A stretch of 35,957 bases of DNA, taken from assembly GCA_012513715.1 (NCBI GenBank), contig JAAZBP010000045.1:1-35957 (forward strand). Direction: 5' to 3'. Positions within the stretch are counted from its first letter, which is position 1, and each line of letters opens with the position of its first letter. Source of the stretch: Thermoproteota archaeon (GTDB lineage Archaea > Thermoproteota > Bathyarchaeia > Bathyarchaeales > Bathycorpusculaceae). The notes under the pieces are model-generated. The model saw only the letters and a program-made list of their open reading frames with translations. It did no database searches and was not told where the DNA came from. Below are positions 1-35,957 of the stretch, piece by piece. The position numbers were made by a program, and so were the translations under genes.

Positions 1-161
1 ACTTCTTCAGTTAATCTTTTAAGCAAACTGATTTATAGACCTGTTCATAAGCTAATCAAACATGATAGCCTTTACATTCTTAATTTTTCGTTGAAAGTTA
101 AAGGCTTTATTTGAAAAGGTAATATTACTCGAACCAGACATAAACTATAACCGAGGAATAT
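1..161. other. Upstream region of the Orc1/Cdc6-like gene
   Basis: This AT-rich stretch precedes an Orc1/Cdc6-family gene, a place where archaeal replication origins often lie. I looked for origin-recognition-box repeats and saw none that I can support. The only clear signal is the ribosome-binding site GAGGA at 153-157, five bases before the TTG start at 162. The window begins here, so more of the region may lie outside it. Confidence 0.4.
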
Positions 162-1352
162 TTGTTGACCATTCCAAGCGTGTTCAAAGACGAATCTAAG
201 CTTGACATAAACTACATTCCGCCTAATCTGCCACATAGAGAAAAAGAGCAGCGCTTGTTGATGGAGTTTTTCAGTTTTATTTTACGTTGCCCTGAACGTA
301 TGGCTCAACGGGTAATTCTTACAGGTGATGTTGGTACTGGAAAAACAGCTCTCGCCCAAAACTTCGGATCAAAAATTTCCTCAGATGCCATAAAGCGGCG
401 TATAAACTTTCGTTATGTTCACGTAAACTGCCGTGAATTAAGGGGTAGTCTTCAGCCAATTCTACATCGTGCTGTAGTGGCTTTTCGCTCTAATTATCCT
501 GCACGTGGTTACAGTGCAGAAGAAATTCTAACTGCTCTGTTGCAGGTTCTTGATGAAGAAAATGCTTTCATGATATTTACGCTTGATGAATTCGATAGTT
601 TAATTGAAAAAGAAGGTTCGGATGCTGTCTACAAACTTACCCGAATTCAAGAGATGCGGCCTAATCAACCTCAAAGATTATCTTTTATCTTTATAATCCG
701 TAACTTAGATCCTATACAGAAACTTGATGAAAGCGCAAGAAGTACTCTTCAACGCAGTATTATTAATTTAGAAAGGTACGGTAAAACTCAGTTAATGGAT
801 ATTTTAAATGACCGTGTATCTATGGCTTTTGATATTGGTGCGGTGTCAGAGGATGTTGTGGAGTTAGTTGCAGAGTTGGCTTTTACAGAGACAGGTAACG
901 CTCGTTTTGGAATAGAATTACTTTGGCGCGCAGGTAAATATGCTGACGCAGAGGAAGCTAGTTCAGTTAAAGCTGAAAATGTGCGGTTTGCGGTTTCAAA
1001 CATTCTACCCGGTTTAAGACGAAGTGAACTAGTTTCTTTAGGTTTACATGAACAATTGTTTTTACTTGCAGTTGCCCGCTACTTTAAAGAAAACAATGAA
1101 GTTTATGTTGCTCTCTCAGAGCTTGAGGGGGTATACTCTGTAATATGTGAGGAATTCGATGAAAATCCTAAGACTCATACACAACTCTGGAATTATACAC
1201 AATACTTTTCATCTATGGGTATTTTAAAAATTCAGGTTTCATCTGTAGAGACGCGTGGAAGAACTACCCGTATATCTCTGCCTTCTACATCAGCAAAGGA
1301 ATTAGAAAGGCAATTAACTGACTATTTAGATTTAATGGGGCGAACAGAATAG
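162..1352 (+). CDS. Orc1/Cdc6-family AAA+ ATPase
   Basis: The 396-residue protein has the Orc1/Cdc6 layout: a Walker A motif GDVGTGKT near residue 55, a Walker B segment LDEFDSL near residue 140, a sensor-2-like GNARFGIELLWRAGKYAD segment near residue 250, and a C-terminal winged-helix-like region. In archaea this family marks replication origins and loads the MCM helicase; divergent paralogs can act as regulators. The start is TTG at 162, supported by GAGGA five bases upstream. A winged-helix gene follows with no gap, so the two are probably co-transcribed. Sequence matches to canonical Cdc6 are only in the core motifs, so this may be a paralog rather than the main initiator. Confidence 0.85.
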   Translation: MLTIPSVFKDESKLDINYIPPNLPHREKEQRLLMEFFSFILRCPERMAQRVILTGDVGTGKTALAQNFGSKISSDAIKRRINFRYVHVNCRELRGSLQPILHRAVVAFRSNYPARGYSAEEILTALLQVLDEENAFMIFTLDEFDSLIEKEGSDAVYKLTRIQEMRPNQPQRLSFIFIIRNLDPIQKLDESARSTLQRSIINLERYGKTQLMDILNDRVSMAFDIGAVSEDVVELVAELAFTETGNARFGIELLWRAGKYADAEEASSVKAENVRFAVSNILPGLRRSELVSLGLHEQLFLLAVARYFKENNEVYVALSELEGVYSVICEEFDENPKTHTQLWNYTQYFSSMGILKIQVSSVETRGRTTRISLPSTSAKELERQLTDYLDLMGRTE

Positions 1353-1613
1353 ATGCCAATCGAAGACGTTTTCTCGTCTAAAACACGTATGAAAATTCTT
1401 AAACTAATCTATACACTAGGATCATTGAATGTTTCAGACATTGCTAGAAGAATTAGGATAAACTATGTGACAACTATGCAGCATCTCAAAATACTTGAAG
1501 CTGAAGGTATTTTAACTAAACATGTGTATGGTCGAATACAAATGTACCGTTTCAAAGATGGACCAAAAGCTAAAGCAATAGCCGATTTGATTGAAATTTG
1601 GGAAGAACCCTGA
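1353..1613 (+). CDS. Winged-helix DNA-binding protein, ArsR-like
   Basis: This 86-residue protein is a single winged helix-turn-helix domain: residues about 10-70 hold SDIARRIRINYVTTMQHLKI as the helix-turn-helix, followed by the wing (ILTKHVYGRIQMYRF). No metal-binding cysteines are present, so it is not a metal sensor of the classical ArsR type. The ATG starts immediately after the TAG stop of the upstream Orc1/Cdc6-like gene, which implies translational coupling and possibly a joint role at DNA. The target is unknown. Confidence 0.75.
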   Translation: MPIEDVFSSKTRMKILKLIYTLGSLNVSDIARRIRINYVTTMQHLKILEAEGILTKHVYGRIQMYRFKDGPKAKAIADLIEIWEEP

Positions 1614-1736
1614 AGCATTACATAATGTGTTCTATCTTTATTAACTCGACTTTCACACTAAACTTTTAGCTATCAGTTAAACTTCCATATTTCCCAACAA
1701 AAAAGTACTACTATACACAAACGTGATTTGATTATA

Positions 1737-2234
1737 TCATATATCAATTATTGTAGCTTCATCTCTTATCGTGTCTAACAAGGCTATCGTTGCTTTTCCT
1801 GTTAGATATCCACAGAGTTCACCAGGGTTTACAGTTAATGTTTTACCTTTACGTTCAATACTCAACTTGTGGGAATGACCATAGATAACAGCGTTAAAAT
1901 AGCCACTATCAACTATTACATTGAGTAATTCAGGTTCGTTTCCATGCATCATTGCGATTTTGTAGCCTTCAATTTTTACTTGAGCAAAACAGTCATAGAT
2001 CGTACAATTCGAGGTTTCATTAAACCTTTTTTTCAATAGTTCTCTATCGCCGTCGTTGTTGCCAAATACACCAATAACTCTGCAGTGAAGGTCTTTAAGT
2101 TTAGATACAACAAAAGGAGACACAAAATCTCCAACATGTAATACTAACTCAACATTTTTTTCATTTAACACCTTTACTGCTTTATCTATTAGCTGTAAAT
2201 TGTCATGAGAATCAGCTATTAATCCAATGAGCAT
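1737..2234 (-). CDS. Metallophosphoesterase, YfcE/MJ0936 family
   Basis: A calcineurin-like phosphoesterase of about 165 residues. The family metal ligands are visible in order: D-x-H in IADSHDN at the N terminus, GD in HVGDF, GNND, the MHGNE histidine, and GHSH near the C terminus. Members of this compact family hydrolyse phosphodiesters, with Mn or Ni at the active site in vitro; the physiological substrate is usually unknown. I prefer the ATG at 2234 over an upstream ATG at 2255 because the family begins right before the I-G-L-I-A-D-S-H strand. The gene heads a minus-strand cluster with an HAD phosphatase and ApgM, with independent spacing. Confidence 0.85.
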   Translation of the reverse strand: MLIGLIADSHDNLQLIDKAVKVLNEKNVELVLHVGDFVSPFVVSKLKDLHCRVIGVFGNNDGDRELLKKRFNETSNCTIYDCFAQVKIEGYKIAMMHGNEPELLNVIVDSGYFNAVIYGHSHKLSIERKGKTLTVNPGELCGYLTGKATIALLDTIRDEATIIDI

Positions 2235-2316
2235 ATTCCACGATTCCTTTTTCAATTAAAAATAAGTCTAAGCATAACTTAACTTTATTCCATATGAGCT
2301 AATTGGAAACTTGCGG

Positions 2317-3033
2317 TTAGTACTGTTCAAGTGTAACCGGTAACTCACTTAAGCTATTTATTATGTGGTCAGGGTGGAACTTGAAAAATTTCTGGTCACG
2401 TCTCTTAATGTAAATCGATTTCATTCCTACAGATTTAGCGCCGTCAACATCAGCGTCAACAGTGTCGCCCACAAAAGCAACTTTCTCTGCAGGAACTCCC
2501 AGTTTATCTAGTGTAATTGTAAAGATTTCTGGGCTCGGTTTACGCTTGTTAACTTCACCTGAGATAACAACTACTTCAAACATGTTATTGATACCGTTTA
2601 CATTTAGTAATTTATGAACACATTCGGGAATCGCAAAATTTGAAATTATGCCTAACCTAAATTTTTTATTTAATGTATTCAACATTTTTTCTGCATTTTC
2701 ATCTATACATACATACTTCATGAATTCTTCAGCAAATGCATTAGTAGCTCCTTTGACTATCGGGTCTGAGACTTCGTATTTGTAACCTAAACTCTTTAGA
2801 GTTTCAGCTACACGCAAATTAAAGTGTGGTTCATCAAGGTTCAAGTCAGTTTCAGCAATTATTTTATCTCGGACAGTTATGTATGTAGAATGGAATTTCT
2901 CAAATGAAACTGAAATTCCATTTGTGCTAACGTGTTCATACATCCTTTTCATTGCTGGTAAATGGAAAGAGTGATTTCCCTGAATCATCAATAGTGTATC
3001 GAACATATCAAATAAAACAGCTTCAAGCGTCAT
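2317..3033 (-). CDS. HAD-superfamily hydrolase, subfamily IA
   Basis: The 238-residue protein carries all four HAD motifs: motif I DMFDTLL (residues 9-15, nucleophile Asp9), motif II IISNFA near residue 133, motif III lysine in KRKPSPEIF, and motif IV FVGDTVDADVDGA with paired acidic residues near 190. A helical cap domain sits between motifs I and II, as in phosphoglycolate phosphatase and haloacid dehalogenase relatives. Motif I begins with D-M-F-D, consistent with a phosphatase. It is likely a small-molecule phosphatase in the cytoplasm; the substrate cannot be read from the sequence. Confidence 0.85.
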   Translation of the reverse strand: MTLEAVLFDMFDTLLMIQGNHSFHLPAMKRMYEHVSTNGISVSFEKFHSTYITVRDKIIAETDLNLDEPHFNLRVAETLKSLGYKYEVSDPIVKGATNAFAEEFMKYVCIDENAEKMLNTLNKKFRLGIISNFAIPECVHKLLNVNGINNMFEVVVISGEVNKRKPSPEIFTITLDKLGVPAEKVAFVGDTVDADVDGAKSVGMKSIYIKRRDQKFFKFHPDHIINSLSELPVTLEQY

Positions 3034-3125
3034 CAGTATAACCTTTACAAGTTCAGATTTGACTGCTTAAGCTAATAAAACTCTTTTCTATGTTATTTAA
3101 TATCATCTGCTTTATTTTTTGCAGA

Positions 3126-4334
3126 TTAACATGTAGATAATAAGAGTGAAAGTAAGTATGTGTTCTCAACTAAGCCAAATGCTCCTTTTTTAGAGGAGAG
3201 CTCGTCAAATGATGTAACACAATCAGGGTCAATCGAAGGTGCAGCTATAACGAAAGGTACAGGGTCACGTGAATGGGTCCCAGTTGCAATAGGTGTGGGA
3301 TGATCAGGCAATACTGCTATTGCGTATGGTTCATTGACGCCTTTTATGATTCTGCCAATTAATCTTTTGTCTAAGTCTTCAATTGTTTTTATTTTTAATT
3401 TATAGTCGCGTATGTGTCCGGCCTCGTCAGGAGCCTCAACATGAACAAAAACTAGGTCCTTTGTCTTTAGTGCCTTCAGTGCTGCATCAGCTTTTCCCTC
3501 ATAGTTGGTGTTATATAGACCTGTTGCGCCTTTAACGTTTATAACCTCCATACCCGCGTATGAACCGATGCCTTTTACTAAGTCTACTGCAGAGATAACC
3601 GCTGATTCTATACCATATTTCGCTTTTAACGTGGGTATTGAAGGTTTTTTACCTCCTCCCCATGGCCAAATTAAGTTACCTGCGTTTTTACCTTCAGCTT
3701 CACGAGAAATATTAACTGGGTGTGACCTGAGAATCTCTCTAGAACCTTCAATAAGGTCAATTAATAATCGTGTAGTTTTTTCTGCTTCTGGAGTGACTGC
3801 TTTTGGTAGTACATCAGCTACTGCTGCTCCTCTAACATCGTGTGGTGGAACACATTTTATTTGTTGAGGAATAGTAAAATTTCTAAGAACTAGAAAGTGC
3901 CTGTAATCTAAACCTGAATAGAATTCAATTTGATTAGGTTTATCAAATTTCTTCTTTATAACTTCTATGAGTTTTTCTGCCTCTTCAGTAGTTATGTGAC
4001 CAGCTGAGTAGTCGGCTATAACTCCCTGTTTTTCAGTGATTATGTTACATCTATATGCAGTGTCGTTAGGCCCAAGTTCAATTCCTCTTGAAGGTGCTTC
4101 AAGTGCTCCTCTACCTGTACAGTAAACCCGTGGATCATAACCCAAGACGGCGCATATAGCAGTATCAGAACCTGGTGCACACTCATCTGGAACAGTTTTG
4201 ATAAGACCGCTCCTACCTTTAGCTACAATACCATCAAGATTAGGTTTGTATGCAACTTGAAGCGGTGTTTTATTTCCCAGCTCAGGTATAGGCAAGTCAG
4301 CCATGCCGTCTCCTACCACTATTATGTATTTCAT
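3126..4334 (-). CDS. apgM: 2,3-bisphosphoglycerate-independent phosphoglycerate mutase, archaeal type
   Basis: At 402 residues this matches archaeal ApgM, an alkaline-phosphatase-superfamily enzyme that interconverts 3- and 2-phosphoglycerate in glycolysis and gluconeogenesis. The N-terminal metal-site segment IIVVGDGMADLP, the nucleophile-region segment CAPGSDTAICAVLGYDP (phosphorylated serine), the VHVEAPDEAGH metal ligands and the LPDHPTP...GTHSRDPVP C-terminal metal site are all present, so the enzyme looks intact. The ATG start has a GGAG sequence about nine bases upstream. Confidence 0.95.
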   Translation of the reverse strand: MKYIIVVGDGMADLPIPELGNKTPLQVAYKPNLDGIVAKGRSGLIKTVPDECAPGSDTAICAVLGYDPRVYCTGRGALEAPSRGIELGPNDTAYRCNIITEKQGVIADYSAGHITTEEAEKLIEVIKKKFDKPNQIEFYSGLDYRHFLVLRNFTIPQQIKCVPPHDVRGAAVADVLPKAVTPEAEKTTRLLIDLIEGSREILRSHPVNISREAEGKNAGNLIWPWGGGKKPSIPTLKAKYGIESAVISAVDLVKGIGSYAGMEVINVKGATGLYNTNYEGKADAALKALKTKDLVFVHVEAPDEAGHIRDYKLKIKTIEDLDKRLIGRIIKGVNEPYAIAVLPDHPTPIATGTHSRDPVPFVIAAPSIDPDCVTSFDELSSKKGAFGLVENTYLLSLLLSTC

Positions 4335-4549
4335 TGATTTTCTCCACGTTTTGCTGTTTTTAGCTAATTTTGTTTTAAGGAATACTGTAAACGTCTATTT
4401 ATCTACTTACTGCTGTTTTTCTATAAACTATTTTTTTGTTTTTTAGTCTATTATTTGGTTATTAAAGCATCATGACTGGTGTCTTTAAGTTTAATTTTTC
4501 TTTTATCAACAATAAAATCTGTCATTATGCAATAAAATTAAAACATCCA

Positions 4550-5242
4550 TCAAACCTTAGAGTGATGTTTTAATCCGGCTTTATGCCAGACTTTATTTTT
4601 GACAAAAATAAATGATGTAACACCAGTAATTAATAATGTTAAGATTAGCAGTACATTAGCTAATGTTATCCATTCAGGCGAATAAAGCATTCCTATTGTT
4701 ACTGCACCAAAAATATACAGTGAAACAACACCACTTACCACTTGTCCTGCAACAACAAATTTCTGTCCTCGAAGAACCTTAGTTTTTAACCAATTAAGCG
4801 CGGCATCAATTCTCTTAGAGACATCAGGTAAATCATCCAAAACTAAAGTTAAACCTCCCAGTAGAAAGAACCTGCCTGTGTTAACTGCAATACTAGTGTT
4901 GTCTACAAAAAAAATCTTGGACAGCGGTACAGGTGAAAAAGCTATTACATAGAGTGAAGCGAAAGCTATCACCAGAAAACCATAGACATAATGGTGAAAA
5001 AGAAACCTGCCAGTTTTTAATTTTCTCCCGATTAATGCGCTTGGAAAAATATTCAATGCTGCCGCGGCAATTGCAACCCAAAAAATGTTGCCGTTAAATA
5101 GGTACGGGTGAAACGGATTCCACTCTGGGAAATACCAGTAGAAACCGGCAAGGATGCCTACTGAGCAAGCTATAGTTAGTAGCGCATTGAAAATCAGAGA
5201 TAGACTGAATGTTTTTTTGCAAAGTATCCATGCACGACCCAT
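4550..5242 (-). CDS. Membrane protein of unknown function, about six segments
   Basis: A 230-residue hydrophobic protein with roughly six membrane segments. Two polar patches stand out: HHYVYGFLV at the start of the third segment and LVLDDLPDVSKRI in a cytoplasmic-looking loop near residue 140; paired histidines followed later by D-D may form a metal site, but this is speculation. I do not recognise the family. The ATG at 5242 has GAGGA six bases upstream. It is divergent from the propeller gene at 5562. Confidence 0.7.
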   Translation of the reverse strand: MGRAWILCKKTFSLSLIFNALLTIACSVGILAGFYWYFPEWNPFHPYLFNGNIFWVAIAAAALNIFPSALIGRKLKTGRFLFHHYVYGFLVIAFASLYVIAFSPVPLSKIFFVDNTSIAVNTGRFFLLGGLTLVLDDLPDVSKRIDAALNWLKTKVLRGQKFVVAGQVVSGVVSLYIFGAVTIGMLYSPEWITLANVLLILTLLITGVTSFIFVKNKVWHKAGLKHHSKV

Positions 5243-5561
5243 GCAATGTCCTCACTTAACTATAAAACTGCAGGAATCACAGTTTTAGAATATGAATGTT
5301 GTGCAATTATCTGCTTAAGTGTAATAAGAAAAAGCTCTCAATCAATTTTTTTTACTATTTTAAGAAAGTAAAGTCTATAGTCTTTTTTCTATCTTTTATC
5401 TTGGAAAAAGTTCTTCTAAACAGTAAATTCTGATGAAGAAGATGCTTTTACATTTCTATCTACTTTTTTTATAATATACCCAAACGAAAAACAAACACTC
5501 AAAAACCCCAAGTTTGCTGTTAAAACTAAAAACTTTTAACCGATAACTACGAAAAACAAAT
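5243..5561. other. Divergent intergenic region, AT-rich
   Basis: This 319-base gap separates a minus-strand membrane protein from a plus-strand secreted protein and must carry both promoters. A TATA-like TTTTAA at 5534-5539 lies 23 bases before the ATG at 5562, which fits a leaderless transcript. I see no supported gene or repeat in the rest. Confidence 0.4.
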
Positions 5562-6827
5562 ATGATTATAATGAACAAAAAACGGGCCAAAATCATAATC
5601 ACTCTAGACACTTTACTGCTACTATTTTTATCATGCAGCCTGATAGCCACAGTAAAAGCAGACCCCACCTGGAACATAGAAACAATAGACTCAACCTATA
5701 ATGTTGGATTGTATACTTCTTTGGCTTTAGATTCCTCAAATACTCCACACATAAGTTACATGGATACCACAAATAATGATTTGAGGTATGCTAAGCGGAA
5801 TGGACTATTATGGAATATAGAAGTAGTGGATCAAACCGGAAACGTAGGTCTCTTTACTTCTATTGCATTAGATACCGCAGGAAACCCACACATAAGCTAC
5901 TTGGATGCCACAAATTTTGATTTGAAGTATGCCAAGTGGAATGGAGCTTCATGGACCATAGAGACAGTGGACTCAACCGAAGATGTCGGTTACTATACGT
6001 CTATTGCATTAGATTCTTTAAATAATCCACACATAAGCTACTTGGATGCTACAAATTATTTTTTGAAGTATGCTAGATGGGATGGTTCATCATGGATTAC
6101 GCAAATAGTGGACTCAACCGAATTTGTTGGAGAGTTCACATCTATTGCGTTAGATTCTTTAAATAATCCACATATAAGCTACATGGATGTCTTAAATTCT
6201 GATTTGAAGTATGCTAGATGGACTGGGTCAGAATGGAATATACAGACAGTTGATTCAGTTGGAAACGTCGGAAAATATTCTTCGTTAGTGTTGGATTCTT
6301 TAAATAATCCACATATAAGCTACCATGCATCCACAATTTTTGATTTGAAGTATGCTAGATGGACTGGGTCAGAATGGAATATACAGACAGTTGATTCAGC
6401 TGGAAATACTGGGTCTTTTATTTCTTTAGTGTTGGATTCTTTAAATAATCCACATATAAGCTACTTCGATGTTTCCAATGAATGTTTGAAGTATGCTTGG
6501 TGGGATGGCTCAACATGGTCCACACAGACAGTAGACCAATCCGGACGGCTTGGATTGTTTACTTCTTTGGCTTTGGATTCCTCAAATAACCCACACATAA
6601 GCTACCTAGATGAAACAAACTATGATTTGAAGTACGCTAAAGGTACACACCCTACACCTTCACCGACTCCAACCTCAACACCCACGCGCCCACCATCTGT
6701 AGGAGGAACATTCATCACACTGAATTCAAACCAACCGCTGATAATTATTCTAATCGCAGCCTTAACCACAGCCATCGCAACAATATACTTAGCATCCAAA
6801 ACTCTAAAAAAACAAAAAATAAACTAA
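5562..6827 (+). CDS. Secreted, membrane-anchored seven-repeat beta-propeller protein
   Basis: The protein has an N-terminal signal/anchor segment (hydrophobic residues about 10-30, then KADP), seven tandem 47-residue repeats with the core LDSLNNPHISYLDATN and LKYARWDG, a Pro/Thr/Ser stalk (TPSPTPTSTPTRPP) and a C-terminal membrane segment followed by KKQKIN. Seven repeats of this size suggest a seven-bladed propeller displayed on the outer face of the cell membrane. Ligand and partner are unknown; polysaccharide or protein binding is possible. Repeats four and five share a long identical DNA segment offset by exactly 141 bases (from 6201 and 6342), showing recent internal duplication or conversion. 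The first ATG (5562) fits a TATA-like element 23 bases upstream; the ATG at 5571 is an alternative. Confidence 0.8.
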   Translation: MIIMNKKRAKIIITLDTLLLLFLSCSLIATVKADPTWNIETIDSTYNVGLYTSLALDSSNTPHISYMDTTNNDLRYAKRNGLLWNIEVVDQTGNVGLFTSIALDTAGNPHISYLDATNFDLKYAKWNGASWTIETVDSTEDVGYYTSIALDSLNNPHISYLDATNYFLKYARWDGSSWITQIVDSTEFVGEFTSIALDSLNNPHISYMDVLNSDLKYARWTGSEWNIQTVDSVGNVGKYSSLVLDSLNNPHISYHASTIFDLKYARWTGSEWNIQTVDSAGNTGSFISLVLDSLNNPHISYFDVSNECLKYAWWDGSTWSTQTVDQSGRLGLFTSLALDSSNNPHISYLDETNYDLKYAKGTHPTPSPTPTSTPTRPPSVGGTFITLNSNQPLIIILIAALTTAIATIYLASKTLKKQKIN

Positions 6828-7039
6828 CACACTAATCTTTTTTGAAAATAAAAATTGAGCATATTTAACGCTTATTACGAAATAGCGGACAAAAATTTCT
6901 TCAAAAATAGAAAAAACTATAGATAAAAAACACCTGTCATGCTGTTCATTGCGGGTATGGTCTGCTGGTCTTAATACGTTTTTTGTGTCTAAATTATAAA
7001 TGCTGAGCTTTTACTCTTTGTTCTGAAAATAAAAGTTAG

Positions 7040-7183
7040 TTATTCCCATACACATCTGTTTTAAGTTCCAAAGACTTTAGGAGGAACGTTAGAGGAAACC
7101 CCTTTGTAGACCGGAAAGATACCAAATGTCTGTTTTACAGGCGAAAAATAGTGCCGGCGCGTGGGGGGTCTCTATGTCCCTAA
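7040..7183 (+). pseudogene. Possible 3' relic of an IS200/IS605-type tnpB
   Basis: An open stretch of about 47 codons with no credible start ends in CLFYRRKIVPARGGSLCP, then a stop. In style this resembles the variable arginine- and glycine-containing tails of archaeal TnpB proteins, but no zinc ribbon or RuvC motif survives, so the match is weak. It is more GC-rich than its surroundings, and it is followed at 7226-7256 by two GC-rich hairpins (GGGCG/CGCCC arms at 7226-7230 and 7239-7243, then CCCGAAGGG), as seen near the right end of such elements. It could equally be part of an unrelated structured RNA. Confidence 0.25.
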
Positions 7184-7397
7184 CCTCAACTACTTAACCT
7201 CAATTAACTTTGAAGTGCTTTGAATGGGCGTAAAGTGGCGCCCGAAGGGAGCAATTAAGTCATTTATTTTAACGATTCTCCTGTTGAGTCTTTTAGACTC
7301 CGCTATCACATGGGCAGAAACCTTTGCACAGAAAAAAATTGAAGCATTAAAAAGTGCCTATACTTGGCGATAGTAAAGCTGCCAATTTAAAATTCTA

Positions 7398-7519
7398 TCT
7401 TAAGTGTTCAATTTCTATGTTTTCATTAGTACTAAAAACAAGATTAGTAAGAAACATGGTTATTAGTGTTTTAATCCTAATTGCACTTAAGATTTGATTA
7501 GTACCAAAACATTGAAATT
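7398..7519. repeat. AT-rich compound inverted repeat
   Basis: AATTTCTATGTTTT at 7410-7423 pairs with AAAACATTGAAATT at 7506-7519 (13 of 14), and inside it GTACTAA at 7429-7435 pairs with TTAGTAC at 7498-7504. A third pair, TCTTAAGTG (7398-7406) and CACTTAAGA (7484-7492), is perfect but crosses the first two. This may be a degenerate terminal inverted repeat or a folded leader of the RNA unit that begins about 20 bases later. Confidence 0.45.
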
Positions 7520-7540
7520 CTCAGTAAAGAGGTTTTAAAT

Positions 7541-7627
7541 GGGCTATGAGATAATCGAGGTACGGCGAAGCCCAACGGCTGGGGAAAAAGGTCGTGGCTG
7601 ATGAGAGCTTTTTCCGCTATTGAGCCC
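7541..7627 (+). ncRNA. Putative structured RNA, unit A of a tandem pair
   Basis: This unit shares an ordered set of blocks with unit B downstream: ATAATCGAGGTRCG at its 5' part, GAAGC, GGCNGG, an A-run, then GCTTTTT and CTATTGAG at its 3' end, with 74 bases from first to last block here. It can fold into a CCCA/TGGG hairpin followed by an eight-pair GGAAAAAG/CTTTTTCC hairpin, enclosed by GGGCT (7541-7545) and AGCCC (7623-7627). No reading frame explains the conservation. I do not recognise the RNA class. The strand is inferred from the fold and from the U-rich 3' arm; the complement would fold too. Confidence 0.5.
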
Positions 7628-7650
7628 TTTAAATCAAAATATCCTCACTA

Positions 7651-7734
7651 TAAGGTGATATAATCGAGGTGCGCTGAAGCTGAAGGCAGGTAAAAATAAG
7701 CTGAAGTATGGTGAGTGCTTTTTTTCCTATTGAG
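7651..7734 (+). ncRNA. Putative structured RNA, unit B of a tandem pair
   Basis: This is the second copy of the unit at 7541. Blocks ATAATCGAGGT (7660-7670), GAAGC, GGCAGG, AAAAA, GCTTTTT and CTATTGAG (7727-7734) occur in the same order over 75 bases, while the sequence between them differs. The first hairpin is formed by CTG/CAG here instead of CCCA/TGGG, a compensatory change that favours RNA structure over protein coding. A TATA-like CTTTAAAT at 7627-7634 lies about 25 bases before the unit, so it may have its own promoter. Confidence 0.5.
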
Positions 7735-8043
7735 TATATGTTAAAATCTATTTCAACTGATTATTTTTTAATCGAAAAGGGGGTATTCAATTCTCACGTT
7801 GTTTCTATGAACATTTACTCTTGTTAATTCCGATTCATTTAGTATATTTTTCATTTTTGCGTAATGTATCTCATATTTTAACAAAATAAATCTTGAAAAA
7901 AATACTCGTTTCTCATCAAAAAACTGTTTTTCTTAAAAAAAAGTTTGGTCCCACTTTTGGGTTAAAAAGAAAAAAACCTGTCATTAACTATACTGTTAAC
8001 TAGATAATACCTTTTAGGCAAAGCAGGAAGAATAATGGTTTTA

Positions 8044-8268
8044 TCAGTATGGCTCTCTTTTACTTGTCATGTAAGCCCAAACGCCGACTATCACTACTGT
8101 TATGATTGCACCGGCTAAACCAGCTACAATATAGCTTGTTAAGCCTGCCAGTGATGGTAAAACGAATGCTAGCCAAGGAATAACATATGTTGCTGTAAGC
8201 TGTGCAATGACGCCTGCTAGGAAACCCAGAATAGCTATTATGACGAATACTTTTAATCTGCCGCTCAT
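8044..8268 (-). CDS. Small two-segment membrane protein
   Basis: A 74-residue protein with two hydrophobic segments (about residues 6-30 and 36-67) separated by a short Pro/Ser/Gly turn, and a short basic-acidic tail KREPY. The first segment is glycine/alanine-rich. The start ATG follows GTGAT, a good match to the archaeal anti-Shine-Dalgarno, within six bases. The gene is divergent from the cell-division operon and shares its promoter region, so a membrane role linked to division is possible but unproven. I do not recognise the family. Confidence 0.65.
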   Translation of the reverse strand: MSGRLKVFVIIAILGFLAGVIAQLTATYVIPWLAFVLPSLAGLTSYIVAGLAGAIITVVIVGVWAYMTSKREPY

Positions 8269-8358
8269 TCAAATCACGTTTTTATTTACCGATTAGATAG
8301 CGTTTCTTTTTAGTGTAACTTACATATTCATGTCTAAACATGCAAACGACGGTGCCGC

Positions 8359-8379
8359 CTTTAACTTTAAAAGTTAAAG
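8359..8379. promoter_or_regulatory. Perfect 10-1-10 palindrome in the cdv promoter region
   Basis: The arms CTTTAACTTT and AAAGTTAAAG are perfect inverted repeats around a single central A. The site lies in the 225-base divergent region between the small membrane protein and the division operon. A second, imperfect palindrome GTACATATATACGTGC lies at 8411-8426, about 24 bases before the TATA box of the operon. Both are plausible operators for controlled division-gene expression. The AT-rich core could by itself be a TATA element for the minus strand. Confidence 0.5.
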
Positions 8380-8449
8380 CTTCATGGGCTTTTTACAACA
8401 GCATATATCCGTACATATATACGTGCATATTTCTGGCATATTAACAATG

Positions 8450-8486
8450 TATAATTTATTTTTCTACATTCTACGCATGTTGAGGT
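8450..8486 (+). promoter_or_regulatory. Promoter and ribosome-binding site of the cdv operon
   Basis: TATAATTTATT at 8450-8460 is a good archaeal TATA box, and GAGGT at 8482-8486 is a ribosome-binding site seven bases before the TTG start at 8494. The predicted transcript start lies near 8480-8485, so the leader would be very short. Confidence 0.6.
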
Positions 8487-8493
8487 AATCAAA

Positions 8494-9153
8494 TTGTCAG
8501 AAAGATTCGCTAAAAAGTGGGAAAGTAAACGGGCAGATGAGCCTTTCGCAAATCGCATTAAAGACGCTGTAAAACCGCCGGGTCCATTAAAGCCAAGATT
8601 GGACTTTGCTGTAAGACGTATTGAACTTCAAGTTCAAAAACTAGATCAAGCAACAGATCGATTTACTCAAAGAGATAAAGCAATTTTTGCAAGAATCGTT
8701 GACGCTTACACCAAACATGACAGTGCACGCGCAAACGTTTTCGCCAACGAATTAGCTGAAGTTAGAAAGATGTCAAAATTAATTATGAATGCTAAACTTG
8801 CTCTTGAACAAATCACATTACGCTTACGTACTGTATCAGAATTAGGCGATGTAGTATCAACTCTTGGTCCAGCTGTTGGTGTTCTACGTTCAGTAAGAAC
8901 TGGTTTAACAAGTGTGTTTCCAGAGGCTGAAAATGAACTAGGCGAAATCGGAAATATGTTAAGCGGAATCATGATTGAAGCAGGTCAAGGAAGCGGAATG
9001 ACACTAAACTTCGATACCGTAAATGACGACGCTGCCAAGATTCTAACCGAAGCAGCAACTGTAGCTGAACAGAAAATTAAAGACAGATTCCCAGATTTGC
9101 CCCCAGGAATGCCATCAGCTCCAGCTTCTGAAGCTGAAAAATCAACATTCTAA
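8494..9153 (+). CDS. cdvB1: ESCRT-III protein, CdvB paralog without winged helix
   Basis: The 219-residue protein has the Snf7/ESCRT-III helical core: a basic first helix (LDFAVRRIELQVQKLDQATDRFTQRD region, residues 38-65), the second helix with ARANVFANELAEVRKMSK, and the conserved ALEQITLRLRTVSELGDV segment near residue 110. It ends with DRFPDLPPGMPSAP, a proline-rich stretch like the MIM2 motif that binds the Vps4 MIT domain. It lacks the C-terminal winged helix of CdvB, so it resembles the constriction-type paralogs CdvB1/B2. It forms filaments on the inner membrane face at division. The TTG start has GAGGT seven bases upstream. It is the first gene of the operon. The symbol is given by analogy with Sulfolobus. 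Confidence 0.88.
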   Translation: MSERFAKKWESKRADEPFANRIKDAVKPPGPLKPRLDFAVRRIELQVQKLDQATDRFTQRDKAIFARIVDAYTKHDSARANVFANELAEVRKMSKLIMNAKLALEQITLRLRTVSELGDVVSTLGPAVGVLRSVRTGLTSVFPEAENELGEIGNMLSGIMIEAGQGSGMTLNFDTVNDDAAKILTEAATVAEQKIKDRFPDLPPGMPSAPASEAEKSTF

Positions 9154-9156
9154 ATT

Positions 9157-9182
9157 AGGAGGAAAAAATGAAAAATGTCTAA
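9157..9182 (+). promoter_or_regulatory. Strong SD with four-codon decoy cistron before cdvA
   Basis: AGGAGG (9157-9162) is followed at ideal spacing by ATG at 9168, which reads Met-Lys-Asn-Val-stop, with the stop (9180-9182) overlapping the second and third codons of cdvA in another frame. The cdvA ATG (9175) is at 12 bases. Ribosomes might start at the first ATG and restart, or skip to the second. Confidence 0.5.
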
Positions 9183-9927
9183 CTCCAATCTTTTTCTTTC
9201 TATTGGTAAACCCATCAAAAATGAATATGGTCGGATAATAGGAAAAGTTGCGTCATTCGCATTAAATCCCAACGGTAAATTTGAAGCCGTTTACATCGAA
9301 TTTGGAGATGGCGAATTCTCAAAACAGTCAATGGATAGTTTACGGTTTGATGGTGATGAAATTATCTTTATCTCCAAAATTAAATCTCAAGCTAATGTTC
9401 TCTGTGATCAAATACCTCTTATCTGGCGCAAGGATGAGGCATTAAAAGATTTACTTGACAAAAAGAAAATTGCTCCAGAAATTTATCAGGAGCTTCACAG
9501 TAGCTTTGAAAACGTTTTAACTCAACTCAAAAAGGAAGCTCAAGTTATAGTCGACGAAGCCGCAATTGAAATTGAACGCTGCCAAGAAGAATCAACCTCT
9601 CTTAGTTATGCAATTGCAAACTTGGAAATTGAACATGAAATCGGCAAAGTTGATGATGAGAGTTATGAAGCAGCTTTTACTCTACTTCAAGATACACTTC
9701 GCCGCGCAACTTCAGAACGAAAAGACTATGAACTAATTAAAAGCAAAATTTCAAGTGTCCTATTAGGCGACCAATCACAAACACAATTACAAACACAATC
9801 ACAAACACAAACTAAAACAAATAAAATCTATGCTGAACAAGTCGACGCTAAAACTAAGTTGCCTGAGCCTCCAGCTGAACCTCCAGTAGTCGTTTATGTG
9901 AAAGAAGTCGGAAAAGCCAGTATATAA
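9175..9927 (+). CDS. cdvA: CdvA, PRC-barrel coiled-coil division protein
   Basis: Residues 1-70 form a PRC-barrel-like domain (IGKPIKNEYGRIIGKVASFALNP), residues about 85-190 are predicted helical coiled coil, then a Gln/Thr low-complexity linker (about 200-215) and a C-terminal EPPAEPPVVVYVKEVGK peptide. In Sulfolobus CdvA lies on membrane and DNA and recruits CdvB by a C-terminal peptide that adds a strand to the CdvB winged helix; the VVVYVKEV strand here is in the right place for that. The linker is encoded by a CAAACACAATC-like microsatellite (9773-9820). Translation start: AGGAGG at 9157-9162 sits 12 bases before this ATG but five bases before another ATG at 9168 that encodes only MKNV. 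Confidence 0.88.
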   Translation: MSNSNLFLSIGKPIKNEYGRIIGKVASFALNPNGKFEAVYIEFGDGEFSKQSMDSLRFDGDEIIFISKIKSQANVLCDQIPLIWRKDEALKDLLDKKKIAPEIYQELHSSFENVLTQLKKEAQVIVDEAAIEIERCQEESTSLSYAIANLEIEHEIGKVDDESYEAAFTLLQDTLRRATSERKDYELIKSKISSVLLGDQSQTQLQTQSQTQTKTNKIYAEQVDAKTKLPEPPAEPPVVVYVKEVGKASI

Positions 9928-9968
9928 GGAAACAGGAAAAGACGGTTAGGAGCGCGGAGGGAAAACAA

Positions 9969-10856
9969 ATAGGCTTTACAAATCCTGCTCCTCCTCCTAT
10001 ACGTGAAGTTGCCATAAAATCTATTTGTACACTAAAAGTTCAACAGAACAAGCTAGAACAAGCTAGTTTTCGCTTAAAAGAAAGAGACAGAGTTCTTTTT
10101 GAAACCTGTATGAGTGCACTAAAAAAGAACAACAAAGATAAAGCTAATATGTGCGCAACCGAAATTGCTGAGGTTCGCAAACTTGTTAAATTTCTATATA
10201 ATGTTCAATTAGCTATTGAACGGGTAGTATTACGTCTAGAAACAATAAAAGAGCTCGGTGATATAGTAGCTGATCTTAAACCAGCTCTGAGATTGCTTCA
10301 GGGTGTTTCACAAGAACTATTCCAAGTACTGCCAGACGTAAGTAATGAATTAAATAATGTTAATTCAGCAATCCAGGACACTCTTCACGCCACTAAAATA
10401 ACAACAGATGAAAACTTAGTCCCAGTCGGCAAAAAAACAGAGGCGGGTGAAGAAATATTAAAGGAAGTCTCATGTTTTATGGAACAAAAATTATCTGAGA
10501 CTCTTCCTGAACCGCCAGAAACCGCTCCAGTTAAAGAGAAAACACCAATCAGAGAACTTGTAGCTTTGACTGCAAGTAGTTCCCAAGTTTATAGTAAGAA
10601 AGATGTGACGTCAGAGTTTGATCCTGCTAAGACTCTTTTTTCATACAAGAAGTCTGAGATTAAAGAGTTCTCACTTAAAGTTGAGAAACCATGTTTAGAA
10701 GATGTTCTCCTAGAGTATGTACGTAAAACCAACGGAGAAATAGATTTAGGTAGATGCTCAAATGAATTACAAACTTCTAATGAAGAGATTGAGCGTGCCC
10801 TAGAAAACTTGGGAAATAAAGGTAAAATAAAGATTGAATTACGTTCACCTGAATAA
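9969..10856 (+). CDS. cdvB: CdvB, ESCRT-III protein with C-terminal winged helix
   Basis: The ESCRT-III core spans EVAIKSICTLKVQQNKLEQA, KANMCATEIAEVRKLVKF and QLAIERVVLRLETIKELGDI, matching the paralog at 8494. A proline-rich ETLPEPPETAP stretch near residue 180 fits a Vps4-binding MIM2 motif, and the last 55 residues (DVLLEYVRKTNGEIDLGRCS onward) form the winged helix that binds CdvA. The first in-frame ATG is at 10110, but starting there would delete most of helix 1, and the upstream frame is open and homologous. No ATG, GTG or TTG occurs in that frame back to its opening at 9879. I place the start at ATA 9969 because GGAGG at 9956-9960 is eight bases upstream. A sequencing frameshift is the alternative. 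Confidence 0.8.
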   Translation: MGFTNPAPPPIREVAIKSICTLKVQQNKLEQASFRLKERDRVLFETCMSALKKNNKDKANMCATEIAEVRKLVKFLYNVQLAIERVVLRLETIKELGDIVADLKPALRLLQGVSQELFQVLPDVSNELNNVNSAIQDTLHATKITTDENLVPVGKKTEAGEEILKEVSCFMEQKLSETLPEPPETAPVKEKTPIRELVALTASSSQVYSKKDVTSEFDPAKTLFSYKKSEIKEFSLKVEKPCLEDVLLEYVRKTNGEIDLGRCSNELQTSNEEIERALENLGNKGKIKIELRSPE

Positions 10857-10885
10857 GTGAACAAACAGGGAGAGAAAAATACTGA

Positions 10886-12079
10886 ATGAGTGCGTCAAGT
10901 GAGTTAGAAAAAGCAGCAACAGCGTACGCTCTGGATGCAGTACGATTGGATAAACAGGGTCAAAAAGGTAGAGCCATTACTCTTTACCAAAAAGCAATTG
11001 AAAGTCTTCTTCAGTTGGTTCAGCTTTACCCTGAATACGGTTTGAACAAAGTTTACGTCCAGCGTGCAGTAGCATATCAAGAGCGGATAAAAGCCCTCCA
11101 AGGATCAGTTTCACCGAGTGAATACAATCAAGTCGATAGTAACAATGATGACGGCGGAAGTTCAGCTACAATGGATGGAAACAGCGGAGGCAGTGGTAAT
11201 AATGGGAAATCGAAAGAAGAACTTGTTGTAACAGAAAAGCCAAAAGTAAGTTGGGGTGAAGTTTTAGGTTTAGAAACTGCCAAGAAAGCAGTTAAAGAAG
11301 CTATAGTTTATCCAGTTCAGAGACCTGACTTGTTTCCACTAGGTTGGCCACGTGGAATTCTTTTATTTGGGCCTCCAGGTTGCGGTAAGACATTGTTAGC
11401 TGCTGCTGTGGCAACTGAAATTGATGCTAATTTCTATTCAATAGATGCTGCATCCATAATGTCAAAATGGTTAGGTGAAGCTGAACAGAATGTTGCTAAA
11501 CTGTTTAATACAGCGCGAAAATCAGCCAATGAAGGTAAACCTGCAATCGTGTTTGTAGACGAATTAGACTCGCTTATGGGTGCACATACTAATGAGGTCG
11601 GCGGAGAAATCCGTGTGCGCAATCAGTTTCTCAAGGAAATGGATGGAATAATGGATAAAGGTAAAGCGCTACATGTTTATGTTATAGGTGCCACCAACAA
11701 GCCTTGGGATTTAGATTGGGCCTTTATCAGACGATTCCAGAAACGAATCTTGGTTCCTCTAGCAGATCACGCCACCCGTCTAAATATGCTGAAACATTAT
11801 GTTGGAACACTACAAATCGCTGCTGATGTAGATCTACGTGAACTGGCACGTTTATCTGAAGGCTTTTCAGGAAGCGACATAAGAGATGTTTGTCAATCAG
11901 CTCAATTAAAGTTGATAGGAGAATTTTTCGAATCAGGCAAAGCAATGGATAAGGCAGCAAAACCGCGAGCTTTAAAGATGGTTGATTTCCGCCAAATACT
12001 AGAGGAACGTAAACCAAGTGTTTCATTAGATATGCTGACAAGTTACAACCGCTGGTTCGAAGCATTCAAAGCACTTTAG
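10886..12079 (+). CDS. cdvC: CdvC, Vps4-type AAA+ ATPase
   Basis: The 397-residue protein has an N-terminal MIT three-helix domain (residues 1-75), a Gly/Asn/Ser-rich linker (about 80-110), and an AAA+ module with Walker A GPPGCGKT near residue 162, the pore-loop segment SKWLGEAE, Walker B IVFVDELDS near 220 and the FIRRFQKR arginine-finger region. It disassembles ESCRT-III filaments by threading subunits through its hexameric pore, and the MIT domain would bind the proline-rich tails of both upstream ESCRT-III proteins. The gene is last in the operon, 29 bases after cdvB, with GGGAGAG upstream of the ATG. Confidence 0.93.
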   Translation: MSASSELEKAATAYALDAVRLDKQGQKGRAITLYQKAIESLLQLVQLYPEYGLNKVYVQRAVAYQERIKALQGSVSPSEYNQVDSNNDDGGSSATMDGNSGGSGNNGKSKEELVVTEKPKVSWGEVLGLETAKKAVKEAIVYPVQRPDLFPLGWPRGILLFGPPGCGKTLLAAAVATEIDANFYSIDAASIMSKWLGEAEQNVAKLFNTARKSANEGKPAIVFVDELDSLMGAHTNEVGGEIRVRNQFLKEMDGIMDKGKALHVYVIGATNKPWDLDWAFIRRFQKRILVPLADHATRLNMLKHYVGTLQIAADVDLRELARLSEGFSGSDIRDVCQSAQLKLIGEFFESGKAMDKAAKPRALKMVDFRQILEERKPSVSLDMLTSYNRWFEAFKAL

Positions 12080-12120
12080 ATTTGGAGGACAATAAGAAAA
12101 CTAAAAAATGGGTTTGCGTG

Positions 12121-12160
12121 GAAAGGTTTGGAGAACGATAATTTTACACGCTCTCCTTTC
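12121..12160 (+). terminator. Possible terminator hairpin after cdvC
   Basis: GGAGA at 12130-12134 pairs with TCTCC at 12152-12156 across a 17-base loop, followed by TTTCTCCCCC. The pyrimidine run is not a clean T-tract, so termination is only likely. Confidence 0.35.
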
Positions 12161-12355
12161 TCCCCCTTAAACTATCTCCAAATCCCACAAACCAAAAACC
12201 CAGTTTCCTTATTGTAGCTTCAATCTAATATGTTTGCTTAAGGTACTTGTAAGTGACCCCTAAAAATATTAATGTTACTTGATAACTTTACCGTTTTGCA
12301 CTATTAATAGACTAACTATTTTTTAAAAAAATTAGTAATCCAAAAAAACATGCGA

Positions 12356-12829
12356 TTACTTTTTCATTTCTTCTCTAAATGTTTCTTCAAGCATTTTCTT
12401 GTTTATCCCAATCTCTTCAGCTAATCTTTTTACTTGTTTAACATATGTTCGAAATAGGCTTTGTAGTATCTCAGTTTTTTCTGCTTCGGTAATTTCTTCC
12501 TCTTCAGCTATAAGCAAAGCAAACCAGCGGCCTAAGTTGGTAAGTTGATATGTCTTAATCCAAATTATCCGGCCATCTTTATCGTTTTTTTCCATGCTCT
12601 CATTTAGTACGCCTAACGATGTGAGCGATTTAAGATTCTCTATAATTGTTTTGTTTGAATAATTTAGTTTCTTTACAAGGTCTTTTTGGTAGATGTTCTT
12701 GGCTATTCCCTGTTTTACTGAAAAACGTAATACATCTACACCTGCTTTAGACCCAAATATTGCTGATAGAATCTTATCTTTCTTTTCTTGAGGAAGGAAT
12801 ACTACATAAGGATGTAATTTTTCTATCAC
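12356..12829 (-). CDS. Winged-helix transcriptional regulator
   Basis: A 157-residue protein whose middle (residues 30-85) is a winged helix: FSVKQGIAKNIYQKDLVKKL, then NKTIIENLKSLTSLGVLN as recognition helix, then a wing with DKDGRIIWIKTYQLT. The C-terminal third is charged and helical (EEEEITEAEKTEIL onward) and may dimerise. No ligand domain is evident. The start is GTG at 12829; an upstream ATG is blocked by a stop. It is divergent from the basic coiled-coil gene at 13083 and convergent with the cdv operon, so it may regulate neighbours or itself. Confidence 0.75.
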   Translation of the reverse strand: MIEKLHPYVVFLPQEKKDKILSAIFGSKAGVDVLRFSVKQGIAKNIYQKDLVKKLNYSNKTIIENLKSLTSLGVLNESMEKNDKDGRIIWIKTYQLTNLGRWFALLIAEEEEITEAEKTEILQSLFRTYVKQVKRLAEEIGINKKMLEETFREEMKK

Positions 12830-12840
12830 ATGTACCGCTT

Positions 12841-12875
12841 CTAAATAGTTTAGTGGAAGGTTTACTTTTAAAAGT
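12841..12875 (-). promoter_or_regulatory. Promoter and possible autoregulatory site of the winged-helix gene
   Basis: On the minus strand a palindromic TATA element ACTTTTAAAAGT (12864-12875) is followed by CTAAATAGTTTAG (12841-12853), a five-base-arm palindrome that would cover the transcription start about 12 bases before the GTG. A repressor bound there would block initiation. Confidence 0.4.
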
Positions 12876-13082
12876 GTTGGTAATTCACTGTTTAATTTAG
12901 GTTTTATCCTGTATTCTTGAAAAATTCTTATTAATTATTTTTATATTGAACCAAAATAACTCTAAATCAAACTGTTTTTAAGAAAACAATTCAAAAAATA
13001 AAAACAAAAGAAAAAGTATAAACTTTTACTTTACACAAAACATGTTACTCTTTAAATATTTCTTCTGCCCACTCAGTTGATT

Positions 13083-13925
13083 ATGAGTTCCAAACCAAAA
13101 AAAAGTCGAAAAAGTGCAACTAAAAAAACTACAAAAACTACACGCTCAAAAAAGACTAAAGCCCCAAAAAGACGTGCCATCACTAAAGCTTCAACTGATA
13201 AGACCACAGAAGTTACAGCTCAAGAGGTTGTAGATAAAACCATCAATGACCTTAATAGATTAGGTGCTCAACTTTTTGCTCTTTCCCCATTCAGCCAATA
13301 TTTTGACGATTGGCTCAATAGCCTCAGACAAGTATTATCTATCTTTGAATCGAATCCAATCTTAAAATTAGATGCAGAATTCACAGAAGAGCAGTCGAAA
13401 TTATTCACGGAACTTGAAAGTAAACTATCTGACATCAAACTAGCAGAATCAACCCTAACAACAGAAACTAAAGCTTTATCCGAAAACAATCAAAAAATCG
13501 TTGAACTAGATAGGGAATACTCTCAGCAAACACGTGAACTTACGGATAAACGAAACTCTGAACTTCAGCGATTAAATAACAAAATTCGTCAATTACAAGT
13601 AGACATTTCTGCTCAGCGAGAAGTCAAAATTGGCTTCTTTAAGTTTAAAGAAAAAAGACTTGCTGCTGAAAAATTATCTCAAACAATAAAGGATTTAGAA
13701 GCTGCCAAGAAAGAATTGGATTTATCTTCTCAACAGTTCACAATTGAACAAGAAAAACTTCATGTTGACTATGAGGAGCAAAAAAATAAACTCAGCGAAA
13801 TATCCAATAATTTACATCAACAATTAGAGAAACTTGAAACTGATGAATCATTAAAAATAAGGCAAACAGCGTGTACTGCTCTTTCTGAAGCTGTTAAAGC
13901 ACTTTTTAACAGAAAAAATCCCTAA
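13083..13925 (+). CDS. Coiled-coil protein with lysine-rich histone-H1-like tail
   Basis: Residues 1-45 are highly basic (SRKSATKKTTKTTRSKKTK), like histone H1 or bacterial HU tails that bind DNA without sequence preference. After a hydrophobic/aromatic segment near residues 60-95 (LFALSPFSQYFDDWLNSL), most of the rest, about residues 105-260, is long coiled coil with an SMC-like pattern. No enzymatic motif is present. It may bridge DNA or tether the chromosome. TTTAAATAT at 13052-13060 lies 22 bases before the ATG at 13083, so the message is probably leaderless; a TTG two codons upstream (13077) is less likely. It lies close to the division operon, but on an independent promoter. Confidence 0.7.
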   Translation: MSSKPKKSRKSATKKTTKTTRSKKTKAPKRRAITKASTDKTTEVTAQEVVDKTINDLNRLGAQLFALSPFSQYFDDWLNSLRQVLSIFESNPILKLDAEFTEEQSKLFTELESKLSDIKLAESTLTTETKALSENNQKIVELDREYSQQTRELTDKRNSELQRLNNKIRQLQVDISAQREVKIGFFKFKEKRLAAEKLSQTIKDLEAAKKELDLSSQQFTIEQEKLHVDYEEQKNKLSEISNNLHQQLEKLETDESLKIRQTACTALSEAVKALFNRKNP

Positions 13926-14357
13926 TCACTTTTTTTAATTTTTGACTTTAACATAACAAAAAACAGGTTTACCCGTTTTCTACATTTAACTCACTGTTGT
14001 TCATCAATTTTTTAAATGAGTTAACAGCATATCGTAAACTACACACTTCACTTTTTAGTGATATAGCTTTTTCATTTCTGCGACTTTTTTTGAGTTCATT
14101 TATCTCTGCAAGAAACATCTCTTTTGTTTTTCTAAGCTATTGATGCAGTCTACTTCACCATCTAAACTACTCAACAATTAAAAAAAACCCGACACCTACA
14201 CTTTAGATTGATTGTTTTTCCACTTGAGACTTATGTTTTTTATTCAGAATCACCAATAACTAGAAGTCCGCCCCAAAAACTAAATAGCCGTAGTTTTATA
14301 TATGAAAATGTAAATTAAACATTAAGTGTTTGCTTTATATTGTTGGATTGTGTCTGA
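13926..14357. other. Intergenic region with a bidirectional promoter
   Basis: A T-rich stretch at 13928-13945 probably ends the coiled-coil gene. The minus-strand ORF fragments listed separately occupy the middle. An AT-rich element near 14291-14303 (GTTTTATATATG) reads as a TATA box on both strands, and GCTTTATATTG near 14333-14343 precedes the next gene. I see no RNA gene. Confidence 0.4.
13969..14174 (-). pseudogene. Decayed or frameshifted small coiled-coil ORF
   Basis: A 49-codon frame (ATG at 14118, stop at 13969-13971) reads as a charged helix (FLAEINELKKSRRNEKA). Just upstream, another frame from TTG 14174 reads LSSLDGEVDCINSLEKQK before ending, and joining the two would give one continuous coiled coil. 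A third fragment (NKKHKSQVEKQSI) lies near 14210-14260 behind a minus-strand TATA-like CATATATAAAAC. The pattern fits a gene broken by frameshifts, or sequence errors. The 49-codon part alone could be a real small gene but has no good ribosome-binding site. Confidence 0.4.
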
Positions 14358-15683
14358 ATGAGGAAGACCATATTCAAAAAGTTAGAAGCGCAAGGGTTGA
14401 TTGCGAATTACAACCGCCTAAGGAAAAATTTACCTCCCAAACTTCCCGATAGGGTACATATTTGGGATGAAACTTTCCGTGAAGGTCTTAAAGCTCCTAC
14501 AGTTTATTTAACGTATGTTGAATTAGTTCGGCTAGCAAAGTTAATGGATGAAGCAGGTGTTGCAGTAATAAACACTGGGTTTCCCGCATTGTCTGAGGAT
14601 GAAAAACGCACTGTTAAACGTATTGTCAATGAGAGTTTTAGTAACGTGATTCTTACTGCTTCAGCTGAGCCTACAAAAAATAGTATCGATGCCTGTTTAG
14701 AATGTGGAATCAAAGAGATAACCATCGAGTCGCCATTTAATGGGTTAAATATCGAATATAAATTAAAGATGACAAAAGAACAAGTGCTTCAGCAGATAGT
14801 TGAAGCAGTAGACTATGCCAAAAAGCATGGAACAGTGGTTAACTTTAACCTTATGGATGGGACTAGAACACCTATAGAGGATATTCTACAAATTTTCGAA
14901 GCTGTAGTTGAAGCTGGAACTGCCCGTTTGGCAATAGCAGATAGTGTAGGCTTTATCAGACCCCTCTCGATGCGTTACTTGATTTCTCATGTGAGGGATG
15001 GTTTACCTGAATCAGTAAAGAAAAAGGCTCCTTTATCTATTCACTGCCACAATGACTTCGGTTTAGCTTCTGCTAACACTTTAGCTGCAATGGAAGAAGG
15101 CGTATCCTACCTACACACTTGCATCGCTGGATTCGGAGAAAGAGCAGGTATAGCACCTTTTGAAGAAGTTGTAACCGCTGCAGAACTTCTATACAACATT
15201 GACACAGGTATAGACATGGGTAAAATCTATCGAATAGCGCAATCAGCAGAGAAAGCCTTTGCGATGCCAATTCAATTCCATAAACCAATAATCGGTGAAA
15301 ACATTTTCACTCATGAAGTTGAAGAAGAAGTAGAAGAAATGCTATCTCAACCGTTAGTCTATGAGCCATTTCCTCCAGAAATAGTTGGACGAGAAACCAT
15401 GATTTTCATTGGTAGAAACACTGAACAAACATTAATACAAAAGCTTCTAGAAAATGCTGGTATACGTGCTTCACCTCGTCAAATGGATGAACTATTTAGG
15501 CGTATCAAAGGTCCACAGGAAAGTCTCGATAAAGGTGAAGCCCAGATGACTTATTACCAAGTGAAAAAACTCATGAAAGATCTGCTTAAAGGCTATACCA
15601 TGGATGAATTCTGGCGACTTGTAGAACAAGTAACTAGACAGAGACCCAAAATGTCTAAAAATAATAAAAAACAAGTACGATAA
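14358..15683 (+). CDS. 2-isopropylmalate/homocitrate synthase-like DRE-TIM enzyme
   Basis: A 441-residue member of the HMG-CoA-lyase-like TIM-barrel family. The metal/substrate motif appears as WDETFREGLKAP near residue 36 in place of the usual D-T-x-R-D-G, and the HCHNDFGLA metal ligands are near residue 224, with GFGERAGIAPFEE following. Family members condense acetyl-CoA with 2-oxoacids or cleave such products. The C-terminal 100 residues are not the classical LeuA allosteric domain, so feedback by leucine is unlikely. The altered motif means the exact substrate is open. It is convergent with the radical SAM gene. Confidence 0.8.
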   Translation: MRKTIFKKLEAQGLIANYNRLRKNLPPKLPDRVHIWDETFREGLKAPTVYLTYVELVRLAKLMDEAGVAVINTGFPALSEDEKRTVKRIVNESFSNVILTASAEPTKNSIDACLECGIKEITIESPFNGLNIEYKLKMTKEQVLQQIVEAVDYAKKHGTVVNFNLMDGTRTPIEDILQIFEAVVEAGTARLAIADSVGFIRPLSMRYLISHVRDGLPESVKKKAPLSIHCHNDFGLASANTLAAMEEGVSYLHTCIAGFGERAGIAPFEEVVTAAELLYNIDTGIDMGKIYRIAQSAEKAFAMPIQFHKPIIGENIFTHEVEEEVEEMLSQPLVYEPFPPEIVGRETMIFIGRNTEQTLIQKLLENAGIRASPRQMDELFRRIKGPQESLDKGEAQMTYYQVKKLMKDLLKGYTMDEFWRLVEQVTRQRPKMSKNNKKQVR

Positions 15684-15698
15684 ATAATCGATAAAACT

Positions 15699-16694
15699 CT
15701 AAAGTTGTTTTTTTATTTTCTCTATTTCTTCTTTAGTTATGTTATACGGGTAGTTGTAGATTGGTCCGCTGGGTTTTTCATTATAATATGGTCTATTACA
15801 GTCGGGGCAACCTGAAGTTCTGAAGGGGTTTCCGGTTTCAATTATCTTTTCTAACGGTTTGGTCAGTAAACCGAAACTGGTGATTTCACCTTTTACATTA
15901 AATCTAAAATCTTCTGCTTTTAAGTTACTTTTCACAATTAAATACCTAGCTAACTGTATTCTTCTGTAACCCTCCAATTTTGGCGGTAATTTTTTCTCCA
16001 AAGTAGTGCCTATAATAGGTGTAAATGCAAAAAGTGCAGGTAAAACTCCCATATCCCTACATGACTGTATCATTTCAACTGCGTCTCTTTCACTTTCACC
16101 CAATCCAACTATCAAATGCGTGACCACATTACCATCACCGAAAACGTCTACAGCCTCTTTTAACCTAGAAAACATTTTTTTCCAACTATACTCTGGTCCC
16201 CTCTCTTTGCCTTTAATTTTTTCAAATAGCTCTTCAGTAGCGGCATCCACTGCTATACTTAATATGTCTACTCCACACTTTTTCAAGTATTCAATTTCCT
16301 GTTTGCTTTTGGGTTGACAAGAAACTGAAACTGGAATAGAACAATTGTCTTTAATGGATTGCGTTATCTTTTGAAGGTCTATGAAAAATGTTGGGTAATT
16401 TAGGGCTTGAATGCATACTCGCTTAATTTTTTTAGCCCTAAAAGAAGAATTTAAACCTGCTAATACGGCCTCCTCTGGAAAAGATGGCCAAGAAACTCTT
16501 GAGAGTAACGCTATATTGCTTCTACTGAGCTGCGCCTGAGGGCAAAATGCACAGTTAGCACTACATTTACCTGAAAAGTATGTCATCAAATACGCTGTAG
16601 TAGGTTCTGTGTTTAACTTAGTTTTTTGTAAGCCTAAAACAGCTGCAGTTCCTGTTGAGACTCGTATTTGTCCAGAACTACTTTTTAACAACAA
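15699..16694 (-). CDS. Radical SAM enzyme, biotin-synthase-like, possible LipS-type
   Basis: The 331-residue protein has the radical SAM cluster motif C-x3-C-x2-C (GKCSANCAFCPQA near residue 49) in a TIM-barrel-like order with biotin synthase. Near the C terminus SGCPDCNRPYYNEKPSGP supplies two further cysteines that could bind an auxiliary iron-sulfur cluster. Enzymes with this plan insert sulfur; the archaeal split lipoyl synthases LipS1/LipS2 have this size and an extra C-terminal cluster, which I offer only as a possibility. No lipoate-dependent gene lies nearby. The strand is opposite to the isopropylmalate-synthase-like neighbour, which overlaps in 3' region but not in coding. Confidence 0.8.
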   Translation of the reverse strand: MLLKSSSGQIRVSTGTAAVLGLQKTKLNTEPTTAYLMTYFSGKCSANCAFCPQAQLSRSNIALLSRVSWPSFPEEAVLAGLNSSFRAKKIKRVCIQALNYPTFFIDLQKITQSIKDNCSIPVSVSCQPKSKQEIEYLKKCGVDILSIAVDAATEELFEKIKGKERGPEYSWKKMFSRLKEAVDVFGDGNVVTHLIVGLGESERDAVEMIQSCRDMGVLPALFAFTPIIGTTLEKKLPPKLEGYRRIQLARYLIVKSNLKAEDFRFNVKGEITSFGLLTKPLEKIIETGNPFRTSGCPDCNRPYYNEKPSGPIYNYPYNITKEEIEKIKKQL

Positions 16695-16757
16695 ACTTCA
16701 ACCTTACAGATTGATGTTTTATGAAGTGATATAGATAAAGATTGAAGTTTTTGGGTT

Positions 16758-16783
16758 GTTCCAGTTTGGAACAGTTTGTTCCA
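16758..16783. promoter_or_regulatory. Three-half-site GTTCCA operator-like array
   Basis: GTTCCA (16758-16763), inverted TGGAAC (16767-16772) and GTTCCA again (16778-16783) lie in the 139-base region between the divergent radical SAM gene and the propeller gene. The first two form a perfect palindrome with a three-base centre; the third adds a direct half-site. This is typical of a dimeric regulator with cooperative binding. Confidence 0.5.
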
Positions 16784-16833
16784 ACATTAGAGTAAAATTA
16801 GTTAATGATGATATTATCCAAAGGTGTTTAACT

Positions 16834-18075
16834 ATGGAGAAAAAAGCGAAATCTAAGACTGCAAAAATGTTGCTAGTGGGTTTACTTATTACATTTTTAA
16901 TTTCTTCTTCATTCTTACTTCTTCTTGATTTCAACACATATGATTTTAAAATGCTTACTGACCCTATAGAATTAAACAAAGATTTGCCGGGTGTTGTTGG
17001 TTACTGTGTTTATCAATTAGATGATAAAAGCTTAGTTTTAAACAGTGCTAATAACTCAGGAACGTACCTGACAAAGCTTGACTCAAATAATAATATACTT
17101 TGGATAAAACTAATTTGTACTGGGCAACCCGGTCTCTCCCGTTTACTACCTGCCTCAGATGGAGGGTTCCTTTTAAGTGGAATATCAGGTAATCGTTATG
17201 TTTTAGTTAAAACTGACCCTTCCGGTTCGATAGAGTGGACTAAAAACCTTGACTCAGGCGCTCCAGTTAACTATCTGATCGATATTAATGAGGCAGTAGA
17301 TGATGGGTTTGTTTTAGCAGGTTTTGGAGAACCTGCTGAAGATAGTTTAGGTTGGATTTGGTTTGCAAAAACCAACTTTGAAGGTGACCTCTTATGGAGC
17401 AGGAATATTTCAGGACCAGTCAGTGATTGTCCCTCAAAAATTGTCAAAGCTAACGTTGACGGTTATGTTTTGTCTGATACAAGTTACTCCTTTGTTCCTG
17501 ATCAAGCCTTTTTCAGGATAATAAGTCTCGACACTGAAGGAAATGTTTTGGGCAACTATAGCTATGGCGGATATGGCTATTACTATCAGCCTGAATGTAA
17601 CGGTGCAATAGCAACTGACGACGGAGGATACTTGTTATTTGGTTACCTGTGGCGTAAAGAAGCTTGGGTAGTGAAAGTTGATGCAGACGGAGTTATGCAG
17701 TGGAATCAAACTTATGGTCAAGCCTACTGTTCTATAACTGGTGCTCTCCAAACTCCGAATGGATATCTGCTCCAAGAATATTTGAATAATAATTGTACAA
17801 GTTTAATATTGATAGATAAAACGGGAAACCAATTGTGGAACACGACTTGGGCTGATGTAACTATGCCTGTTGGTATGGAAGCGAATTTTCACTCCATACT
17901 AAAAACAAAAGACAGTGGATACATAATGGTAGCATCAAAAAATAATTCTGTGTGGCTAGCTAACTTTGATTACCCAAAAGAAGTCTCTTCCTGGTTCTGG
18001 TTCTTGATAGTGGCAGAAATAATGCTTATCTTAACACTGATAGTTCTTGTTATAAAAGTACTGAAGAAATCTTGA
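16834..18075 (+). CDS. Membrane-anchored beta-propeller-like surface protein
   Basis: The protein has an N-terminal membrane segment (MLLVGLLITFLISSSFLLLLD) after a basic start, about 350 extracellular residues and a C-terminal membrane segment followed by KVLKKS. The extracellular part contains about six irregular repeats with DGGFLLSG, GSIEWTKN, DDGFVLAG, DDGGYLLFG and GYIMVAS strands, a PQQ/WD-like propeller pattern. Function is unknown. I choose the ATG at 16834, 26 codons into the longest frame, because AAGGTG lies just upstream and the operator array lies before it. Confidence 0.7.
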   Translation: MEKKAKSKTAKMLLVGLLITFLISSSFLLLLDFNTYDFKMLTDPIELNKDLPGVVGYCVYQLDDKSLVLNSANNSGTYLTKLDSNNNILWIKLICTGQPGLSRLLPASDGGFLLSGISGNRYVLVKTDPSGSIEWTKNLDSGAPVNYLIDINEAVDDGFVLAGFGEPAEDSLGWIWFAKTNFEGDLLWSRNISGPVSDCPSKIVKANVDGYVLSDTSYSFVPDQAFFRIISLDTEGNVLGNYSYGGYGYYYQPECNGAIATDDGGYLLFGYLWRKEAWVVKVDADGVMQWNQTYGQAYCSITGALQTPNGYLLQEYLNNNCTSLILIDKTGNQLWNTTWADVTMPVGMEANFHSILKTKDSGYIMVASKNNSVWLANFDYPKEVSSWFWFLIVAEIMLILTLIVLVIKVLKKS

Positions 18076-18354
18076 AATATATTTGAAAATTTGACTCAGC
18101 TACTTGGCTTGAATAAGTTTCCAAGAAACCTATCAGGTATCAGCATAGAATCTTTCGGCAATTACACCCGCTGAACCTGTATTGGCCATCTATTACATTA
18201 ATTACCTATAGACAATCAGCAGTAGATTTTTTAGACTTCTATAATGTTTTTATGGATTAACGTCTGGCAAAACTTTTATTCGACTGTGGAAATTTACACT
18301 CGGTTGAAAAAGGTTACTTAAGACCTTTTAAATCTTGATGGGAGCAATAATTTA

Positions 18355-19002
18355 ATGGCGAAATTGGCAGATTTGGGGTTCTCAACTGATATAATATCTG
18401 AGACAATCGTTTCAACATACAATAGCGATGGAACCTCAAATGCTGCTCCAATGGGCGTAATAATGAAGGATTCAAATCACGTAATTATGAACATTTTTGA
18501 CTCATCTTTGACATATCAAAATTTATCAATAAAAAAACAAGGCGTTATCAACATAACAAACGATATTGAAGTTTTCTATAAAACAGCATTCAAAGAAACA
18601 AACACAAACGGTAAGTTGCCCCAAGAATGGTTTGAGTGCTCTCAAATAGTTGATGCACCTGAGATAATTTTTTCAGATGCAACAGTTGCTTTCTCAGTTT
18701 TATCTACAAAGTCAATTGGTGAAAAAATACAGACCCTCTGTAGAGTCGAGCAAATAACCGCCCGGGAGACTTATCCGAAAGTGGTCTGTCGTGCGATATC
18801 TTTAACACTTGAAGCTATAATACACGCAACACGTGTTAAATTTTTTATAAATAATCAAAATGAAAGAAAAGAAACTGATTACCTTACAGATTTAATCCAT
18901 GTGTATAGTGATGTTGTTAACCGTGTTGCTCCAAACTCTGTGTATTCGTTGATTATGACTGATTTAATTAGCAGAATTGATTCATGGAGAATTAAACCTT
19001 GA
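18355..19002 (+). CDS. DUF447 family flavin-binding split-barrel protein
   Basis: The 215-residue protein begins with TDIISETIVSTYNSDGTSNAAPMGVIM, the signature of the DUF447 family, whose structures show an FMN-binding split barrel. In archaea this gene commonly sits with methanopterin biosynthesis genes, as here, where it overlaps the beta-RFAP synthase gene by four bases. Its exact reaction is not established. TTTTAAAT at 18326-18333 lies 22 bases before the ATG, and GGGAG lies about ten bases before it. Confidence 0.85.
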   Translation: MAKLADLGFSTDIISETIVSTYNSDGTSNAAPMGVIMKDSNHVIMNIFDSSLTYQNLSIKKQGVINITNDIEVFYKTAFKETNTNGKLPQEWFECSQIVDAPEIIFSDATVAFSVLSTKSIGEKIQTLCRVEQITARETYPKVVCRAISLTLEAIIHATRVKFFINNQNERKETDYLTDLIHVYSDVVNRVAPNSVYSLIMTDLISRIDSWRIKP

Positions 19003-19952
19003 AAGTATCAATCAAAACACCTGCTAGGCTCCATCTGGGTTTAATAGATATGAACGGCGATTTAGGTCGAATGTTTGGTGGTTTAGGAGTAGGTATAGAT
19101 CATCCAAACGTGATTCTAACTGCTGAAACCGCTTCTGAATTTTCTGTTACTGGTCAAGAAGTCGAATTAACAAGAAACTTGGCAGAACGTTTCTTCTCCA
19201 AGTATCAAATTCAACCCAAAGTACACATTAACGTAACCCATATGATACCTTCACATGTAGGTTTAGGTTCAGGAACCCAACTAGCCATGGCAGTTGCTTT
19301 TGCATTAACAAAAATCTTCAAGATCAAAACTTCAATTCCTGAATTAGCACTTGCAATGGGTAGATCTAAAAGAACCAGTGTCGGCACCCTCATTTTCCAG
19401 AAAGGCGGCTTCGTAGTGGACGGAGGCAAAAACCTGAAAACCAACGCTTTTCCACCTTTAATTTATAGACACCCTTTTCCTAAAGAATGGCGTTTTGTAA
19501 TTACAGTACCCAACCAGAACAAAGGGCTATCAAATTCAGAAGAAACTAACACGTTTGATAAACTTACCAAAATGCCCTCCTGTGATGTAGCAAAGATTTG
19601 TCGTTTAACAATGCTTAAACTACTTCCTGCCCTGAGTGAACAGGACATACAAAGTTTTGGAGAAGCTCTAACACAAATACAGATACTTACAGGTAACCAC
19701 TTTGCACAAGCCCAAGGCGGCACCTACTGTAGTCCAATATCCTCCAAATGCATTGATTTCATGAAGGAAATAGGAGTGTATGGAGTTGGCCAAAGCTCCT
19801 GGGGTCCAGCCCTTTACGCTGTAGTAAAACAGGAACAGGCAAAACCAACACTTAAAAAAATCAAAAAATATTTAGAGAAAAGTGTTGGTGGAGAAGCTTT
19901 CATCGCAAGAGCAAACAATAATGGTGCAAAAGTAAAAGTTATTGAGGATTAA
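18999..19952 (+). CDS. Beta-ribofuranosylaminobenzene 5'-phosphate synthase
   Basis: A GHMP-kinase-fold protein of 317 residues that starts with KVSIKTPARLHLGLIDMNGDLGRMFGGLGV and has the glycine-rich segment SHVGLGSGTQLAMAVA, both typical of beta-RFAP synthase. This enzyme joins 4-hydroxybenzoate (or p-aminobenzoate) with PRPP in the first committed step of tetrahydromethanopterin synthesis. The start is TTG, overlapping the stop of the preceding gene (TTGA), so translation is coupled. Length is normal. Confidence 0.9.
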   Translation: MKVSIKTPARLHLGLIDMNGDLGRMFGGLGVGIDHPNVILTAETASEFSVTGQEVELTRNLAERFFSKYQIQPKVHINVTHMIPSHVGLGSGTQLAMAVAFALTKIFKIKTSIPELALAMGRSKRTSVGTLIFQKGGFVVDGGKNLKTNAFPPLIYRHPFPKEWRFVITVPNQNKGLSNSEETNTFDKLTKMPSCDVAKICRLTMLKLLPALSEQDIQSFGEALTQIQILTGNHFAQAQGGTYCSPISSKCIDFMKEIGVYGVGQSSWGPALYAVVKQEQAKPTLKKIKKYLEKSVGGEAFIARANNNGAKVKVIED

Positions 19953-19956
19953 TATT

Positions 19957-21516
19957 GTGAGAGTTCTTCTAGTTACTGGTCAACTTGCAAAGGATATGGT
20001 TGAACAACAAGCTAAAGAAAGCGCTGTAGAAACAGTGACTTTACCTCTCAAGATAGCTGTAGCTGCTTTTTTAACCCCAAATTTTATTTCTAATGAGTTG
20101 AAAAAATTAAAATTAACTGATTTTAACATGATATTGGTCCCCGGTTTCGTACGTGGAGACGTCTCAGAAATTACAGTTTCAACTGGTATACCCACTTTTA
20201 AGGGGCCTCGGTATGCTGCTGATTTACCAACTGTTTTAGATTCACTTTGCGATATTCAGCTTTCGACTACTATACCCGCTTGTGACCTGATACGTGAAAA
20301 ACTTGTTGCTAAAGCATTTCAGGAAATCCAGAAAACTGAATCTGAACGAGATAAGTTGCTACTGAAACCTGGAAACATGCTTATCGGAAATTTAGCTGTA
20401 GGTAAAGATTTTCCAATACGTGTACTCGCGGAGATTGTTGATGCTGCAGTTATGGATAAAGAAACTATTCAGAATATTGCCAAACAATTTGTTGAAGTCG
20501 GTGCTGACATAATTGACATCGGTATGATTGCAGGAGAATCAAACCCTGAAAAAGCTGGACAAATGATTCATTGGGTTAAAGAAGTTGTTGATGTACCCGT
20601 CAGTATAGATACGCTTGATTCAGCAGAAATAAAGGCTGCAGTCAACGCTGGAGCAGAACTTGTTCTAAGCGGTGATGCAGGAAACATAGATGAAATAGCC
20701 TCTTATTCAAAAAACGTTGCAGTAGTGATTATCCCCACAAACCAGCAGCAGGGGTATTTCCCAAAAAAAGCTACTGACCGAGTTAAGTTCATAGAAGAAA
20801 TAATTATAAAAGCAAAAAAATTGGGTATCACTAAGTGTTTAGCTGATTTAATTGTTGAACCTTTAGATATTTTAGAGTCCTTTATAGCCTTCAAAGATTT
20901 TTCAGCAAGAAATCCACATATCCCACTTTTTGTAGGTATCTCTAATGTGACTGAGCTTTTTGATGCTGACTCTATTGGTCTTAACGCCCTTCTTACGCGT
21001 TTATCTTCAGAAGTTGGTGGTAGTATGTTGTTGGCTACTGAAAAGAGTCCGAAAGCAAAAGGTACAGTACGTGAAGAAGTCACTGCCGCAAAAATGATGT
21101 TTCTAGCTAAGAAAAGGTTTTCAGCTCCAAAAGATTTAGGCTTAGACCTTCTTGTTTTAAAAGATAAGAAAAATTACGAAGAACAATACAATAAATCTCT
21201 TGAGAAGACTTCTAAAGTTATAGCTGTAAATAAAACAGTTGAACCGACGCTTTTGGATTCTGCAGGGCAATTCAAGATATATGTTGACCGCAAGACAGAA
21301 ACTTTAGTCAGCGTCCATTACCTGCCAAATGAACCGACAAAACCCGTTCATGTCATCAAAGGAAAAACTGCTGATGATATTTGTGCAAAGATTACTGAGT
21401 TAGCTCTTCTAACCCAACTAGACCATGCCGCGTATTTGGGGCGTGAATTAGCAAAAGCTGAAATAGCATTAAAAACTGGAAAGGCATATGTTCAAGATGC
21501 AGATTTATTTAAATAG
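19957..21516 (+). CDS. Dihydropteroate-synthase-like protein, H4MPT biosynthesis
   Basis: The protein of about 519 residues has an N-terminal domain beginning VRVLLVTGQLAKDMV and a DHPS-like TIM barrel with GADIIDIGMIAGESNPEKA and VPVSIDTLDSAEIKAAVNAGA from about residue 180. Archaeal members of this type were proposed to attach the pterin to the ribofuranosyl-aryl moiety in methanopterin synthesis. The position directly after beta-RFAP synthase supports that. I choose GTG at 19957, which follows the upstream stop by four bases, with GAGG (19944-19947) nine bases upstream, instead of the longer TTG at 19942. Confidence 0.85.
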   Translation: MRVLLVTGQLAKDMVEQQAKESAVETVTLPLKIAVAAFLTPNFISNELKKLKLTDFNMILVPGFVRGDVSEITVSTGIPTFKGPRYAADLPTVLDSLCDIQLSTTIPACDLIREKLVAKAFQEIQKTESERDKLLLKPGNMLIGNLAVGKDFPIRVLAEIVDAAVMDKETIQNIAKQFVEVGADIIDIGMIAGESNPEKAGQMIHWVKEVVDVPVSIDTLDSAEIKAAVNAGAELVLSGDAGNIDEIASYSKNVAVVIIPTNQQQGYFPKKATDRVKFIEEIIIKAKKLGITKCLADLIVEPLDILESFIAFKDFSARNPHIPLFVGISNVTELFDADSIGLNALLTRLSSEVGGSMLLATEKSPKAKGTVREEVTAAKMMFLAKKRFSAPKDLGLDLLVLKDKKNYEEQYNKSLEKTSKVIAVNKTVEPTLLDSAGQFKIYVDRKTETLVSVHYLPNEPTKPVHVIKGKTADDICAKITELALLTQLDHAAYLGRELAKAEIALKTGKAYVQDADLFK

Positions 21517-21542
21517 AAAAATTGATTGATTGTTTTTAATTA

Positions 21543-22298
21543 TCATTTTTTATCAGTTGTTGGGTCTTCAAAAGGTAGCACTGATTTCTTCAAGATTTTT
21601 ACAATAGGCGTCCCAATTAAGACTGCAATAGCAACTAACGCAATCCTTTCTATCGGATATGCAAAGAAGATGGGTACCCAATATCCATGGAAGTTCGTGA
21701 TATTCCAACCTCCGATAGGTTCACCAAAGATAAATTGAAAAAGCAAATTTCCAGTTAAATGCTGCATCATTGTACCAATAAACGCTAAAACTGCTATACT
21801 AAGAGCTAGATATGCAATGTTTGATTTTCTGATGTTTTTAATTGATTTAATGCTTATCGGAGAAATTAAGAATATCAATGCAATTATGTGCATCCAAACA
21901 AAAGGTATTGGCACAGAACCTATTTGGACAGTTAATAGAGTGTAGGGACTTACCAAGAATATTCCCAGTAATATTACGTTTAAAGCTATTACTGGTAACC
22001 ATTTCTTTCGTATTAGAAAACCTAAAGCTACTGCATTAATAAGCCCTGGCAAAAAGTCTAAACCTAAAAATATTGGTGCTTTTCCAAGGGCCATCGCTGA
22101 GAAAGTGCCTATGATTACGCTTAATCCTCCTAGGTATGGTCCTAAGATAATTCCGAATAATGGTGCTAAGCTATCTGATAACGAAAAAGAAGCTGATAGT
22201 CCTATCATTGGTCCTAGGGGAATTATTCTAAATACGGCGTATATTGCTGCGAAGATTGCTGTTATTGCGATTTGTTTTGTAGTTATTTTTATCTTCAT
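21543..22298 (-). CDS. ECF-transporter S-component-like membrane protein
   Basis: A 251-residue protein with about six membrane segments that opens with KQIAITAIFAAIYAVFRII and has PMIGLSASFSLSDSLAPLFG, GPYLGGLSVIIG, patterns of vitamin/precursor-binding S components. No ATPase or T component is adjacent, as is common for group II ECF systems. The ligand is not identifiable. The next minus-strand gene upstream is pyrK, 161 bases away. It is convergent with the H4MPT operon. Confidence 0.7.
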   Translation of the reverse strand: MKIKITTKQIAITAIFAAIYAVFRIIPLGPMIGLSASFSLSDSLAPLFGIILGPYLGGLSVIIGTFSAMALGKAPIFLGLDFLPGLINAVALGFLIRKKWLPVIALNVILLGIFLVSPYTLLTVQIGSVPIPFVWMHIIALIFLISPISIKSIKNIRKSNIAYLALSIAVLAFIGTMMQHLTGNLLFQFIFGEPIGGWNITNFHGYWVPIFFAYPIERIALVAIAVLIGTPIVKILKKSVLPFEDPTTDKK

Positions 22299-22459
22299 GC
22301 TTTCAGCTCTGAAGTTTTTTGCATCGCTGTGTAATTTTTTACAGTGGTCTGATATAAAAGAGTTTTTATGACAATGAAAAAATTTGTTAACCCAAAAAAT
22401 CCTGTTTCGTACTATTATTTTCCTAAGTTCTTAAATTCAAAATTAGTCTAAACAGCACC

Positions 22460-23248
22460 TCAAATTGGTACTTTTGACCCGTCAATCCCTATTTTTGAGG
22501 TTCCTAACTCGTTTTTAATTTCTCGTAATTGTGCGCCAGTAAACACTGGGCCGTCTCTGCAAACTCTATATTTTCCAATAACGCAGCTTCCACACAAACC
22601 AATACCGCAACGCATTAACCGTTCTAGACTTGCTTCGATAGGTAGCTTCCGTTTGTCTGTCATCTCAAAGATTTTTTTAACCATTACTTCAGGTCCACAA
22701 GTGTAAATCATGTCAAAATGTTCTCTATCAAGAACATCTGATAGCGGTTTAGTAACTAGACACTGCAAACCTGCAGTTCCATCTTCAGTGGTAGTTATTG
22801 TGTTTTTATATTCGCATATTTTACCTATTTGTTTAAGAAACAAGAGTTCCTCTTTGGTTTTAGCTCCCTCAACAAAAGTTAAACGGTCAGTTTTAGTTGA
22901 AAGTTGTTTTGCTAAAAAGAGCAGTGGTGCTGTTCCTGTTCCGCCGCCTACAAGTAGGGCTCTCCCTCTGGTTTCAGTGAAACTATTTCCAAATGGACCT
23001 CGTATACCAATTATTGCCCCAGTCTGCATTGTATGCATGTACCTCGTTGCGTCTCCAACTGCTTTTACAGAAACTGAGACTATCCCATTTGAGGTATCCA
23101 TAATACTCAATGGAATTTCATCTATTCCGGGAATCCATAGCATCAAGAATTGTCCTGGTTTAGCTTTACTGCATAACCGATCAGTGAAAACAAATGTTTT
23201 AACTGTTGGGCTCTCATTTCGAATTTCGAGAATTTGAGTAGTTCTCAT
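22460..23248 (-). CDS. pyrK: Dihydroorotate dehydrogenase electron-transfer subunit
   Basis: A ferredoxin-reductase-type flavoprotein: FAD-binding barrel, NAD-binding region with GRALLVGGGTGTAPLLFLA, and a C-terminal [2Fe-2S] site with four cysteines in RCGIGLCGSCVIGKYRVCRD. It passes electrons from dihydroorotate oxidation by PyrD to NAD. I place the start at the ATG five bases after the pyrD stop (23248); a TTG start at 23278 would overlap pyrD. Confidence 0.92.
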   Translation of the reverse strand: MRTTQILEIRNESPTVKTFVFTDRLCSKAKPGQFLMLWIPGIDEIPLSIMDTSNGIVSVSVKAVGDATRYMHTMQTGAIIGIRGPFGNSFTETRGRALLVGGGTGTAPLLFLAKQLSTKTDRLTFVEGAKTKEELLFLKQIGKICEYKNTITTTEDGTAGLQCLVTKPLSDVLDREHFDMIYTCGPEVMVKKIFEMTDKRKLPIEASLERLMRCGIGLCGSCVIGKYRVCRDGPVFTGAQLREIKNELGTSKIGIDGSKVPI

Positions 23249-23252
23249 AGTG

Positions 23253-24170
23253 TTATTTGCGATGGGCAAGTCCCACAATCTCCTTTACATTTTCATAACG
23301 TTTCTTTCTCAAGTAAGTTTCCAATCCTTTATTTACTGACTGGAAAACTTTAATATCATCTGCAACAGCTGTCCCAATTTGAACTGCTGAAGCTCCTGCT
23401 AACAAAAACTCTACTGCATCGCGCCAATTTGAAATTCCACCACACCCAATTATCGGTACATCAACTACGTCGGCAATGTCATATACGCAGCGTAATGAAA
23501 CTGGCTTAATGGCTGCACCTGACAATCCCCCTTTTATGTTATTCAAAATCGGAATCATTGTTTCTGCATCTATTGCCAAGGCTTTCAGGGTGTTTACAGC
23601 AGTTAAAACGTCAGCTCCCGCTTCTACTGCGGCTTTAGCGAATACTACTATGTCTGCTACGTTAGGTGATAGTTTAACGATTAATGGTACAGTAGTTTCT
23701 GCCTTTACTTTTTTAACAACCTCTGACAATATGTTGGGGTTCTGGCCGATTTCTGCACCGGTCTGTTTTACATGAGGGCAAGAAACGTTAAGCTCTATCG
23801 CATCTGCACCTGCTTCAGCTGCTTTTTTAGCTACTATTGCATATTCATCAGCAGAGTACCCAAAAACACTCACTATTAATGGTACCTGTAAAACGGTTTT
23901 AGCATGTTTTATTTCGTTAACATACTTTTCTATTCCAGGGTTGGGTAATCCCATTGCGTTAATCAACCCTGATTCTGTTTGAACAATGGTTGGGTTTGCG
24001 TAGCCAACACGTGGCTTAATTCCCACTGACTTCGTAATAACTGCTCCAGCGCCAGATTTAGCGACGCGATCCATGGATTCAGCAGAATACCCCATTATAC
24101 CTGATGCTAAAATCGTGGGGTTAGTTAATTTTAGGCCAGCAATGTTTGTGGTTAATCGGTTTTGTTCCAA
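23253..24170 (-). CDS. pyrD: Dihydroorotate dehydrogenase, catalytic subunit (class 1B)
   Basis: The 305-residue FMN enzyme shows the catalytic cysteine segment ELNVSCPHV, the substrate-binding TVPLIVKLSPNV strand and the FMN phosphate site IIGCGGISNW with GASAVQIGTAV. It oxidises dihydroorotate to orotate in pyrimidine synthesis and works with PyrK, which follows directly. The start is TTG at 24170 with GGTGA about nine bases upstream. Confidence 0.94.
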   Translation of the reverse strand: MEQNRLTTNIAGLKLTNPTILASGIMGYSAESMDRVAKSGAGAVITKSVGIKPRVGYANPTIVQTESGLINAMGLPNPGIEKYVNEIKHAKTVLQVPLIVSVFGYSADEYAIVAKKAAEAGADAIELNVSCPHVKQTGAEIGQNPNILSEVVKKVKAETTVPLIVKLSPNVADIVVFAKAAVEAGADVLTAVNTLKALAIDAETMIPILNNIKGGLSGAAIKPVSLRCVYDIADVVDVPIIGCGGISNWRDAVEFLLAGASAVQIGTAVADDIKVFQSVNKGLETYLRKKRYENVKEIVGLAHRK

Positions 24171-24337
24171 ACAAATTCACCGTTTTAACCTATTTTATGG
24201 CATATGGGAAGATAAAGTTTCTTTAGTGATTCTGCAGTGAAATTGAACACTTAAACATTTTCATGTTTAATTCAGTTATCCCTAATTGTCAGTAATAAAA
24301 AAAGATAGTTGAAGGTGGAACTGGGTGCGAATAGACC

Positions 24338-24388
24338 TTATTTCTTCTTTTTGGTCTTTTTAGCGGTCTTTTTTGCAGCTTTTGCCAC
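24338..24388 (-). CDS. 16-residue lysine-rich microprotein
   Basis: The frame GTG-start encodes MAKAAKKTAKKTKKKK. Signals support a real gene: GAGGT (24396-24400) lies seven bases before the GTG, and a TATA-like element (TTTAAATA, 24425-24432) lies at a suitable distance upstream. The sequence has the alanine-lysine-threonine pattern of histone H1 tails and of the basic tail of the coiled-coil protein at 13083, so nucleic-acid binding is likely. It is far shorter than normal gene-calling limits. It lies upstream of pyrD on the same strand and may be independent. Confidence 0.6.
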   Translation of the reverse strand: MAKAAKKTAKKTKKKK

Positions 24389-24693
24389 GATATTAACCTC
24401 GAATATGTATTTGAGGTCATTTTGTATTTAAAATTTACTGAAACTCGTTTAGTCAGCTTTAAAAGATAAAAACACTCAAAAATGTCAGCTATTGGTTGAA
24501 TAGTCTTGAAATCAGTCTCTGATTTAGAGCCTTTTTCATGTTGTCTTTCAATTGTGCAAATTTGACATATATCTGTTAAAATTCTCTGTGTTTAATAATC
24601 CTTTGATTTTTAGATTTATCCTATTTGTTTTTTACTTTATCTAAAAATACCTAAAAAAATGGTATGTTAGTTTACCTGCTTCCTTTTCTGCTT
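24389..24693. other. AT-rich intergenic region
   Basis: The proximal 45 bases hold the promoter and ribosome-binding site of the microprotein on the minus strand. The remainder, up to the end of the CBS gene, is AT-rich with short open stretches but no ribosome-binding site or fold that I can support. Confidence 0.4.
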
Positions 24694-25866
24694 TTACGGT
24701 AAATTCATCTCATCCAAATACTCCCTTGCAAATTTGGAGTTATATGCCAAAAGTTCTTTACTTCTTAGTAAGCGACGCTCAAGATGGTCTAGGGCAACCT
24801 TAAAAGTTGGTTCAACTCCCCAACCTTCACTAGCAGCATAAAAGTTGCCGCGTATTGTTCTAAACTGTAATCTACAATGAACCATCGGCGTTCCACCGCG
24901 CATATTAGCACCTCGATTACTTTTTATATACACAAATAGCGAACCTGATTGGAAAGCTTCTTGGAATCTATGTGTAAAAGAATCAAATTCTGACATGATG
25001 AACTTTTGCTGTTCAGGATTAGTGTCTACATCTTTAAAACTGAACTGAATTGTTAATCGTCGTTCCGTGGTTTCTAATTGACTTATAGGTTCCAAAAAAT
25101 CAAGTTTCGTAATTACACCAATTAGTCGGTCGCTGTCAACTACACATAAACATGATATGTCATGGTTATGCATCATTTGCTCGCATTCACGTAGCTTTGT
25201 TTGTGGGTTAATTGTTATCACTGGGCTTCTCATTATTCCCTTTGCTGGAATACCTAATGCTTTGATTTGTTCTCCTGCAACATCTTTGTTGCCCATACGT
25301 TTGGGTGGTAGATATACACTCTCTAAAATGTCTTTGATACTTACTATTCCAACTAGCCGTCCAGACTCGACAATTGGCACATGTGACACTCCGAACTCCC
25401 TCATTAAACCTAAAACGGCTCCAACGCTTCTATTAGCTTCCATAGTGTGGGGTGCACGTGTCATAATTGATTCTGCAATATTATTTCCCCATTCTCCATT
25501 GACTGCGGTGTGTATTACTGCTTCGTCAGTAACGAAACCTAACAGTTTGTCCTTATCAAATACTGGTAATTGTCTGAGTCCACTTCCTACCATCAATTTT
25601 GCGATTCTAATGATTGAGTCTGAGAGGTTTGCTTCAGGTGGTACTGTAATTAAACTTTTTACTTTAGTGCGGCTTAAATCAAGACGTGATTTAAAGAATG
25701 CACGTCTGCCGACGATTCCTAGATATCGCCCTTGTGCATCTGTGACTGCTAATACTGGTGGTACTCCTTTCTGGAATCCTTCAAGACATCGCGAAGCGCT
25801 TTCATTCTCCAACACGGTATTAAATTCTGTTGAAAAAATTTCCTTAACAGTAGTCGATAATGCCAT
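24694..25866 (-). CDS. Four-CBS protein with HPF-like C-terminal domain
   Basis: Residues 1-280 hold four CBS motifs in two Bateman pairs (GIVGRRAF, LLGFVTDEAVIHTA, RLVGIVSIKDIL, RLIGVITKLDFL mark the strand-helix units), which in many proteins sense adenine nucleotides. Residues about 285-385 resemble the ribosome hibernation factor HPF/YfiA: a strand RRLTIQFSFKDVD, a helix FDSFTHRFQEAFQ, a strand with hydrophobic alternation, then NFYAASEGWGVEPTFKVALDHLERRL, close to the Y-A-A-I-D-x-A-V-D-x-L-E-R-Q-L pattern. The fusion suggests energy-dependent ribosome hibernation. The ATG has GTGAT at suitable distance. Confidence 0.8.
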   Translation of the reverse strand: MALSTTVKEIFSTEFNTVLENESASRCLEGFQKGVPPVLAVTDAQGRYLGIVGRRAFFKSRLDLSRTKVKSLITVPPEANLSDSIIRIAKLMVGSGLRQLPVFDKDKLLGFVTDEAVIHTAVNGEWGNNIAESIMTRAPHTMEANRSVGAVLGLMREFGVSHVPIVESGRLVGIVSIKDILESVYLPPKRMGNKDVAGEQIKALGIPAKGIMRSPVITINPQTKLRECEQMMHNHDISCLCVVDSDRLIGVITKLDFLEPISQLETTERRLTIQFSFKDVDTNPEQQKFIMSEFDSFTHRFQEAFQSGSLFVYIKSNRGANMRGGTPMVHCRLQFRTIRGNFYAASEGWGVEPTFKVALDHLERRLLRSKELLAYNSKFAREYLDEMNLP

Positions 25867-26111
25867 TAAGAATCACTGCAAAAATATAAGTTATTGTAGA
25901 ATTTAAATATTAGATGCTTACCCCTACCATCTAAAAATTTTTAACCCAATTCTTAAGCGTTAAAGTGTGTTCTGATAATCCTGTCTTTTTTCGTTTAAAG
26001 AATTGTTACCCTACTAAAACTGGTCTCTTTTAGGTAAAAAAGTTTTTCGAGTTTTCCAAAGTTTATAAGAACAAATCGTCTATAACCCAAGGATTTAAGA
26101 TTGGTGCTTAA

Positions 26112-27842
26112 ATGAGTAAAGCTCTGGAGATGGGAAAATCATCTGCAACAGGTAGTTTTCACCTTCTACTAGGCGTAGTGTGTTCTACAGTAATCATGGC
26201 TATCGGTACAATTTTGTTGGGTATGTTACTTCCTGCGGAAGGTGTAGGACTCTATGGAATGGCTATGATTCCTGCGTCTATTATCAATTTCTTTAGGGAT
26301 TGGGGTATAAACTCTGCTTTAACTAAAGAAATTGCTAACTTAAGGGCTGCTGGAAAAGACTCCAAAATCCAAGATGTAATAGTTTCAGGTGTAATATTTG
26401 AAGTAATCAGCGGCGCTGTTTTGTCTTTGGTCTGTTTTATTATTGCTCAGCCTTTAGCTTTGCTTATCAATCCATTGGGTGCTTCTGAACTCTCACAGTA
26501 TATTTCTATCATGTCTTTGTCAATATTTGCTGGGGCACTTGTAGCAGCAGCTCAGGGAATATTTGTTGGTTATGAACGAATGAAACTCAACAGTTTCACA
26601 CAAGTTTTTCAAGCAACAGTTAAGACTGCACTTGGGCCTCTGCTTATTGTTTTAGGTTTTGGTGTTTTGGGTGCTGTTACTGCAGCTATGGTTTCTATTC
26701 TAGCGGGCGGCATAATCAGTATACTCATAGTTTATTATGTGTTGTTTAGACCATTGTGTAAATCAAATGGCTGCAAATGCGATATTAAAAAAACTTTAAA
26801 ACCAATGTTAAAGTTTGGTATACCTCTAACAGTTTCAACAATTGTTATTGGGGTTTTACCGCAAGTTTTTGCCTTATCAATGTCTTTTTATGCAGGTCTA
26901 GGCGATGTTGCTGCAGGCAACAACTTTGGCTGGATGATGGGAAATTACTTTACAGCTGTTAACTTCTCTGTTCTTTTAACTTTTGTCTCTTTTCCAGTTG
27001 CTACTGCTTTATTTCCGGTTTTTTCAAAGTTGAATCCTGAAAAAGAACCTGAATTAGTGAAGACCGTTTTTGCTTCCTCAGTTAAGTATACATCTTTGTT
27101 ACTTGTCCCAGCTACCTTGATGTTGATAACACTTGCGGCTCCTTTAGTTAACACTCTTTTTCCTAAAGAAGGAATTATTGCATCCCTTTTTTTGGTTAAC
27201 GCTGAACCCAAGTTTCCTTTTGCACCAACGTTTTTAGTTCTCTCTGCGGCAATAAACCTGTTTGCCTTAGTTGGAAACATAAGTTTAGGAACATTCCAAT
27301 CTGGCATCGGAAAAACTGCTCAAATAATGAAGCAGAGTCTCCTGTCTCTGGCAGTTGGTTTACCTCTTGCTTACCTATTAGTTGGGTTCTCTTATTCACT
27401 AGGTGGTTCAGACGGGTTAATATCTGCATCTTACGCTGTAATCGGCGGATTAATCGGGTACATACTTTCAAGTATGCCTGGTATGGTCTGGGGGTTAATA
27501 TGGAGTTGGAAAAACTACCGAGTAAAAGCAGATTTCAAAATTTCCGTAAAAATTTTTACCGCGTCATTCATTGCTTCATTGACTACATATCTACTAATTA
27601 GTCTTTTAATTGTGCCCTACTGGGCAATGCTTTTAGCAGGATTTGCAGTTTTTGTAATAGTATACTTAGCTATGATTCCTATTCTTGGAGCAGTAAACAG
27701 AACAGACATTGACAACTTCAAAGCCATGTTTTCAGGTTTAGGTTTAGTATCCAAAATTTTGAATCTAGCCTTTATTTTTATGTCAAAATTATGTAGAAGT
27801 AATCCTAAAAATGAAGACTTAAAAAACCATTTTAGTCAATAA
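26112..27842 (+). CDS. MOP-superfamily polysaccharide flippase
   Basis: The 576-residue protein has about 14 membrane segments and the Wzx/RfbX layout, with an N-terminal FHLLLGVVCSTVIMAIGTI segment, ...GLYGMAMIPASIINFFRDWG and a long last loop. This family moves lipid-linked sugars across the membrane for glycoprotein or surface polysaccharide assembly. Genes for glycosyltransferases are not adjacent, so the product is unknown. TTTATAAG near 26062-26070 may be the TATA box. Confidence 0.85.
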   Translation: MSKALEMGKSSATGSFHLLLGVVCSTVIMAIGTILLGMLLPAEGVGLYGMAMIPASIINFFRDWGINSALTKEIANLRAAGKDSKIQDVIVSGVIFEVISGAVLSLVCFIIAQPLALLINPLGASELSQYISIMSLSIFAGALVAAAQGIFVGYERMKLNSFTQVFQATVKTALGPLLIVLGFGVLGAVTAAMVSILAGGIISILIVYYVLFRPLCKSNGCKCDIKKTLKPMLKFGIPLTVSTIVIGVLPQVFALSMSFYAGLGDVAAGNNFGWMMGNYFTAVNFSVLLTFVSFPVATALFPVFSKLNPEKEPELVKTVFASSVKYTSLLLVPATLMLITLAAPLVNTLFPKEGIIASLFLVNAEPKFPFAPTFLVLSAAINLFALVGNISLGTFQSGIGKTAQIMKQSLLSLAVGLPLAYLLVGFSYSLGGSDGLISASYAVIGGLIGYILSSMPGMVWGLIWSWKNYRVKADFKISVKIFTASFIASLTTYLLISLLIVPYWAMLLAGFAVFVIVYLAMIPILGAVNRTDIDNFKAMFSGLGLVSKILNLAFIFMSKLCRSNPKNEDLKNHFSQ

Positions 27843-27946
27843 TTCTTTCAAAGAGTCTTTTTTGTTGATTCAAAGTTGTTTTATGTCTTATTTGAATGGT
27901 AGTATCCATTTGTGAACCCTAATCCTTAAAAGTTAAGTAACATGAA

Positions 27947-28642
27947 ATGAGTGAGTCACAAGGATGGAAAATACCTTTGTTTGCTGTTGGACACATGGCC
28001 GTCGCTTACCTTCTTGGTAAAGGATCTTCAAAAATTCTCAATACAACAGTAAATGTTCCCTTACTAATAGTCCTTTCAATATTACCTGACATAGATATAA
28101 TCTATGACTTCTTAATGGGCACAGAAATTCATAGAGGACCAACACACTCTATTTTATTTGCTGTATTGCTTTTTCTTCCACTATTCATTATTTATCGCAA
28201 AAAAGCCATTCCATACTTTTTGGCTTTGCTCTCTCACTCTTTAATATGCGATTTCTTAATAGGCGGTCACCTCTTACTTTTATGGCCTTTTTCAACTGTC
28301 GAATATGGATTACCCTACATTGACATTCTCAGTCCAGTAAACATAGTCTTAGAATTTACTTTATTTCTTATAGCGATGGCTGTTCTAGTTAAGACCGATG
28401 ACTGGAGAGTTTTTCTCTCTCATAATAAAACAAACTTGATTCTAATTATCCCAGTGGTTACTGTATTATTACCCAGTACAGTTGGCTACCCATTTGATGA
28501 ATCACTGTTTATAACTCAACCAGTACTTGCTATTGCACATATAATCTATCTTTGCTTGTTTACTGTTGCAATTTTAAAATCTCTTCTTTACTACTACCGG
28601 CAGTTGTCTAAATCTTATAGTCAATCCTTAACTAAAAGTTAA
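27947..28642 (+). CDS. YdjM-like membrane-bound metal-dependent hydrolase
   Basis: The 231-residue protein has about five membrane segments. The conserved motif HRGPTHSILF near residue 65 and an early H in VGHMAVAYLLGKG, plus LPDIDIIYDF, identify the YdjM/LexA-binding membrane-associated family, in which His and Asp residues are thought to bind metal at the membrane. Exact substrate is unknown; the family is often linked to lipid or surface stress. A TATA-like CCTTAAAAG lies about 20 bases upstream of the start. Confidence 0.8.
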   Translation: MSESQGWKIPLFAVGHMAVAYLLGKGSSKILNTTVNVPLLIVLSILPDIDIIYDFLMGTEIHRGPTHSILFAVLLFLPLFIIYRKKAIPYFLALLSHSLICDFLIGGHLLLLWPFSTVEYGLPYIDILSPVNIVLEFTLFLIAMAVLVKTDDWRVFLSHNKTNLILIIPVVTVLLPSTVGYPFDESLFITQPVLAIAHIIYLCLFTVAILKSLLYYYRQLSKSYSQSLTKS

Positions 28643-28682
28643 TCTCCAAAGAGTCTTAAGCGAGCGTATTATATTTCTTGGT

Positions 28683-29402
28683 ATGCATCGGATCGGAGTT
28701 ATAATTCCATCGTCAAATACAACAGTCGAAAAAGAATTCTCAAAAATTTTACTGAATAATGATGTTTCTCTTCATTTTACTCGAATTCACTTGACTGATG
28801 TGACAATAAATGACTTAAGTAGAATGGAAAAAGACGTCTACGTTGCTGCGCAATTATTGAAGGATGCATGTGTAGAATTAATCGTGTTTGCCTGCACCTC
28901 GGGTAGTCTAATCAAAGGTTTCGATTATGATAGACAAATTGCAGAAGAAATAACTAATTTAACTGGGTGCAATGCGATTACTACATCTAGAGCTGTTATT
29001 ACCTCTTTAAAAACTTTGAAAGTTAGAAAAATTAGTCTAGCGACACCTTACATAAAAGATGTAACTGACAAAGAAATTGATTTTCTGCAACTACATGGGT
29101 TTGAAATAGTTAAAACTCGCTTCCTAAATATACTTGAAAATATACAAATCGGCAATTTATCTCCCTTCTGTGCCGAAGAAATAGTTAAAAATGTAGATTC
29201 CCCAAATGCTGAAGCTGTTTTTATCAGTTGTACCAACTTTAGAACTTTCCAGGTTCTGTCTTCCCTAGAAAAAATCATCTGTAAACCAGTAGTCAGTAGT
29301 AACAGCATAACATTATGGGCTATTTTAAACATCCTAAAAATCCAATGTTCTCCTGATTTAGGTTGCCTATTTAATATTAGAAACCCTGATAAATTGGTTT
29401 AA
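28683..29402 (+). CDS. Asp/Glu racemase superfamily, maleate-isomerase-like
   Basis: The 239-residue protein opens with RIGVIIPSSNTTVEKEF and carries two cysteine motifs, VFACTSGSL near residue 79 and FISCTNFRTF near residue 187, in the places of the two catalytic cysteines of the racemase/maleate isomerase/arylmalonate decarboxylase family. Both cysteines are present, favouring an isomerase or racemase. Substrate is unknown. A hairpin with a U-run follows the stop. Confidence 0.85.
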   Translation: MHRIGVIIPSSNTTVEKEFSKILLNNDVSLHFTRIHLTDVTINDLSRMEKDVYVAAQLLKDACVELIVFACTSGSLIKGFDYDRQIAEEITNLTGCNAITTSRAVITSLKTLKVRKISLATPYIKDVTDKEIDFLQLHGFEIVKTRFLNILENIQIGNLSPFCAEEIVKNVDSPNAEAVFISCTNFRTFQVLSSLEKIICKPVVSSNSITLWAILNILKIQCSPDLGCLFNIRNPDKLV

Positions 29403-29421
29403 ACAAATAAATTTACATTCC

Positions 29422-29459
29422 AAGAATCAAAAATACACACTTAATCATGATTCTTTTTA
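29422..29459 (+). terminator. Hairpin terminator after the racemase-family gene
   Basis: AAGAATCA (29422-29429) pairs perfectly with TGATTCTT (29448-29455), followed by TTTAT. The loop is 18 bases. The position 20 bases after the stop codon suits a terminator. Confidence 0.5.
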
Positions 29460-29496
29460 TTAGTATTATATCATCGGACACGTTATTTCCTCAAGC

Positions 29497-29591
29497 AATA
29501 TTTATAACGAAAGCTCAGCATCAATAAAAATCATTCCTGTAGGTTCTGGAGCCTTTGTACCCCGTGTATAAAACCTCTAGGTGATACACAG
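29497..29591 (+). promoter_or_regulatory. Leader of the ferredoxin-HdrA operon with SD hairpin
   Basis: AATATTTATAA at 29497-29507 is a good TATA box, giving a leader of about 60 bases. Near the start codon, GTGTAT (29564-29569) pairs with ATACAC (29584-29589), and ACC (29573-29575) can pair with GGT (29580-29582), so the ribosome-binding site AGGTGA (29579-29584) lies inside the hairpin. A second small hairpin, GGTT/AGCC, lies upstream. Translation could therefore be conditional. Confidence 0.45.
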
Positions 29592-30527
29592 ATGCCATTT
29601 AAGCAATTAAAAAAAGATGAGGCAGACTCTTTAACGTTAGAGTGGGTTTTGCAGACTAAAACCTACAAGTTACTTCTCAATAAAAACCGCTGTGTAGGTT
29701 GCCAAATATGTTTTTTTGCTTGTCCCAAAGAGGCCATAACAATACAAAAACAAAGAAAAACCCCCGACGGAACTGCCCAGAAAGCTAAAATAGACTTTGA
29801 TTTGTCTAAATGTAATTTTTGCGGCATCTGTGATGTAACTTGTCCCTATGGTGCAATAGAAGTTACCTTAAACGGGTCACGTGATTTACCTGTACTCTCT
29901 AAAGATAGCTTCCCCAAATTAATCCGTGAAATTCAAGTGGATACTCGTAAATGCGACAGAGAATGTGCAGAATGTGAAACCGTTTGTCCTTTATCTCTAA
30001 TTAAAATTTCTAGGTTTGGTTACGATGGAAAACCTGTTAAAGACTTTTCTGTTCTTTCTCCCTTAGGTAGAAAACGTGTTCAAGTCATCCTGGATATCCA
30101 AAAGGAATATTGTCCAACCTGTAGACTTTGCGAGTTCAAATGTCCTGCAGGAGCGATCCGAATAAAAAAAATGTTCGAAGGTACAATAAAGATAAACCAA
30201 AATAGTTGTCCTCAAGGTTGTAAAGACTGTTTGGATGTGTGTCCAATTACTGGTGCTCTATTTTTAGGTGAAGACCAGAAAGTTTACGTTAACGAACTTT
30301 TCTGTACCTATTGTGGTGCATGTAAAAATGTTTGCCCTGAAGAACAAGCTTTAATCCTTAACCGAACAAAAGTTCTCCATACGCCTGTACGTTCAGGCGC
30401 TTGGAATAAAGCTTTAGAAAGGATTACCAGTTCAGATAACGCGCTTAAAGAGTTTAAAGCTCAGGCAGCTAAAACTAGAAGACATACAGTTGAAAAACGA
30501 TTTTTTGCGGAGAAACTGAAAAAATGA
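29592..30527 (+). CDS. Polyferredoxin with six [4Fe-4S] motifs
   Basis: The 311-residue protein has six C-x2-C-x2-C-x3-C-P style or close variants: CVGCQICFFACP, CNFCGICDVTCP, CDRECAECETVCP, CPTCRLCEFKCP, CPQGCKDCLDVCP and CTYCGACKNVCP. Such chains act as electron wires, as in FwdF/MvhB-type subunits. The stop overlaps the ATG of the hdrA gene (ATGA), so the two are translated together and the ferredoxin likely feeds or drains electrons from HdrA. Motifs three and five have an extra residue before the second cysteine, which may change cluster properties. Confidence 0.88.
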   Translation: MPFKQLKKDEADSLTLEWVLQTKTYKLLLNKNRCVGCQICFFACPKEAITIQKQRKTPDGTAQKAKIDFDLSKCNFCGICDVTCPYGAIEVTLNGSRDLPVLSKDSFPKLIREIQVDTRKCDRECAECETVCPLSLIKISRFGYDGKPVKDFSVLSPLGRKRVQVILDIQKEYCPTCRLCEFKCPAGAIRIKKMFEGTIKINQNSCPQGCKDCLDVCPITGALFLGEDQKVYVNELFCTYCGACKNVCPEEQALILNRTKVLHTPVRSGAWNKALERITSSDNALKEFKAQAAKTRRHTVEKRFFAEKLKK

Positions 30528-32953
30528 GTACACAAAAATTTTCATCTCAACCTGAAGACTTACGTGTTGGCGTTTTTGTCTGTCACTGCGGATTAAACAT
30601 TGCTGGAACCGTTGATGTTCATGCAGTAGCTGAATACGCTAGAACTTTGCCAGATGTAGTTTTCGTTAAAGAAAACCGTTATACCTGTTCAGATCCAGGC
30701 CAAGAAGAAATAAGGAAAGCTATTAAAGAAAAAAACCTTAATCGTGTAGTCATAGCAGCTTGTTCTCCACGTATGCATGAAGCAACATTTCGTAGAACCG
30801 TATCTGAAGCTGGACTTAACAGTTTTCTATATGAAATGGCTAACATACGTGAATTCGCCTCTTGGTGTCATCAAACTGATCCTGAAGCTGCTACTGAACG
30901 CGCTAAAGATACAGTTCGCATGGCAGTTGCAAAAGTAAGATTAATGCAGCCACTTCAAACAATTGAGGTATCTGTCACAAATAAAGCTCTTATAGTCGGT
31001 GGTGGAATCGCAGGTATCAGTGCAGCCCTTGATTTAGCTGAAATGGGCTACAAAGTGTATTTACTTGAAAAAACACAGAGTATCGGCGGGCACATGGCAG
31101 CCTTAGATAAAACTTTTCCAACATTAGACTGTAGCATATGTATTGAAGGCCCAAAGATGGTCGATTGTGCTAGGCATCCTAACATAACCATTTTAGCTAA
31201 CAGTGAATTAGTCAAAGTTGACGGTTACGTAGGTAACTTTAGAGTTAAAATTCGTAAAAACCCCCGTTATGTTATACCTGAAAAATGCACTGGTTGCGGT
31301 GAATGTAAAGATGCGTGTCCAATAGAGTACCCCAACGAGTGGGATATGAATCTTGGTACCCGAAAAGCTATTTCTGTACCGTTTGATCAAGCGGTTCCAT
31401 TGGTTTACGCTATCAACAGAGATTACTGTATTGAATGTTTCAAGTGTATCGATGCTTGTGGTGAACGTGAAGCCATCGATTTTGACCAAAAACCTGAAGA
31501 AGTAGACCTTGATGTAGGCGCAATCATAGTTTCCACTGGATTTGATATTTATGAACCCTACGATTTACCCCTGCTAGGTTATGGTAGATATTCTAATGTT
31601 TTAACAAGCATGGAGTTTGAACGGCTAATTCTCGCTGCTGGTCCAACAGGTGGTAAAGTAATTAGGCAATCAGATGGACAAAAACCTAAACGCATAGCTT
31701 TCATCCAATGTGTGGGTAGTCGTGACAAAAACAAGTATCCTTACTGCAGTAATTTCTGTTGTATGTACACTCTAAAACATGTGGTTCAAATTAAAGAGAA
31801 ATACCAGCAAGACGTTGAAGTTTACGTTTTTTACATAGATATACGCAGTCCAAGTAAAGGTTATGAAGAATTTTATAATCGTGCAAGAGAACGTGGTGTC
31901 AACTTCATACGCGGGCGCGTCAGCCATATTGATGAAGATCCTTCAAATAGGAATTTGATTATTCACTCTGAAGATTCGCTTTTGGGTCAACCGATAGAAC
32001 TTGAAGTTGACATGGTAGTTTTAGCTACAGCTTCTATACCTAAAAGAGATGTTGAAGACTTAAGTCGTATACTAAACCTTTCACGTGACTCTGACGGGTT
32101 CTTAATGGAAGCTCATCCTAAACTGAAACCTTTAGATGCACCTACAGACGGGATTTTTTTTGCCGGTTCATGTTCCGGTCTTAAAGATATTCCTGCTAGT
32201 GTTTCACAAGGAAGCGGCGCCGCAGCAAGGGCAGCTACTGTTATAAGTAAATCAACTTGGAAAATTGAACCTATAATCTCGATTGTAGATGAAACCACAT
32301 GTGTAAAATGCGGTATTTGTGTAGATAAATGTCCGTATGGCGCAATCAAACAAGAAAAAGGTAAACCTGCTCAAATAATAACAGCTAGTTGTCATGGTTG
32401 TGGAACATGTGTAGCTGAATGTCCACAGCATGCGATACGTCAAATGCATTTCACTGACGCTCAAATAATAGCTCAAATTCGTGCTGCTTTGGAGGATAAA
32501 CCTGAAGATAAAATCTTGGCCTTTTTATGTAATTGGTGTAGCTATGCTGGTGCTGATTTAGCTGGAATCAGTAGATGCGATTACCCTGCAACTGTAAGAG
32601 TGATACGTGTTATGTGTAGCGGTAGAGTATCCAAAGATTTTATACTTGAAGCTCTGCGGCTAGGTGCAGGTATGGTTATGATAGGTGCATGTCACCTGCC
32701 ATATGATTGTCACTACATCGACGGAAATGCTAAGATGAAAGCACGTACTGATGCATTGAAAAAGATGCTTGTAAAACTTGGAATGAGTTCTGAACGCTTC
32801 AGAGTAGAGTATATTTCAGCAGCAGAAGGAATTCGTTACGCAGAAGTCATAAAAGAAATTGATGATCAAAGAAAACTGTTAGGCAAAGAAAGAATCAAGG
32901 CAGAAAATAAAGTTCTAAAACCCTATATTGAGAAAATGTTACGACTTAAATGA
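30524..32953 (+). CDS. hdrA: HdrA-MvhD fusion, electron-bifurcating heterodisulfide reductase subunit
   Basis: The 809-residue protein contains an N-terminal HdrA domain with CHCGLNIAGTVDV and cysteines near 58 and 81, an FAD domain (ALIVGGGIAGISAALDLAE, near residue 153), four [4Fe-4S] motifs (CTGCGECKDACP, CIECFKCIDAC, CVKCGICVDKCP, CHGCGTCVAECP) and a C-terminal MvhD/FlpD [2Fe-2S] domain (LAFLCNWCSYAGADLAG ... GACHLPYDCHYIDGN). In methanogens HdrA bifurcates electrons with HdrBC and a hydrogenase or formate dehydrogenase linked through MvhD. No HdrB, HdrC or hydrogenase is in this window, so partners are encoded elsewhere or the polyferredoxin replaces them. Confidence 0.92.
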   Translation: MSTQKFSSQPEDLRVGVFVCHCGLNIAGTVDVHAVAEYARTLPDVVFVKENRYTCSDPGQEEIRKAIKEKNLNRVVIAACSPRMHEATFRRTVSEAGLNSFLYEMANIREFASWCHQTDPEAATERAKDTVRMAVAKVRLMQPLQTIEVSVTNKALIVGGGIAGISAALDLAEMGYKVYLLEKTQSIGGHMAALDKTFPTLDCSICIEGPKMVDCARHPNITILANSELVKVDGYVGNFRVKIRKNPRYVIPEKCTGCGECKDACPIEYPNEWDMNLGTRKAISVPFDQAVPLVYAINRDYCIECFKCIDACGEREAIDFDQKPEEVDLDVGAIIVSTGFDIYEPYDLPLLGYGRYSNVLTSMEFERLILAAGPTGGKVIRQSDGQKPKRIAFIQCVGSRDKNKYPYCSNFCCMYTLKHVVQIKEKYQQDVEVYVFYIDIRSPSKGYEEFYNRARERGVNFIRGRVSHIDEDPSNRNLIIHSEDSLLGQPIELEVDMVVLATASIPKRDVEDLSRILNLSRDSDGFLMEAHPKLKPLDAPTDGIFFAGSCSGLKDIPASVSQGSGAAARAATVISKSTWKIEPIISIVDETTCVKCGICVDKCPYGAIKQEKGKPAQIITASCHGCGTCVAECPQHAIRQMHFTDAQIIAQIRAALEDKPEDKILAFLCNWCSYAGADLAGISRCDYPATVRVIRVMCSGRVSKDFILEALRLGAGMVMIGACHLPYDCHYIDGNAKMKARTDALKKMLVKLGMSSERFRVEYISAAEGIRYAEVIKEIDDQRKLLGKERIKAENKVLKPYIEKMLRLK

Positions 32954-33121
32954 ACCTTAAAACATTTTCATTCTATCTTTTTTGTTTTGTAGCCTTCTTT
33001 AATTGATTCTTAAAAAGTTGGAACAATTCAAGTTTGTAATATTACCTAGGGGTTTAAGGAATAACCACCTTTGAGGTTTGAGGGTAAAAATTTAATTACA
33101 ACTGCCATTAACTGTGGTTTG

Positions 33122-33553
33122 ATGCGTATGAATGTTGATGACTGTATAAAGTTTGCTAACCAAAACCCCTCCAGCTACTTGGCCACAGTCGACGGTGACC
33201 AACCACGCGTAAGAGGTATGCTCATGTGGTTTGCAGATAAAACAGGATTCTATTACAATACAAGTGCAACAAAAGACCTGTACCATCAGTTTAACGCTAA
33301 CCCAAAAGTGGAACTCTGTTTCTTTGACGCTAAAAGCAAAAACCTTGATCAGATGAGAGTAACCGGGCAAGTAGACTTTGTTGATGACATGAAAATAAGA
33401 GCAAAACTGCTTGAAGATAGGCCATTCCTTAAAGATATGGGATTCGGCGCTGATAACCCAAAGCTAATTGTGTTTCGAATTGTAAATTGTATAGCCCATT
33501 TCTGGAGTTGGGAAACAAACTTACAACCTAAAAAGTACATCAGGATCAACTAA
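33122..33553 (+). CDS. Pyridoxamine 5'-phosphate oxidase-like flavin-binding protein
   Basis: The protein (about 143 residues) is a split-barrel PPOX family member: NPSSYLATVDGDQPRVRGMLM near the start, YYNTSATKDLYHQFNANPKVELCFF in the middle and a C-terminal IAHFWSWE. Members bind FMN or F420 and reduce small molecules; the substrate is unknown. I prefer the ATG at 33122 or 33128 because TTTAATTA (33091-33098) would give a leaderless transcript starting there; a longer TTG start at 33071 is possible. Confidence 0.78.
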   Translation: MRMNVDDCIKFANQNPSSYLATVDGDQPRVRGMLMWFADKTGFYYNTSATKDLYHQFNANPKVELCFFDAKSKNLDQMRVTGQVDFVDDMKIRAKLLEDRPFLKDMGFGADNPKLIVFRIVNCIAHFWSWETNLQPKKYIRIN

Positions 33554-33704
33554 AACAAAACTTTGTGTACTGAATAATCTGTTTTTTAAAGGGTTATTAG
33601 TGGTTAGATTAATTCTTAACTTACTCTATTTATTCTGGATGTAGCTGCATCTTTTACTTTATCCAAAAATCGTTTTCTTAACAAAATAGCAGCCTCTTTT
33701 TTTA

Positions 33705-33745
33705 GTCAAGAAACCTTGACAAAGCCTTTGTCAAGAAACCTTGAC
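33705..33745. promoter_or_regulatory. Tandem palindromic operator array before a TATA box
   Basis: Two identical 16-base palindromes GTCAAGAAACCTTGAC occur at 33705-33720 and 33730-33745, with centres 25 bases apart. Between them CTTGACAAAG and CTTTGTCAAG (33715-33724, 33726-33735) form a perfect 10-1-10 palindrome. The array ends five bases before the TATA box, over the place where TFB binds, so a bound dimer or tetramer would strongly affect the promoter. Confidence 0.75.
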
Positions 33746-33750
33746 AAAAA

Positions 33751-33759
33751 AATATTTAA
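33751..33759 (+). promoter_or_regulatory. TATA box of the small RNA/sORF locus
   Basis: AATATTTAA lies directly downstream of the palindrome array. With typical archaeal spacing transcription would begin near 33783-33786, exactly at the first base of the stem-loop at 33785. Confidence 0.6.
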
Positions 33760-33784
33760 CTGATAAGTGACCGGGTTAATTATT

Positions 33785-33888
33785 GGTTAAGCATGAATAC
33801 AATAATTAACTGCCATGCCGCTGTTTCTCCTCTTTTTAGTTTGTTCATGCTTAACCCTCTCCCTTTCTATATCCTTCTAAAAAGCTGA
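33785..33888 (+). ncRNA. Putative regulated small RNA (or 31-codon small ORF)
   Basis: GGTTAAGCATGAA (33785-33797) and TTCATGCTTAACC (33844-33856) are perfect 13-base inverted repeats around a 46-base loop, and the predicted transcription start coincides with the 5' arm. The loop is pyrimidine-rich (TTTCTCCTCTTTTT), complementary to ribosome-binding sites of the GAGGA type, as in antisense regulatory RNAs. The same region holds a 31-codon frame from ATG 33793 to TGA 33888 encoding a hydrophobic peptide (VSPLFSLFMLNPLPFYILL), but the ATG lies within the stem and no ribosome-binding site is present. Both readings are open; a dual-function RNA is possible. Confidence 0.5.
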
Positions 33889-33947
33889 TTTAATTGGAAT
33901 TGAGTTTTATCTGTTTTAATAGGGGGGTTTATTCAGAAAATTTAGTT

Positions 33948-34124
33948 TCAGTTTATTGATTTCTTGAACCATATCATGCCGATGACTGCGACTATTGTGG
34001 CTGATAGTGCTGCCACTGGGTTTATCGACTGCATTGACAAGAAGCAGGTGGCTAGGAACGTAATTACAGTCACTAAAGAAATCAAAATGATAATCCTGCT
34101 TATTGTCAAATTCTTATTGCTCAA
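33948..34124 (-). CDS. Small two-segment membrane protein
   Basis: A 58-residue protein with two hydrophobic segments (ISRIIILISLVTVITFLATC and NPVAALSATIVAVIGMIWF) and a basic end FKKSIN. I choose the TTG at 34124 because GAGGT (34132-34136) lies seven bases upstream; the longer frame to 34226 has no comparable signal. The function is unknown. Confidence 0.55.
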   Translation of the reverse strand: MSNKNLTISRIIILISLVTVITFLATCFLSMQSINPVAALSATIVAVIGMIWFKKSIN

Positions 34125-34281
34125 TTTCTTAACCTCATAGGATCTAATGACCTTTAGAATACTATGGATTGTTTTTGATTTAATGCTAAGCTTACGAACA
34201 AAGTGTTCAGATATTAGACAACACAAAATGTTTTTTGAAACAATACAAAAATAGAATTAGTCAAAATTAAAGAATAAGAGT

Positions 34282-34557
34282 TTAGTCTTCTTCAGCTAGT
34301 TTTCGCTCTTTAACCTTTAAAGCGTCTTCGTCGCCGATAACTCTGAAGGTCTCTGTTAGTTCGTATTTATGCAGAAACTTTTTGACTATTATACGAATAT
34401 ACTTCTTGCTGAATGCTTCTCCTTCACCTTTAACTGTAACTTCTTTTCCTTCAGTAGTAACTTCTCCTGCTGTTTTTTCTTTTAGGAAATCAGCTAATTT
34501 CTCTACGATTTTAGATTCACCCTTAAGTTCGGAAACATCGATTTTCATTTCAACCAT
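34282..34557 (-). CDS. Ribosomal protein eL22-like
   Basis: The 91-residue protein follows the eL22 pattern: an N-terminal strand and helix (IVEKLADFLKEKT), a basic strand pair (GKEVTVKGEGEAFSKKYIRI), the helix IVKKFLHKYELTETFRVI and an acidic C terminus (KLAEED). The F-S-K-K-Y-x-R/K-x-x-x-K-K-F/Y-L block is the best match with eukaryotic eL22, which reads F-S-K-R-Y-L-K-Y-L-T-K-K-Y-L. eL22 is absent from most archaea. GAGGTG lies eight bases before the ATG. A box C/D RNA lies about 90 bases upstream on the same strand. Confidence 0.75.
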   Translation of the reverse strand: MVEMKIDVSELKGESKIVEKLADFLKEKTAGEVTTEGKEVTVKGEGEAFSKKYIRIIVKKFLHKYELTETFRVIGDEDALKVKERKLAEED

Positions 34558-34644
34558 ACTTGTTTCACCTCGGTTACACCCCGTCTAATCTACTGTTGTG
34601 CTGTTTTCTTCATAACTACTCTATTGATAAGTTTTCCGCTTAGT

Positions 34645-34710
34645 CTTGTCAGTTCGCCCGTCGAGTCTTTTTCACAGCATATGCTCAGACTCTAGTGCTC
34701 ATCATCCAAA
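34645..34710 (-). ncRNA. Box C/D guide sRNA
   Basis: On the minus strand the elements come in order: C box ATGATGA (34699-34705), guide GCACTAGAGT, D' box CTGA (34685-34688), spacer, C'-like GCTGTGA (34672-34678), guide region, D box CTGA (34649-34652). Flanking CTTTG and CAAGA can form a short terminal stem. The guide before the D box contains GACGGGCG, complementary to the universal CGCCCGUC of 16S rRNA; with the N-plus-five rule the target is C1402 (E. coli numbering). The D' guide target is not recognised. Confidence 0.75.
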
Positions 34711-35042
34711 GAAAAGTTCTGCAACTTACCTTAAGTCTTTATCGTTGTGTTTTATGAAAAAATCTGTGTTTTTTGCTCTTCTATTTGTTGATGTCTCACT
34801 TTAATATCGTTTGCAAAATAGGTTTTTTATGTATATTTAGACAGTCAAGGTTTTTTCAATTCCCAGGCTATTCGTTGCCTGTTGTATTTTCTTAAGAATT
34901 GGTTACAATACTCTTAAAAGAAGCCATCAGCTACTATTAGGGTTCTGCACGTATAGGTAGTTGGCAGCTGGTAACCTGTAGTGTTTTATTCAATTTAGCA
35001 AAAACTGCCTTAACTATATTTACAAGGAGGAATCAAATAGAA
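34711..35042. other. Intergenic region between sRNA and small Cys-rich gene
   Basis: The first 60 bases probably hold the minus-strand sRNA promoter (a CATAAAAC-like element near 34747-34754). CTCTTAAAAG near 34911-34920 may be the TATA box for the plus-strand cysteine-rich gene, giving a leader of about 95 bases that includes GGCAGCTGGTAACC. I see no further gene. Confidence 0.35.
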
Positions 35043-35162
35043 ATGTTATCAAGAGATTGTGACGGTTGCCCCCACATGAGAGCCTGCAGCGTAAGGTTTG
35101 CTCATGCTAAAAAAGGCGAAAAAGTCTACTGTCCAGACGGCACAGTACATCTAATAGATTAA
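35043..35162 (+). CDS. 39-residue cysteine-rich protein
   Basis: The frame from ATG 35043 reads a compact peptide with four cysteines (residues 6, 9, 15, 30) in CDGCPHMRACS and VYCPDGT, and ends after HLID. The spacing C-x2-C-x5-C-x14-C suits a zinc or iron-sulfur mini-domain. AAGGAGG at 35024-35030 is a strong ribosome-binding site 12 bases upstream. It is too short for usual gene calling. Function is unknown; it is convergent with the flavodoxin gene, with 32 bases between stops. Confidence 0.7.
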   Translation: MLSRDCDGCPHMRACSVRFAHAKKGEKVYCPDGTVHLID

Positions 35163-35194
35163 GCGTCAGCGCTAGCAGTAAGAGTTTTATGTTG

Positions 35195-35611
35195 TTATTC
35201 ACTGAGTTTTTCCATTGCCTTCTTTACTTCATTTATGATGTCGGTGAAGTTTGCGACTTCGCTGGGTTTCATGCCCTTTTTTGAAACACTAAGCACTGTT
35301 TGGTAGCCTTTTTCTTTGAGCTTTTTCTCTATTGCTTTTAATGTCCTAGAGTTTCCAAAAAGTCGGTAAGTACAGAATAGAACTGCTTTTTTGTTTTCCA
35401 CTTGATTCATGTTTTCGACAAACTCTGCGGTTTCTTTAGCTGGGCTGGCGCCTTCAACAGGCGTACCTAAAACTAGCAATTCATAGTTTTCTATGGTTGA
35501 CGGTAAAGTTGCAGCTATATCGTAGATGTCTGCTTTTGCGGTTTCAGCTATTGCTTGGGCTAATCTTTTAGTGTTGCCTGTTCTTGAAAAATACACAACA
35601 CAAGTTTTCAT
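35195..35611 (-). CDS. Flavodoxin
   Basis: A 138-residue flavodoxin fold: the FMN phosphate loop SRTGNTKRLAQAI near residue 9, the LGTPVEGASPA loop near residue 50 and the CTYRLFGNSR loop near residue 80. It is an FMN electron carrier or a close relative used by an oxidoreductase. Length is typical. It is divergent from the DNA ligase gene. Confidence 0.85.
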   Translation of the reverse strand: MKTCVVYFSRTGNTKRLAQAIAETAKADIYDIAATLPSTIENYELLVLGTPVEGASPAKETAEFVENMNQVENKKAVLFCTYRLFGNSRTLKAIEKKLKEKGYQTVLSVSKKGMKPSEVANFTDIINEVKKAMEKLSE

Positions 35612-35694
35612 AGTATAAAATATTGCTGATTTAATTAATATAATCTTCTACAAATTTTAATATCTGTAACTTTATCTTAATTGAGAGACGACCT

Positions 35695-35957
35695 ATGGAT
35701 TACTCATTAATCACAGATTCTTACCAGAAAATTGAGTCAACCACTAAACGTTTAGAAATGACTGACCATTTGGTTGAATTGCTTAAAAGAACGCCTAAAG
35801 ATGTTATAGCTAAAGTTGTTTATTTGACGCAGGGTAAATTGTATCCTGATTTTGTCGGTGTAGAGATGGGTGTAGCTGAAAAGCTTGCAGTGAAAGCTGT
35901 AGCTAGGGCGTCTGGTCAAAGAGAAAGTGTATTAACTAATGAGCTGCAGAAAAGCGG
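35695..35957 (+). CDS. lig: ATP-dependent DNA ligase, 5' part
   Basis: The first 87 codons of a gene cut by the window end. The sequence (YQKIESTTKRLEMTDHLVEL, DVIAKVVYLTQGKLYPDFVG, GVAEKLAVKAVARASG) matches the N-terminal DNA-binding domain of archaeal ATP-dependent DNA ligase. The catalytic lysine motif lies beyond the window. No strong ribosome-binding site precedes the ATG. Confidence 0.9.
   Translation, partial: MDYSLITDSYQKIESTTKRLEMTDHLVELLKRTPKDVIAKVVYLTQGKLYPDFVGVEMGVAEKLAVKAVARASGQRESVLTNELQKS

Follow-up and report, generated by a model that had tools for sequence, protein, structure and literature searches.

Three described archaeal small RNAs (sRNAs) provide the closest points of comparison for the locus analysed here. 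In Methanosarcina mazei, sRNA162 pairs with mRNA through an unstructured single-stranded region and masks the ribosome-binding site (PMC3510493), while the trans-encoded sRNA154 of the same organism is made under nitrogen limitation, like the genes that it serves, and acts post-transcriptionally on their mRNAs (PMC11549558). In Haloferax volcanii, the intergenic sRNA132 is associated with phosphate starvation and has an ABC-transporter operon as its putative target (PMC6560208). The Bathyarchaeota are an abundant lineage, most of which is uncultured; our search of the literature found no described regulatory sRNA for them, and it likewise found no report of the operator motif discussed below.

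We examined a window of 35,957 nucleotides (the whole stretch of DNA that was analysed) from a member of this lineage, in which the plus strand from 33702 to ~33910 would, with a probability that we put at roughly 60%, be an independent sRNA gene that is co-regulated with the secretome and acts in trans through pairing of its loop. The candidate represents a new family within a type of regulator that is already known. It resembles sRNA162 as an archaeal sRNA with stem-loops, and the pairing mode of sRNA162 is the one that we propose for the present loop, but sRNA162 comes from another phylum, no kinship is claimed, and the present RNA, as predicted from sequence, consists of one hairpin whose loop is conserved. 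With sRNA154 it would share co-expression with the genes served; there, however, targets and phenotype are established, whereas here the regulon consists of secretome genes, the role of the sRNA is putative, and again no kinship is claimed. sRNA132 is similar in being an archaeal sRNA from an intergenic region with a link to one particular condition, but it is haloarchaeal, and the likeness is one of description. The locus provides a specific, testable sRNA candidate with a promoter, a start and a structure, laid out as follows.

33705..33745, plus strand: tandem operator of two GTCAAGAAACCTTGAC copies (33705-33720 and 33730-33745; start-to-start spacing 25), kept in nine genomes
33715-33735: 10-1-10 palindrome CTTGACAAAG-C-CTTTGTCAAG
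33751..33759, plus strand: TATA-like box AATATTTAA, 5 bp 3' of the array, where regulon promoters have their (C)TTTTA element
33778..33785, plus strand: predicted transcription start region AATTATTG, placed ~25-30 nt past the TATA centre
33785..33856, plus strand: sRNA stem-loop of 13 bp and one U-G pair, with a 44-nt loop
33785-33797 and 33844-33856: stem arms GGTTAAGCATGAA/TTCATGCTTAACC, the 14th pair being the U-G at 33798/33843
33793-33888: 31-codon ATG frame
33807..33832, plus strand: loop core TAACTGCCATGCCGCTGTTTCTCCTC with invariant part TGCCGCTNTTTCT, from the nine-locus alignment, with a possible 5-bp inner hairpin
33827-33832: CTCCTC in the loop
33857..33920, plus strand: likely 3' tail to the T-runs TTTTATCTGTTTT, placed from the T-rich sequence and stopping short of the convergent gene
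33948..34226, minus strand: convergent small membrane-protein ORF, a neighbour outside the sRNA

In the re-read sequence (33705-33888), all elements on which the original prediction was built are present at their places, namely the palindromes, the TATA box 5 bp further on, the 13-bp stem, the loop CTCCTC and the 31-codon frame. The array, which had been described as three overlapping palindromes, is better read as two operator copies, since the 10-1-10 palindrome consists of their facing half-sites together with the AAAGCCTTT linker; it is gone in relatives with an operator spacing of ~33 nt. The stem begins 39 nt past the end of the array. Downstream of the unit, the window holds no plus-strand ORF of at least 80 aa, and the convergent membrane-protein ORF matches no Pfam family. 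The arrangement points to an independent transcription unit with its own promoter in an intergenic region. Searching the window against Rfam gave no match at the curated gathering threshold, and thus no described family; with permissive thresholds the best match was rli38, on the opposite strand and with 24.1 bits vs the 49 required, and none was credible. A C/D box or H/ACA guide RNA was rejected as well, there being no Rfam match and, in the alignment read by eye, no canonical RUGAUGA/CUGA boxes or H/ACA architecture.

Within the Bathyarchaeota genus of the window, nine of 32 genomes (the home genome and eight relatives) have the unit of array and stem-loop, and a pattern scan recovered the same element in named Candidatus Bathyarchaeota MAGs, at three of the same loci; when 163 genomes of the order were searched by covariance, no credible match emerged outside the genus. 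Across the nine genomes, conservation is arranged in blocks: mean pairwise identity is 75% in the array, 89% in the TATA box with its short 5' gap, 92% and 89% in the two stem arms and 85% in the loop core, and the block at the start region reaches 68% vs 40% in the spacer between TATA and start. Identity falls to 40-44% in the loop margins and to 20-27% in the flanks, with the 3' tail and downstream flank unconserved at 20%. The operator pair is kept in all nine loci, at a spacing of 25 or ~33 nt, and in every one of them 37, 38 or 39 nt separate the operator end from the stem. This block conservation, together with the fixed distance between operator and stem, argues for a promoter plus a structured RNA, and against an element acting as DNA only or a coding frame. 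The layout of a regulated sRNA that had been proposed for the home sequence, with its operators, TATA box, fixed spacing and stem-loop, is thus conserved in nine genomes.

One could still imagine that the locus functions purely as DNA, be it as a protein-binding or mobile (MITE-like) element or as a cluster of operators without a transcript, given that all arms are palindromic DNA and that copies of the operator are scattered through the genome. The stem arm, however, is not dispersed elsewhere as an inverted-repeat pair (in the genomes searched, GGTTAAGCATGAAC occurs as a close inverted pair at this locus only, so a MITE or dispersed inverted repeat was rejected), the loop core and its strand-specific place after the TATA box are conserved, and the other operator copies stand before genes, all of which makes such an interpretation highly improbable. 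We consider it very improbable, too, that the unit is a cis element of the convergent membrane-protein gene, acting as its terminator or as an antisense RNA to its 3' end. The convergent gene does adjoin the unit in most carriers, and sequence matching the 3' end of its ORF lies beside the sRNA in most relatives, but the RNA is kept in G009 and G016, where the downstream flank bears no trace of that end; moreover, on the minus strand the stem lacks a T-run behind it, and the downstream flank is only 20% identical.

The RNA is absent from 23 of the 32 genomes of the genus, some of which have the operator elsewhere, and genomes that do not have the RNA beside the gene of ribosomal protein L22e do not have the operator there either; the unit thus appears to be gained or lost as a whole. 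In a tree of L22e, which left out three genomes, the carriers fall into one large clade of the genus, scattered inside it and with weak support, a pattern that a single gain with several losses, or some transfer, could explain. The L22e gene itself (eukaryote-type, Pfam PF01776; window 34282-34557, minus strand) is present in 29 of the 32 genomes, and the sRNA adjoins it in seven of the nine carriers; in G009 and G016 it lies 3 kb and 21 kb away from the sRNA. An exact 21-base match to the 3' arm of the sRNA, with neither loop nor 5' arm, is found in L026 at ~5058-5078 (G012:C11:41657-41677), and is either chance or a remnant.

The home stem-loop has a predicted folding energy of -21.6 kcal/mol (z = -5.4 relative to shuffled sequence), and z-scores for the stem range from -4.2 to -8.0 among the five sequences folded. 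The hairpin forms in all nine loci, with 98.4% of the stem cells paired, and the RNA structure is thus, by prediction, conserved. Two pairs change on both sides, from C-G to G-C in G006 and from A-U to G-C in G007; in three further stem pairs a one-sided change gives G-U or U-G, and in G013 an A-U is replaced by a C-G with a bulged A. Eight of the 14 stem pairs never vary. The expectation that relatives would carry palindromes and a covarying stem is therefore borne out for the unit as such, while the covariation is thin (two of 19 pairs, with shuffles matching the observed measures 36-44 times in 500), because the stem is nearly invariant in sequence, and we regard the covariation support for the stem as suggestive, not decisive. 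The loop core may also contain a small inner hairpin around YMUGCC, with 91% of its cells paired and no compensatory change.

The original prediction had also offered the 31-codon hydrophobic frame as a microprotein encoded by the same RNA. This part does not survive the comparison: the frame is reduced to MNK*, MRRN* and MN* in G009, G006 and G014, respectively, and differs or is unrelated in the other relatives. A second frame, beginning at an inner ATG, might give a tiny translated product under the control of the stem, and here the start MPLFL is kept in eight of nine loci (MPLFLLF in most genomes) with several changes falling at third codon positions. Still, G007 has CTG in place of the inner ATG, the frame varies in length from 6 to 37 codons and is unconserved after residue 6-7, and the C-to-U changes preserve the pyrimidine tract equally well. 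With the stem frame stopping after 2-4 codons in three relatives, a translated product from either frame is very improbable, and the unit is best classed as non-coding, as expected for an sRNA.

As to the action of the loop, the proposal had been that CTCCTC, being complementary to ribosome-binding sites, would act against them. The invariant loop core, UGCCGCUNUUUCU, and the pyrimidine tract do persist in the nine loci, but CUCCUC itself is kept in six of nine, with variants in G016, G006 and G013. A search of the home genome with a 19-mer anti-loop pattern gave nothing convincing, and complements of the 13-nt core with at most one mismatch are no more common in the nine genomes than expected (99 non-self matches vs 132 for the reversed control), with none, in the contexts of nearly all of these matches, recurring at the starts of orthologous genes. 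Nor does the predicted duplex energy of the loop show a preference for the regulon, being -16.1 kcal/mol for 22 regulon 5' ends vs -16.1 kcal/mol for 105 other ORF starts. Since CUCCUC is kept in only six of nine loci, and there is no excess of complements, no conserved target at start sites and no preference for the regulon, a general anti-Shine-Dalgarno action is not supported, and the original idea finds weak support in the pyrimidine tract; a single, imperfectly paired mRNA target is possible.

The same observations bear on whether the RNA binds a protein instead, in which case the invariant stem and loop would constitute a site for, e.g., the regulator of the regulon or an RNA-binding protein, and the RNA would sequester or scaffold it with no pairing to mRNA. 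This would fit a stem whose sequence, and not only its pairing, is almost fixed, and an invariant loop core with no detectable complementary target. Pairing between sRNA and mRNA may, however, be short and imperfect, so that the failure of a search for near-perfect sites leaves it possible, and no candidate protein partner was identified; we thus judge the protein-binding alternative unlikely, and regard the sRNA as probably trans-acting and base-pairing.

The large number of operator copies outside the locus suggests that the array should be viewed in a genome-wide context. Indeed, GTCAAGN4CTTGAC is found exactly 19 times in the home genome vs 0 times for the reversed control, and 38 vs 4 times when one mismatch is allowed. 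The home-genome copies examined are oriented by a GAAA core and usually have a TATA-like (C)TTTTA ~5-8 bases downstream, and a start codon follows 32-98 bases past the operator, mostly at +34 to +48. Given the usual archaeal spacing between TATA and start, we infer that the latter genes have leaderless or near-leaderless mRNAs. The 37-39 nt between operator and stem in the sRNA unit match the typical position of these start codons. Among the operator-linked protein genes of the home genome, the products of 22 of 23 have a strongly hydrophobic N-terminus, as in a signal peptide or anchor, compared to seven of the 27 window ORFs under the same scoring; the start codons were set by script, and the background includes some spurious ORFs. 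Pfam domains in the linked genes include NosD/beta-helix, Kelch and Ig-like domains. The array is therefore the operator of a secretome regulon and not private to the sRNA gene. No obvious DNA-binding protein gene, as might encode the regulator, is present among the operator-linked genes of the home genome. The lone exception of the 23 encodes a protein of 59 codons that carries CxxC and His. A CxxC/His protein of 55-59 codons stands behind tandem operators in three genomes (L067:3919-4095, minus strand, and also L133 and L008), and in the home regulon sample it is the sole protein product that is not exported; it is possible that this protein is a regulatory partner.

Among the genera of the order, several have many exact operators, and others have few or none. 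In three genomes of another family of the order (G036, G053 and G057), many operators have no obvious TATA or gene behind them, and the regulon picture is therefore firm for the genus of the window alone. In the loci L114-L132 of these three genomes, the operators are spaced 34-45 apart. In the genus of the window, the operator GTCAAGAAANCTTGAC, ~5 bp before a TATA box, is the mark of a regulon of exported proteins, and it is also found in other genera of the order. The particular interest of the locus lies in its connection with a secretome regulon of an uncultured lineage.

Taken together, the preferred reading suggests the following mechanism. A putative sequence-specific regulator would bind the two tandem GTCAAGAAANCTTGAC operators just upstream of the TATA box, as it would ahead of dozens of genes that encode secreted and surface proteins, and since the operator is common to both, the RNA would be made under secretome conditions. 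Transcription is predicted to begin such that the 5' end of the RNA forms the foot of the 14-bp hairpin, which would close and stabilise that end and present the invariant loop core, UGCCGCUNUUUCU plus the pyrimidine tract. This loop would most likely act in trans, pairing with one mRNA or a few mRNAs in their 5' regions, so that the sRNA would serve the secretome regulon as a feed-forward or a feedback arm. One may further speculate, as a tentative possibility, that in Bathyarchaeia this RNA provides the post-transcriptional branch of a regulon spanning the secretome, where one transcription factor would drive both the surface and secreted proteins and an sRNA that tunes the export load or the regulator. 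The sRNA candidate or the operator could in either case serve as a handle on the control of display and export in these archaea.

Elsewhere in the window, an archaeal Cdv/ESCRT division cluster is found at 8494-12079. It contains a Snf7-like CdvB and a Vps4-type AAA ATPase with an MIT domain (Snf7 and Vps4 matches by a Pfam-type search), as well as a CdvA-like protein and a second Snf7-like protein, both recognised by reading only, and it is adjoined by a weak winged-helix match at 12356-12829 on the minus strand.
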